Of a DNA stretch of 64,000 bases, positions 1-64,000 are shown piece by piece (positions within the stretch are counted from its first letter, which is position 1; the number at the start of each line of letters is the position of its first letter). The stretch covers positions 124,001-188,000 of the forward strand of contig DULJ01000040.1 of the NCBI GenBank assembly GCA_012840465.1. The letters are read 5' to 3'. This stretch comes from Caryophanales bacterium (GTDB lineage Bacteria > Bacillota > Bacilli > Bacillales > Bacillaceae_J). Made by a program: the position numbers and the translations under genes. Below the pieces are notes generated by a model that was given only the letters and a program-made list of their open reading frames with translations, did not search any database and was not told the origin of the DNA.

Positions 1-522
1 TCCACCAGTTGCCTCTTTTGATTGCCACCAAGGTGGAGCAATGTCCTTGTCAAAATAGCAAGTAAAGTTGTATAACGAGTTGGTAATTTTACCGATTTTG
101 TCAAAGTGTTTTCTAGCTTCATGAAAAGCTTGAAAGTATCTTCGACTTTGAGCTACCATTAATTTTTTATTGTTCCTTTTTGCAGCATTAACCATTGATA
201 GACCTTCAGCCACTGAGGTTGCCATAACTTTTTCTACTAATATATGTTTTCCAGCATTGCTAGTCTGTACAGAAATTGGCTCATGCAAATTATGAGGTAG
301 ACAAATAACCACTGCATCTACATTTGGATCCTTCAAACAATCTTCAACTGAAGTATAATATGGAACATTAAATTCTTGAGAATAGGATTTAGCCAAATCT
401 TTATTAATATCTACAACGGCTACTAGTTCGCATAGGTCGGGCCAGTGATTGATCGCATCAATGTGGGTGCGTGCAATTCTTCCTAATCCAATAATAGCAA
501 TTTTTACTTTACTTAGACTCAT
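1..522 (-). CDS. Gfo/Idh/MocA family oxidoreductase (partial, runs off left edge)
   Basis: Hand translation from ATG at 522: MSLSKVKIAIIGLGRIARTHIDAINHWPDLCELVAVVDIN..., Rossmann GLGRIA motif and VEKVMATS motif; RBS aaggagatg upstream. Not in the ORF track because truncated. Confidence 0.8.
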   Translation of the reverse strand, partial: MSLSKVKIAIIGLGRIARTHIDAINHWPDLCELVAVVDINKDLAKSYSQEFNVPYYTSVEDCLKDPNVDAVVICLPHNLHEPISVQTSNAGKHILVEKVMATSVAEGLSMVNAAKRNNKKLMVAQSRRYFQAFHEARKHFDKIGKITNSLYNFTCYFDKDIAPPWWQSKEATGG

Positions 523-570
523 GGGTTAAAACATCTCCTTGTTTTAAAATAGTATATGATTATCCGCATA

Positions 571-588
571 TCATGTTATCAGACATGA
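571..588. promoter_or_regulatory. Palindromic operator candidate (copy 1)
   Basis: TCATGTTATCAGACATGA; 16-nt core CATGTTATCAGACATG identical to the copy at 2080-2095; lies upstream of the oxidoreductase. Confidence 0.55.
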
Positions 589-616
589 TAATGCGAAAAA
601 AAACCTCTATTTTTCT

Positions 617-934
617 TTAGCGAATTTGTACCTCATTTTTGACTTTTTCATAGTCTTCTATAGTAATTATTTCAAGGTCACTCTTTGGAATCATGCAGCA
701 TGCTAAAGCATAACCATTTGCTAATTCTTCATCAGATAGTGCCTCATGGGAACGAACTAATTTTTGCTCATATTCACCATTGAGAACTTTTACCTTGCAC
801 ATGCCACATCCCCCTTGCTGGCATCCTGTTGGAATCGGAATAAACTGATTTCTAGCAGCTCTTAGGGGTGTCACATCCGCTGAACAAGTGTACTTAAACT
901 CCTGTCCTCTCGCTTTGAGAATCAATTTATACAT
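617..934 (-). CDS. 2Fe-2S ferredoxin, plant/XylT type
   Basis: Motif GCQQGGCGMCKVKVLNGEY...LACCMIPKSD; adjacent to an extradiol dioxygenase. Confidence 0.8.
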   Translation of the reverse strand: MYKLILKARGQEFKYTCSADVTPLRAARNQFIPIPTGCQQGGCGMCKVKVLNGEYEQKLVRSHEALSDEELANGYALACCMIPKSDLEIITIEDYEKVKNEVQIR

Positions 935-963
935 ATGAGTATCCTCCCTATTATTTCAGGTTA

Positions 964-1878
964 TTAAGTTAGCGCTTTCATAAAGGATTCAGATAATTCC
1001 CTACGGTGGTAAAAAATCCCTTGCCCAATCCTATCTTCTGTCCATGTAATAGTTGGCATATCTGCATAGGCAAAATATCCACTTGCAAATGCTTCATTAC
1101 GGTTTCCTGATGGATCAAAGAAGTAAATCGTTTCCCCTCGAGTAATCCCATGACGGGTTGGTGTTACATCAAATGGTACTTCATACATAGATAATAAATC
1201 TGCAGCATTAAAGACATCATGAAGAGAATTAACATGGAACGCTGCATGATGAAGCTTTGTATCTGGACCCTTAACAAAAGCGATATCATGGGCTTTATTA
1301 GAAGTAAACAAGAAACTTCCAAGCAATTCCTCACCGTCTACCGTTGTAATTTTTTCACTTTGTCGAAAATTAAGTGCTTCAACGAAGAATCTGCTTACGG
1401 TCTTTAGGTCATCCCCTGTTAATAAACAGTGATCAAGACGGTGTGGTGCAATCCCTTTTTTTCCTAGTGGCCATGGATGAGGATTTAAGGTTCCAACGGC
1501 CGTACCTAATAACTCTATCTCAGTATATAGTTCACAATGATGACCAGTTGGTAAAATAAAATGAACGGCTTCTCCTTCACCTATTCTAGCACCTTTTGAA
1601 ATTCTTGAAGTCGTACAACCAAATTCTTCAATTTTCTTTTCGTAATAAGCTAAATCAACCAATGTTTCCACTTTAAAAGCCATATGAGCTAAACCAGCAC
1701 TATTTGACTTTGTTAAGATCACGCTGTGATGATCATATTCATCCCAAGCTTTTAAATAAACACTATCACGATCTCGACCTGTTACTTCTAAACCAATAAT
1801 ATTTGTATAGTAATCTACTGAACTCTCTAAGTCCATCACCTTTAGTTCAACTCGACCTAGACGCATAATCCTCGCCAT
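964..1878 (-). CDS. Catechol 2,3-dioxygenase (VOC/extradiol family)
   Basis: MARIMRLGRVELKVMDLE start with GGAGGGG RBS; ligand motifs RLDHCLL, LHHAAFHV, GNRNEAF; XylE-like C-terminus ITWTEDRIGQGIFYHRRELSESFMKALT. ORF-track start at 1923 is probably too early. Confidence 0.88.
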   Translation of the reverse strand: MARIMRLGRVELKVMDLESSVDYYTNIIGLEVTGRDRDSVYLKAWDEYDHHSVILTKSNSAGLAHMAFKVETLVDLAYYEKKIEEFGCTTSRISKGARIGEGEAVHFILPTGHHCELYTEIELLGTAVGTLNPHPWPLGKKGIAPHRLDHCLLTGDDLKTVSRFFVEALNFRQSEKITTVDGEELLGSFLFTSNKAHDIAFVKGPDTKLHHAAFHVNSLHDVFNAADLLSMYEVPFDVTPTRHGITRGETIYFFDPSGNRNEAFASGYFAYADMPTITWTEDRIGQGIFYHRRELSESFMKALT

Positions 1879-2078
1879 TTCTTTTCCCCTCCTATACATA
1901 ATGAATGATTTAAAATTAATCATAGTGGTACTACCAGCAAAATAAGTTTTGGAACATCCTTAATGTCTTAGCGTATGTTTTCCGAAATATTGGTAAGACC
2001 CTATCATAAGAAAGTGTATTAGAATTACCAAAATTACCTTGAATAATATGCTATAATAATTATATGAATATCAGGATG

Positions 2079-2095
2079 TCATGTTATCAGACATG
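2079..2095. promoter_or_regulatory. Palindromic operator candidate (copy 2)
   Basis: TCATGTTATCAGACATG, shared with 571-588; between the divergent dioxygenase and GntR genes. Confidence 0.55.
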
Positions 2096-2293
2096 TTAAA
2101 CAAGAATAACCCCCTTTTATTTCCAATATTGACTTGTTAGCTGTCTGCAAAGCATAATTTTATAATAAACATATATATTTAATTTGTCTACAAAATATTT
2201 TGAAAAAAGTAAATATTTTAAAAAAGGTAGGAACAAAATGATATTATAGTTAGAAGATGAAGGCGTTTTAATCAAATTTAAGGGGATTATAAT

Positions 2294-3010
2294 ATGAAAA
2301 CAGCAAAAATAAATAGACAAAAGATTTACGAAATCATCGCTGAACACATTAAACAACAAATCCTAAGTGGAGAATTGGAGCCTGGGGAGAAATTACCCAC
2401 AAGTAAAGAGTTGTGCGATATTTTCCAAGTGGGAAGATCAACAGTAAGGGAGGCTCTAAGTGCATTGGAAATAATGGGGCTCATCGAAACTCGACAAGGT
2501 GAAGGTAGCACCGTTAAAATATATAACACAGAAGATGTGAAATTACTGGATTTTAAAAACATCCTAATCAGTGAGGAAACTGTTTTAGAACTAATGGAAG
2601 CACGTAAATCAATTGAAATAACAAATGCACGAATGGCTGCATTAAAACGAACAGAGGAAGACCTGATAAAATTAAAGAATAATCTTGAGATGATGGAATT
2701 AAATATAACGAACGCAATGAAAAGTAAGAAGGCCGATATGCAGTTTCACCAAATCTTAGCGGAATCCACCCATAATTCAATCATGGTTCGTCTGATAGCA
2801 ACAATGTCTGACCAAATGAGCAAGGCGATGGAAGAAATACGAAGAATTACATTTGATAGTCCAGCTTTATCCAGAAGAGTTTTTGAAGAACATTATCGTA
2901 TTTATCAAGCAGTAGCAGCGCAGGACAGGTTGTTGGCACAACAAAGGATGCTGGAACATCTCGATCATTTTGAAAATGAGATGCGAAATTATTATAAGTC
3001 TAAAAAATAA
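2294..3010 (+). CDS. FadR/GntR family transcriptional regulator (FCD domain)
   Basis: N-terminal wHTH LEPGEKLPTSKELCDIFQVGRSTVREALSALEIMGLIETRQGEG plus alpha-helical C-terminal domain. Confidence 0.9.
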   Translation: MKTAKINRQKIYEIIAEHIKQQILSGELEPGEKLPTSKELCDIFQVGRSTVREALSALEIMGLIETRQGEGSTVKIYNTEDVKLLDFKNILISEETVLELMEARKSIEITNARMAALKRTEEDLIKLKNNLEMMELNITNAMKSKKADMQFHQILAESTHNSIMVRLIATMSDQMSKAMEEIRRITFDSPALSRRVFEEHYRIYQAVAAQDRLLAQQRMLEHLDHFENEMRNYYKSKK

Positions 3011-3120
3011 TGTAAAGGAAGAACATCACTTTTAAAGATGCCCCAGCTTCCTATCTCATATTAACCACAATTAATTTTGAAACTTACCGTTAATGAGAAA
3101 ACGGATAACATATAAATCTA

Positions 3121-3414
3121 AATGAAATTAGCTTAATTGATATTTTAAAATCCGAAAATGAGGATGTTGTAGATACAATTCAGCTGTTAATGGAGTTAGA
3201 AAAAATCAATGAATATATTCATATATTAGATGAAAGAGAAAAGGAAGTTATCGTAGGCCGATTCGGTTTGGATTTGCAAAAGGAAAAAACGCAGAGAGAG
3301 ATAGCGAAGGAGCTTGGGATCTCAAGAAGTTATGTATCAAGGATCGAGAAACGGGCTTTGATGAAGCTGTTTCATGAATTTTATCGGAATGAACGGAAAA
3401 AGAGAGGATCATGA
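3121..3414 (+). CDS. spoIIIC: Sporulation sigma factor SigK, C-terminal half (spoIIIC-like); not preceded by the N-terminal half
   Basis: Frame reads [97 protein letters not shown]; in-frame stops at 3091-3108 just upstream; homology begins at AATGAAATT. The ORF track starts at the internal ATG 3190. Confidence 0.85.
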
Positions 3415-3505
3415 AAAGACAAAAGGGGCTTGCAAGCTTCCTTTACCTCAGTCTTGGATGTCCATCGTGAAGAAAAGAAAAAATGGTATAAAGGTGCATA
3501 AATAT

Positions 3506-3545
3506 GCAAATGGCAACCTCAGAAAATTTGGAGGTTGCCATTTGC
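3506..3545. terminator. Bidirectional hairpin terminator
   Basis: Perfect 15-bp stem GCAAATGGCAACCTC/GAGGTTGCCATTTGC between convergent genes. Confidence 0.8.
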
Positions 3546-3547
3546 TT

Positions 3548-4087
3548 TTATATTTTCTTTAATTTAAAAGTTGCAATCATCATCAAGGCTAATCCAATAA
3601 TGATATCCATAAAGATATGGGAAGGCAAAATGGATACTAAGAGGGTTGAGAATGTTAATATTATTCCAGCTACTGTTATTGGTAAGCCTGTAAAATATCC
3701 GTTATTTTCAGTAATGTTGAATTTGGATAAACGGATCGCTCCACAAACGATATAGATAATGGTAAATAAGATCCCCGGCGCACCATATTCAAAAAGGATT
3801 ATTTGATAGGTCAGTAAAGCTGGTGCAACTCCAAATGAGACAATATCACACATTGAATCAAGTTGTTTGCCGAACTCTGATTCAATATTTAGTTTCCGGG
3901 CAACTAATCCATCAAACCGATCGGAAAGCGCCGCAATAAAAATGAGCAACAAACTTAGTTGATATTCACCCCGTAATACCGCCAGCAAAGCACAAACTCC
4001 GAAGCTCAAGTTCATGATCGTCAAGATATTTGCTGCTTGTGACTTGATTTTTTTAATTGTATGATCAATATATTGTGATAAAAACAT
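3548..4087 (-). CDS. pssA: CDP-diacylglycerol--serine O-phosphatidyltransferase
   Basis: CDP-alcohol phosphatidyltransferase motif SDRFDGLVARKLN...FGKQLDSMCD; next to psd. Confidence 0.9.
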   Translation of the reverse strand: MFLSQYIDHTIKKIKSQAANILTIMNLSFGVCALLAVLRGEYQLSLLLIFIAALSDRFDGLVARKLNIESEFGKQLDSMCDIVSFGVAPALLTYQIILFEYGAPGILFTIIYIVCGAIRLSKFNITENNGYFTGLPITVAGIILTFSTLLVSILPSHIFMDIIIGLALMMIATFKLKKI

Positions 4088-4193
4088 AGAAAGGTCCCCC
4101 CCACTTTTAACGATTATAACTATTTTATGATTCGAAAATTACAGATAGTAGAGAATTTGAAAAAAGGGCTCTGAAAAGGAGGAAAATTTAATC

Positions 4194-4976
4194 GTGCTAA
4201 AGCAGTTGTACCGTTTTCTAATTGATCTGACTAATAATTTATACATTTCAAGTATTGTCCGTGCCTATACGACTTCAAACATAAGCAATAAATTAATCCC
4301 GTCCTTTATTAAGGTTTTTAAAATAAATGAGAGTGAATTTGAGAAAAATAGTAATGAATATAAAAGTCTGCATGATTTTTTTGTCCGTACTCTAAAAGAA
4401 GGTGTCCGCCCAATTGATGGGGATTCTAGAACTGTAATCAGCCCTGTCGACGGCTATGTAGAGGATATAGGTACGATTACGGAAGATAGGAATATTTTCG
4501 TAAAGGGTCAGCTCTTTTCTATTAGAAAAATGATGGGGAATGACCCGGCATTCGATAAGTACATAGATGGTGTGTTCATGATCATTTACTTAAGCCCTAA
4601 AGATTACCATAGAATACACAGTCCTGTATCAGGAAAAGTTATTTCGCAATGGGACCGCGGTGGGAAATCGTATCCAGTTAATAAATGGGGATTAAAATAT
4701 GGCAGGTCCCCCCTAGCTGAAAATTATCGGAAGATTTCAGAGATTGAGTGCAACGGAGCCCATGTCGTACTCGCGAAGGTCGGAGCATTATTTATTAATA
4801 GTGTTACACTCACACATAAAAACGACCTCTTGGAAAAGGGAGAAGAAATTGGCTATTTTTCATTCGGCTCAACCGTAATTTTACTATTCGAAAAAAGTAG
4901 TTTTAAAGCGGATAACAGTATTAAAAATCAATCAATAAAAATGGGTCAAAAAATTGGTGTTTTAGTTCAAAATTAG
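4194..4976 (+). CDS. psd: Phosphatidylserine decarboxylase
   Basis: SPVDGYVEDIG, LSPKDYHRIHSPVSGKV, C-terminal self-cleavage motif FGST. Confidence 0.93.
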   Translation: MLKQLYRFLIDLTNNLYISSIVRAYTTSNISNKLIPSFIKVFKINESEFEKNSNEYKSLHDFFVRTLKEGVRPIDGDSRTVISPVDGYVEDIGTITEDRNIFVKGQLFSIRKMMGNDPAFDKYIDGVFMIIYLSPKDYHRIHSPVSGKVISQWDRGGKSYPVNKWGLKYGRSPLAENYRKISEIECNGAHVVLAKVGALFINSVTLTHKNDLLEKGEEIGYFSFGSTVILLFEKSSFKADNSIKNQSIKMGQKIGVLVQN

Positions 4977-5034
4977 TTGAATAATATGATAAAATAACTT
5001 TTGACTGAATTTTTTGCGATGAGGAGGAAATAGA

Positions 5035-5493
5035 ATGAAAAATGTGCTAATTAATAAAATAGTCGAAATAGTCGTTACCGAAAATCAGTTGCGAAGCTTT
5101 TGGAAAAAGCATGGGGAAGACCTTGAGTTTGAAACTTTAAGCAATGAACAGCTTATGAAACTTGCTATGAGAGAAATTCAAGAGGCATCTTTAACAGAAC
5201 TAGATTCACATTTAATTGATAGGGGCTGGAGAACCCGGGATGAAATTGAAGGGAAAATGATTGCCGAAGATAATTCAAATCCACGCTATCATGTTGAATT
5301 AATAGATACTGACCAAAAGGGAAATCCATCAAAGATATTAATAGATCGCATGTTGGAGCTTCATTGTGAAGATTGTGGATTTGAGTTATATATTCAAGAT
5401 TCTGATATTGATCCAAGTTCATTAAAATGTCCAAAAGATGGAGGGAAGTTAACGATAACAGGAACTAATGCTAAAAAGATAAATAAAAATTAA
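5035..5493 (+). CDS. Hypothetical protein with a possible C-terminal CxxC motif
   Basis: ORF with RBS gaggaggaaa; no family recognised with confidence. Confidence 0.6.
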   Translation: MKNVLINKIVEIVVTENQLRSFWKKHGEDLEFETLSNEQLMKLAMREIQEASLTELDSHLIDRGWRTRDEIEGKMIAEDNSNPRYHVELIDTDQKGNPSKILIDRMLELHCEDCGFELYIQDSDIDPSSLKCPKDGGKLTITGTNAKKINKN

Positions 5494-5513
5494 CTCGCAG
5501 GGGGTTCGAGCAA

Positions 5514-6851
5514 GTGGAACATTCAGTAGCACAAGAGGTGTCAAATTTTCAAATTTACTTAGCAGTTATCATTTTCTTAGCTACATATGCTTTTATTATT
5601 ACTGAAAAAATTAATAGAGCGGTTGTAGCATTACTGGGTGCAATATTAATGGTTGCATTCGGCATCGTTGATTTAGAATCAGCTTTTACGCACCATGTTG
5701 ACTGGGGAACAATTACGTTATTAATCGGAATGATGATTTTAGTTGGTATTACAAGTACCACTGGCGTCTTTCAATATGCTGCCTTAAAATCGGCGAAATT
5801 TGCCAAAGGCGACCCAATTAAAATACTAGTCGTTTTGTCGCTTTTAACGGCAGTAGCATCCGCATTTTTAGATAATGTTACAACGGTTCTATTAATTGTA
5901 CCCGTTACGTTTTCGATTACTAGACTTTTGGGAGTAAATCCTGTACCATATTTGATTTCCGAGGTTCTATTTTCGAATATTGGAGGAACAGCAACGTTAA
6001 TCGGGGATCCTCCTAATATAATGATTGGTAATGCAGTTAAACATTTAACATTTAATCAGTTTTTATTTAACTTAACACCGGTTGTTGTGGTCATTACGTT
6101 TGTAACAATGATTTTGATTTATTTTATGTTCCGTAAGCAATTAAAGGTAGATGAATCTAAAAAACAAAAGCTTATGGAGCTAGATGAAAAAGAATATATT
6201 AAAAATCCAGTTTTAATGAAAAAGTCATTAATCGTTCTTGGCCTTACCATCCTAGGTTTTATTCTTCACTCTGTAATACATTTGGAGGCTCCAGTAGTAG
6301 CTTTAGCAGGAGCAACTCTATTAATGCTGATTGGTGTTAAAGAACATGACCTTGAAGAAGTATTCCATAGTGTGGAATGGGTTACAATCTTTTTCTTTGC
6401 CGGTTTATTTACACTAGTTGGTGGTCTTGTAGACGTAGGGGTTATCAAAAGTTTAGCAGAAAAAGCATTAGATCTTACAGGTGGTCATATTCCGACTGCT
6501 GCGGTCTTAATTTTATGGGTATCAGGTATTGCCTCAGCGTTTATTGATAATATTCCATTTGTTGCTACTATGATTCCGTTGATTCAAGATATGGCGGCTG
6601 GTATGGGATTATCGATTGATTCACCAGAAATAGATGCATTATGGTGGTCATTATCACTTGGAGCGTGTTTAGGGGGAAATGGTACACTTATTGGTGCTTC
6701 TGCAAACGTTATCGTGGCCGGTATCGCTTCTCGTGAAGGAAATGGCTTTAGTTATATGGATTTCTTGAAAATCGGTGGTCCGTTAACACTAGTTGCCCTA
6801 GCTATTGCACATGTTTATATTTACTTTAGATATTTAACAGCATTCTTGTAA
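5514..6851 (+). CDS. ArsB/NhaD family transporter
   Basis: Multi-TM protein with duplicated motifs AFLDNVTTVLLIVPVTF / AFIDNIPFVATMIPL and GGTATLIGDPPNIMIG. Confidence 0.87.
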   Translation: MEHSVAQEVSNFQIYLAVIIFLATYAFIITEKINRAVVALLGAILMVAFGIVDLESAFTHHVDWGTITLLIGMMILVGITSTTGVFQYAALKSAKFAKGDPIKILVVLSLLTAVASAFLDNVTTVLLIVPVTFSITRLLGVNPVPYLISEVLFSNIGGTATLIGDPPNIMIGNAVKHLTFNQFLFNLTPVVVVITFVTMILIYFMFRKQLKVDESKKQKLMELDEKEYIKNPVLMKKSLIVLGLTILGFILHSVIHLEAPVVALAGATLLMLIGVKEHDLEEVFHSVEWVTIFFFAGLFTLVGGLVDVGVIKSLAEKALDLTGGHIPTAAVLILWVSGIASAFIDNIPFVATMIPLIQDMAAGMGLSIDSPEIDALWWSLSLGACLGGNGTLIGASANVIVAGIASREGNGFSYMDFLKIGGPLTLVALAIAHVYIYFRYLTAFL

Positions 6852-6875
6852 GAAAAGTGATAAAGTTAGATAAAA

Positions 6876-6911
6876 AAACATCCTGTTCCTTTTGATGGGA
6901 CAGGATGTTTC
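6876..6911. terminator. Hairpin terminator
   Basis: AAACATCCTGTtc...gaACAGGATGTTT stem. Confidence 0.75.
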
Positions 6912-6929
6912 ATTTCTATTCAAGGTGCA

Positions 6930-7070
6930 TCAAGATGTTTTCTTGATCTTCGTGTGTAATGAACGGCGTTCTATTTCTTTTTTAATAAGTTGAATAAAAT
7001 CCGGACTTAAGTTAAGTTCGATGGCCTTGTGGAATGACTCTAATAATAAATCATCTGATAATGTTCTCAT
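6930..7070 (-). CDS. sda: Sporulation checkpoint inhibitor Sda (46 aa)
   Basis: Hand translation [46 protein letters not shown], matches the Sda pattern; positioned next to yqeG as in B. subtilis. Confidence 0.9.
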
Positions 7071-7232
7071 TTTTTAGCCAGAAGTGCTGGCCATTCACCT
7101 CCTACAAGTTTTAAAAAACTTTTTCTCTTTTTACTTTCTCTTTGTCATTTTTTCTTTTTTTTAACATATATTTAATATTTTCTCCCTATGCCTATACAGT
7201 AACATGTTTTATATTTTAGAACAATCGTTCTT

Positions 7233-7331
7233 ATATCCACAGATAACAGTGGATAACTTGTGGGTATTGTGTTTATAATGTAAATAATTCCAGTTAATTA
7301 GCCTTTGATAATGTGCATAAAGTTATCCACA
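7233..7331. promoter_or_regulatory. DnaA-box cluster upstream of sda
   Basis: TGTGCATAA (7312-7320, complement of TTATGCACA) and TTATCCACA (7323-7331) match TTATNCACA exactly; one-mismatch boxes at 7233-7241 and 7248-7256. Confidence 0.75.
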
Positions 7332-7352
7332 ATCGGGGATTTTATGAAAATT

Positions 7353-7387
7353 TGTCGAAAAGTTTTTTTGAATAACATTATTCGACA
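7353..7387. promoter_or_regulatory. Pair of inverted Spo0A-box-like heptamers
   Basis: TGTCGAA at 7353-7359 and TTCGACA at 7381-7387. Confidence 0.4.
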
Positions 7388-7494
7388 AAAAACAATGCTA
7401 TTTCTGTAAATATTGTTTTGAAACGTTGGCGGACTTTGGCTATTATTAGTAGGGGTACAGAAGTTAAAGTTCAAAATTATTAGAGGTGTTTGTC

Positions 7495-8010
7495 TTGCTA
7501 GATTTGTTTTTACCAAATGAGCATGTGAAAAGTGTTTTTGAGATTGACCCGGCAAAATTGAAGGAAAAAGGGATTAAAGGAATTATTACTGATTTAGATA
7601 ATACCCTTGTTGAATGGGACCGCCTGGAGGCAACGCCGAAGTTGATAAAATGGTTCCAAAAGATGAAAGACCATGGCATTAGTGTAACGGTTGTTTCGAA
7701 TAATAATGAGGAACGAGTGAAGCTGTTTTCAGGACCATTAGGCATTCAATATATATATCAAGCAAGAAAACCGATGGGAAGAGCTTTTCGTAAAGCTGTT
7801 TATGACATGAAGCTAAAAAAAGATGAAGTCGTTGTGATCGGTGATCAGCTGTTAACAGACGTATTGGGGGGGAACCGATCCGGGCTGCATACGATATTAG
7901 TTGTGCCAGTAGCCCAATCAGATGGTTTCTTTACCAAATTTAACAGACGTATAGAACGGTCTATTTTAAATATGATGAGAAGAAAAGGTATGGTATATTG
8001 GGAGGAATAA
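7495..8010 (+). CDS. yqeG: YqeG family HAD IIIA-type phosphatase
   Basis: IITDLDNTLVEWD, VVSNNNEERVKLF, VIGDQLLTDVLGGNRSG; likely TTG start at 7495. Confidence 0.92.
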   Translation: MLDLFLPNEHVKSVFEIDPAKLKEKGIKGIITDLDNTLVEWDRLEATPKLIKWFQKMKDHGISVTVVSNNNEERVKLFSGPLGIQYIYQARKPMGRAFRKAVYDMKLKKDEVVVIGDQLLTDVLGGNRSGLHTILVVPVAQSDGFFTKFNRRIERSILNMMRRKGMVYWEE

Positions 8011-8012
8011 TT

Positions 8013-9122
8013 TTGGATAATCAAGTTTTACATTGTCAAGGCTGCGGTGTAAAGATTCAAACAGAAAATAAAACAGAAATAGGCTATGCACCTCCGTCTG
8101 CTTTGGAGCGCGAGGTGTTAATCTGCCAACGTTGTTTCCGGCTTAAGCATTATAACGAAATTCAGGATGTATCTTTAACGGATGCTGACTTCTTAAAAAT
8201 TTTAAATGGTATTGGGCACTCTGATGCATTAGTCGTTAAAATTGTAGATATCTTTGATTTTAACGGAAGCTGGCTCCCGGGATTACATCGATTCGTTGGC
8301 AAGAATAAAGTGTTATTAGTAGGGAATAAAGTTGATCTATTACCAAAGTCAGTAAAAAATTCTAAACTTATTCATTGGATGAAGTATTCTGCTGCTCAAC
8401 TCGGTTTAAAACCAAAGGATGTCTACTTAATAAGTGCAACCAAAGGTGAAGGCGTAAAAGAACTGGCTGCAGCCATCGACTTCCACCGCGAAGGAAAGAA
8501 TGTATATGTAGTTGGCTGTACGAATGTGGGTAAATCAACATTTATTAATAAAATTATTAAAGAATTCAGCGGAGTAAATGATGATGTAATTACGACATCA
8601 CAATTTCCGGGAACGACACTGGATTTAATAGATATCCCGCTTGATGATGGAACATCTTTATTTGATACACCAGGGATCATCAATCATCATCAGATGGCGC
8701 ATTTTGTGAATGAAAAAGGATTAAAGATCATTTCCCCCCGTAAGGAAATTAAACCAAGAGTATTTCAGGTAAATGAAGGTCAAACATTATATTTTGGTGG
8801 GTTAGCAAGACTTGACTACATTTCAGGGGGAAGAAAATCGTTTACTTGTTATGTATCAAATGAGTTAAATATTCACCGAACGAAGTTGGAGAAGGCCAAT
8901 AAACTATACGAAGACCATGCAGGTGAACTGTTATTCCCACCTTTTGAAGAAGAGGTAAAAGAATTTCCTCCATTAGTGAAACAGGAATTTATGATCCGTG
9001 AAGCTAAAACCGACATTGTTTTTCACGGTTTGGGCTGGGTTACATGCAACGAACCAGGGGCAAAAATAGTGGCCTATGTTCCAAAAGGTGTAGGGGTAAC
9101 GATTAGACAATCGTTGATTTAA
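8013..9122 (+). CDS. yqeH: Ribosome biogenesis GTPase YqeH
   Basis: N-terminal zinc finger CQGCGV...CQRCFRLKHYNE; circularly permuted GTPase motifs VGCTNVGKSTFIN, DTPGI; TTG start with GGGAGGA RBS. Confidence 0.93.
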   Translation: MDNQVLHCQGCGVKIQTENKTEIGYAPPSALEREVLICQRCFRLKHYNEIQDVSLTDADFLKILNGIGHSDALVVKIVDIFDFNGSWLPGLHRFVGKNKVLLVGNKVDLLPKSVKNSKLIHWMKYSAAQLGLKPKDVYLISATKGEGVKELAAAIDFHREGKNVYVVGCTNVGKSTFINKIIKEFSGVNDDVITTSQFPGTTLDLIDIPLDDGTSLFDTPGIINHHQMAHFVNEKGLKIISPRKEIKPRVFQVNEGQTLYFGGLARLDYISGGRKSFTCYVSNELNIHRTKLEKANKLYEDHAGELLFPPFEEEVKEFPPLVKQEFMIREAKTDIVFHGLGWVTCNEPGAKIVAYVPKGVGVTIRQSLI

Positions 9123-9142
9123 AGTAGAAATGGGGGAGAGAA

Positions 9143-9982
9143 ATGGGGAAGTTATTTGGATTATTAGGGCATCCGGTAGGGCATTCGATGTCTCCTATTA
9201 TGCATAATGACCAATTTTCTTTTTTGGGATTGGACTATTGTTACCATGCATTTGATGTTCATCCTAATGAATTAGAAAATGCCGTGAACGGAATTAGAAC
9301 ATTGGGGTTATCTGGATTTAATGTGACAATTCCACATAAGGTTGAAATAATGAAATATTTAGATGAAATTGATGAAGAAGCGTTACAAATTGGAGCAGTC
9401 AATACAGTTATGAACCGTAATGGTAAGCTATACGGCTACAATACGGATGGTAAAGGGTTTGCGGTTTCACTGCAAACTATTGCGGGTTCAGATTTTCTAA
9501 ATAAAAAGATGTTGATCGTTGGTGCCGGGGGGGCGGCCAGGGGCATTTTTGTAACATTGGCCAGGATGGAAGCTAATGCAATTGATATCGCCAACAGAAC
9601 AGTTGAAAAAGCGGAACAGCTCATCTCCGAAAACCCTTACCCAATTCAATCTAATGCAAGGTCAATAAAGGAAGCCGAGGAAAATTTATCGGGATATCAA
9701 ATTATTATTAATACTACTTCTGTTGGAATGAGTCCCAAAATAGAAGAGCTTCCACTTCAACTGACAAATATGAAGCCAGGAACAATTCTAAGTGATATAA
9801 TTTATAATCCAATAGAAACAAAATGGTTACTAGAAGGAAAAGCATTAGGGGCTATTACGCAAAATGGTGTAGGGATGTTTGTAGGACAGGGTGCGTTAGC
9901 CTTTGAAATGTGGACCAAGGAAAAACCGGACTATAGCCGGATGGAACAAATTGTTATGAAGCAATTGGGAGGAAATAAATAA
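9143..9982 (+). CDS. aroE: Shikimate dehydrogenase
   Basis: GHPVGHSMSPIMHN, GFNVTIPHKVE, GAGGAARGI. Confidence 0.94.
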   Translation: MGKLFGLLGHPVGHSMSPIMHNDQFSFLGLDYCYHAFDVHPNELENAVNGIRTLGLSGFNVTIPHKVEIMKYLDEIDEEALQIGAVNTVMNRNGKLYGYNTDGKGFAVSLQTIAGSDFLNKKMLIVGAGGAARGIFVTLARMEANAIDIANRTVEKAEQLISENPYPIQSNARSIKEAEENLSGYQIIINTTSVGMSPKIEELPLQLTNMKPGTILSDIIYNPIETKWLLEGKALGAITQNGVGMFVGQGALAFEMWTKEKPDYSRMEQIVMKQLGGNK

Positions 9983-10273
9983 ATGTTAACAGGAAAACAA
10001 AAACGTTTTTTACGATCTAAAGCACACCACTTAAATCCAATTTTTCAGGTTGGAAAGGGTGGAGTGAATGAAAATATGATTAAACAAATTGTGGAAGCAC
10101 TTGAGGTCCGTGAATTAATAAAAGTAAGTGTTTTACAAAACTGTGAATTTGACCGTGATGAGGTTGCGGACAGTTTGGCTAAAGGTGCAAGGGCAGAGCT
10201 CGTCCAAATTATCGGAAATACGATTGTTCTTTACAAGGAATCGGTTGAACATAAGCAAATAAGTCTTCCTTAA
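9983..10273 (+). CDS. yhbY: Ribosome assembly RNA-binding protein YhbY (YqeI)
   Basis: LTGKQKRFLRSKAHHLNPIFQVGKGGVNENM. Confidence 0.93.
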   Translation: MLTGKQKRFLRSKAHHLNPIFQVGKGGVNENMIKQIVEALEVRELIKVSVLQNCEFDRDEVADSLAKGARAELVQIIGNTIVLYKESVEHKQISLP

Positions 10274-10294
10274 AACGACGAAGGGATTGGTTTT

Positions 10295-10900
10295 ATGATG
10301 AAGGTCGGGATATTAGGTGGTACTTTTGACCCCCCGCATAATGGACATTTAATAATTGCCCAGGAGGTATTAGCTTCATTGCGTTTAAATGAAGTTTGGT
10401 TTATGCCAACTAATATACCGCCACATAAAGCAGATGCTAAATCAAGAGGCGAAGACCGTCTTGAGATGGTAAAGCGGGCAATTGCCGATAATGAATGTTT
10501 TAGACTGCTGCCGATCGAATTTGAACGTTCAGGCCCATCCTATACATATGACACAATTGCTATTCTAAAAGAAAAGTACCCAAATGCGGAATTCTATTTC
10601 ATCATTGGAGCTGATATGGTCGAATATTTACCAAAATGGTATCGAATTGATGATTTGGTGCATGATGTTCATTTTGTAGGGGTAAAACGTCCGAAGTTTA
10701 AAATTGTTTCAAAATATAACGTAATTGAAGTAGAAGTACCACAGTTTGATATGTCTTCTTCCGAACTACGGCGTCGTTTTAAAACTAACCAAAATACAAA
10801 ATATTTTTTACCAGATGCTGTTAGAGAATATATAGAGGAGAAAAATCTTTATGGATCGAGCGAAAGCATTAGCCCTTGTAAAAGAACAGCTGACAGATAA
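10295..10900 (+). CDS. nadD: Nicotinate-nucleotide adenylyltransferase
   Basis: GILGGTFDPPHNGHLIIAQE; SSSELRRRF; overlaps yqeK by 50 nt. Confidence 0.93.
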   Translation: MMKVGILGGTFDPPHNGHLIIAQEVLASLRLNEVWFMPTNIPPHKADAKSRGEDRLEMVKRAIADNECFRLLPIEFERSGPSYTYDTIAILKEKYPNAEFYFIIGADMVEYLPKWYRIDDLVHDVHFVGVKRPKFKIVSKYNVIEVEVPQFDMSSSELRRRFKTNQNTKYFLPDAVREYIEEKNLYGSSESISPCKRTADR

Positions 10901-11411
10901 ACGGTACGAACATACGGTAGGTGTGATGGAGACGGCCGTTCAGTTAGCCCAAAAATATGGAGTGGACAGTCAGAAGGCAGAACTTGCTGCTATTTTTCAC
11001 GATTATGCTAAGTTTCGCTCCAAAGAGGAAATGGAAAAAGTAATAGTCGATGAAAATATGCCGAAACAACTATTGGAATTTCATTCGGAATTATGGCATG
11101 CACCGGTAGGCGCTTACCTTGTACGGATTGAGGCTGGCATTCAGGATGAGGATATTTTGCAGGCCATTCGGTTTCATACAACCGGAAATAAGAATATGAA
11201 TATGTTAGATAAGATCGTTTTCTTAGCAGATTATATTGAACCGGGAAGAAAGTTTCCAGGTGTAGACGCCGTCCGAAAGGTTGCTCTTGAAAATCTAAAT
11301 GAAGCCGTTGTTATGGCGCTAAAAAATACAATCAAGTTTTTGTTGGATAAAAAGCAACCAATTTATCCGGATACATTAGAAACCTATAATACACTTATAA
11401 GGAGGAATTAG
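10851..11411 (+). CDS. yqeK: HD-domain hydrolase YqeK (bis(5'-nucleosyl)-tetraphosphatase type)
   Basis: HTVGVMETA, AIFHDYAKF, FLADYIEPGR. Confidence 0.92.
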   Translation: MDRAKALALVKEQLTDKRYEHTVGVMETAVQLAQKYGVDSQKAELAAIFHDYAKFRSKEEMEKVIVDENMPKQLLEFHSELWHAPVGAYLVRIEAGIQDEDILQAIRFHTTGNKNMNMLDKIVFLADYIEPGRKFPGVDAVRKVALENLNEAVVMALKNTIKFLLDKKQPIYPDTLETYNTLIRRN

Positions 11412-11417
11412 ACTTAC

Positions 11418-11771
11418 ATGAGTGAAAAAGATATTGTGTCAATTACGGCAAAGGCCGCTGACGACAAAAGGGCAGAGGATATAACTGTATTGGATATGCG
11501 TGGAGTTTCTCTTATAGCAGATTATTTTATGATTTGTCATGGGAATTCTGAGAAGCAGGTTCAAGCCATCGCACGAGAGGTTAAAGATAAAGCACAGGAA
11601 AATGATCTTAGCATTAAAAGGTTAGAAGGTTATGATGAAGCACGCTGGGTGCTTTGTGACCTAGGTGATGTCATTGTACATATTTTCCATCGTGATGAAA
11701 GAATTTATTATAATCTAGAACGCCTGTGGGGAGATGCTCCTAGAGTCAACATTCAGGAAAGATTGGTTTAA
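11418..11771 (+). CDS. rsfS: Ribosomal silencing factor RsfS
   Basis: VLDMRGVSLIADYFMICHGNSEKQVQAIA; WVLCDLGDVIVHIF. Confidence 0.93.
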   Translation: MSEKDIVSITAKAADDKRAEDITVLDMRGVSLIADYFMICHGNSEKQVQAIAREVKDKAQENDLSIKRLEGYDEARWVLCDLGDVIVHIFHRDERIYYNLERLWGDAPRVNIQERLV

Positions 11772-11774
11772 ACT

Positions 11775-12539
11775 ATGTCATACCAGCATTTTGCACTTCT
11801 CTACGATGAACTAATGATGGATGCCCCTTATGAAGATTGGCTGCAATTCATAATGAAAAATATGATGAAGTATGGGAACGGGGGTAAACGTCTTCTAGAC
11901 CTTGGTTGTGGAACCGGAACGTTGTCGATCCCGCTCGCACTCCAAGGGTATCATGTCACCGGGATTGATTTATCTGAAGAAATGTTAACAATAGCCCATG
12001 CAAAATCAGTGGAAGCGAGCGTTCAAATTGCCTTTTTCCAGCAAGATATGAGACAGTTGGAAGGGTTTGAACCTTTTGATGTTATTGGTATATTTTGCGA
12101 TTCCCTAAATTATTTGGGAACAGAACAAGATGTGGAACTAACATTTAGAAATATCTATGACCAACTGCTTCCGGGGGGACTATTATTGTTTGATGTTCAT
12201 TCAATTGATAAAATGGACAATATTTTTATAGGTCAGACGTATAGCAGCAATGATGAAGAAATATCGTACATTTGGAATTGTTTTGCTGGTGAACAACCCC
12301 ACTCGGTGGAGCATGAGTTGACCTTCTTCGTGAAAGAAAATGATTCGTATTATAGATATGATGAAGTTCATTACCAGCAAACATTCCCGGTTGATCATTA
12401 TCAAAAATGGCTAGAAAAGGCGGGCTTTGAATTATTGGAGATTTCAGCGGATTTTACTGAAGAAAAACCAACAGAAAAGTCGGAGAGAATCTTTTTTACC
12501 GCAAAGAAGAAAAGTGGAAGCGCCCGTTTAGCGACGTAA
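11775..12539 (+). CDS. yqeM: Class I SAM-dependent methyltransferase (YqeM)
   Basis: LLDLGCGTGTLSIPLA; the C-terminal SGSARLAT is encoded by a dispersed repeat. Confidence 0.88.
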   Translation: MSYQHFALLYDELMMDAPYEDWLQFIMKNMMKYGNGGKRLLDLGCGTGTLSIPLALQGYHVTGIDLSEEMLTIAHAKSVEASVQIAFFQQDMRQLEGFEPFDVIGIFCDSLNYLGTEQDVELTFRNIYDQLLPGGLLLFDVHSIDKMDNIFIGQTYSSNDEEISYIWNCFAGEQPHSVEHELTFFVKENDSYYRYDEVHYQQTFPVDHYQKWLEKAGFELLEISADFTEEKPTEKSERIFFTAKKKSGSARLAT

Positions 12540-12588
12540 AAACTGGAGATGAGCGAAGTTTACTAGTCGCTGGGCGCTGGAACTGGAC
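12508..12588 (+). repeat. Dispersed repeat family R1, internally deleted copy
   Basis: aaagtggaagcgcccgtttagcgacgta...tactagtcgctgggcgctgg; compare 30830-30977. Confidence 0.8.
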
Positions 12589-12596
12589 AAAAATAG

Positions 12597-12628
12597 AAAA
12601 ACCGAGGGCCCCTTCCTTCGGTTTTTTT
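12597..12628. terminator. Bidirectional terminator yqeM/comER
   Basis: AAAACCGA...TTCGGTTTTTTT. Confidence 0.7.
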
Positions 12629-12675
12629 CTAATTTTATTTCTTTATTTAGCAGGATTTTGTAGATTTATAGCGAA

Positions 12676-13503
12676 TTAGTCTTTTATGCAAAATTGTTCA
12701 TGAACTTTTTCTTTTTCATGGTTAAATTTAGCATGTGTTTGTTGGAATAAATGATTAAACATAGCTCCAATTTCAGCTTCGAGAACTTTAATCCCTTCGC
12801 CGGTAATCCCGCCTTTTACACATACTTTTTCTTGCAATGTTTCCAGTGTGTATACTTCTTGTTCAAGTAATTGACCTAATCCGATAATCATTTTACTTGC
12901 TAATAATGTGGCTTGTTCCCTTGTGATCTCAGTCTCCGCCACAGCAGCTTCGATAAAGTTACGAAGTAAAAAGGTAAAAAAGGCTGGACCGCAACTCGTA
13001 ATATCTGAAGCAACTCTTGTAATATTTTCCTCGATTGTGAGCGGAGTTGAAATTTTCGTCATGATTTGCTCAATGTATACTTGGTGGTGTTTAGGGCAAT
13101 GTTCTCCGTAAGTAAGTAAAGAAGTTCCACACAAAACTCGGTTAGTAATACTTGGAATTACCCTTACAGCCGCACATGGCACAACCGACTCTAATTGCTC
13201 AACACTTATTGGGCTTGTTATCGACACAATACACTGCTCTTTCTTCAGTAACGGTGCCAATCCTTTTAACAGTGGATTAATATCCAATGGTTTTATACAC
13301 AAAAAGATATATTCGGAATTTTTAATGATATCCTCGGGAGAATCAACAACATGAATATTTGGAAATTCGTTTTTTATTTGTTCTGCTTTTGTTTTTGTTC
13401 GATTCGTAATATATAACTTCTCTTCGTTTACGGCGGAGGATTTAAGGAATGCTTCAATAAGGATTTTGCCCATATTTCCAGTCCCAATAACTCCTATGTT
13501 CAC
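12676..13503 (-). CDS. comER: Late competence protein ComER (P5C reductase-like)
   Basis: NIGVIGTGNMGKILIEAF; divergent from comEA; GTG start at 13503. Confidence 0.9.
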   Translation of the reverse strand: MNIGVIGTGNMGKILIEAFLKSSAVNEEKLYITNRTKTKAEQIKNEFPNIHVVDSPEDIIKNSEYIFLCIKPLDINPLLKGLAPLLKKEQCIVSITSPISVEQLESVVPCAAVRVIPSITNRVLCGTSLLTYGEHCPKHHQVYIEQIMTKISTPLTIEENITRVASDITSCGPAFFTFLLRNFIEAAVAETEITREQATLLASKMIIGLGQLLEQEVYTLETLQEKVCVKGGITGEGIKVLEAEIGAMFNHLFQQTHAKFNHEKEKVHEQFCIKD

Positions 13504-13602
13504 AATTTTCCCCCCTCTTTGCAAACAATACTCTACTTATGCTTATGATACTGGAAGCTTAAATATGATTGATTTCTAACTATCATCGAATGGAGCGATA
13601 AT

Positions 13603-14208
13603 ATGGCTCAAATAATCATTGATAAAAAAAGAATGACTATTATTGCTGTTGTAATCTTTGTATTAGTACTATTTTTATCGATAAAGCTTTATGATCGTAA
13701 TGAACAAGCAAAGGAAATCCTGACAATGGCTGAATTGGAAGAAGAAGAGGTAGTTGCCATACCGGAAGAGTCAAATCCTTTGATTTTATTTGTTGACCTT
13801 AAAGGAGCAGTAGTAAAACCGGGTGTGTATCAGCTTGAGGATGGGAAAAGGGTACTCGATGTCATTCAATTGGCGGGAGGTTTCCAAGCAGATGCGGATC
13901 AAAAAAAGATTAACTTAGCTGCCCGATTAAGTGACGAAATGGTAATCTATATCCCCGCGATTGGCGAAGTCCTAGTAGATGGCAGTGGTTTACCTACAAC
14001 TGAAATGGATGATGGTAAGATTAATATTAATACAGCCACTTCAGGGGAATTGGAAAGTTTACCTGGGATTGGGGTAGCTAAGGCGGCGGGTATTATCAGT
14101 TTCCGGGAACAGAATGGTCCATTTAAGGAGATTGAGGATATTGTTAATGTTTCGGGGATTGGTTCGAAATCGTTTGAGAAACTAAAGGATAAGATAAAGG
14201 TTCGTTAA
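13603..14208 (+). CDS. comEA: Competence DNA receptor ComEA
   Basis: TM segment, SLBB region, (HhH)2 motif ININTATSGELESLPGIGVAKAAGI. Confidence 0.94.
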   Translation: MAQIIIDKKRMTIIAVVIFVLVLFLSIKLYDRNEQAKEILTMAELEEEEVVAIPEESNPLILFVDLKGAVVKPGVYQLEDGKRVLDVIQLAGGFQADADQKKINLAARLSDEMVIYIPAIGEVLVDGSGLPTTEMDDGKININTATSGELESLPGIGVAKAAGIISFREQNGPFKEIEDIVNVSGIGSKSFEKLKDKIKVR

Positions 14209-14274
14209 TATTAGAAATACATTGACGTGTCACTTTTTTCGTGGCTACAATTAAATTAGAAGGGGGATTAACTA

Positions 14275-14742
14275 GTGAATCGTATATCTTGGGATCAATA
14301 TTTTATGGCACAAAGCCATTTATTAGCATTACGAAGTACGTGCACACGGTTACGCGTTGGAGCAACGATTGTTAGGGACAAGCGAATCATTGCTGGAGGA
14401 TATAATGGTTCTGTTACGGGACAGACTCATTGTATTGATGATGGCTGTTATGTGATTGATAACCATTGCATTCGGACTATTCATGCAGAGGTAAACGCAA
14501 TCTTACAATGTGCCAAGTTTGGTGTTCAGACTGATGGTGCGGAAATTTATGTAACCCATTTTCCGTGTGTTCACTGTACAAAGGCAATTATTCAAAGTGG
14601 AATTAAAGCGCTATATTATGCCGAGGATTATAAAAATCATCCATATGCGCTTGAAATACTGGAAAAGGCTAATGTTAAGGTTCAAAAGGTCGAACTAGAG
14701 GATATAACAACCTATTTTCAGGATTTTGGAAGTAACAAATAG
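14275..14742 (+). CDS. comEB: ComE operon protein 2, dCMP/deoxycytidylate deaminase-like
   Basis: IHAEVNAILQCAKFG, THFPCVHCTKAI. Confidence 0.93.
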   Translation: MNRISWDQYFMAQSHLLALRSTCTRLRVGATIVRDKRIIAGGYNGSVTGQTHCIDDGCYVIDNHCIRTIHAEVNAILQCAKFGVQTDGAEIYVTHFPCVHCTKAIIQSGIKALYYAEDYKNHPYALEILEKANVKVQKVELEDITTYFQDFGSNK

Positions 14743-14762
14743 AGTGAAGGAGGTGGCCTTAC

Positions 14763-17084
14763 TTGAAAGGAAAATGGATATTTGTAGCATTTGCTGCAGC
14801 TCTTGGGGTTATGGCTGCCTACTTTAGTTTTCATCTATTCACAATCATAATCAGTCTCGTTTATTTAATTTGGATCATCCATAAACATAACTGGCAGCTA
14901 AAATTATTTTTGATTTGTGCTTTTACTATCTGTCTATTTTCGGTTTGGTTTCAATGGGTGGACGGTTATAATGTTTCAACTTTAAAAGGAACTGAAAAAA
15001 AGCTTACGGGTACGATCAAGACGATTCCGAAAGTAGACGGTGACAGGTTAACACTACTCCTCCAACTTCCATCAAAAGAAAAGCTCCAATTATCCTACCG
15101 AATTAAAACAGACCAAGAAAAAAATAAACTTCAACAATTACAAGTAGGGATGGATTGCAGGCTATCAGGTACATTGTCAACACCGGAAGAGGCTAGGAAC
15201 TTTGGGGCCTTTGATTATCGAAAATTTTTATACTATAAACAGATCCATTGGATATTTACACCCGATTCATTAAGGACCGCGCAATGTCAGCCATCCTCCT
15301 CTTTGAAATATTCTCTGCAAAAATGGCGATCCACCGAGCTTTTATACATAAAGAATCATTTTCCGGAAAACACAGTTGGATTTGTACAGGCTTTGATTTT
15401 TGGAGAACGAAATGAACTACATCAAGCTGTGGAGGCTAATTTTCAAAAATTTGGACTGATCCATTTGTTGGCAATTTCCGGTTCCCATGTCGTTTTGATT
15501 GTAGCAGCTGCCTTTTATATATTAGTTCGTATAGGAGTTACAAGGGAGCGGGCATTTTTATTGCTTTTTATGGCATTGCCTTTTTACATGATTATCGCAG
15601 GAGCTGCTCCATCAGTTGCTAGGGCCTGTTTAGTAGCAATGATTGTGATGATCGCTATTCAATTTAGGGCGAAATTTTTGCCGTTGGACGCATTGAGTAT
15701 TGTTTTCCTCATCATGGTTAGTATCAACCCCTACTATATAACCGATATCGGCTTTCAACTTTCATTTTTAGTTAGTTTGTTTTTAATTATATCCTCTGCT
15801 CGGATCATTGCTGCCCATCATGGCTATTGGAAACAGCTTGTTGCGGTATCGTTGATTGCGCAAATTTGTGCCTTTCCCCTAGTCTTACATTATAACAATG
15901 AAATTTCCTTATTAAGCTTGCCGTTGAATTTTATTTATGTCCCATTAATGTTAGTTATCATACTTCCACTTTCGATTATTGTTTTTATTGTAAGTCATTT
16001 ATATGAACCACTTGCTTCGATGCCAATGATGATCCTGTCCTCCATACTTGATTATTCAGATTTATTACTTGAAAAGGCAGAGAAGGTTTCAGCCTTTACA
16101 TTAACGTTTGGCAAGCCAGAAAGCTGGCTCTTCCTCATTTATTACGTTGCGATCATCTATTTTTTTATTGCTTGGGAAAATAAGAATGAAAAGACAAGTC
16201 TTCAGAAAGGGGTAGCTTGTTTGCTTTTGGTTGCCAGCTATCATTGGGTTTCGCCTTTTTTATTAAATGAAGGAAGGGTAACGATGATTGCCGTTGGACA
16301 AGGTGATAGTATTTTAATCGAACTTCCTTATCGTAAAGCCGTCTACTTGATTGATACTGGCGGCGTGATCCCCTTTTCAAGGGAAGACTGGCAAAAAAGA
16401 AAAAAGCCATTTGAAGTTGGTGAAAATATTATTACCCCTGTTTTAAAAGCTAAAGGGATTCGAACAATTGATAAATTATTATTAACACATGGAGACCTTG
16501 ATCATATCGGTGGAACCGAAGCTGTTATTCAAAATTTTAAGGTGAAAGAAATCCTAGTAAATACAGTAGACATTGCAAATGGAAAAACCGAAGAGGAAAG
16601 GGCGTTACGTTCTTTAATTGAAAAGAAAAAAATTACCTTGAAGGCAGTGAAAAAAGGTGATTCATGGGGAATAGGGCGTTTTGCATTTTATGTTGTTGGC
16701 CCAAGTGGAAAAGAAGACAATAAAAATGACGGATCGATCGTGCTCTATACTACTTTAGGGGGAAAACGCTGGTTATTCACCGGGGACTTGGAGGAAAAAG
16801 GTGAACGAAGATTATTGGAACAGTATCCAAATATCGAAGTCGACATTTTAAAAGTCGGTCATCATGGTAGCTTAACGTCCACTTCTAAGTATTTTTTGGA
16901 GCAAATAAAACCTAATGTAGCGCTCATTTCTGTTGGGAAAAATAATCGCTACGGACATCCACATCGGGATGTTATTGAATTATTGGAAAAACAAAATATT
17001 ACGATTTTAAGGACGGATGAAAACGGAGCAATTTGTTATAAATTTATTGGGGATAAAGGAACCTTTAACTGGCTGCTGCCATAG
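14763..17084 (+). CDS. comEC: DNA internalization protein ComEC/Rec2
   Basis: Competence domain LLAISGSHVVLI plus metallo-beta-lactamase motif THGDLDHIGG, GHHGS. Confidence 0.95.
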   Translation: MKGKWIFVAFAAALGVMAAYFSFHLFTIIISLVYLIWIIHKHNWQLKLFLICAFTICLFSVWFQWVDGYNVSTLKGTEKKLTGTIKTIPKVDGDRLTLLLQLPSKEKLQLSYRIKTDQEKNKLQQLQVGMDCRLSGTLSTPEEARNFGAFDYRKFLYYKQIHWIFTPDSLRTAQCQPSSSLKYSLQKWRSTELLYIKNHFPENTVGFVQALIFGERNELHQAVEANFQKFGLIHLLAISGSHVVLIVAAAFYILVRIGVTRERAFLLLFMALPFYMIIAGAAPSVARACLVAMIVMIAIQFRAKFLPLDALSIVFLIMVSINPYYITDIGFQLSFLVSLFLIISSARIIAAHHGYWKQLVAVSLIAQICAFPLVLHYNNEISLLSLPLNFIYVPLMLVIILPLSIIVFIVSHLYEPLASMPMMILSSILDYSDLLLEKAEKVSAFTLTFGKPESWLFLIYYVAIIYFFIAWENKNEKTSLQKGVACLLLVASYHWVSPFLLNEGRVTMIAVGQGDSILIELPYRKAVYLIDTGGVIPFSREDWQKRKKPFEVGENIITPVLKAKGIRTIDKLLLTHGDLDHIGGTEAVIQNFKVKEILVNTVDIANGKTEEERALRSLIEKKKITLKAVKKGDSWGIGRFAFYVVGPSGKEDNKNDGSIVLYTTLGGKRWLFTGDLEEKGERRLLEQYPNIEVDILKVGHHGSLTSTSKYFLEQIKPNVALISVGKNNRYGHPHRDVIELLEKQNITILRTDENGAICYKFIGDKGTFNWLLP

Positions 17085-17090
17085 TATAGA

Positions 17091-17114
17091 TTAAGTTAAA
17101 GCCTCCGGCGGATT
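17091..17114 (+). repeat. Dispersed repeat family R2, short remnant
   Basis: attaagttaaagcctccggcggat. Confidence 0.7.
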
Positions 17115-17200
17115 AATAAAAATCAAGTGGAGAAGAAAAAGGACTGCTGAATAATGGCAGTCCCTTTCCTTCAAAGATCATGTATGTACTTGTTACCTTG

Positions 17201-17332
17201 TTATCCTACAAGCTTAATAACAGTACCGATAGTAAATATTAGTGCAAAAAATACAAAGGAAAAAATGAAACCTACGCCAGAATCAATAGCATCATTTCGT
17301 TTGCTTTGAACATCTTTTTCAAATACGTTCAC
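17201..17332 (-). CDS. yqzM: YqzM family small membrane protein (43 aa)
   Basis: GTG start, hand translation (M/V)NVFEKDVQSKRNDAIDSGVGFIFSFVFFALIFTIGTVIKLVG; GGGAGGGA RBS. Confidence 0.85.
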   Translation of the reverse strand: MNVFEKDVQSKRNDAIDSGVGFIFSFVFFALIFTIGTVIKLVG

Positions 17333-17474
17333 TAGAATCCCTCCCATTTGACAATTTTAGTATAAGCTAATATACGAAAAAAATCTACTCCGTTAAGGAA
17401 AAGACATAATTTGTTTTTCCTAAAGTGACAAGAGTTGTCACCTATATGTTATCTCATTTTGGTGCATTATAAGC

Positions 17475-17668
17475 TTAACTTAATTCAGCAGAAGTCTTCC
17501 ATTTCCAAAAGTGGTAGGATGAATGCAAATTAGTGGTTTAATTCAGTGGGGGTGCAAACCCAGGCTGAATAAAGTTAAAGCCTCCGGCGGATGCCTCGGA
17601 TTTTTAAAGGAAGTTTTTCGAGCAAACTCGAAAAAATCCGGGCGCAAATACGCCAAGGCGTATTTGAT
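17475..17668 (+). repeat. Dispersed repeat family R2, long copy
   Basis: aacttaattcagcagaag ... gctgaataaagttaaagcctccggcggatgcctcggattttt...gggcgcaaatacgccaaggcgtatttgat. Confidence 0.8.
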
Positions 17669-17841
17669 AGTTACAATCGTTGGATGTTAAGTTTTCCCGG
17701 GGCTTACTGTTCAACGTTTATTATAAAGAGAGGGGTTGAATATTTCAACTCCTCTCAAGTATTTTCACCTCAATTTTCTTGTCAAATCGACATCTTCCGT
17801 CTAGCATATAAGTATCGTGAAGATCTTCGAGGTGAACTTTA

Positions 17842-18867
17842 ATGAATGGATTACATGAAATACATAAAAAAATAAAACAAAATAAGCTAGCCCCTGTATA
17901 TGTTCTTTATGGGCAAGAAGAATTTTTAATCGAGGAAACGGTCAACTTAATCATAAATGCGGCGTTGTCAATCGAAGAAAGGGAATTCAATCTATCCCTA
18001 TTCGATATGAATGAGGTTCCCATTGATGTGGCGATTGAAGATGCCGAAACATTGCCGTTTATGGGAGACAAACGGGTAGTCATTATTAAAGATCCAGTTT
18101 TTTTCACTGGCAACAAAGACAAGACTAAGGTGGAGCATGATCTTAAAAGGCTAGAGCAATTTTTGGACTCCCCATCACCTGATGCGATTGTCATTTTTAC
18201 CGGTAATTATGACAAACTGGATGAGCGAAAAAAAATTGTTAAGTTGTTAAAGAAGAATGGAGAAGTCATCCAGGTCTCCTTAATGGATGGGAAAGCAATT
18301 AGTGCTTGGATTAAAAATAGGGTAACCAAAGTGGATAAAGAAATAGATGAGGAAGCTATTCATTTACTCCTACAGTTAGTGGGACCCAAATTAATGTTAC
18401 TCGCAAATGAGATAGAAAAGTTAATTCTTTATATTGGCGAAGATACTAAGATTGATTCTTCTGTCATCCATAATTTGGTTCCAAGAACTTTAGAACAAAA
18501 TGTCTTTGCTCTCATTGATATGATTGTAAAAAGAAGAACCCGGGATGCCTTATTGTTTTTCTATGATTTACTAGAACAAAAAGAAGAACCCATTAAAATC
18601 CTATCACTATTAGCCGGGCAGTTTCGCCTCATTTATCAAGTAAAAGAACTATATAAAAGGGGATATGGACAAAATCAAACAGGGACTTATTTAAAGGTGC
18701 ATCCATACCGTGTAAAACTCGCCGGGGAGCAGGCGTCTAAATTTAGTGAAATAGAGCTACAGCAAATAATGAATGATTTGGCGGAAATAGATTATAAAAT
18801 GAAAACGGGAAAAATGGATAAAAAGCTGTTAATAGAGCTGTTTATTCTTCAATTGAATAAAAATTAA
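17842..18867 (+). CDS. holA: DNA polymerase III subunit delta
   Basis: PVYVLYGQEEFLIEE; synteny comEC-holA-rpsT. Confidence 0.94.
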   Translation: MNGLHEIHKKIKQNKLAPVYVLYGQEEFLIEETVNLIINAALSIEEREFNLSLFDMNEVPIDVAIEDAETLPFMGDKRVVIIKDPVFFTGNKDKTKVEHDLKRLEQFLDSPSPDAIVIFTGNYDKLDERKKIVKLLKKNGEVIQVSLMDGKAISAWIKNRVTKVDKEIDEEAIHLLLQLVGPKLMLLANEIEKLILYIGEDTKIDSSVIHNLVPRTLEQNVFALIDMIVKRRTRDALLFFYDLLEQKEEPIKILSLLAGQFRLIYQVKELYKRGYGQNQTGTYLKVHPYRVKLAGEQASKFSEIELQQIMNDLAEIDYKMKTGKMDKKLLIELFILQLNKN

Positions 18868-18897
18868 AAAAAGAAGCGTTTATGACGCTTCTTTTTT
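18866..18897. terminator. Bidirectional terminator holA/rpsT
   Basis: AAAAAAAGAAGCGT ttat ACGCTTCTTTTTT. Confidence 0.85.
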
Positions 18898-18908
18898 AAT
18901 GGACTCGA

Positions 18909-19175
18909 TTATGCATTTAATTCGTTTAACTTTTTAGCTAAACGAGATTTTTGACGAGCCGCAGTATTTTTATGGATCAGGCCTTTGCGAGTAGCTTTAT
19001 CAAGCTTTTTAGAAGCTGTAATAAGTGCGCTCTTTGCAGTTTCTACATCGTTATTAACAACAAGTGTTTCAACTTTTTTAACCGCTGTACGCATGTCAGA
19101 TTTAACAGAGATGTTCTGAGCACGACGTCCTTCGTTAACTTTTACACGTTTAATAGCAGATTTAATATTTGGCAT
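18909..19175 (-). CDS. rpsT: 30S ribosomal protein S20
   Basis: [21 protein letters not shown]...; internal start with AGGAGGTG RBS. Confidence 0.96.
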
Positions 19176-19264
19176 TCCTTTCACCTCCTGATAAGCCGAT
19201 AACGGCTTCACATAGAACAAATAGTATTTTATCAAAATGAATAGGGTAATGCAATACTTTCTGA

Positions 19265-19389
19265 TGTTAAATACCTCCGGTGGATGCTTCAGATTTTCAA
19301 AGGTAGTTTTTCGAGCAGATCAAAGACTAAGAACGCCACATCCTGTGGACCTAAAAATCTGGGCGTAAATACGCCAAGGTGCATTTGAT
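19265..19389 (+). repeat. Dispersed repeat family R2, full-length-type copy
   Basis: gttaaatacctccggtggatgcttcagattttcaaaggtagtttttcgagcagatcaaagactaagaacgccacatcctgtgg...gggcgtaaatacgccaaggtgcatttgat. Confidence 0.8.
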
Positions 19390-19462
19390 TGTATGCATGT
19401 TTATTTTTATTTCGGATAAGCTAAATTTTAACAGTACCTAATAGAATAAGGGGGAACTAGCC

Positions 19463-20581
19463 TTGGAACCACAATCTCTTGATTTATCAAAATATAATGT
19501 TCGAACAGATTTGGCTATTGAAGCACATGAAATGGTGGTTGACGAGCAAAAAAAACAGGATGCCAATTTATCTTCTATAGAAGGAGTGATCGTTAAAGAA
19601 AGAAAAGCAGGAAATGTAAAAATCTCAACAGTAGAAATAACTGAATTGGGAGCTAAAACAGTTGGGAAAAAGCCGGGAAATTATTTGACATTAGAGGTGC
19701 AGGGAATTAGACAGCAGGATACAGAGCTCCAGGATGAAGTACAACAAGTTTTTGCGAAAGAATTTAGTGAATTTATGAAACAAATTGGGATTAAAGACGA
19801 GGATAGCTGTCTCGTGGTTGGTTTAGGAAATTGGAACGTTACACCCGATGCACTCGGGCCGATTGCAGTTGAAAATCTACTGATAACCAAACATTTATTC
19901 ACTTTGCAACCTGAAACAGTACAAGAAGGATTCCGTTCCGTTAGCGCCATTGCACCTGGTGTTATGGGAATAACGGGAATTGAAACTAGCGATATTATTT
20001 ATGGTGTAATAGAAAAGACAAAACCAGATTTTGTAATTGCAATTGATGCATTAGCTTCCAGATCACTTGAGCGGGTTAATTCTACTATTCAAATTTCTGA
20101 TACAGGAATCCACCCAGGATCCGGCGTTGGGAATAAACGTAAGGAATTAAGTAAGGATTCCTTAGGTATACCTGTTATCGCGATCGGAATCCCCACCGTT
20201 GTAGACGCTGTATCGATTACTAGCGATACGATAGATTTTATTTTAAAGCATTTTGGACGAGAGCTTAAGGAAGGGAATAAGCCTAGTAGAAGCCTGACAC
20301 CGGCCGGGTTAACATTTGGTGAGAAAAAAGTACTTACAGATGAAGATTTACCTGGTGAAGAGGAAAGACGCTCTTTTCTTGGCTTAATTGGTACACTTCC
20401 TGATGAAGAAAAACGGAAATTAATCCATGAAGTACTTGCACCGTTAGGACATAATTTAATGGTAACACCAAAGGAGGTAGATGTCTTTATTGAGGATATG
20501 GCTAATATCATTGCGGCCGGCTTAAATGCGGCCCTTCACTATGAAGTTGATCAAGATAATATTGGTTCTTACACTCATTAA
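19463..20581 (+). CDS. gpr: GPR endopeptidase (spore protease)
   Basis: [43 protein letters not shown]. Confidence 0.96.
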
Positions 20582-20606
20582 ACATACCGATACCTTCGAA
20601 ACTATC

Positions 20607-20754
20607 AACTTTATTCAGTAGGCTGAATAAAGTTGAAGCCTCCGGCGAGCCTTGCGATTTTCAAAGGTAGTTTTTCAAGCAGATCAATGACTAAGAACAC
20701 CACATCCTGCGGGCTTAAAAAATCTGGGCGCAAATACGCCAAGGCGCATTTGAT
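20607..20754 (+). repeat. Dispersed repeat family R2, full-length copy with 5' hairpin
   Basis: CAACTTTATTCAG-TAGG-CTGAATAAAGTTG perfect hairpin followed by the R2 body to ...caaatacgccaaggcgcatttgat. Confidence 0.82.
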
Positions 20755-20827
20755 TTGGATTGCAGGTTCTATCTCTCAAAGCTTAGGCATAAATGTTAGT
20801 AGAGAAGCTTTGAGAGGGTGAGAGAGT

Positions 20828-21991
20828 TTGCGCTTTCGTAACTTAATGATTTCGTTTAATGGAAACACAATTATTAAGCCAATTATGATGGGAACGATAT
20901 CGATGATGGTTATGTTTGTTATTACTGGTATGCTTACGGCTCTTAAGCCTGAGTTAAGAATATCATCGTCATCTATTAACGGGTGGAGTAAACAATTAGA
21001 TACAACGGCCTATGTTCATTTACTAGGCTTTGAAAATCAATATTTTAAACAGGCATTTGAAGATACAAACCAACCGCCCATCAGCCTTAGTACACTATTC
21101 TTTGAATTGGCGACAAGTATCAACCCTAATGATCCACGAAGTTTACTTGGCAGAGAGCTTCCGGGATTTTCCTTATTCGATGGAGAAATTATCGTCGCTG
21201 GGCAAGGTACAAACTATACGAATATGCCTATAGAATCGTCACCGCCAATGGAAGTGCTCTTACAGGAACGTGAAGCCTCCATCGAAAGCTTGGAAAAATT
21301 GGATGAGTCAAAAAGTGTAACTCATCCAACATTGACGACAAATGGCAAGAAAGTTGTTTATATATATACAACCCATTCGAGAGAATCGTACTTACCACAC
21401 TTACCTGATGGTACAAAAGTCTCTGAAGCCTACTCACATGAGATAAATGTGATGACGGTGGCTGAAAAGCTTAGCAAAGAGTTAGAAAATAGAGGAATTG
21501 GAACTCAATTTGAAGGTGCTGATATTACGAAGCTTTTATCTGAAAAAGGAATGAATTATAATCAGTCCTATGATGCTTCAAGACCAGTTGTTAAAAATGC
21601 AATGGCCAATAATCGTGATTTAAAATACTTCTTCGATATTCATCGCGATTCTCAGTCGCATAAAATAACGACGACAAAAATTAATGGAAAAGATTATGCT
21701 AGAACTATTTTTATCATCGGTGGCGAACATGCAAAGTACAAACAAAATTTAAAAATGGCTACTGATTTGCATAATCTTTTAGAAAAAGAATATCCAGGCT
21801 TAAGTCGCGGGGTTACGAAAAAACAAGGAGAAGGCACGAACGGTAAATTCAATCAAGACTTGTCAGAAAATGCTATTTTAATTGAAATGGGTGGCCCAGA
21901 AAACTCATTGGAAGAAGTATATCGCACAGTCGAAGCGATTGCTGAAATATTTAGCGAATATTATTGGCAAGCTGAAGAAGTTAATGGCTAA
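20828..21991 (+). CDS. spoIIP: Stage II sporulation protein P
   Basis: YIYTTHSRESYLPHL; FFDIHRDSQ; IEMGGPENSLEEVYRT; follows gpr. Confidence 0.95.
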   Translation: MRFRNLMISFNGNTIIKPIMMGTISMMVMFVITGMLTALKPELRISSSSINGWSKQLDTTAYVHLLGFENQYFKQAFEDTNQPPISLSTLFFELATSINPNDPRSLLGRELPGFSLFDGEIIVAGQGTNYTNMPIESSPPMEVLLQEREASIESLEKLDESKSVTHPTLTTNGKKVVYIYTTHSRESYLPHLPDGTKVSEAYSHEINVMTVAEKLSKELENRGIGTQFEGADITKLLSEKGMNYNQSYDASRPVVKNAMANNRDLKYFFDIHRDSQSHKITTTKINGKDYARTIFIIGGEHAKYKQNLKMATDLHNLLEKEYPGLSRGVTKKQGEGTNGKFNQDLSENAILIEMGGPENSLEEVYRTVEAIAEIFSEYYWQAEEVNG

Positions 21992-21993
21992 AA

Positions 21994-22368
21994 GTGAATG
22001 GACAGAAGGGATCTATGATGAAAAAGTTTATATTGAAATTTTTTCTTTTAGTAATTACGTTGTTTTTCGGCGTTCTCCTCGGGATGCAGCAAGCGAATGA
22101 AGGACTTTTGCAGATGAAGGGCTTCGATGATAAAACGTTTAGTGGAGCCTTTCATTTTAAAAAAACTGAGGCTGGTGAAGTTGAAGCAGCAGTACTCGGT
22201 CAAGAAATTACAGCACATGATATCGAAGAAAAACAAAAAAAATTAGAAGAAATGAAGGCATTTCATCTCCTATCTAATTTAGGCAGTAGGCTCGGTGATA
22301 TGTTATCAATTATGTTTCAACAACTTACCAATTTAGTCGTTACCTCCTTGGATAAAGCTTTATCATAA
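21994..22368 (+). CDS. yqxA: YqxA family protein
   Basis: N-terminal TM, LGMQQANEGLLQMKGFDD; between spoIIP and lepA. Confidence 0.85.
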   Translation: MNGQKGSMMKKFILKFFLLVITLFFGVLLGMQQANEGLLQMKGFDDKTFSGAFHFKKTEAGEVEAAVLGQEITAHDIEEKQKKLEEMKAFHLLSNLGSRLGDMLSIMFQQLTNLVVTSLDKALS

Positions 22369-22381
22369 GAAGGCTAATATA

Positions 22382-22415
22382 AAAGGCATGAGGAAAGAAG
22401 TCCTCGTGCCTTTCG
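22382..22415. terminator. Hairpin terminator
   Basis: AAAGGCATGAGGA aagaag TCCTCGTGCCTTT. Confidence 0.8.
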
Positions 22416-22419
22416 CATT

Positions 22420-22572
22420 TCTAATGTCCAGCTCAAGCACCCAGCGACTAGTAAACTTCGCCCACCTCCCTACGATAAGTCAACATCGACTTACTTTGTT
22501 CGTCGTGTTTCCTTTATCTCAGTCGATGTGCTCCAGTTTATACGTCGCTAAACGGGTGTTTTCGCATTTCTA
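22420..22572 (-). repeat. Dispersed repeat family R1, full-length copy (inverted)
   Basis: Reverse complement reads gaaaacacccgtttagcgacgtataaactggagcacatcgactgagataaaggaaacacgacg... Confidence 0.85.
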
Positions 22573-22645
22573 ATTGAATAGTTAATAGGTTATTTGATAT
22601 AATCATCTTCAGTGTAATTTTGCTCACATTAGTAGGAGTGGTTAT

Positions 22646-24484
22646 TTGATGAATAAAGAAACTAGACATGAGCGTCAAAAACGAATTCGTAACTTTTCAA
22701 TTATTGCTCATATTGACCATGGGAAATCAACATTAGCAGACCGGTTACTAGAAAAGACTAGTACAGTATCCCAACGGGAGATGAAAGAGCAGATTCTTGA
22801 CGCTATGGATTTAGAACGGGAACGTGGTATTACAATTAAGTTAAATGCCGTTCAATTATTATATAAAGCGAAAGATGGCAATGAATATATTCTTCACCTA
22901 ATTGATACTCCTGGACATGTTGACTTTACTTATGAGGTATCAAGAAGTTTAGCTGCATGTGAAGGAGCTATTCTAGTAGTTGATGCGGCGCAAGGGATCG
23001 AAGCGCAAACATTAGCGAATGTTTATTTGGCGTTGGATAGCGATCTTGAAATTTTACCGGTAATTAATAAAATTGATTTACCAAGTGCTGACCCAGAGCG
23101 GGTTCGCCAAGAAATTGAAGATGTAATTGGACTTGATGCTTCCGACGCTGTTCTTGCTTCAGCGAAAGCCGGAATTGGAATAGAAGATATCTTAGAGCAA
23201 ATTGTTGAAAAGGTTCCAGCTCCAACGGGCGACCCGGATGCGCCGTTGAAGGCATTGATTTTCGACTCTTTATATGATTCCTACCGCGGGGTTATAACCT
23301 ATATCCGTGTTGTTGATGGAACTGTAAAAGTTGGCGACAAAATCAGAATGATAGCGACAGGTAAAGAGTTTGAGGTAAATGAAGTGGGTGTATTCACTCC
23401 AAAGGCCGTACCAAGAGACGAATTAACGGTCGGTGATGTTGGCTTTTTGACCGCGTCCATCAAGAATGTAAGTGATACGAGAGTCGGAGATACAATTACT
23501 AGTGCAGGGAATCCGGCACCAAAGGCTTTACCAGGGTACCGTAAACTTAATCCGATGGTATTCTGTGGCTTATACCCAATCGATTCTAAAGATTATAATG
23601 ACCTGCGTGAAGCCCTTGAAAAATTAGAATTAAACGATTCCTCCCTTCAATTTGAAGCGGAAACATCCCAGGCGCTCGGATTTGGCTTCCGATGTGGCTT
23701 CTTAGGGCTACTCCATATGGAGATTATCCAAGAGCGGATCGAACGGGAGTTTAATATCGATTTAATTACAACAGCGCCAAGTGTTATTTATAAGGTAGAG
23801 TTAACGAGTGGCGAAGAAATTACCGTAGAAAATCCGTCAAAAATGCCGGATCCACAAAGCATTGCCGGAATTTTTGAACCTTATGTAAAAGCAAAAATAA
23901 TGGTTCCAAATGATTTTGTTGGATCTGTTATGGAATTATGTCAAGGTAAGCGCGGTAATTTTATTGATATGCAGTACCTTGATGAAAATCGCGTTACTAT
24001 TACTTATGAACTGCCACTTTCAGAAATTGTTTATGATTTCTTTGATATTTTAAAATCTAATACAAAAGGATACGCTTCCTTTGACTATGAATTAATAGGG
24101 TATAAACAGTCTAAGCTAGTGAAAATGGATATTCTATTAAATGGTGAACAAGTCGATGCTTTATCATTTATCGTTCATCGCGACTTTGCCTATGATCGTG
24201 GTAAGGTCATAGTTGAAAAGCTAAAGGAGCTTATTCCAAGACAGCAATTTGAAGTGCCCGTGCAGGCTGCAGTTGGTACGAAAATTGTGGCCAGATCAAC
24301 AATCAAGTCAATGGGTAAAAACGTTCTAGCAAAATGTTACGGTGGAGATATTTCACGGAAACGTAAATTGTTGGAAAAGCAAAAAGAAGGTAAAAAGCGC
24401 ATGAAACAAGTTGGGTCAGTCGAAGTTCCTCAGGAAGCGTTCATGGCAGTACTACGAATGGATGATAATAATAGTAAGAAATAA
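22646..24484 (+). CDS. lepA: Elongation factor 4 (LepA)
   Basis: [36 protein letters not shown]. Confidence 0.97.
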
Positions 24485-24513
24485 AGGGGTGGCTTTGATA
24501 GCCATCCTTTTTT
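24484..24513 (+). terminator. lepA terminator
   Basis: GGTGGC tttgata GCCATCC TTTTTT. Confidence 0.75.
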
Positions 24514-24514
24514 C

Positions 24515-24602
24515 TACTATCAGAATCTATATTTTAATTTGTAGATAGTATAAGAAAGGACATCGACTTCCGCCATTATTGGCGGCAAGTCATGTCTTTC
24601 TA
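24515..24602 (+). repeat. Structured repeat family R3, copy 1
   Basis: tactatcagaat...gtagatagtataagaaaggacatcgacttccgcc attatt ggcggcaagtcatgtctttct; compare 39895-39978. Confidence 0.75.
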
Positions 24603-24627
24603 AGAATTAAAAGAAAAGAGTGATTGG

Positions 24628-25767
24628 ATGGTTAAATCAGTATATCTTCATATACCCTTTTGCGAGCATATTTGTCATTATTGTGATTTTAATAAATTTT
24701 ATATAAAAAATCAGCCGGTGGAAGACTATTTAAAAGCAATGGAAAAAGAAATGGAACAATCAATTGCAAGATTTGGGATCGAGGACGTACAGACCATTTT
24801 TGTCGGCGGTGGCACCCCTACCTCTTTAACAATAAAACAGCTTGATTTATTTCTTAATGGAATCCATAAGCATTTTGGGGGATATATTAATTCTGAAATA
24901 GAATTCACGTTTGAAGCCAACCCCAGTTACCTATCAAAAGATAAGCTTCTCCTCTTATCTGAAGCAGGCGTAAATCGTTTAAGCTTTGGTGTACAGGTTT
25001 TTGATGACGAGTTGTTGGAAAAGATCGGGCGAACACATCGGGCAGTCGACGTTTTTCAGACGATTTCATTAGCAAAAGAAGTCGGTTTTCAAAATATAAA
25101 TGCTGATCTCATATACAGCTTGCCCGGACAAACTGTTGAAGGTTTCAAAGATACATTAAAACAAGCATTTTCACTTGATGTCCAGCACTTTTCTGGGTAT
25201 TCCTTACAGATCGAGCCAAAAACAGTTTTTTACAATTTGAAGAGAAAAGGAAAGCTACAATTACCGACAGAGGATGAAGAAGTAGAAATGTATACTGTTT
25301 TAATGGAAAAAATGGCTTTGCATGGATATAACCAGTATGAAATTAGTAATTTTTCAAAGTCTGGGTTGGAAAGCAGACATAATTTAACTTATTGGAACAA
25401 TGATGAATACTTCGGAATTGGAGCAGGGGCCCATAGTTATGTACATGGAGTTAGAAGAGTAAATGCGGCACCGCTCAATCAATATATTTCATTAATAAAA
25501 GAAACTGGATTTCCTTATGTAGAAGAAAATGGACTAACGGAAAGGGAACGAATGGAGGAAGAAGTATTTCTTGGGTTAAGAAAAAATTCGGGTGTTTCGA
25601 AAGAAGTATTCTATCAAAAGTTCGGAAAGGATTTGAATAGTATATTCGGCAATGAAATCAAGGCCCAAATTGGGAAGGGATTACTGGATGAAAGCCAGAA
25701 ATCAATTAAACTTACTAGAAAAGGTATGTTTTTAGGGAATGAAGTATTCCAAGCCTTTTTATGTTGA
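24628..25767 (+). CDS. hemW: Radical SAM heme chaperone HemW
   Basis: YLHIPFCEHICHYCDFNKF; GGGTPTSL. Confidence 0.95.
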   Translation: MVKSVYLHIPFCEHICHYCDFNKFYIKNQPVEDYLKAMEKEMEQSIARFGIEDVQTIFVGGGTPTSLTIKQLDLFLNGIHKHFGGYINSEIEFTFEANPSYLSKDKLLLLSEAGVNRLSFGVQVFDDELLEKIGRTHRAVDVFQTISLAKEVGFQNINADLIYSLPGQTVEGFKDTLKQAFSLDVQHFSGYSLQIEPKTVFYNLKRKGKLQLPTEDEEVEMYTVLMEKMALHGYNQYEISNFSKSGLESRHNLTYWNNDEYFGIGAGAHSYVHGVRRVNAAPLNQYISLIKETGFPYVEENGLTERERMEEEVFLGLRKNSGVSKEVFYQKFGKDLNSIFGNEIKAQIGKGLLDESQKSIKLTRKGMFLGNEVFQAFLC

Positions 25768-25804
25768 CAATATACGCTTGGTTTTGGTAACTTATTATAT
25801 AGAA

Positions 25805-25831
25805 TTAGCACTCAACATACATGAGTGCTAA
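25805..25831. promoter_or_regulatory. CIRCE operator (HrcA binding site)
   Basis: TTAGCACTC-N9-GAGTGCTAA, perfect match, immediately upstream of hrcA. Confidence 0.97.
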
Positions 25832-25847
25832 CAGAGGTGATTAAACT

Positions 25848-26882
25848 ATGCTAACAGAACGTCAGTTGTTGATCTTGCAAGTGATCATTGATGACTTTAT
25901 TCGCTCAGCACAAGCTGTTGGCTCTAGAACGATAGCCAAAAAAGAGGATATTTCATTTAGTCCAGCAACGATTCGCAATGACATGGCCGATTTGGAGGAA
26001 ATGGGTTTTATCGAAAAGCCTCATACTTCTTCAGGGCGCATTCCTTCTGAAAAGGGATATCGTTTTTATGTCGATCACCTGTTATCGCCTTCTTCGATAA
26101 ATGAGGAGGAATTATGGACTATTCGTTCCCTTTTTGATAGCAAAATTTATGAAATTGAAATGGTTGCGAAAAAGTCCGCAAAACTTCTTTCTGAGTTTAC
26201 AAACTATACTACCATTGTATTAGGTCCAGCATTAATGGAAACTCGACTTAAGCAAATTCAAATGATTCCACTCAATCGTGATAGTGTCGTCGCCATTATC
26301 ATAACTGATACTGGCCATGTTGAGCACCGAACATTATCACTACCAGATGGTTTAGACTCTTTAGAATTAGAAAAAATTGTAAATATTCTTAATGAGCAAC
26401 TGAAGGGATGTCCGATAGCTGAACTGCAGGAATGTGTTCAAAAGGAACTAGTTGGAATTATAAAGAAGAATCTTTATGATCATAATCGTGTATTTAAGTT
26501 GTTAACGAATATGTTCGGTCATACAAAGGCTGAAAAAGTGTTTTATGGAGGGAAAACGAATATGTTCTCCCAACCTGAGTTTAATGATGTTCAAAAGATT
26601 CGTTCCTTACTGTCAGTTATCGAGCAAGAAAGTGTTATTTATAATTTGTTTAAATCAACGAGTACTGGAATCACAGTAAGGATTGGTCAAGAAAATCAGA
26701 TGCAGGAAATGCAGGATTGCAGCGTTATAACGGCAACTTATTCAATTGGAAATGAACCAATGGGGACAATTGCAATTTTGGGACCAACAAGAATGGAGTA
26801 CGCAAGAGTCATAACGTTGTTAAACATCTTTTCCCAAGATTTATCAAAGGTATTAACTTCCTTGTATCAAAACGAAAAGTAA
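25848..26882 (+). CDS. hrcA: Heat-inducible transcription repressor HrcA
   Basis: VGSRTIAKKEDISFSPATIRNDMADLEEMGFIEKPHTSSGRIPS. Confidence 0.97.
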   Translation: MLTERQLLILQVIIDDFIRSAQAVGSRTIAKKEDISFSPATIRNDMADLEEMGFIEKPHTSSGRIPSEKGYRFYVDHLLSPSSINEEELWTIRSLFDSKIYEIEMVAKKSAKLLSEFTNYTTIVLGPALMETRLKQIQMIPLNRDSVVAIIITDTGHVEHRTLSLPDGLDSLELEKIVNILNEQLKGCPIAELQECVQKELVGIIKKNLYDHNRVFKLLTNMFGHTKAEKVFYGGKTNMFSQPEFNDVQKIRSLLSVIEQESVIYNLFKSTSTGITVRIGQENQMQEMQDCSVITATYSIGNEPMGTIAILGPTRMEYARVITLLNIFSQDLSKVLTSLYQNEK

Positions 26883-26972
26883 TGGTCATATTGGTAAAGG
26901 GAAGATTGATAGAAAAGCTTGTTTGAGCTTTTCTGCTTACATAAAAAGGCAAGTTTGTGGGAGGTGAAACGA

Positions 26973-27578
26973 ATGGTTAATAAAAACTATTCGCAAGAAG
27001 AGGCAAATGAAGAAAAGGTAGCAGAAGCTACACTAAATAATGATTCTGTCACCGAATCAGCTGAACAAACTATAGATAATCAGGCGGAATCAATTCAAGA
27101 AGAGGAAGTAAACGGGGTGTCCGCTGAACAATTAGAAATCCTAAGATTACAGCAGGAGCTTGATGATAGACAAAATCGTCTTTTACGACTGCAAGCAGAT
27201 CTTGAAAACTACCGTCGTAGGGTTCGTTTGGACCAGGAAGCAGCAGCGAAGTACCGTGCCCAAAGCTTAATTGAAAATATTCTTCCGGCGCTTGATAATT
27301 TCGATCGAGCATTGAATATCGAAGCGAAGGAAGAGGAGACATTACAATTGCTTAAAGGTGTGGAAATGGTACACCGTCAATTGCTTGACGCTTTGAAAAC
27401 AGAAGGATTAGATATTATTGAGGCTACCGGCAAGGAATTTGATCCTAATTTCCATCAGGCTGTAATGCAAGTGGAAGTTAGTAATTATGATTCAAACGTT
27501 GTTGTAGATGAACTGCAAAAGGGATATATTTTGAAGGATCGTGTTATCCGTCCTACAATGGTCAAAGTTAATCAATAA
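26973..27578 (+). CDS. grpE: Nucleotide exchange factor GrpE
   Basis: RLQADLENYRRRVRLDQEAAAKY; operon position; start MVNKNYS with GGGAGGTG RBS. Confidence 0.96.
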   Translation: MVNKNYSQEEANEEKVAEATLNNDSVTESAEQTIDNQAESIQEEEVNGVSAEQLEILRLQQELDDRQNRLLRLQADLENYRRRVRLDQEAAAKYRAQSLIENILPALDNFDRALNIEAKEEETLQLLKGVEMVHRQLLDALKTEGLDIIEATGKEFDPNFHQAVMQVEVSNYDSNVVVDELQKGYILKDRVIRPTMVKVNQ

Positions 27579-27612
27579 TAAATTGTTGAATATATAAAAT
27601 AGGAAATTTTGA

Positions 27613-29478
<1,866 letters not shown>

Positions 29479-29502
29479 AACTTACGCCCAGGCGTAGAAT
29501 TG

Positions 29503-29542
29503 AACGGTCAAAGTCAGGGCTGCCTTGACTTTGACCGTTTTA
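29503..29542 (+). terminator. Strong hairpin between dnaK and dnaJ
   Basis: AACGGTCAAAGTCA gggctgcct TGACTTTGACCGTT TT. Confidence 0.75.
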
Positions 29543-29549
29543 ACTTTTT

Positions 29550-29612
29550 CAGCAGAAGTATGCTGAATAAAGTTAAAAGCCTCCGGCGCAAACACGCCAA
29601 GGTGTATTTGAT
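29550..29612 (+). repeat. Dispersed repeat family R2, deleted copy inside the dnaK operon
   Basis: aactttttcagcagaagtatgctgaataaagttaaaagcctccggcgcaaacacgccaaggtgtatttgat. Confidence 0.8.
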
Positions 29613-29709
29613 GTCACAATCTACTAAGGTTGCATACCTTAGATTAAAAATGTTATTATAATCGTTATGCAGATAAGATTAGAACGGGATTTTCGGGAGT
29701 GGATATGAT

Positions 29710-30831
29710 ATGAGTAAACGAGACTATTATGAAGTCCTCGAAGTGGCAAAGGATGCCTCTAAAGATGAGATAAAAAAGGCATATCGCAAGCTTGCAAGAC
29801 AATATCACCCAGATGTGAACAAGGAACCGGATGCTACTGATAAGTTTAAAGAAATCGCAGAAGCATATGAGGTTTTAGGTGATGATCAGAAACGGGCAAA
29901 TTATGATCAATTCGGTCATACAGATCCGAACCAAGGCGGCTTTGGTGGTTTCGAAGGCGCTGATTTTGGAGGATTTGGTGATATTTTTGATATGTTTTTT
30001 GGTGGGGGAGGATCAAAAAGACGCGATCCGAATGCCCCAAGGCAAGGTGCTGACCTTCAATATACAATGACCTTAGATTTTAAGGAAGCAGCCTTTGGTA
30101 AAGAAACTGATTTAGAGATTCCAAAGGAAGAAGAATGCGATACCTGTCATGGCAGTGGCGCGAAACCTGGTACTAAACCAGAAACGTGTTCACATTGTAA
30201 TGGATCAGGTCAATTGAATGTGGAACAAAACACACCATTTGGTCGAATCGTTAATCGCCGTGTATGCCATTACTGTAACGGTACTGGAAAAATGATTAAA
30301 GATAAGTGTTCTACATGTGGTGGTTCTGGAAAGGTTAAGAAACGCAAGAAAATTCATGTGAAAATTCCTGCCGGTGTTGATGAAGGACAACAAATGCGTG
30401 TTTCTGGTCAAGGGGAGCCGGGTATTAATGGAGGACCTTCAGGGGACTTATATGTTGTCTTCCATGTGAAGCCACATGAGTTTTTTGAACGTGATGGCGA
30501 TGATATTTATTGTGAAATGCCAATTACTTTTGTTCAAGCAGCGCTTGGCGATGAAATTGAAGTTCCAACCCTTCATGGTAAGGTGAAATTAAAAGTACCT
30601 GCAGGTACACAAACGGGTACTAACTTCCGTCTAAGAGGCAAAGGTGTTCCAAACGTAAGGGGCTATGGTCAAGGTGACCAACATATCAAGATTCGTGTTA
30701 TAACACCAACGAAGCTAAGTAATCGTCAAAAAGAACTGCTCCGTGAATTAGCAGAGCTTACTGGTGACGAAGCTCCAGCCGAACATGAGGATAGCTTCTT
30801 CGCTAAAGTAAAAAGAGCATTTAAAGGCTAG
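29710..30831 (+). CDS. dnaJ: Molecular chaperone DnaJ
   Basis: J-domain with HPD; four CxxCxGxG zinc motifs. Confidence 0.98.
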
Positions 30832-30977
30832 AAAAGCGGAAGCGCCCGTTCAGCGACGTATAAACTGGAGCGCATCGACTGAGATAAAGGAAACACGACG
30901 AACGTAGAGAGTCGATGTTGACTTATCGTAGGGAGATGAGTGAAGTTTACTAGTCGCTGGGCGCTGAAGCTAGACAG
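30830..30977 (+). repeat. Dispersed repeat family R1, full-length copy
   Basis: gaaaagcggaagcgcccgttcagcgacgtataaactggagcgcatcgactgag...gagtcgatgttgacttatcgtagggagatgagtgaagtttactagtcgctgggcgctgaagctagaca. Confidence 0.88.
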
Positions 30978-31014
30978 ATAAACGCAAACCAAATAAGAAG
31001 TGAGTGTTTAAAAA

Positions 31015-31962
31015 ATGAAATGGTCTGAAATGAGTATACATACAACACAAGAGGCTATAGAGCCAATTTCTAATATTCTGCATGAAGCAGGTGCCGGTGG
31101 GGTTGCAATTGAAGACCCGGCTGACCTAAACAAAGTGAGGGAACAGCAATTTGGAGAGATCTATGCTCTTAATCCAAACGATTATCCCGAGGAAGGAGTA
31201 ATCGTTAAAGCTTATCTACCTGTAACAAGCAGCTTTGACGAAACGGTGGAATCTATTAAAGAAGCTGTTAATAACCTCACCCAATACGGAATTGATCTTG
31301 GCTTTAATACAGTTGAGATTAATGAAGTAAATGAAGAAGACTGGTCAACAGCTTGGAAAAAATATTATCACCCGGTTAAAGTTTCCGAAAAGGTAACGAT
31401 TGTTCCAACCTGGGAGGAATATGAACCTGAACAAAAGGACGAAATCATTGTTGAACTAGATCCTGGGATGGCATTTGGAACCGGAACTCATCCAACAACG
31501 GTCATGTGCATTCAAGCGCTTGAAAAGGTCATGCAAAAAGGGGAACATGTCATTGATGTTGGTACCGGGTCAGGTGTACTGAGCATTGTTGCTGCTAAAT
31601 TAGGAGCAAGAAAGGTAGACGCCTACGACCTTGATGAAGTTGCCGTCAACAGTGCTAGGATGAATGTTGAGCTTAATAAAACTGATGATATTGTGGAAGT
31701 GAAACAGAACAATCTTTTAGAAAATAGTAGCGGAAAAGTAGATGTGATCGTTGCTAATATTTTGGCAGAAATTATTTTGCTATTCATTGATGATGCAGCT
31801 AAAAAGTTGAAAAAAGATGGACTGTTGATCACATCAGGGATCATTAAAAGCAAGCAGGACGATGTTGTTACTAACTTGATAAAGTGTGGCTTTGTCATCG
31901 AAGAGGTCCTACAAATTGAAGATTGGGTAGCGGTTATTTCTAAAAATAATAATGACCAGTAA
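31015..31962 (+). CDS. prmA: Ribosomal protein L11 methyltransferase
   Basis: [39 protein letters not shown]. Confidence 0.96.
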
Positions 31963-31976
31963 GAAGGTGAAAGCCT

Positions 31977-32729
31977 GTGCAAAGATATTTTGTGAAAAAT
32001 GATCAAATAATAGAGAATAAAATAAGGATTAGCGGTGAAGACGCCCATCACATATCACGGGTTATGAGGATGAAGCCTGGAGAAAACATTATTTGCTGCT
32101 CGGAGGATGGACAAGTATTCCGCTGTGAGATTCAAGAAATTACCGATGACTTATGTTTTGTCTCTATAGTAGAATGGATAGATGAGAATAAGGAACTGCC
32201 TGTATTGGTAACAATTGCACAGGGTTTACCAAAAGGTGATAAATTAGAGCTAGTCGTACAAAAAGGAACGGAAATGGGTGCCCATCGTTTTCTACCTTTT
32301 TTTGCATCACGCTCTGTTGTGAAGTGGGATGAAAAAAAGGGGAGAAAAAAGGTTGAACGGCTTGAGAAAATAGCAAAAGAAGCAGCGGAGCAATCCCACC
32401 GTACTAAAGTTCCAGAAATAAAAGAGCCGGTAGACGTTAAAACCCTTTTAAAAGAAAGCAAAAATTACACATATAAAATAGTAGCTTATGAGGAAGATGG
32501 AAAGCTTGGTGAAAAGAGCAATCTTTTTTCTGTTTTGTCAAAATTAGCGAGTGGCGATTCCTTATTAGCCGTCATTGGACCGGAAGGTGGACTAACGGAA
32601 GAGGAAGTTTCCGAGTTACGGAACAACGGGTTTATATCTTGTAGTCTTGGTCCAAGAATATTAAGAACAGAAACAGCCCCTTTATATCTACTAGCAGCTG
32701 TTTCCTACCATACTGAATTATTGGGGTGA
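31977..32729 (+). CDS. rsmE: 16S rRNA (uracil1498-N3)-methyltransferase
   Basis: HHISRVMRMKPGE; IGPEGGLTEEEV; LGPRILRTETAPL. Confidence 0.95.
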   Translation: MQRYFVKNDQIIENKIRISGEDAHHISRVMRMKPGENIICCSEDGQVFRCEIQEITDDLCFVSIVEWIDENKELPVLVTIAQGLPKGDKLELVVQKGTEMGAHRFLPFFASRSVVKWDEKKGRKKVERLEKIAKEAAEQSHRTKVPEIKEPVDVKTLLKESKNYTYKIVAYEEDGKLGEKSNLFSVLSKLASGDSLLAVIGPEGGLTEEEVSELRNNGFISCSLGPRILRTETAPLYLLAAVSYHTELLG

Positions 32730-32733
32730 TCAT

Positions 32734-34089
32734 ATGCCAACAGTGGCTTTCCATACATTGGGATGTAAAGTAAATCATTATGAAACAGAAGGGATCTGGC
32801 AGCTATTTCAAGAAGCTGGCTATGAACGTACAGATTTCGAGAAAATAGCAGATGTTTATATTATTAATACATGTACTGTAACAAATACCGGCGATAAAAA
32901 AAGCCGTCAAATTATTAGACGTGCCATTCGCAAAAATCCTGATGCGGTTGTAGCAGTAACGGGTTGTTATGCACAAACAGCTCCTGCTGAGGTTTTAGAA
33001 ATTCCGGGTGTTGATATTGTTATTGGTACACAAGACCGTATTAAATTGCTGGAATATGTTCGTCAATACGAAAAGAATCGTGAGCCAATCAATGGTGTAG
33101 GCAATATTATGAAAGCGAGAGTTTTTGAGGAACTAGATGTACCAGCATTCACGGATAGAACTCGGGCATCATTGAAGATTCAAGAAGGCTGTAATAATTT
33201 CTGTACTTTCTGTATTATTCCATGGGCTCGTGGACTTTTGCGTTCACGCCAACCAGAGGATGTTGTTAGACAAGCACAGCAATTGGTCGATGCCGGCTAT
33301 AAAGAAATTGTTTTAACAGGGATCCATACAGGTGGATATGGAGAGGACTTGAAGGATTACAATTTTGCAATGCTTTTACGTGAGCTTGACCAAAAGGTTG
33401 AAGGCTTAAAACGTATCCGTATTTCATCAATTGAGGCTAGCCAAATTACAGATGAAGTGATTGACGTCCTTGATAAATCAGAAAAGATTGTTCGCCATTT
33501 ACACATTCCATTGCAATCTGGATCTGATTCTGTCTTAAAACGGATGCGTCGTAAATATACAACAGAATTCTATGTAGATCGTCTTAATCGTTTGAAAGAA
33601 GCACTCCCAGGATTAGCTGTCACTTCGGATGTGATTGTTGGATTCCCTGGCGAAACAGAAGAAGAATTCATGGAAACCTATCATTTAATCCGTGATCATA
33701 AATTCTCTGAATTGCATGTATTCCCTTATTCAAAACGAACGGGCACTCCTGCCGCACGTATGGAAGACCAAGTTGATGAAGAGGTTAAGAATGAGAGAGT
33801 ACACCGTCTTATTGCATTATCTGATCAATTAGCAAAAGAATATGCATCTGATTATGAAGGGGATATCTTAGAGGTTATTCCAGAAGAGCAATTCACTGAA
33901 AGAACGGGCCGCAACGACCTCTACGTTGGCTATACTGACAACTATTTAAAAGTAGTATTCCCTGGTAAAGAGAATATGATTGGTCAAATCGTAAAAGTAA
34001 AAATTACGAAGGCTGGTTATCCGTACAACGAAGGTGAATTCATTAGTGTCGTTACGGACGAGATTGAAGAAACAGTGAAGATAGGGTAA
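32734..34089 (+). CDS. mtaB: tRNA t6A37 methylthiotransferase MtaB
   Basis: FHTLGCKVNHYETEGI; radical SAM CNNFCTFC; TRAM-like C-terminus. Confidence 0.95.
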   Translation: MPTVAFHTLGCKVNHYETEGIWQLFQEAGYERTDFEKIADVYIINTCTVTNTGDKKSRQIIRRAIRKNPDAVVAVTGCYAQTAPAEVLEIPGVDIVIGTQDRIKLLEYVRQYEKNREPINGVGNIMKARVFEELDVPAFTDRTRASLKIQEGCNNFCTFCIIPWARGLLRSRQPEDVVRQAQQLVDAGYKEIVLTGIHTGGYGEDLKDYNFAMLLRELDQKVEGLKRIRISSIEASQITDEVIDVLDKSEKIVRHLHIPLQSGSDSVLKRMRRKYTTEFYVDRLNRLKEALPGLAVTSDVIVGFPGETEEEFMETYHLIRDHKFSELHVFPYSKRTGTPAARMEDQVDEEVKNERVHRLIALSDQLAKEYASDYEGDILEVIPEEQFTERTGRNDLYVGYTDNYLKVVFPGKENMIGQIVKVKITKAGYPYNEGEFISVVTDEIEETVKIG

Positions 34090-34110
34090 TAATAGAATTA
34101 AGAGATGATG

Positions 34111-34144
34111 ACAGCAAGGTGAAATTTTTATCTTGCTGTTTTTA
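34111..34144 (+). terminator. Hairpin terminator
   Basis: ACAGCAAG...CTTGCTGTTTTT. Confidence 0.75.
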
Positions 34145-34173
34145 ATTTGCTAATATGAAAGGAATGGGTTTGA

Positions 34174-34845
34174 ATGACTGTAAATATTGCTAAAATGATC
34201 GACCATACTGCTTTAAAAGCAGATACTACAAAGGAACAAATCGTAAAGCTTTGTGACGAAGCGAAGGAATATGGTTTTTTTTCAGTTTGTGTTAATCCGA
34301 CATGGGTTAAAACGGCAGCAGAACAATTGCAGGGGTCTGAAGTAAAGGTGTGTACTGTAATCGGCTTTCCATTAGGGGCTTCGACATCAGAAACAAAAGC
34401 ATTCGAAACAAAGGATGCGATTGAAAAAGGTGCAGATGAAGTTGATATGGTGATCAACATCGGTGCTCTTAAAGATCAAAATGACGAATTAGTTGAACAA
34501 GATATTTGTGCTGTTGTTGAAGCTGCACGCGGAAAGGCACTGGTAAAGGTAATCATCGAGACAAGCCTCCTAACACAGGAAGAAAAGGTTCGTGCTTGCA
34601 AGCTTGCTGTTAAAGCTGGTACTGATTTTGTTAAAACATCCACTGGGTTTTCAACAGGTGGTGCAACGGTAGAGGACATTGAGCTTATGCGTGAATCCGT
34701 GGGTCCTGATATTGGTGTAAAGGCATCTGGCGGTGTCCGTGACCGTGAGCGAGCCCTTCAAATGATCGAAGCAGGTGCTACAAGAATGGGTGCCAGTGCG
34801 GGGATTGCGATTGTAACAGGCGAGCAAACTGATGCAAGTTATTAA
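34174..34845 (+). CDS. deoC: Deoxyribose-phosphate aldolase
   Basis: [43 protein letters not shown]. Confidence 0.96.
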
Positions 34846-34860
34846 TTAATTGGAGAACAA

Positions 34861-34915
34861 AAGATTATCTACCCTCAAACAGCCTCATCCTTAAGTTTGG
34901 TGGTAGATAATTTTT
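34861..34915. terminator. Hairpin terminator
   Basis: AAGATTATCTACC...GGTAGATAATTTTT. Confidence 0.7.
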
Positions 34916-34970
34916 GTTTATCCTCAACAAATTGTTTCGAGTTCAATATTGATGGCAGATCCCCCAGCCC

Positions 34971-35903
34971 TTACGCCTGTTTCCCATGCAGCCTCAAAAT
35001 AAACTGCGCCAACAACCCTGCAAGTGGCAAAGCAATAATCGAAGACAAAACATTGAATATCACACTCACATGGGCAAGCTGTACATCCGGCAGACTCGTT
35101 ACCGTCGCAGCAGCGGCACCAAGGAATTTTATAAATGGATAAAATAAAAGAACCCCAAAGATGTTTAACCAAATATGGGCATAAGCAGCTAATTTTGACT
35201 CCAAATTCGCCCCAATACTTGCAATAAAGGCTGTCACACATGTACCGATGTTAGCACCGAGTACGATGGCAATTCCTGAAGATAACGTTACTAAATTTTC
35301 GCTCATAAATCCCATAATAATGCCTGTTGTAGCCGAACTAGATTGAATGACAGCGGTCAATAATGTACCGAATCCAACACCTATTAAATTATTTTCGTTT
35401 GATAACTCAATCGATGAGTGAATGACCGGTATCGTTGAAAGCGGCTTTGCTAGAGTTTCAAACCCATTCATCGCTACGAAAAGGCAGCCGAGGCCGAATA
35501 ATATCGCTCCAATATTAAAAGAAAGCAGTTTTCTTGTAAATAATAAAAGCGTCCCTATTAATAATAAAGGCATGATTGCGTGGTAGATTAGATCAATGGT
35601 GATAAATTCAGTTGTGATTGTCGTGCCAATGTTTGTTCCAAGAATAATTCCGATCGATTGCTTAAATGTTAACAATCCAGCAGCAATAAAACCGATCGTA
35701 ATAACCATTACAGCTGAGCTGCTTTGCAAAACTGCAGTAATGAGCGTACCAATCATCATTCCTTTTAATGGTGTACTGGTCATATTCACCAATACTTGCT
35801 TTAGCCTTTTGTGAGAAAGATTATAAAGGCCAATTCTCATGACAGTCATTCCATATAAAAAAATTGCAATAAAAGTTGCAAATTGAGTAATAATATTTAT
35901 CAT
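34971..35903 (-). CDS. yqeW: Na/Pi cotransporter family protein (YqeW)
   Basis: Repeated motifs LITAVLQSSSAVMVI and LLTAVIQSSSATTGI with GTNIGTT / GANIGTC. Confidence 0.92.
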   Translation of the reverse strand: MINIITQFATFIAIFLYGMTVMRIGLYNLSHKRLKQVLVNMTSTPLKGMMIGTLITAVLQSSSAVMVITIGFIAAGLLTFKQSIGIILGTNIGTTITTEFITIDLIYHAIMPLLLIGTLLLFTRKLLSFNIGAILFGLGCLFVAMNGFETLAKPLSTIPVIHSSIELSNENNLIGVGFGTLLTAVIQSSSATTGIIMGFMSENLVTLSSGIAIVLGANIGTCVTAFIASIGANLESKLAAYAHIWLNIFGVLLFYPFIKFLGAAAATVTSLPDVQLAHVSVIFNVLSSIIALPLAGLLAQFILRLHGKQA

Positions 35904-36029
35904 ACCAAGTCACCTTCCTCATCACTCATTGTATGGACAGGATGCATGGGACATGACTTTTACCTTTCGACAAAGGTCAAAATTTGCAGACGTAAAACTG
36001 TAATAAACATTTGAAGTTAATATTAATAG

Positions 36030-36058
36030 TTGAAAAAGGCACATCCTTATTATATAAT
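36030..36058 (+). promoter_or_regulatory. Sigma-A promoter for rpsU-yqeY
   Basis: TTGAAA - 17 nt - TATAAT. Confidence 0.7.
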
Positions 36059-36144
36059 GGCAAAAGACATGTCTTTTAACAAAGTAATAGATTCTTTAAA
36101 AACATGTCAGGTGTTATTGGTTTTTCGGAGGGAGGGAAATAGTT

Positions 36145-36318
36145 ATGTCAACGACTCGCGTTCGTAAAAATGAATCACTTGAGGATGCTCTTCGTCGATT
36201 CAAAAGATCCGTTTCTAAAAATGGAACACTTTCTGAAGCTAGAAAGCGTGAATTTTATGAGAAACCTAGTGTAAGACGTAAGAAAAAATCAGAGGCTGCA
36301 AGAAAGCGTAAGTTTTAA
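36145..36318 (+). CDS. rpsU: 30S ribosomal protein S21
   Basis: Hand translation [57 protein letters not shown]; below ORF-track size cutoff. Confidence 0.97.
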
Positions 36319-36332
36319 GAGGGGTGTTATAT

Positions 36333-36776
36333 ATGAGTCTTCTTGAGCGTCTTACTGACGATATGAAGCAAGCGATGAGAGATAAAGATAAAGAAAAATT
36401 ATCTGTTATCCGTATGGTAAAAGCTGCTCTTCAGAACGAAGCAATTAAGCTTGGTCATGACTTATCTGATGAAGAAGAGCTTACTGTTTTAAACCGCGAA
36501 TTAAAACAGCGTAAAGACTCCCTCCTTGAGTTCGAAAATGCTGGTCGCAGCGACTTAGCTGATAAACTTAAAGCTGAAATTGAAATATTAATGATTTATA
36601 TGCCTGAGCAGTTGACGGAAGAAGAGGTGGAAGAAATCGTGAAACAAACGATTTCTGAAACAAATGCGCGGGTAAAAGCTGAAATGGGCAAGGTAATGGG
36701 AGCGATCATGCCAAAAGTAAAAGGCAAAGCTGATGGAACATTAGTAAATCGTCTCGTCCTTAAACATTTGTCATAA
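36333..36776 (+). CDS. yqeY: GatB/YqeY domain-containing protein
   Basis: [47 protein letters not shown]. Confidence 0.95.
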
Positions 36777-36788
36777 TACTTTCAAATA

Positions 36789-36882
36789 AGGGGCTGTATC
36801 AAAATTTTATCTGACAACCACAGATGAAATACCAATATAATGGTATGTGGTCGTTGATAAGTTTTGGAACAGTCCCTTTTAA
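36789..36882. mobile_element. MITE-like palindromic element
   Basis: Imperfect inverted ends GGGGCTGTATCAAAATTTTATC / GATAAGTTTTGGAACAGTCCC with nested inner hairpins. Confidence 0.5.
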
Positions 36883-36958
36883 CTTTTACATCATTAATTG
36901 AAACCTTTTTAGGAACTTATCCGTAATAAGTACATAGGAAGATGAGGGGAGGTTTAAT

Positions 36959-38287
36959 GTGCGCTCTAAATCCTTTATAGAGAAGGTTATATTCATTACT
37001 TTAGTCCTGTTTACTTTATTCATCCTTCTACCACAAGTATTTCCTGTACAGGCTAAGTCCGACAAAATAGTATATTTTGTTCCTGTTGAAAAAACAGTTG
37101 AACAGGGGCTTGGTGTATTTATTGACCGGTCAATCAAAGAAGCGGAGAAAATCGGTGCAAGTAATATTGTGTTTGAGATGAATACTCCCGGCGGTGCGGT
37201 GGATGCTGCGATGGATATCGCCAAGAGTTTGCGGAAGACTGATATTCCAACAACAGCTTTTATTAATAAAAGTGCATTGTCTGCCGGTGCATACTTGGCA
37301 TTAAATGCTGACAAAATTGTAATGGTTCCTCATTCAACAATGGGTTCAGCGGCGATCATTGACCAAACGGGCAATACAGCTGGAAAGAAAGCTGAATCAA
37401 TGTGGTTTGCGGAAATGAAAGCTTCAGCAGAGCTAAATAAACGTGATCCGAAATACGCACTCGCAATGGCAGACGAAAGCATAGATTTACCACAATATGG
37501 GGCTGGCAAAGGGCATTTATTAACTTTGACTGCCGAACAAGCATTAGAAGTGGGATATGCCGATAAAATTGTCAGCACTAGAGCGGAATTATTGGATTAT
37601 CTAGGTCTGTCTGGTGCAACTATTATGCAAATGGAAGAAAGCTTTGCTGATAAGCTTGCACGGTTTATTACACATCCTGTCGTAGTGCCCATTTTGTTAT
37701 CCATCGGTAGTTTGGGATTAGTGATTGAACTGTATAGTCCAGGATTCGGTATTCCGGGAATAATGGGTTTAACATCATTATTATTATTTTTCTACGGCCA
37801 TATGATCGCGGGGTTAGCTGGTATGGAATCGATAATATTGGTAGTCATTGGTATTGCACTTATCGTGCTTGAGTTTTTTGTCCCCGGAGGAGTTGTGGGA
37901 CTTTTAGGTGTACTTTCTATCATTGCAAGTTTGCTGTTCGCTGCAGAAAATATCAGTCATATGATTTTTTCAATATTAATTGCCATTCTTGTTACCATTG
38001 TGGCCTCTGTCTTTTTATTTAGGCGTTTTGGGCACGAGAAAGGAATTTTCAGACGAATTATTTTGTTTGACTCAACAAGCAGCGAGAAGGGGTATGTGTC
38101 TAATGAAACCCGTTCCGATTTAATTGGCTTGGAAGGAATCACTATTTCACCGCTACGACCAGCTGGTACAGCCGTTTTTAATGATGAACGGATTGACGTT
38201 GTAACAGAGGGTGGGTTTATTAGCAGTAATAAGAAGGTAAAAATAATTAACGCAGAAGGCTCTAAAATTGTTGTTCGAGAAATTTGA
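36959..38287 (+). CDS. yqeZ: NfeD family membrane-bound serine protease (YqeZ)
   Basis: ClpP-like MNTPGGAVDAAMDIAKSLR, NKSALSAGAYLALNAD; upstream of floA. Confidence 0.93.
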   Translation: MRSKSFIEKVIFITLVLFTLFILLPQVFPVQAKSDKIVYFVPVEKTVEQGLGVFIDRSIKEAEKIGASNIVFEMNTPGGAVDAAMDIAKSLRKTDIPTTAFINKSALSAGAYLALNADKIVMVPHSTMGSAAIIDQTGNTAGKKAESMWFAEMKASAELNKRDPKYALAMADESIDLPQYGAGKGHLLTLTAEQALEVGYADKIVSTRAELLDYLGLSGATIMQMEESFADKLARFITHPVVVPILLSIGSLGLVIELYSPGFGIPGIMGLTSLLLFFYGHMIAGLAGMESIILVVIGIALIVLEFFVPGGVVGLLGVLSIIASLLFAAENISHMIFSILIAILVTIVASVFLFRRFGHEKGIFRRIILFDSTSSEKGYVSNETRSDLIGLEGITISPLRPAGTAVFNDERIDVVTEGGFISSNKKVKIINAEGSKIVVREI

Positions 38288-38310
38288 TTATAGAAGTGGA
38301 GGAATAGGAC

Positions 38311-39303
38311 ATGATCACTCAAGGTAGCATCTTTTTATTGTTAATCATTGGACTGATTATAATTGCACTATCAGTATTATTTACTTTTGTTCCTGTTATG
38401 CTTTGGATTTCAGCGTTAGCTTCAGGCGTAAAAGTAAGTATCTTTACACTTATTGGAATGAGGTTGCGTCGTGTTATTCCAAGCCGTGTGATTAATCCAT
38501 TGATTAAAGCGGTAAAAGCAGGTCTGAATTTAAATACAAATCAATTGGAAAGTCATTATTTAGCTGGTGGTAATGTTGACCGGGTTGTAAATGCATTGAT
38601 TGCGGCACACCGTGCGAACATTTCACTTACGTTTGAACGGGGTGCGGCCATTGATCTTGCCGGCCGTGATGTTTTAGAAGCTGTGCAAATGAGTGTTAAT
38701 CCTAAGGTTATTGAAACACCATTTATTTCGGGTGTGGCAATGGATGGGATTGAGGTTAAAGCGAAGGCAAGAATTACTGTTCGCGCTAACATTGAACGTT
38801 TAGTCGGTGGTGCTGGTGAAGAAACAGTCATCGCCCGTGTTGGTGAAGGTATAGTATCAACCATCGGTAGTCAAACCGATCATAAAAAGGTATTAGAAAA
38901 CCCTGATATGATTTCACAAACAGTTCTCACTAAAGGACTTGATGCCGGAACAGCGTTCGAAATCTTATCAATTGACATTGCGGATATTGATATTGGTAAA
39001 AACATCGGTGCTGGATTGCAAACAGATCAGGCGGAGGCAGATAAAAAGATTGCTCAAGCTAAGGCTGAAGAGCGCCGTGCAATGGCTGTAGCCCAAGAAC
39101 AAGAGATGAGGGCTAAAGTCGAAGAAATGAAGGCGAAGGTTGTTGAAGCAGAAGCGGAAGTCCCACTTGCAATGGCTGAAGCCCTACGTTCAGGAAATAT
39201 GGGTGTTATGGATTATATGAACATTAGAAATATTAATGCTGATACTGATATGAGAAATTCAATCGGCAAAATTTCCAAAGATGATGAAGAAGGAATGAAA
39301 TAA
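38311..39303 (+). CDS. floA: Flotillin-like protein FloA
   Basis: [46 protein letters not shown]. Confidence 0.96.
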
Positions 39304-39875
39304 TGGAGGCGCTTTTTGATCTTATTTTCGGAAATCTGGCTTTCATTATCGTGATTATTGGTGGGGTTATCAGCTTATTGAAACGTACCAATGAAAACCA
39401 AAATAATAACCGCCGAAATCAAAATCAAAATCAAAATCAAAACAGAAAACAAACTTATACTCCAATTCAAACCCAAAACCAAAAACGGTATCAACCAGCA
39501 AAGGAAAAAAGGGCTAAACCTTTTCTCCCACAGCTTGATGATTTATTGGGCGAAATAACAAAGCACTTAGGGGAACAAAATCAAACGGAGCAGCCAACAG
39601 TACAACAAGCGGAAAAAAAGAAACCGGAGTTCGAAACCGTTATAATATCCGCCGAAGAAGTGGTTCAAGATATTGAAAAAGTAGAGCCCTACTTCGAATA
39701 TGTAAATAAAAATATAGTGGCTCCGAAAGAAAGTGTACATCAAACGATCAATATCAATATGAAAGAAATGAATAGAAAAAAGGTCGTTGAAGGTGTCATT
39801 TGGGGAGAAATTCTTGGACCACCAAGAGCAAGAAAAAAACATTCATATTCCTATCTGAAAAAGGATAAGCCATGA
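39303..39875 (+). CDS. YqfB-position hypothetical membrane-anchored protein with Asn/Gln-rich tract
   Basis: N-terminal TM, NENQNNNRRNQNQNQNQNRKQ low-complexity; overlaps floA stop; between floA and yqfC. Confidence 0.75.
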   Translation: MEALFDLIFGNLAFIIVIIGGVISLLKRTNENQNNNRRNQNQNQNQNRKQTYTPIQTQNQKRYQPAKEKRAKPFLPQLDDLLGEITKHLGEQNQTEQPTVQQAEKKKPEFETVIISAEEVVQDIEKVEPYFEYVNKNIVAPKESVHQTININMKEMNRKKVVEGVIWGEILGPPRARKKHSYSYLKKDKP

Positions 39876-39894
39876 TGCTTACCCTCTTTTTTTG

Positions 39895-39978
39895 TACTAT
39901 CAGAATAATATTTTTATGTAGATAGTATAAGAAATACATCGAAACTTTCCATTATGGGAAAATTTCGTGTTTTTCTAA
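39895..39978 (+). repeat. Structured repeat family R3, copy 2
   Basis: tactatcagaataatatttttatgtagatagtataagaaatacatcgaaactttcc attat gggaaaatttcgtgtttttctaa. Confidence 0.75.
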
Positions 39979-40030
39979 TGCTAAAAATCACTATTTGTTC
40001 ATAAACATGAAAGGAGAGGGGGGTCTCTTA

Positions 40031-40321
40031 ATGAAAAAGTTTAGACAACAAATTAAAAGATGGGTTACCCAAAAAATGGAACTACCTGCCGATGTAATGA
40101 TGGATCTCCCAAGAATTACGATGATCGGACAAATTCATATATATATAGAAAATCATCGGGGATTACTTCAATTTTCGGATACAGAGTTGCGCTTGTTGTT
40201 GAAGCAAGGTCAGCTGTTGATTAAAGGGGAACAATTTGTACTTAGAACAATGCTTCCTGAAGAGATCTTACTCGAGGGTAAAATAGCTCAAGTATTGTAT
40301 TTGGACGAACCCGGAAAATAA
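40031..40321 (+). CDS. yqfC: Sporulation protein YqfC
   Basis: ADVMMDLPRITMIGQIHIYIENHRGLLQFSDTELRL; upstream of yqfD. Confidence 0.93.
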   Translation: MKKFRQQIKRWVTQKMELPADVMMDLPRITMIGQIHIYIENHRGLLQFSDTELRLLLKQGQLLIKGEQFVLRTMLPEEILLEGKIAQVLYLDEPGK

Positions 40322-40339
40322 GGGAAGGAGATCTATGCA

Positions 40340-41527
40340 ATGAAAAACCAATGGACCAGCTATTTTTCAGGCTATGTCAAAATCAAGGTGACTGGGCGAC
40401 TAATAGAACCTTTTTTAAATAATTGTGTCAGAGCAAATGTTTATATTTGGAATTTAAAAAGACAAGGTACTACATCTGTTACGGGCTATTTAAGGTTAGA
40501 GGATATACATAAACTTCGAAGGATTATCAGAAAGACCGACTGTAAGCTGGAGTTCATCGGACGTTTAGGTTTGCCTTTTTTAGTAAAGAAAATGATAGCC
40601 AATAGCGGGTTCATAATTGGTATTGTCATTGCTTTTATAATTACATTGCTGTTGTCTAATATGATTTGGAATATTGAAATAACAGGAGCAAACCCCAAGA
40701 TTGAACATGATATGAGAAAAGAACTTTCATCAATGGGGATAAAACGGGGGAAACTTCATTTTTCTCTTCCAAGTAACGAAGATATCCAAGGGGAACTGAT
40801 GGAAAGGATGTCATCCATTACATGGGTAGGAGTTAAATTAAATGGCACCGCCTATCATTTTGAGGTAGTTGAGAAAAAAGTCGCTGAGGAGCCTGAATTA
40901 CTTAGCCCAAGGCATTTAGTAGCGAATAAAAAGGCTGTGATTTATGATTATTTTGTCGAACAAGGACAACCTATTATTAAGATCAATGACTTTGTGAAAC
41001 CTGGTCAAATTCTTGTGTCGGGAATTATAGGCAAGGAAGGGAACACGCAAATTATTCCTGCAAAGGGCAAGGTTTTGGGTGAAATTTGGTACAAGTCTCA
41101 TATTATTGTTCCTTTAGAAACGACTTTTAATGTATTTACTGGTGAAAGTATGACGAAGTATTCTTTTGAGGTTTTTAAATTGAATATCCCGATATGGGGA
41201 TTTAAGAAGATTGAATATCAAACTTATAAGACAGAGGATCTAGATAAACAAGTTAAATTTTTAAAATGGAATTTACCAGTCGTTTATCGAAAACAAATCA
41301 TACGTCAAGAAGAAGAACATATTAGAAAATATGATCAACAATCCGCCATTTTAATTGGAAAAAAGACAGCAAGAAATGATTTAAAGGCAAAACTTGGTGA
41401 AGAAGCTGTTATAAAAGGAGAAAATGTTTTGCACCAAACTATAGACAATGGTAAAGTTAAATTAATGATACACTACCAAGTTATAGAAAATATCGCATCA
41501 CCACAACCTATAATTCAAGGAGATTAA
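40340..41527 (+). CDS. yqfD: Sporulation protein YqfD
   Basis: GYVKIKVTGRLIEPFLNNCVRANVYIWNLKRQG; single TM; synteny. Confidence 0.94.
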   Translation: MKNQWTSYFSGYVKIKVTGRLIEPFLNNCVRANVYIWNLKRQGTTSVTGYLRLEDIHKLRRIIRKTDCKLEFIGRLGLPFLVKKMIANSGFIIGIVIAFIITLLLSNMIWNIEITGANPKIEHDMRKELSSMGIKRGKLHFSLPSNEDIQGELMERMSSITWVGVKLNGTAYHFEVVEKKVAEEPELLSPRHLVANKKAVIYDYFVEQGQPIIKINDFVKPGQILVSGIIGKEGNTQIIPAKGKVLGEIWYKSHIIVPLETTFNVFTGESMTKYSFEVFKLNIPIWGFKKIEYQTYKTEDLDKQVKFLKWNLPVVYRKQIIRQEEEHIRKYDQQSAILIGKKTARNDLKAKLGEEAVIKGENVLHQTIDNGKVKLMIHYQVIENIASPQPIIQGD

Positions 41528-41530
41528 ATA

Positions 41531-42490
41531 ATGCAAGAAAATTTAAAAACGATCAACATACAACTACAGACTTTAAATGAAGCTCTATCTTTATTTGGGA
41601 CTGAGGATCGGAATTTGAAAATGATGGAAGAAAAGCTTCAGCTTTCCATTGTCACAAGAGGAGAAACAGTAAGCGTATCGGGTGACGCTGAAGCCCTTCA
41701 GCTTGCAGAAATAGTTTTTATGGCCCTGTTAAAGGTGATTAGGAAGGGAGCAAGCATTTCCGAACGTGATGTAGTGTATGCTATTGATTTGGGCAAAAAA
41801 GGAATGCTTGATCAATTTGAAGAATTATACGAGCAGGAAATTACGAAAAATGTTAAAGGTAAATCGATCCGTGTAAAAACATTAGGACAAAGAAAATATA
41901 TATCTGCCATTAAAGCGAATGACTTAGTTTTTGGAATCGGTCCTGCTGGTACGGGTAAGACGTATCTTGCAGTCGTTATGGCTGTAACAGCGCTTAAGAA
42001 TGGACTTGTGAAACGAATCATACTAACAAGGCCTGCTGTAGAGGCAGGGGAAAGCCTCGGCTTTTTACCAGGCGATCTTAAAGAAAAGGTGGATCCATAT
42101 CTCCGCCCTTTATATGATGCTTTGCATGACATATTAGGGGCAGATCAAGTTGCAAGATTAATTGAGAGAGGCACAATTGAAATTGCGCCATTGGCCTATA
42201 TGCGCGGCCGTACATTAGATGATTCCTTTGTCATTTTAGATGAAGCACAAAATACAACCAAAGAACAAATGAAAATGTTTTTGACTAGATTGGGTTTTGG
42301 TTCCAAAATGGTGATTACCGGTGATATTACCCAAGTAGATCTACCGAATGGAGTTAAATCAGGTCTAAGTGTTGTGAGGGATATATTAAAGGATATATCA
42401 GGGATTGAATTTGTTTATTTAGAACAATCAGATGTTGTACGGCACCCATTAGTACAGAAAATCATAAATGCATACGAAAACCTAAGATAA
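41531..42490 (+). CDS. phoH: PhoH family ATPase
   Basis: FGIGPAGTGKTYLAVVMAV; FVILDEAQNTT. Confidence 0.96.
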   Translation: MQENLKTINIQLQTLNEALSLFGTEDRNLKMMEEKLQLSIVTRGETVSVSGDAEALQLAEIVFMALLKVIRKGASISERDVVYAIDLGKKGMLDQFEELYEQEITKNVKGKSIRVKTLGQRKYISAIKANDLVFGIGPAGTGKTYLAVVMAVTALKNGLVKRIILTRPAVEAGESLGFLPGDLKEKVDPYLRPLYDALHDILGADQVARLIERGTIEIAPLAYMRGRTLDDSFVILDEAQNTTKEQMKMFLTRLGFGSKMVITGDITQVDLPNGVKSGLSVVRDILKDISGIEFVYLEQSDVVRHPLVQKIINAYENLR

Positions 42491-42495
42491 GACCC

Positions 42496-42557
42496 AAAGG
42501 GGGCTGTCTCACCGGTGCTTGGCTGTGGGCTCTGACACCTTTGTGGCAGCCCTTTTT
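42496..42557. terminator. Hairpin between phoH and pgpH
   Basis: AAAGGGGGCTG...GGCAGCCCTTTTT. Confidence 0.6.
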
Positions 42558-42584
42558 CCATTTGTTTTAGGAGGTGAGGAGAAG

Positions 42585-44690
42585 ATGAATAATTTAAGAA
42601 ATTGGTTTGAAAAAATACAAAAGAATAGGTTTATTTCAACTTTGCTTTTTATCATACTTGCAGTTGTTTTATATGTGGCAATGTATTCAAATATTCAACC
42701 CGAAAAATTAGAACTACGCCTTTTTTCTGTTGCTAAGAAGGATATTATTTCACCTATAACCGTAGAGGATGTCGAAGCAACCGAGGAAAAAAAGCAAGAG
42801 GCAGCCTTGAAAGTGGAAGATCAATATATTTTAAAAACGGATTACGCTGAAAACCGTGTCGAAATTATTTCATCCATATTTGATGCCGTTGCCGTCGTTA
42901 AAAACGAAGAATTAGAAGGTGAAATTCTTGAAAATAAATTGACGACATTAAACGAATTAATCCCATCAGAGCTTAAAGGCCAGCTTTCAAATACCAACCT
43001 AGAAACATTAATAACAGCCACACCTTGGCAACTGGACAGTGCAAAAAATACAGCTATTACATTAATAAAGCAAATTATGACGCAGCCAATTAAGGTTGGG
43101 GAAGAGGATTTACAGAAGGAAATTGTTTCAGAAGAAATAAAAAAAGTAAATTTACCTGAAAATTTAAAAACGGTTATGATTAAAATTGCCCAATATGCCA
43201 TCATCCCGAATTACGTTTATGATATCAAAGGGACTGAAGGTAAAAGACAGGAAGCAATCGATGCAGTAAGCCAAGTGAAGATTAGGACCGGTCAAGTCCT
43301 TGTTAAAGAAGGACAAGTTATCGACCGGGAAATGTACAAACAGCTCGAACTTGTTGGTTTATTAGATGAAAAAGCAAATCTAAATCTTTTTATTGGACTT
43401 GCCATATTTACTTTAACCTTAACAAGCATTATGGCTGTTTATTTACATGATATTAACCCTAAAGAACGAATTATCTTTATTCTAATCTTTTTATTAACTA
43501 TTTTACTGATGAAGGTCGTAAGTTTATTCCAACTTGTTTCTGAAATAGGCTATATTTTCCCCATAGCGATGGCGCCGATGCTTATTAAGGTACTTCTAAA
43601 TGAAAAGCTGGCTACTATTTCAAGCATCATTTTTGCGATTTGCAGCAGTCTCATTTTTAATGTTGAGATGCTTGGTAAATTCAACTTTTCCATCGGCATT
43701 TATTTTCTAATCAGTGGGATTGCAGGTACGATCTTTATTAACGAAAGGCATTACCGTACCAAAATTTTAAAAGCCGGATTATATGTTTCAGTTGTTAATA
43801 TTGTGGTCATTACAGCCTTGTTTATGATTAGAAATGGTTATTATACAGGCATTGAGATTGGAACCTATTTATTATTAGCATTTCTATCTGGCTTTATCTC
43901 AGCGGTTTTGACCTTAGGGTTGTTGCCTGTTTTTGAGGCATGGTTTGGCATTTTATCGACAGTCCAATTAATTGAATTATCCAGTCCAAATCATCCGTTG
44001 TTGCGTAAAATATTACTTGAGACTCCAGGAACCTATCATCATAGTGTCATGGTTGCTAATTTGTCTGAAGCCGCTTGTGAGGCGATTGACGCGAATGGAC
44101 TTTTGGCAAGAGTGGGAGCTTATTATCACGATATTGGTAAAACAAAACGACCACATTTCTATATTGAAAACCAAATGAACATGGAAAACCCACACAATAC
44201 TATTTCGCCGCAACTTAGTACGACGATCATCACTGCCCATCCATATGATGGGGCAGATTTGCTGAGAGAACATAATATTCCAAAGGAAATCATTGATATT
44301 TGTGAACAGCATCATGGAACAACGTTATTAAAATATTTTTATTTTAAAGCGAAGGAACAAACGGAAAATGTCATCGAATCGGACTTCCGATATCCTGGAC
44401 CAAAGGCTCAAACAAAGGAATCAGCTATTGTTGGGATTGCTGATAGTGTTGAAGCGGCTGTTCGTTCAATGCCAAATCCGACTATGCAAAAAGTGGAAAA
44501 CTTAGTACGAAAGATATTATCGGATCGTATCCAGGATGGTCAGTTCGATGAATGTGATATCACTTTAAAAGAACTTGATATCGCAACCAAATCGATGTGT
44601 GAAACATTAAAAGGAATATTCCATTCAAGAATTGAGTATCCTGAAAATCCCGATAAGAAACAAGCAAAAAAGGTAGAGGTGTTACAATGA
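42585..44690 (+). CDS. pgpH: HD-domain cyclic-di-AMP phosphodiesterase PgpH (YqfF)
   Basis: 7TM-HD architecture: ETPGTYHHSVMVANLSEAA, ARVGAYYHDIGKTKRPHFYIENQ; start MNNLRNWFEKIQ. Confidence 0.95.
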   Translation: MNNLRNWFEKIQKNRFISTLLFIILAVVLYVAMYSNIQPEKLELRLFSVAKKDIISPITVEDVEATEEKKQEAALKVEDQYILKTDYAENRVEIISSIFDAVAVVKNEELEGEILENKLTTLNELIPSELKGQLSNTNLETLITATPWQLDSAKNTAITLIKQIMTQPIKVGEEDLQKEIVSEEIKKVNLPENLKTVMIKIAQYAIIPNYVYDIKGTEGKRQEAIDAVSQVKIRTGQVLVKEGQVIDREMYKQLELVGLLDEKANLNLFIGLAIFTLTLTSIMAVYLHDINPKERIIFILIFLLTILLMKVVSLFQLVSEIGYIFPIAMAPMLIKVLLNEKLATISSIIFAICSSLIFNVEMLGKFNFSIGIYFLISGIAGTIFINERHYRTKILKAGLYVSVVNIVVITALFMIRNGYYTGIEIGTYLLLAFLSGFISAVLTLGLLPVFEAWFGILSTVQLIELSSPNHPLLRKILLETPGTYHHSVMVANLSEAACEAIDANGLLARVGAYYHDIGKTKRPHFYIENQMNMENPHNTISPQLSTTIITAHPYDGADLLREHNIPKEIIDICEQHHGTTLLKYFYFKAKEQTENVIESDFRYPGPKAQTKESAIVGIADSVEAAVRSMPNPTMQKVENLVRKILSDRIQDGQFDECDITLKELDIATKSMCETLKGIFHSRIEYPENPDKKQAKKVEVLQ

Positions 44691-45151
44691 TTATTGATTT
44701 TATCGATGACCATAATTTTGTTCTGGAAGAGCAACAAAAAGAAATTGAGAAATTATTGCAATTTGCTACGGGAAAAGAAGGGATTGACCCCGATGCTGAA
44801 CTTTCTATAACCTTCGTTAATAATGAAGAAATACAGGAGATCAACCGTACTTACAGGATGAAGGACCAACCGACAGACGTAATTTCTTTTGCGATGGAGG
44901 AAATGGGTAAAGGCGAAATTGAAATTAAAGGCGAAGATTTACCTACTATATTAGGTGATATTATTATCTCAATTCCAAGAACGATTGAACAAGCAAACGA
45001 ATATAATCATAGCTTTATGAGAGAATTGGGATTTTTAAGTATCCATGGTTTACTCCACTTATTGGGATACGACCATATGGAAAAAGAAGATGAAAAAATA
45101 ATGTTTGCAAAACAAAAGGAACTATTAGATGAATATGGGCTCCATAGGTAA
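44687..45151 (+). CDS. ybeY: rRNA maturation RNase YbeY
   Basis: IHGLLHLLGYDH motif (HGxLHLxGYDH). Confidence 0.97.
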   Translation: MIIDFIDDHNFVLEEQQKEIEKLLQFATGKEGIDPDAELSITFVNNEEIQEINRTYRMKDQPTDVISFAMEEMGKGEIEIKGEDLPTILGDIIISIPRTIEQANEYNHSFMRELGFLSIHGLLHLLGYDHMEKEDEKIMFAKQKELLDEYGLHR

Positions 45152-45521
45152 AGAATGCAAAAGATTGGCGGCCAGTTTTAAGTATGCCACCCACGGACTA
45201 TTGCACGCAATAAAAAAAGAACGAAATATGCAGATCCATCTATCGGTTGCCTGTGTTGTTATTTTTTTAGCATATTTTTTCGCAGTTTCTAAAATCGAAT
45301 GGATCTTACTCCTTTTGTGTATTGGAATCGTTATTAGTATGGAATCAATCAATACAGCAATCGAAAGAACAGTTGATTTATGTACGCAGGAAATGAAGCC
45401 TTTGGCTAAACAGGCAAAGGATACTGCAGCGGCGGCTGTTTTTGTTTTCGCAATTATATCTGTTATCATAGGATTAATTATTTTTACAAAGCCACTGTTA
45501 ACTTACTTGAATTTTCTGTAA
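45135..45521 (+). CDS. dgkA: Diacylglycerol/undecaprenol kinase family protein
   Basis: YATHGLLHAIKKERNMQIHLSVA; ESINTAIERTVDL; D-AAAAV. Confidence 0.95.
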   Translation: MGSIGKECKRLAASFKYATHGLLHAIKKERNMQIHLSVACVVIFLAYFFAVSKIEWILLLLCIGIVISMESINTAIERTVDLCTQEMKPLAKQAKDTAAAAVFVFAIISVIIGLIIFTKPLLTYLNFL

Positions 45522-45581
45522 ATTATTCATCCGATCTTGCTGAAATTAAATAAAAGTTAGTGTAAAATAAAAGTACTTTGA

Positions 45582-46905
<1,324 letters not shown>

Positions 46906-46906
46906 T

Positions 46907-47121
46907 CGAAAAGCGGAAGCACCCGCTTAGCGACGAAAAGACTGGAGCGCATCGACTGAGATAAAGGAAACACGATGAGTGGTAACGAATCGATGTTGAC
47001 TTATCTCGCAGGGAGATGAGCGAAGTCTACGAGTCGCTGGGTGCTGAAGCTAGACATTAATCGAAAAGCGGAAGCACCCGCTTAGCGAAGTCTATGAGTC
47101 GCTTGGGTAGAGCTAGACATT
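46907..47121 (+). repeat. Dispersed repeat family R1, full copy (46907-47056) plus tandem deleted copy (47059-47121)
   Basis: tcgaaaagcggaagcacccgcttagcgac... and tcgaaaagcggaagcacccgcttagcgaagtctatgagtcgcttgggtagagctagacattaa. Confidence 0.85.
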
Positions 47122-47227
47122 AAATTTACAGAATTTCACTCACATTAAATGTTATCGTTAGGTCAAGCTAATAGTAGGGAGTTGTAAAAATAGGCTAGTT
47201 TTTAAAAATTGAAAGGTGGGGTTTCTT

Positions 47228-47371
47228 GTGCTAGATTTTACCTGGAAAATCTTTAGTCAAACTGGTGATTTGGAAACGTATCTTCTTATGAAAGAGATTG
47301 AACGGGAATATCAAGAAACTACTGATATTAATTTTAACGAGCTCATTCAAATTGATTCTCCTTTATCTTGA
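47228..47371 (+). CDS. yqzL: YqzL family small protein (47 aa)
   Basis: GTG start, hand translation (M/V)LDFTWKIFSQTGDLETYLLMKEIEREYQETTDINFNELIQIDSPLS; between era and recO. Confidence 0.9.
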   Translation: MLDFTWKIFSQTGDLETYLLMKEIEREYQETTDINFNELIQIDSPLS

Positions 47372-47412
47372 CCCATGCACCGCTTCATGAAAGTGTGAAC
47401 AATAAATAGTGG

Positions 47413-48171
47413 ATGGTGTCAAAATTGCTACGAAAAGTTGAAGGGATTGTCATCCGAACAATTGACTATGGTGAAACAAATAAGATTGTTAATTTGTTTA
47501 CAAGGGAAATGGGCAAAATAGGTGTAATGGCACGTGGAGCCAAGAAGCCGCAAAGCAGACTAACGTCCGTTTCGCAAATGTTTATTTATGGAGACTTTTT
47601 AGTGCAAATGGGCTCTGGTTTAGGGACCTTACAACAAGGCGAGATCATCAATTCTTTTCGGGGACTTAGAGAGAATCTAGAAAAGTCGGCCTATTCCGCT
47701 TATATCGTTGAGCTCACCGATAAATTAACGGAGGAAAAAAAGACAAATCCATTTTTATTCGAACTTCTATGCCAAACTTTAAACTATATAAACGAAGGAA
47801 TGGACTTAGAAATACTAACCTATATATATGAAATGAAAATGTTAAATATTGCAGGTATTTATCCAAGACTTGATGGATGTGTGAACTGTTCAAAAACGCA
47901 AGGAAAATTCGCCTTCTCGATTAGAGAAGGCGGTTTTATATGTCATCGTTGTTTCCATATTGATCCGAATCTTATTCAGATATCACCAGCCACGCTTAAG
48001 TTACTTCGTCTTTTTTATTACTTTGATTTACATCGTCTTGGAAAAATCTCTGTTAAGGACACGACTAAAAAAGAACTGAAAACCGTGATTTCCTCGTTAT
48101 ATGATGAATATTCCGGCTTGAACCTTAAATCTAAGCGTTTTCTCAACCAACTTGATCGTTTTAAACCTTAA
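47413..48171 (+). CDS. recO: DNA repair protein RecO
   Basis: [40 protein letters not shown]; zinc cysteines CVNC...CHRC. Confidence 0.96.
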
Positions 48172-48326
48172 AAAAGGAAATTGTTACATACTAATTATTT
48201 AATTTTTTTTAAATGAAGCATATTATTACTCAATTAATTTAATTAAGCTATAATAAATATATCAATATTATATCTTAATTATTACTTTTTTCTTTTTTCT
48301 TTTATATAGTGTTTTAATGATCTAAG

Positions 48327-48968
48327 GTGGTGAGTACGATAGAACTAAGTAATCGTCAGGAAAAAATTGTACAAATTGTCAAAGATAACGGTCCGATAAC
48401 GGGAGAAAATATAGCTGATCAATTAAATTTAACAAGAGCGACACTTAGGCCTGATTTAGCTATTTTAACGATGGCTGGTTATTTAGAGGCACGTCCCCGT
48501 GTAGGTTATTTTTATACTGGAAAAACTGGTTCGCAATTATTAACTGAAAAGGTTAAAAAACTACAAGTTTACCAGTATCAATCCATACCAGTTGTTGTTG
48601 ACGAAGGTGTTTCTGTTTATGATGCTATATGTGCAATGTTCCTTGAGGATGTTGGTACATTATTCGTAGTTGATAAGAATTCGATGTTGGTTGGTGTGCT
48701 TTCAAGAAAGGATTTATTACGCGCAAGTATTGGAAAAACGAACCTTGAGGCGATTCCTGTTAATATAATAATGACAAGAATGCCTAATATAACTTTCTGT
48801 CAAAAAGATGATTTAATAATCGATGTAGCTAAAAAGATCATTGAAAAACAAATTGATGCAGTTCCGGTTGTTAAAATTTCAGAAAAAGGCTACGAGGTTA
48901 TTGGAAGGCTGACAAAAACCAATATGACAAAGGTATTATTAGATATCGCAAAAGATGAAATCATCTAG
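48327..48968 (+). CDS. ccpN: Transcriptional repressor CcpN (HTH + CBS domains)
   Basis: LSNRQEKIVQIVKDNGPITGENIADQLNLTRATLRPDLAIL; tandem CBS; followed by ppsR. Confidence 0.95.
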   Translation: MVSTIELSNRQEKIVQIVKDNGPITGENIADQLNLTRATLRPDLAILTMAGYLEARPRVGYFYTGKTGSQLLTEKVKKLQVYQYQSIPVVVDEGVSVYDAICAMFLEDVGTLFVVDKNSMLVGVLSRKDLLRASIGKTNLEAIPVNIIMTRMPNITFCQKDDLIIDVAKKIIEKQIDAVPVVKISEKGYEVIGRLTKTNMTKVLLDIAKDEII

Positions 48969-49004
48969 TTCTAAACAATTAATGATAGAAAGGAATGGAG
49001 GAAT

Positions 49005-49814
49005 TTGCAAAATGCCAATGTTTATGTTGTCTCTGACTCGGTTGGAGAAACGGCTGAACTTGTTGTAAAAGCAGCTGCCAGCCAGTTTTATTCATTTGGA
49101 ATAAGTTTGAAACGAATCCCATATGTTGAAGATACTGGTACGCTAAGTGAAGTGATCTCTTTGGCGAAAGAAAATAATGCGATTATCGCTTTTACATTGG
49201 TTGTTCCGAGCATGCGGGATTTCTTAGTGACCGAGGCGATGAAAGCCGGTGTACCAGCTGTTGATATTATCGGTCCAATGGTTAAACAGATGCAGGATAG
49301 CTATAATAGTAAACCCAGAGAAGAGCCTGGCCTTGTGCGCCAATTGGATGAAGATTACTTTAAAAAGGTCGAAGCAATTGAATTTGCTGTAAAGTATGAT
49401 GACGGTAGAGATCCACGAGGAATTTTAAGAGCGGATATTATCCTCCTAGGGGTATCAAGAACATCAAAGACACCGTTATCTCAGTATTTAGCATTAAAAC
49501 GTTTAAAGGTTGCCAACATCCCGATTGTGCCTGAGGTAGAGCCGCCAGAGGAATTATATCAAATTCCTGCGGATAAGTGTTTTGCTTTAAAAATAACGCC
49601 GGAAAAGTTAAATAATATCCGCAAGGAAAGGTTAAAATCGCTTGGACTTAGTGACACAGCCAACTATGCAAATCTGGATCGAATTAAAGAGGAACTATCT
49701 TACTTTGATAACCTTGTGAAGAAGATCGGTTGTGAAATAATAGATGTGTCCGACAAGGCAGTAGAAGAAACAGCAAATTTAATCTTAAATTTATACGCCC
49801 AAAAAAAGTCTTAA
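49005..49814 (+). CDS. ppsR: Pyruvate, phosphate dikinase regulatory protein (YqfL)
   Basis: [41 protein letters not shown]. Confidence 0.95.
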
Positions 49815-50221
49815 ATCTCAAAATGTCATGCATTCGTACAATATAGCAATTATTATTGCTTGTGAATTAACGAATGCTGATATTCTTGGGATATTTTTTT
49901 GGTTTATATCTAGAAATTTTAATAACTTTATATTACAATAAAAAATTGTGATTAAATTAAAATTTTTGGTTTATACTTGACAATGAAAGAATAAACTATA
50001 CAAGAAAGACTTACGTATAACTCTCAAGTATTTCGACAAAAATCAAAATTATAAAATAAGTAATTTAAAGAAGGAATATATGGGGAAATGTAGAATAAAG
50101 AAAGATGGTGAAATACTAGAAAAGATTTTATAAAAAGTTTCTAAGAAAAGTGTCGAAATTTGAAGGAATTTAAACAGGGAGATAGAATAAATATTAAAGG
50201 TAGAAAATATGGTGATGCTAG

Positions 50222-52036
50222 ATGGGGAATCGTATTCCCGAGGAAACCATTGAAGAAATTAGAAATAAGGTAGACATTGTTGATGTAATTAGTGAATATA
50301 TACAATTAAAAAAGCAAGGTCGGAATTATTTCGGTCTATGTCCTTTTCACGGCGAAAAAACGCCTTCTTTTTCTGTTTCCGCAGATAAACAAATTTATCA
50401 TTGCTTTGGTTGTGGGGCCGGAGGTAATGTTTTTTCGTTTCTTATGAATATTGAAAATTACACCTTTATAGAGGCGGCAGCAACATTAGCTGAGAAAGTA
50501 CATATTAATCTTCCTATTCAAAATGAGGTAAGTCCTTTCTCTGAAAAATCTCCTGATTACGCTGAGATGTTTCGTGCACACGACCTATTACAAAAATTTT
50601 ACCACCACTTGTTGGTAAATACAAAAGAGGGGACTGTCGCAACCGAATATTTGCAACAAAGAGGTTTTACAGAGGAAGTTATTAATAGATTTAAAATTGG
50701 TTATGCACCTGATACTTGGGATGCAGCCTCAAGATTTTTGGAAAAAAGAGGCTTCAATCTCCATGAGATGGCAAAGGCTGGTCTTATAGTAAGAAAGGAT
50801 AGTGATGGGACTTATTTTGACCGGTTTCGTGATAGGATTATGTTTCCCATATGGGATAACCAGGGCAGGACGATCGCATTTGGCGGCCGGATACTCTATG
50901 AAGGTGAGCCAAAATATTTAAACAGTCCTGAAACGAAAATATTTAATAAAAGTAAAACATTATACGGACTCCACCTTGCACGACCGGAAATCCGTAAAAA
51001 GCAACAGGTGATCCTTTTTGAAGGATATGTGGATGTTATAGCGGCGCATCGTGCGGGAGTAGAAAACGGAGTTGCCTCATTAGGTACCTCATTAACAGAT
51101 GAACATGCGAATATAATACGGAGAAATGCTGAAAACGTGACGATTTGCTACGATTCAGATCATGCAGGGATCAATGCATCCTATCGTGCGGCGAGCGTTT
51201 TAACGAATGCCGGTTGTACTGTAAGAGTTGCCAAAATGCCTGAAGGTTTTGATCCAGATGACTATATTCGAACATATGGCTATGAAAGCTTTCAAAATAA
51301 TGTAATTGGAACAAGCCTAACATTAATGGCATTTAAAATAGAGTTTTTGCGTAGAGGGAAAAATCTACAAGATGAAGGAGAACTTGTTGCTTATATTGAA
51401 GAGGTATTAAAAGAAATAAGTTTACTTCCAAAAGCGGTAGAGAGGGACCGCTATTTAAGGGCTCTATCTGAAGAATTTTCGATTTCCTTGGATGCACTAA
51501 AAAGCGAACAATATCAAATATATAGAAGATTGAGGAAAAACAAGGATATTTCAGCTTTTAATCGAAATAATAATAATAACTACTTCCAAAAAATAGTGAC
51601 GAAGAAAAAGCTTTTACCGGCCTATTATAATGCTGAACGTATTTTATTGGCTCATATGCTAAGAAGTGAAGACATTACTATAAAAGTAAAAGAACAAATA
51701 GGTTGTTCTTTTAACATAGATGTTCATAATGCTATTGCTCTTTTTGTTTATGGCTATTTTGAAGAGGGAAATGCTCCTGATGTTGGTGCCATTCTTCAAA
51801 GAATGGAGGACGAACAACTTAGGAGAACTGTTTCTGAACTTGCTATGTTAAATATTAATATAAATATTTCCGATGAGGAACTATCAGATTACATTAAACA
51901 GGTGTTGAATTATCCAAAATGGTTAAAAATAAAAGATATCGAAACAGAGAAGTTAGAGGCATTAAAACAACAGGATATTATTGCGGCAGCCCAACTTGTA
52001 AAGAAAATCATCGAGATGAAAAAGCATTTGAAATAA
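50222..52036 (+). CDS. dnaG: DNA primase
   Basis: Zinc motif [48 protein letters not shown]. Confidence 0.97.
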
Positions 52037-52064
52037 GTTGGAATTACTGGAAGGAGGGGAACTG

Positions 52065-53204
52065 ATGGCTGAAAAAGGGGCTCGTTCCAAAGAAATAGAG
52101 ACAGAAATCACACTTGACCAAGCGAAGGAGCAGGTCATTCAACAAGGAAAGAAAAAAGGAGTAATCTCCTATGATGAAATAGCTGAGCGATTATCAGCTT
52201 TTGAGCTTGATTCAGACCAGATGGACGAATTTTATGAATACCTGGGTGAAAAAGGTATTGAGATAACTGAACAGTCGGACGAGGAAGATGAGGATGACGA
52301 GGATGATCCAAGCTTTAATCAACTTGAGAAAGAAGAAGAGTTTGATTTAAATGATCTCTCTGTTCCGCCGGGAGTAAAAATTAATGACCCTGTTCGGATG
52401 TACTTAAAAGAGATAGGTCGTGTTGACTTATTATCAGCAGACGAGGAAATTCAACTCGCAGAGCGCATTGAAAAAGGTGACGAGGAAGCAAAACGCCGCC
52501 TTGCCGAAGCAAACCTACGATTAGTAGTAAGTATTGCGAAAAGATATGTTGGTCGTGGGATGCTGTTCCTAGATCTTATTCAAGAAGGAAATATGGGTCT
52601 AATTAAAGCTGTTGAGAAATTCGATTACCGAAAAGGGTTTAAGTTTAGTACGTATGCAACGTGGTGGATCCGTCAGGCGATTACACGTGCGATTGCTGAC
52701 CAAGCAAGAACGATTCGTATCCCGGTTCATATGGTCGAGACGATCAATAAGCTTATTCGGGTCCAAAGGCAATTATTGCAGGATTTAGGTCGTGAACCAT
52801 CACCTGAAGAAATTGGGGAGGAAATGGATCTAACACCTGAAAAGGTTAGAGAAATCCTTAAAATTGCACAAGAACCTGTATCATTAGAAACACCGATCGG
52901 TGAAGAGGATGACTCTCATTTAGGCGATTTTATCGAAGATCAAGAAGCGACCTCTCCATCAGATGCAGCTGCCTATGAACTTCTAAAAGAACAGCTTGAG
53001 GACGTTCTAGACACGTTAACAGATCGTGAAGAAAATGTATTACGCCTTCGCTTCGGATTAGATGACGGCAGAACACGGACGCTTGAAGAAGTTGGTAAAG
53101 TATTTGGTGTTACCCGTGAACGAATTCGTCAAATTGAGGCAAAAGCATTACGTAAGCTTCGTCATCCAAGCAGAAGTAAACGTCTTAAAGATTTTCTCGA
53201 ATAA
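52065..53204 (+). CDS. rpoD: RNA polymerase sigma factor RpoD (SigA)
   Basis: [37 protein letters not shown]; region 4 [27 protein letters not shown]. Confidence 0.98.
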
Positions 53205-53213
53205 TCCACTTAT

Positions 53214-53254
53214 AATAGTTTACTTCATGTATAATGAAGTAAACTATTATTGTT
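53214..53254 (+). terminator. rpoD terminator
   Basis: AATAGTTTACTTCA tgtataa TGAAGTAAACTATT ATTGTTTT. Confidence 0.85.
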
Positions 53255-53271
53255 TTCTGAGGTGGCAAAGC

Positions 53272-53823
53272 ATGGATGAAGCAAGAAAAAACATTGTTCT
53301 TAAAGAAATAAAGTATTGGAAAGAACACCGCTTATTGCCAGAACAATATTGTGATTTTCTCATAACTTTGTATACAGAAGGTTCAGAAACAGGACAAGAA
53401 GTAACTGAAAAAAAAATATTTTCATTTAAGAGCCTTATATTTCAACTAATCAATATTTTGATTATATCTTTGTTTGTTTTGACGTTTATTGTAATATATT
53501 TTACTGAACTATCGATTGATTTGCAAATAGGCCTATTTACTGTTTTTGTTGGTATGTCTTTAGGTGGTGCTGTTTTCTTTTATAAGAAGAACCATACATC
53601 TTTTTTTCATATTGCCCTCATTACTGGTATATTGATCCTATTTTTAAGTTCGGTAAATACCATTTCAACTATCTTTTCAGGCGCACAAATCGGGTTGATA
53701 ATGATAATCTTACTGAATTGTTTAATTTGGGTGTTCCTAGGGTTTAGGTTAGGAATAAAATATTTAACAATATCAGGAATTGCCAGTGCCCTTCTTTTAA
53801 TTACCTATACTTTTATCTTGTGA
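53272..53823 (+). CDS. Hypothetical multi-TM membrane protein
   Basis: ATG 53272 after gaggtgg RBS; MDEARKNIVLKEIKYWKEHRLLPEQYCDFLITLYTEG then about 6 hydrophobic helices. The ORF-track start at 53062 overlaps rpoD and is unlikely. Confidence 0.75.
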   Translation: MDEARKNIVLKEIKYWKEHRLLPEQYCDFLITLYTEGSETGQEVTEKKIFSFKSLIFQLINILIISLFVLTFIVIYFTELSIDLQIGLFTVFVGMSLGGAVFFYKKNHTSFFHIALITGILILFLSSVNTISTIFSGAQIGLIMIILLNCLIWVFLGFRLGIKYLTISGIASALLLITYTFIL

Positions 53824-53987
53824 AAATCAGAAACTTCAGCAAAATAATTATATTTTAATATAAAAACGGAAATTTTTTCGTGAAACTTAACAGAACCCCT
53901 TTCACTAAACAGTTATTTAAAGTAAAATAAAAAGTGTTGTAATAGAATAGGTAAACAAAAGGACTACATACATAAGGAGGAAATGAA

Positions 53988-54356
53988 ATGAAAAACCGAT
54001 TAATGCCATTTGCAAGTATTGCTATTCTTGGTATCGTTTTAATGGTCGTTGTTTCTTATTGGGGATTAAACAATGCTGACAAAATGTTAGCGGCTCAAGA
54101 AGGAAAAGGACAAGCTACTGAACAAGCAGCTCCAGCAGCAGACGATCCAGAAGGATTGGTAAAAGCAAGCTGCGTTTCATGTCATGGTCAAAACTTAGAA
54201 GGTGGAGTTGGACCTGAACTAGCTACTGTTGGAAGCAGACTATCAGCTGAACAGATTGCAAATGTAATTAATAACGGACAAAATACTATGCCTGCAGGAA
54301 TGGTAGACCCTGCAAAAGCTGAGGTAATTGCTGCATGGTTGGCAGAACATAAATAA
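53988..54356 (+). CDS. cccA: Cytochrome c-550, membrane-anchored
   Basis: N-terminal TM, heme motif CVSCH, NTMPAGM ligand region. Confidence 0.94.
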   Translation: MKNRLMPFASIAILGIVLMVVVSYWGLNNADKMLAAQEGKGQATEQAAPAADDPEGLVKASCVSCHGQNLEGGVGPELATVGSRLSAEQIANVINNGQNTMPAGMVDPAKAEVIAAWLAEHK

Positions 54357-54378
54357 TCAGTAACTAAATTTGACTTCG

Positions 54379-54410
54379 AAAGCTTTCTATCAAAGGATAG
54401 AAAGCTTTTT
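54379..54410 (+). terminator. cccA terminator
   Basis: AAAGCTTTCTATC aaag GATAGAAAGCTTTTT. Confidence 0.85.
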
Positions 54411-54458
54411 AAATTATTTTAGGAATATGATATGATTTAGGAAAATATTGAAAGGTTT

Positions 54459-55193
54459 TTGGTGATTATTGTGAACGAACTAGCGTTATCGGATAGACTA
54501 AGAGCGGTTGCGCTTGAAATTCCTATCGGTTCAAAACTAGCTGATATTGGCTCAGACCATGCCTATCTTCCTTGCTTTGCTGCACTTCAGGGGCTAATTT
54601 GTTATGCCGTTGCAGGCGAAGTAAATGTAGGACCTTTTCAATCTGCTAAAAATCAGGTCGAAAAATCAAATTTGCCAGATCGCATTAAGGTCAGAAAAGG
54701 AAATGGCTTAGAAGTAATTGAAAAAGGTGAGGTAGACGTCATTACAATTGCCGGTATGGGTGGTCCTTTAATCAGTGAAATTCTAGAGGCAGGAAAAGAC
54801 AGATTAACAGGAAACGAACGTCTCATCTTACAACCGAATATTGGAGCAAAAAGTATCAGGCTTTGGCTCCTAGAAAACGGCTGGGAGTTAATTAAGGAGC
54901 ATATTTTAGAAGAAGATCAGAAGATATATGAAATAGTAGTAGCCGAAAAAGGCAATCCGTATATCCCCTATAGTAATGAAAAGAGGGATTCCGACTTATT
55001 GCTTGGTCCTTTTTTAAAGAAAGAAAAGAATGAAGCGTTCCGGAAAAAGTGGGGGTCTGAGCTTTTAAAGTGGCAAAAGATTATCGAGCAAATTGATCAA
55101 AAAGCCCAAAATGAAGAAACGGTGGAAAAAAGAAAAGATCTAATGAACAAGGTACGAATGGTTAAGGAGGTATTGCACGATGAAATTTCCTAA
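54459..55193 (+). CDS. trmK: tRNA (adenine22-N1)-methyltransferase TrmK
   Basis: LADIGSDHAYLPCFAAL; ITIAGMGGPLISEIL. Confidence 0.95.
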   Translation: MVIIVNELALSDRLRAVALEIPIGSKLADIGSDHAYLPCFAALQGLICYAVAGEVNVGPFQSAKNQVEKSNLPDRIKVRKGNGLEVIEKGEVDVITIAGMGGPLISEILEAGKDRLTGNERLILQPNIGAKSIRLWLLENGWELIKEHILEEDQKIYEIVVAEKGNPYIPYSNEKRDSDLLLGPFLKKEKNEAFRKKWGSELLKWQKIIEQIDQKAQNEETVEKRKDLMNKVRMVKEVLHDEIS

Positions 55194-56298
55194 CGGGCAG
55201 GAAGTAATTCAAGGATTTGAAAAACTGGCACCAAAATCATTGGCAATGGATGGCGACAAAATTGGATTACAAATAGGAACCCTTCAGAAGCCAATCAAAA
55301 AAATTATGATCACACTTGATGTACTAGAGGATGTTGTTGATGAAGCCATCGTTAAGCAAGTGGATTTAATCATAGCTCATCACCCTGTCATCTACAATCC
55401 ATTAAAAACAGTGATTACCGACAATCCTTCTGGGCGTATCGTTGAAAAGTGCTTAAAAAATGATATTACAGTTTATGCTGCTCATACTAATCTGGATGTT
55501 GCGATTGGCGGTGTAAACGATCTTTTAACTGAGGCTCTTGAGCTTGAAAATACAGAGGTATTAGTTCCAACTTATGAGGATCGTTTAAAGAAGTTGGCAG
55601 TCTATGTTCCGGAAGATCATGCTGAAAAAGTAAGAAACGCCTTAGGTAGTGCTGGGGCGGGACATATTGGAAACTATAGCCAATGCACGTTTAATTCAGC
55701 GGGTACAGGGACCTTTCTGCCAAATGATGGTGCAAATCCATTTATAGGTGAACAAGGAAAGCTCGAGCACGTAGCGGAAATAAAAATTGAAACTTTTTTT
55801 CCGAGCTCAATTCAAAAAAAAGTGATTAATGCTATGTTAAAAGCTCACCCATATGAGGATCCCGCTTATGATATCTATCCGTTGGAAAATAAAGGAGCAT
55901 CACTAGGGTTGGGGCGGATCGGGATTTTGAAAAAAGAAATGACATTAAAGGAATTTGCGGAACATGTTAAATCTTCTTTGGATGTAACAGGTGTACGTGT
56001 AGTTGGTAATTTGAATTCAACGGTAAGAAAAGTTGCTGTAATAGGCGGAGATGGTGGTAAGTTTTGGCCAAAGGCTAAATTTAAAGGGGCCGATGCTTTT
56101 GTAACTGGTGATATATATTATCATGTTGCCCATGATGCGATGATGGAAGGGCTTAATATGGTTGATCCTGGGCATAATGTTGAGAAGGTCATGAAGCAGG
56201 GAGTCGAGCGGTATTTGCGCTCATTTATTGAAGAGAAAAAATATGATACAAAGGTAATCACATCACAAATTCATACCGATCCCTTTCAATTTTTGTAA
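55180..56298 (+). CDS. yqfO: Nif3-like dinuclear metal center protein (YqfO)
   Basis: DVVDEAIVKQVDLIIAHHPVIYNPLKTV; AAHTNLDVAIGGVND; CutA-like insert. Confidence 0.95.
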   Translation: MKFPNGQEVIQGFEKLAPKSLAMDGDKIGLQIGTLQKPIKKIMITLDVLEDVVDEAIVKQVDLIIAHHPVIYNPLKTVITDNPSGRIVEKCLKNDITVYAAHTNLDVAIGGVNDLLTEALELENTEVLVPTYEDRLKKLAVYVPEDHAEKVRNALGSAGAGHIGNYSQCTFNSAGTGTFLPNDGANPFIGEQGKLEHVAEIKIETFFPSSIQKKVINAMLKAHPYEDPAYDIYPLENKGASLGLGRIGILKKEMTLKEFAEHVKSSLDVTGVRVVGNLNSTVRKVAVIGGDGGKFWPKAKFKGADAFVTGDIYYHVAHDAMMEGLNMVDPGHNVEKVMKQGVERYLRSFIEEKKYDTKVITSQIHTDPFQFL

Positions 56299-56319
56299 AA
56301 GATATCTTCTGTGCGTTGG

Positions 56320-56435
56320 AATAAAACGAACTGAATATCGCTTCTAATAACGGATTGGACAAACAAAATTTTGAATTAAATCGATTATGAACGTTGTCCA
56401 ATCAAGTTCCGTCGCAATATCCAGCTCGTTTTATT
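56320..56435. mobile_element. MITE-like long nested palindrome
   Basis: Outer arms AATAAAACGAACTGAATATCGC / GCAATATCCAGCTCGTTTTATT; inner GATTGGACAA / TTGTCCAATC. Confidence 0.5.
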
Positions 56436-56452
56436 ATTTTCAAAGAAATGTG

Positions 56453-57400
56453 TTACTGTCTTTTAATCTTCGGTAAAATTTTATCAACTGTTATTTTACG
56501 TTCAACACTCCATGTAGATTCATCATGAAGGTCAAATTGCTGCAAAAACGCAATAACCTCTTTTGTAATGGGTGTCGGTGTTGAAGCACCTGCAGTAACA
56601 GCAACTTTATTAATATGTTTTAACCAATTAACATCGATTTCTGTAACATCTGCGACGCGGTAAGCGGTCGTTCCTGCTATCTCTTCTGATACTTGGGCTA
56701 ATCGGTTGGAGTTATTGCTTCTAGGATCCCCAACAACGATTGTTAGATCTGCAACATGCGCTTGTTCTGCAACCGCTTCTTGGCGCATTTGGGTAGCCAT
56801 ACAAATTTCATTATGAATCTCGGCATGTGGATACTTCTCTTTAACCTTTTTCATAACATCGGCAACATCCCATTGACTCATTGTTGTTTGATTTGTAACG
56901 ACAATCTTGTCAGAGTCTATTTCAAGCTTTTCGATATCATCTTCATTTTCAATTAGATGTACGATATCAGGAGCAACACCAACTGCACCCTCTGGTTCTG
57001 GGTGTCCTTTTTTACCGATATAAATGACTTGGTATCCTTTATCTTTTGCACTGCGAATCAGGTCATGTGTTCTAGTAACGTCAGGGCAGGTAGCATCCAG
57101 CACAGTTAAGCCACGATCCCTGGCAATTTGAATGACTTCCGGAGAAGTACCATGCGCGGTGAAGATAACGGTTCCTTCTTTTATTTCATCAAGAAGTTCT
57201 TTACGGGTTTTACCTTTTATATCTAAAGTTTTAATATTTTCTTGCTCAAAAGCTTCTGTAACATGTTGATTGTGAACAATCATTCCTAATATATAAATAG
57301 GTCTTGGTAAACTTTTATCAAGAGCAGCATTTTGGGCAATTACCATTGCGTCAACAACGCCATAACAATAACCTCTTGGTGCAATTTTTAAGACTTCCAT
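56453..57400 (-). CDS. ispH: 4-hydroxy-3-methylbut-2-enyl diphosphate reductase
   Basis: [37 protein letters not shown]. Confidence 0.96.
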
Positions 57401-57420
57401 CCTTGACCCCTCCCATCTCT

Positions 57421-57514
57421 GTCTAGCTCCAGCGCCCAGCGACTCGCATGCTCGTCGTGTTTAAACCGATGTGCTCCAGTTTATATGTCGCTAAACGGTC
57501 ACTTACGCTTTTCT
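57421..57514 (-). repeat. Dispersed repeat family R1, truncated copy (inverted)
   Basis: gtctagctccagcgcccagcgactcgcatgctcgtcgtgtttaaaccgatgtgctccagtttatatgtcgctaaacgg. Confidence 0.8.
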
Positions 57515-57553
57515 AATTATATGATAGAAGTGGGGGAATTACAAAAGAAAGTC

Positions 57554-58318
57554 CTAGATATAAAGCTTCGGTTTTGATGGTTTAACTTTGTTAACAGATT
57601 CAGATTTCACTTTAATTTTATCGAAATCAGGTACTTCATTTTCAACTTTTGCTTTTGTACTAGCTTTATCTCCTTTCGTATCTCCGCCGATAAAATCCTC
57701 CAATTCAGTTTCGTCTTCTGAATTAGTATCATCCTCTGAAGTATTTTCTTCCTCTGTTTCTGTTGACTCATCAGAGCTGTTTAGTGCTTTCATCATCTTT
57801 AACATGGCTGGCATGTTCTTAATAAAGGGACCGTATTGTTGTACCATTGGTCCAACTTGCTGGGCAATTCCCATGACCCTCTGTACATTATTTAACATTC
57901 CTGGGAGTCCGCCGGAAGTAAAGTTGCCCATAAGGCCTGATAAACCTGAGCCACCACTATTCATAAGCTGTCCGCCAATTCCAGGGTTAAATCCTTGGCT
58001 TATAGCACCAGGAAAACCGCCGCCTCTCAGGAAAGCCCCACCACCTGGGAAGGCCCCGCCACCGCCTGGGAAGGCTCCCGCACCTGGAAAGGAGCCACCG
58101 CTTGCCCCACCACTTGGGAAAGCCCCACCACCCGGGAATCCTCCGAAATTAGCAGGTGTATTTCCTTTTCCTAAAAGCCTTGATAATAAGTTTCCAAAGC
58201 CCCTTGATTGCTGCATTCCCTGTTGCATCTGCTGCATTGGGAAACGTGAGATTGGTGGCATCATTGAACGCCCGGTTGGGAATGGTGATGGAAAATTACC
58301 TGGTCTAAAAGGATGCAT
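57554..58318 (-). CDS. yqfQ: VrrA/YqfQ family protein with Gly-rich tandem repeats
   Basis: MHPFRPGNFPSPFPTGR start, QQMQQGMQQ, GAFPGGG repeats, acidic C-terminal region; between ispH and cshB. Confidence 0.85.
   Translation of the reverse strand: MHPFRPGNFPSPFPTGRSMMPPISRFPMQQMQQGMQQSRGFGNLLSRLLGKGNTPANFGGFPGGGAFPSGGASGGSFPGAGAFPGGGGAFPGGGAFLRGGGFPGAISQGFNPGIGGQLMNSGGSGLSGLMGNFTSGGLPGMLNNVQRVMGIAQQVGPMVQQYGPFIKNMPAMLKMMKALNSSDESTETEEENTSEDDTNSEDETELEDFIGGDTKGDKASTKAKVENEVPDFDKIKVKSESVNKVKPSKPKLYI
58003..58144 (-). repeat. Coding tandem repeat (G-x-FPGGG; VNTR candidate)
   Basis: Encodes GGFPGGGAFPSGGASGGSFPGAGAFPGGGGAFPGGGAFLRGGGFPG. Confidence 0.8.
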
Positions 58319-58479
58319 TTTATTCCTCCTTTCTTTGTCAACAACCGTAAAATATATCTCATTGTTAAAATATGCTGTTTTTTGACCAAGGTGTTAGTCA
58401 TAAGAGAGAATGGGCATTTAACCCAATAATAGGGTTCGTTAGCTATTTTTTGCAGTTTATTTTATACTAGTAAGACGAC

Positions 58480-59829
58480 ATGAAAATAATAAAATTTAGG
58501 GGATATCCAATGGAAAATTCATTTAAAAGGTTTGATTTAAAACCGTTTCTTTTAGAGGCTCTAAAAAGTATTGGCTTCCAAGAACCAACTGAAATTCAAG
58601 AAAGAATAATTCCGACAATAAAAAAGGGTGAAAGTGCAATTGGGCAATCGCAAACGGGAACGGGAAAAACACATGCGTATTTGCTGCCCGTAGTCGATAG
58701 CATTAATCCGCAAAAGGAACAGGTTCAAGCGGTGATTACAGCACCTACAAGGGAGTTGGCTACTCAAATTTATGAAGAGCTAAACAAACTTACGAAATTC
58801 TGTTCAAAAGATGAAACGATAACATCGAAGCTTTTTATTGGCGGTACGGACAAGCTTCGTACGATTGAAAAATTAAAAACACAACCACATATTGTTGTAG
58901 GGACACCTGGTCGTATTAACGATCTTGTTCAGGAACAAGCCCTATTTGTTCACACAACAAATATACTTGTTGTCGATGAAGCAGATCTAATGTTGGATAT
59001 GGGTTTTATTAATGATGTTGACCAAATAGCTGGAAAAGTGGGTCAAGATTTACAAATCCTTGTTTTTTCAGCAACGATTCCAGAAAAGCTAAAACCATTT
59101 TTGAAAAAGTATTTAGAAAATCCAACATTCACACATGTAGCGCCAAAACAAATTGCTGCAGAAAAAATTGAACATCTATTAATCCCGTTACGTCATCGAA
59201 ATAAACTGGATGTCGTTTATGAAATAGCTAATCAATTTAATCCTTATTTAGCTCTTATTTTTACCAATACTAAAAAAATGGCTGATAAGGTGGCAGATGG
59301 ATTAATCGAAAAAGGATTAAAGGTCGGGCGCATCCACGGTGATTTAACCCCTAGGGAGCGGAAAAAAATGATGAAGCAAATTAAAGATCTGGAGTATCAA
59401 TATATTGTTGCTACGGATTTAGCCGCTAGGGGTATTGATATTGAGGGTGTAAGCCATGTTATTAACTTCGAATTCCCTTCTGATTTAGATTTCTACATTC
59501 ATCGTGTGGGACGAACAGCAAGAGCAGGCTATTCTGGCATAGCAGCCTCTATTTATGAATTAAGAGACCAGGATGCTCTAAATAGGCTTGAGAAAATGGG
59601 GATTGAGTTTAAGCATGTAGATTTACGGGATAATGAATGGGTCGATTTAGGAGCTAGGGATAAAAGGAAAGAAAGAAAAAATAATGCTCCACAGGCAGAG
59701 CCGGAAAAACGTGCTCATAAAACTATAAAAAAACCTAAAACGGTAAAGCCTGGCTATAAAAAGAAAAGACAGCAGGAAATAGAAAAGTTTATTAAGAAAG
59801 AAAAAAGAAAAATTCGTAATAAAAAGTAA
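58480..59829 (+). CDS. cshB: DEAD-box ATP-dependent RNA helicase CshB
   Basis: [45 protein letters not shown]; basic C-tail. Confidence 0.95.
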
Positions 59830-59839
59830 AGGGAGAAGA

Positions 59840-60736
59840 ATGATGTTAAAAATAGGTTCACATGTTTCAATGAATGGAAAAAAGATGCTTTTAGGAGCCA
59901 GTGAAGAAGCAGTTTCCTATGGAGCAAATACGTTTATGGTGTATACGGGAGCGCCACAAAATACACGAAGAAAGCCGATTGAAGAATTAAATATAGAAGC
60001 AGGATTTGAGCATATGAAACAAAACGGGATTGAAGAAATTGTTGTTCATGCACCGTACATTATCAACATTGGCAATTCCGAAAATCCAGCAACATATAAG
60101 CTTGGCGTAAACTTTTTGCGCTCTGAAATTGAGCGTACAGCAGCCATTGGGGCAAAACAAATTGTCTTACATCCAGGAGCGCATGTGGGTGCGGGTGCTG
60201 AAAAAGGAATTCAAAAGATTATAGAAGGTCTAAACGAAGTATTGACGAAAGAGCAGACCGTTCAAATCGCCCTTGAGACTATGGCAGGAAAGGGCTCTGA
60301 ATGTGGCCGTTCCTTTGAAGAACTTGCCGAAATTATTGAAGGTGTGACACATAACGAAAAGCTGTCTGTATGCTTTGATACATGTCATACGCATGATGCG
60401 GGGTATGACATTGTCGCTGACTTTGATGGGGTACTGGCAGACTTTGATCGGATCGTCGGTATTGATAGGATTAGAGTACTCCATATAAATGATAGCAAAA
60501 ATGAATGCGGGGCACGTAAAGACCGCCATGAAAACATTGGATTTGGGAAAATCGGCTTTGATGCATTAAATTATGTGATACATCACCCACAGCTTGAACA
60601 AATCCCTAAAATTCTCGAAACTCCGTATGTTGGTGAAGATAAAAAGAATCAGAAACCACCCTATCGCTTCGAAATTGCCATGTTAAAAGAGCAGACATTT
60701 GATCATGATTTGTTAGGAAAAATTATGAATCAGTAA
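59840..60736 (+). CDS. nfo: Deoxyribonuclease IV (endonuclease IV)
   Basis: [72 protein letters not shown]. Confidence 0.96.
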
Positions 60737-60776
60737 GTAAAGAAGAGGCTGGATATGAAAACAGCCTCTTATTTAC
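60735..60776. terminator. Bidirectional terminator nfo/yqfT
   Basis: AGTAAAGAAGAGGCTG...CAGCCTCTTATTTACT. Confidence 0.7.
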
Positions 60777-61032
60777 TTTTAAATTGTCTTAAAAGTTCAT
60801 TAGCTTTTTTAGCTAAATGGACGTTGACCTCTTTACCAATCTTTTTAATGATATTGCGATGCTGTTCATCGTTATCAATACTAATGTTTTTTTCTGCTTT
60901 AAGTATAGTAATGATTTTGGCTGCTTCGCCCTGGGATAAATTAATACTATAATTTTTGGCGTGCTTTAATAATTCATCGACAGTGATTGATTTTAACTTT
61001 TGATTAATAAACTGCTGAACAAATGGATTCAT
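60769..61032 (-). CDS. yqfT: DUF2624 family protein (YqfT)
   Basis: MNPFVQQFINQKLKSITVDELLKHAKNYSINLSQGEAAKIITIL; probable internal start. Confidence 0.85.
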   Translation of the reverse strand: MNPFVQQFINQKLKSITVDELLKHAKNYSINLSQGEAAKIITILKAEKNISIDNDEQHRNIIKKIGKEVNVHLAKKANELLRQFKSK

Positions 61033-61190
61033 TTTAAACTTTCCCACCTTTGATTGTGCCATTACATACATAGTATGAATTATTACTTAAGGTGTTCTAG
61101 CGATTATTGATAAAGATTGACATTAATGATTCCATCATAATCGGATCATACTAGTAATGCTCCTCAATTAATGAAAGTGAGGGATTCAAG

Positions 61191-61649
61191 GTGGCAGAAC
61201 AAAACTTTAATAAAGAAAATAATAATAAGGCTTTATTAGATGATTCCCAAGGGATATCGTCTGAGAATTATGAGAACAACTTTGCGGATATCACCCAAGT
61301 TGAAAATAATCCTTCCGGTACTTATGACTTAAGAGACCGAAATGACTGGGCGACAACCTCAGCAGACTTTTCTGAAGAAACGGCTGCTGAGGTTGCACCT
61401 GATTTAGGTAGACCGGGCACCTTTGACAGACCAACGGAAGAGGGTACTAGCGGAAGAGTAATGGGGGCAATCGCTTTAGCATTATCTATACTATCCCTAT
61501 TCTATTCCCCGGTACTATTAGGTGCTGCAGGGATCATAGTTGGGTTTATTGCACGGCGAAGAGGAGCAAATGGATTAGGTAATTGGGCGATGGGGATTGG
61601 TGTGGTATCGTTAATCATTGGATTATTTATCGCACCATTCTTTTATTAA
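61191..61649 (+). CDS. yqfX: YqfX-like two-TM protein (DUF4190-like)
   Basis: GRVMGAIALALSILSLFYSPVLLGAAGIIVGFIARRRGANGLGNWAMGIGVVSLIIGLFIAPFFY; upstream of ispG locus. Confidence 0.75.
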   Translation: MAEQNFNKENNNKALLDDSQGISSENYENNFADITQVENNPSGTYDLRDRNDWATTSADFSEETAAEVAPDLGRPGTFDRPTEEGTSGRVMGAIALALSILSLFYSPVLLGAAGIIVGFIARRRGANGLGNWAMGIGVVSLIIGLFIAPFFY

Positions 61650-61716
61650 ATAATGATCATTAAAAGGCATGAGAAAGGAGCCCCCTATTTAGGGTAAGCT
61701 CCTTCTTCATAAATTG

Positions 61717-61738
61717 CTCAGCGCTTCCGCTTTTCTTA
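61717..61738 (-). repeat. Dispersed repeat family R1, end fragment
   Basis: gctcagcgcttccgcttttctt. Confidence 0.5.
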
Positions 61739-62827
61739 TCAATTTTGTTTTTGGAAGTACTCTTTGGCTAATTGATCGACTTCCTTCTTTAATTCCTCAA
61801 CAAGCTTGTTTTCAGGTACTTTACGAATAATTTCTCCATGGCGGAATAATAATCCTTCTCCACGCGCACCGGCAATACCAATATCAGCCTCACGTGCTTC
61901 CCCTGGCCCGTTAACCGCACATCCAAGTACAGCTACTTTAATTGGGGCTTTAATCTTTGAAATATAGTCCTCAATTTCATTGGCAATACTAATTAAATCA
62001 ATTTCGATCCGGCCGCACGTTGGGCAGGAAATAAGCGTCGCAGCATTGGAAGCCAATCCAAATGTTTTTAGAAGTGCTCTCGCTACTTTTACTTCCTCTA
62101 CAGGGTCAGCACTTAAAGAAATTCGAATCGTGTTTCCGATCCCTTTACTTAGAATCGCACCTAAACCAGCTGCACTTTTTACAGTACCAGCAAAAAGTGT
62201 TCCTGATTCCGTAATACCTAAATGCAGAGGATAATCAAAAGCTTTTGCTGCTTTTTCATACGCCTCGATGGCAAGATTAACATCAGATGCTTTTAGTGAA
62301 ACGATTATGTTGTAAAAATCAAGATCTTCAAGAATTTTGATATGGTGTAGTGCACTTTCAACCATACCATCTGCTGTAGGATAGCCGTATTTATCCAAAA
62401 TTCGTTTTTCTAATGAACCGGCATTCACACCGATTCGGATGGGTACCCCTTTTTCCTTAGCAGCTTTAACGACAGCTTCTACCTTTTCACGTTTGCCGAT
62501 ATTTCCCGGATTGATTCTTATTTTATCCGCGCCACCTTCGATCGCTTTTAAGGCAAGGCGATAATCAAAGTGGATATCTACGACAAGTGGGATATTAATT
62601 CTCTTTTTTATTTCAGCAATTGCGTTTGCTGCTCTTTCGTCTGGGCAGGCAACACGAACAATTTGACAGCCGGCCTCTTCTAATTGATTTATTTGTGCAA
62701 CCGTTGCATCAACATCGTGGGTTTTTGTTGTCGTCATACTTTGAATAACAACTTCATTATTTCCGCCAATCGTTAAATTACCAACTTTAATTGGGCGGGT
62801 TTTTGTACGATGTGTTATTTCACTCAT
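61739..62827 (-). CDS. ispG: (E)-4-hydroxy-3-methylbut-2-enyl-diphosphate synthase
   Basis: [56 protein letters not shown]. Confidence 0.97.
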
Positions 62828-62918
62828 GCGAAAAACGCTCCTTCATAATGGTATACCCATCCATTGTATCAGTGTATCAAAAAAAATGACAACTTTTTTA
62901 ATCAAGCTGAAAGGAGCA

Positions 62919-63335
62919 TTATTGTTTTTCTGTATAAACTGGAAATTTATAAACCTTTCCAATTTGAATCATTTCCGGTTCGATCTTAGGATTTAAAAGT
63001 TGAAAGTCAGTTATTAATTGTGAGATAGAAATAGGTAGAGGACCGCCTTGAATTTGTTCAACGATAGATAGTACAGTTTGCCCAGCGGCTACTTTTACCT
63101 CCTGATAATATAACTGTTTTTCCTTGCCAGTGTTTATGCTTTTTTGTTCTTCTTTTTCAGCCTTTTCTGCTGTTAATTCTTTAGGTGTTGCAGTGTCAAT
63201 TTGTTTACTTTCTTTATTTTGCAGTAAAACGATGGAGGTTGGTTTACTTAAGACACCAGCACTTAAATCATAATAGATTACATAGGTAACAAACAAAGCA
63301 AGCAAAGTAAGAAGTAATTTTCTCATAATATTCAC
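62919..63335 (-). CDS. yqfZ: LysM-type membrane-anchored protein (YqfZ-like)
   Basis: N-terminal TM; VAAGQTVLSIVEQIQ...LLNPKIEPEMIQIGKVYKFPVY LysM-like. Confidence 0.75.
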   Translation of the reverse strand: MNIMRKLLLTLLALFVTYVIYYDLSAGVLSKPTSIVLLQNKESKQIDTATPKELTAEKAEKEEQKSINTGKEKQLYYQEVKVAAGQTVLSIVEQIQGGPLPISISQLITDFQLLNPKIEPEMIQIGKVYKFPVYTEKQ

Positions 63336-63537
63336 CGTCTTAATCGTTTTACTACACTTTATGCTTGGCTTTTAAAAATATGATAGTTTTATACGAAAAT
63401 TTTCGGTGATTCTAGTAATTTTATTGATTCTTTTACCTTTAGATCTTTTCCAGCGATTTGCTTCTCATTTTTCTTTTTGCTATTAATCAATATAGTTGCT
63501 CCTTTTTCGGATAATAGGTTATGTTATATAATTCCCC

Positions 63538-63570
63538 AAAAAAATAGCTGCCTATTCAGGCAGCTGTTCT
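63538..63570 (-). terminator. Hairpin terminator overlapping gene end
   Basis: AGCTGCC tattca GGCAGCT flanked by AT tracts. Confidence 0.6.
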
Positions 63571-64000
63571 TCATTACTTGGGGCTTTTGCTTTTGGGATT
63601 TCTTTAGTTATTAAATATAAAACAATAATCGCGGTTGCCCAGTACAATAAAAAGGCAAAGGGGACCGTAATTTTTAACGCATTAGTAATTGCAAAAAAGA
63701 GAGTTGGTATTGTAACTGCATAGGCAGATAGAATCCACAGATTTTGGTAGCGGAGCTTTCTGCTCATTTGTTTTGCAACCATTAATCCTATTAAAGCTAA
63801 AAACGAGATGCCGATAAATTTTAGACTAGATTGGAACAAATAAATGAATAAAAATAGAACTGGAAGAATGACTAAGACAATTGAATCTAACTTATCAGTA
63901 AAACCTACAACATTCTCTTTATTTAATGTTATATCTCCAATTGAAGAATAGGGTAGGCGCTGTGAATCTGTCTCATTTACTAGTACCGCTTCTTTCTTTA
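63552..64000 (-). CDS. DUF1189-like membrane protein (partial, runs off right edge)
   Basis: Frame stays open upstream of the ORF-track TTG start to the window end: ...KEAVLVNETDSQRLPYSSIGDITLNKENVVGFTDKLDSIVLVILPVLFLFIYLFQSSLKFIGISFLALIGLMVAKQM.... Confidence 0.75.
   Translation of the reverse strand, partial: KKEAVLVNETDSQRLPYSSIGDITLNKENVVGFTDKLDSIVLVILPVLFLFIYLFQSSLKFIGISFLALIGLMVAKQMSRKLRYQNLWILSAYAVTIPTLFFAITNALKITVPFAFLLYWATAIIVLYLITKEIPKAKAPSNEEQLPE

Follow-up and report, generated by a model that had tools for sequence, protein, structure and literature searches.

Why should the 3′ half of sigK begin, undecayed, in the middle of foreign DNA, and where is the rest of the gene? The window analysed here is a stretch of 64,000 nucleotides corresponding to positions 124001-188000 of the 255-kb contig C51 in a draft genome of 3.94 Mb and 138 contigs. 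In a sequence-only reading of this window, an undecayed SigK region-4 half was said to meet foreign DNA abruptly at AATGA, and position 3121 was taken for the right attachment site of an element running out of the window to the left. Both the abrupt junction and the intact state of the half gene were borne out. Reading frame 1 from 3061 contains stops at 3091-3096 and 3106-3108, 13-30 nt before the AATGA at 3121, only positions 138-227 of the SigK model TIGR02846 match in the window (C51:127115-127384, profile search), and the 98 residues encoded from 3118 match the reconstructed SigK at 99% identity. The junction is very probably the attR of a 79,703-bp sigK-intervening (skin-type) element with a plasmid- or ICE-like rather than prophage body, whose own recombinase integrated a circle into sigK at AATGA (Table 1).

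Table 1 Features of the sigK-intervening element and its right flank. Plain positions refer to the window; positions prefixed C51 refer to the contig.
Feature	Position	Strand	Remarks
Large serine recombinase, 523 aa	C51:51303-52874	-	Inside element, outside window; Resolvase, Recombinase and Zn-ribbon domains
RDF homologue, 77 aa	C51:66476-66709	+	Inside element, outside window; CD1234 homologue by sequence
Alp7A-like (Alp7A-type actin, segregation gene)	C51:67415-68629		Outside window
Tad/T4SS-type operon	about C51:84388-118015		Outside window; coherent block of ~34 kb
Right end of element	1..3120		Window start is C51:124001
GFO/IDH/MocA oxidoreductase	1..522	-	Cargo; runs on left of window to C51:123491; KdgT permease and EamA transporter further left
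2Fe-2S ferredoxin	617..934	-	Cargo; adjoins dioxygenase
Extradiol (catechol 2,3-dioxygenase-like) dioxygenase	964..1878	-	Cargo
GntR/FCD-family regulator	2294..3010	+	Last gene of element
attR element-side arm ACGGATAACAT	3101..3111	+	Inverted copy ATGTTATCCGT just inside attL; the pair forms the attP palindrome around AATG/A
attR core AATGAAATTAG	3121..3131	+	Same 11 bp at C51:47418 is attL, outside window
sigK 3′ half (SigK region 4)	3121..3414	+	Host side of right junction; stop codon 3412-3414
Phosphatidylserine synthase-like gene (by sequence reading)	3548..4087	-	First host gene right of sigK; order kept in two sister genomes with intact sigK
Phosphatidylserine decarboxylase-like gene (by sequence reading)	4194..4976	+	Next host gene; host flank

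The 5′ half of sigK, which had been predicted to lie outside the window to the left, was found on the same strand and contig as the 3′ half, about 80 kb away. TIGR02846 positions 3-144 match at C51:47010-47432, and the orphan half, 99% identical to the reconstructed SigK over residues 1-145, ends in ...DKEGNE at C51:47418. The 11-bp repeat at this point is present in exactly two copies in the 100 kb examined, one per junction, and the whole element extends over C51:47418-127120 (79.7 kb). A genome-wide search recovered sigK as two in-frame pieces on one strand with no other intact copy, the third match being a 45% paralogue. The alternative of a truncated remnant, with an intact sigK elsewhere and neither an orphan 5′ half nor a recombinase to the left, thus does not describe this genome, which has this sole sigK and both parts. 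Joining the halves at the repeat restores full-length pro-SigK with its pro-sequence. In six other family genomes sigK is intact (92-99% identity). Two sister genomes, moreover, have an intact sigK between the same neighbours in conserved order, namely the genes to the left of the 5′ half and to the right of the 3′ half here, and the joined junction is identical to their uninterrupted gene at 114/120 and 105/120 bases. In another genome (G337:C1, L144:10282 and 11558), a prophage-type sigK element has at its end two copies of the sigK 3′ half with identical attR, spaced 1,276 bp apart.

Of the core, only AATGA is generally common to the attL and attR of relatives, with its centre at AATG/A (the slash marks the centre). 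The attP of the predicted circle is a near-perfect palindrome, symmetric around this centre at 22/25 positions, a score that none of 79,643 other positions in the element attains. The spacing of the arms, GATAAC-11-AATGA and AATGA-14-GTTATC, is kept in most relatives, and symmetry around AATG/A reaches 21/24 in a C. difficile circular record and 17-19/24 in other relatives. Because the palindrome of the C. difficile circle shares the AATG/A centre, the attachment site here is, by its sequence, of the C. difficile type. The C. difficile skin module is not that of B. subtilis, and the two act at sites in separate regions of sigK (PMC6957869). Consequently, the parallel that had been drawn with the B. 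subtilis skin (SpoIVCA, Skr) holds in principle, in that sigK is split, a serine recombinase lies inside and rejoining is in frame, but it does not extend to the exact site and module. The B. subtilis element is prophage-like, and its recombinase/RDF module and its place in sigK are different (PMC6957869).

A large serine recombinase had been expected beside the 5′ half. It does lie inside the element, but 3.9 kb from the 5′ half, with two plus-strand genes between; in most relatives the recombinase ends ~30 bp from sigK, and recombinases are likewise displaced in genomes G048 and G337. The protein carries a YLRKSRAD motif with Ser10, as in CD1231, and is 53% identical to a recombinase on the C. 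difficile circular record. Among 384 sampled genomes of the order, recombinases at ~47% identity or more were mostly located at a sigK half, an exception being G314, in which a broken 52% copy lies away from the genome's own intact sigK. Recombinases at 41% identity or less had no sigK piece alongside in the stretches examined and for that reason were dropped as relatives of the sigK type.

The element also encodes a 77-aa protein, a candidate directionality factor (RDF). Almost every element with a recombinase of this clade has a member of the protein's family, which in several cases directly adjoins the recombinase; near recombinases at 41% identity or less, no member reached a convincing score. 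Among 50,697 phage records the sole match to the RDF homologue was THSA-485A, which also carries the recombinase of the clade; the plasmid search gave no match. The family HMM matched a 72-aa protein of the C. difficile circle at E 0.0015, and hhalign gave a probability of 47% and an E of 2e-4. This protein has a pI of 5.2, and TGTAACAAT begins 64 bp, and is centred 60 bp, upstream of its start. As this is where the TGTAACAAT site is reported for CD1234, the proven directionality factor of the C. difficile skin (PMC5025042), we identify the 72-aa protein on sequence grounds as CD1234, which makes the 77-aa protein of our element a CD1234 homologue. Another 72-aa protein of C. difficile, with an HTH, was rejected as CD1234 because its pI is 8.95 and its upstream region lacks a TGTAACAAT site. 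The case is weak if judged by one alignment and strong by co-occurrence with the recombinase clade, and the 77-aa protein probably acts as the RDF here. CD1234, reported in 2016 to be without database similarity, would thereby gain a family that travels with the recombinase clade, making the factor testable across species. The C. difficile circle itself (NZ_CP149754) is a 57-kb record classed as a plasmid. Besides the CD1234-like RDF and the palindromic attP it contains a recombinase the size of CD1231, together with a phage holin and amidase, and it looks like a sigK-integrating phage or a skin-phage circle.

Both states of a related element were recovered from genome G158. One contig of 3,937 bp (C22, L089) reads sigK-5′, attL, a 3.77-kb insert, attR and sigK-3′, the insert holding a recombinase, an RDF homologue and one larger ORF. 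In a second contig (C24, L112), sigK is rejoined exactly at AATGA, and the flanks common to both contigs are 99-100% identical. The likeliest explanation is that the G158 DNA contained both forms, through excision or a mixed culture. For the element studied here, the gene halves, core repeat, palindromic attP, recombinase, RDF homologue, empty site of relatives and plasmid-type gene content can all be read from the sequences. We propose that the large serine recombinase of a circular form would have acted at the AATG/A centre to integrate it, and that excision at the repeat would regenerate an in-frame pro-SigK gene and release the attP circle. The element thus appears to carry the enzyme, a probable helper protein and the DNA sites for precise self-excision. 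We infer that it excises in this strain and that excision is timed to the mother cell. In a sigma-E/SpoIIID promoter scan of the recombinase, RDF homologue and sigK, sigma-E-like matches were of a kind common by chance, and two SpoIIID-like sites were located upstream of the recombinase.

The element might instead be a fossil that, once inserted, can no longer excise, in which case sigK would be a pseudogene and the strain could not complete sporulation. The displacement of the recombinase from attL by two genes fits such a history, as does the lack of an excised form in the assembly of this genome, and the 80-kb size and cargo suggest long residence. We regard this as unlikely, however, because both sigK halves are undecayed and in frame, the recombinase and RDF homologue remain open, both att sites retain their arms at the conserved spacing, and the displaced recombinases of G048 and G337 show that distance from sigK is not peculiar to this element.

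An element still equipped to excise is the preferred reading, and its body points away from phages. Its Tad genes comprise CpaB, a TadA-type ATPase, TadB/C-type, pilin-like and prepilin-peptidase-like genes, and its T4SS-type genes a VirB4/TraG-type ATPase, an M23+SLT wall hydrolase and an FtsK-like (coupling-protein-like) ATPase; an EAL protein, a ParA/TadZ-like protein and SLH, fn3 and CARDB surface proteins are also encoded. An integrase, att sites, VirB4-type ATPase, FtsK-like ATPase and wall hydrolase are features of an ICE. No relaxase family scored above cut-off among the element proteins scanned with Pfam or NCBIfam, and 'ICE' is consequently a working name only, though we think that the element may still be able to transfer. 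No phage structural or packaging genes were detected among the element proteins scanned with Pfam or PHROG; in the 85-protein PHROG scan, no structural family was among the 25 commonest families listed. As a positive control, the sister sigK elements of G073, G337 and G182 yielded terminase, portal, major head, sheath or tape-measure genes. A 495-aa gene of the element has homologues on large Bacillota plasmids, and neither it nor the VirB4-like protein had relatives in the viral-contig searches. A search of nine relatives carrying this recombinase clade gave no close VirB4 relative, and a replicon of Paenibacillus cellulosilyticus combines a distant recombinase and this plasmid-type backbone within 32 kb.

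These data bear on a further alternative, namely that the element is a decayed prophage comparable to the B. subtilis skin, having lost its structural genes or carrying them in a form too diverged to be recognised. The same recombinase clade does occur on prophages in other genera and on phage THSA-485A, and a few element genes (Dda-like helicase, 5′-3′ exonuclease, DNA methylase) have phage relatives. Such an origin is nevertheless quite improbable, as the ~34-kb Tad/T4SS-type block is coherent and ordered as on circular plasmids, the relatives of the 495-aa gene reside on plasmids and were not seen in viral contigs, and head, tail and terminase families are missing from the proteins scanned. 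Finally, an assembly artefact joining unrelated contigs through a repeat, conceivable in a draft of 138 contigs, can practically be dismissed, since the element lies together with its flanks on a single 255-kb contig, synteny with the sister genomes holds on either side, and the junctions fit a site-specific model common to independent genomes.

Related genes in similar blocks are carried by circular plasmids. That of Brevibacillus marinus (NZ_CP034542) shares its TadA, TadB/C, CpaB, pilin-like and CARDB genes at up to 51% identity, and the VirB4-M23/SLT-FtsK block is shared with P. polymyxa pAP1 and P. amylolyticus pY5S7-2 at roughly 35-50%. These plasmids differ in being autonomous circles, with no sigK-type recombinase match in the stretches examined. 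As for the metabolic cargo, copies of the dioxygenase-ferredoxin pair (85%/73%) occur elsewhere in the same genome (the dioxygenase copy on C60) and in one sister genome, and the dioxygenase also occurs in a second sister; from these copies, the pair was probably recruited within the genus.

The skin element of C. difficile is about 15 kb in size. Our element resembles it in interrupting sigK, in the 53% identical recombinase, in the attP palindrome on AATG/A and in the RDF homologue (PMC5025042); unlike that phage-like element, it is 80 kb in size and combines plasmid, T4SS and Tad genes with metabolic cargo. Non-phage elements in mother-cell sporulation genes are already represented by island IV of B. 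cereus bv. anthracis (22 kb in sigK; PMC10745906) and gin (28.6 kb in gerE; PMC5595907), both excised during sporulation. The available parts of these two reports describe them with restriction-modification or unknown genes and make no mention of a T4SS/Tad apparatus. In the literature searched, which excluded most subscription journals, sigK-intervening elements were prophage-like or, once, a small island, and no plasmid- or ICE-type sigK element was described. When SSR units were exchanged by engineering among SPbeta, skin and ICEBs1, a sporulation recombination unit proved functional on a phage or an ICE (PMC6957869). Those swaps were artificial, whereas the union of a plasmid/ICE-type body with a C. 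difficile-type module is best read as a natural swap of the sporulation recombination module, and would give conjugation-type DNA a route into developmental gene control.

More tentatively, the element could be a live conjugative element that exploits sporulation: hidden in sigK, it would be released as a circle in the doomed mother cell and remain in place in the spore, and its Tad/T4SS-type apparatus would let it spread. As part of the same conjecture, which we hold to be possible but on balance doubtful, it would be one of a larger number of under-recorded intervening elements in the genus, among them prkA insertions of 4 kb and 26 kb as candidates for developmental excision.

In this genome prkA, too, is split, and its halves enclose the other large serine recombinase (C25:46932-48737, 602 aa). 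The inserted DNA measures 4,037 bp, has a 13-bp core, AGTGCAGATGAAT (L102:6746-10783; G000:C25, about 44745-48782), and contains a few small ORFs, one of which, ~65 aa and just upstream of the recombinase, is a possible RDF. Joining the halves yields an uninterrupted PrkA of 631 aa, and the empty site of a sister genome agrees at 109/120 positions. The sister species G002 also has a divided prkA; there the insert lies elsewhere in the gene, measures 26.3 kb and has the core ATGCATGAAGAT (G002:C27:7796-34096, L167/L168), and a serine recombinase is next to the 5′ half; in five other family genomes the gene is intact. PrkA is required for sporulation in B. anthracis (PMC13001217). The intervening-element papers searched do not mention prkA, and the splits thus add a target gene unnamed there. 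Further splits are possible in G039, G041, G058, G105, G191, G220 and G284, each with two or more prkA matches whose best E-values are weaker than that of an intact gene. In addition, G123, G148, G196, G340 and G378 have recombinases of ~40% identity 1-3 kb from an intact prkA, perhaps marking elements in a neighbouring sporulation gene.
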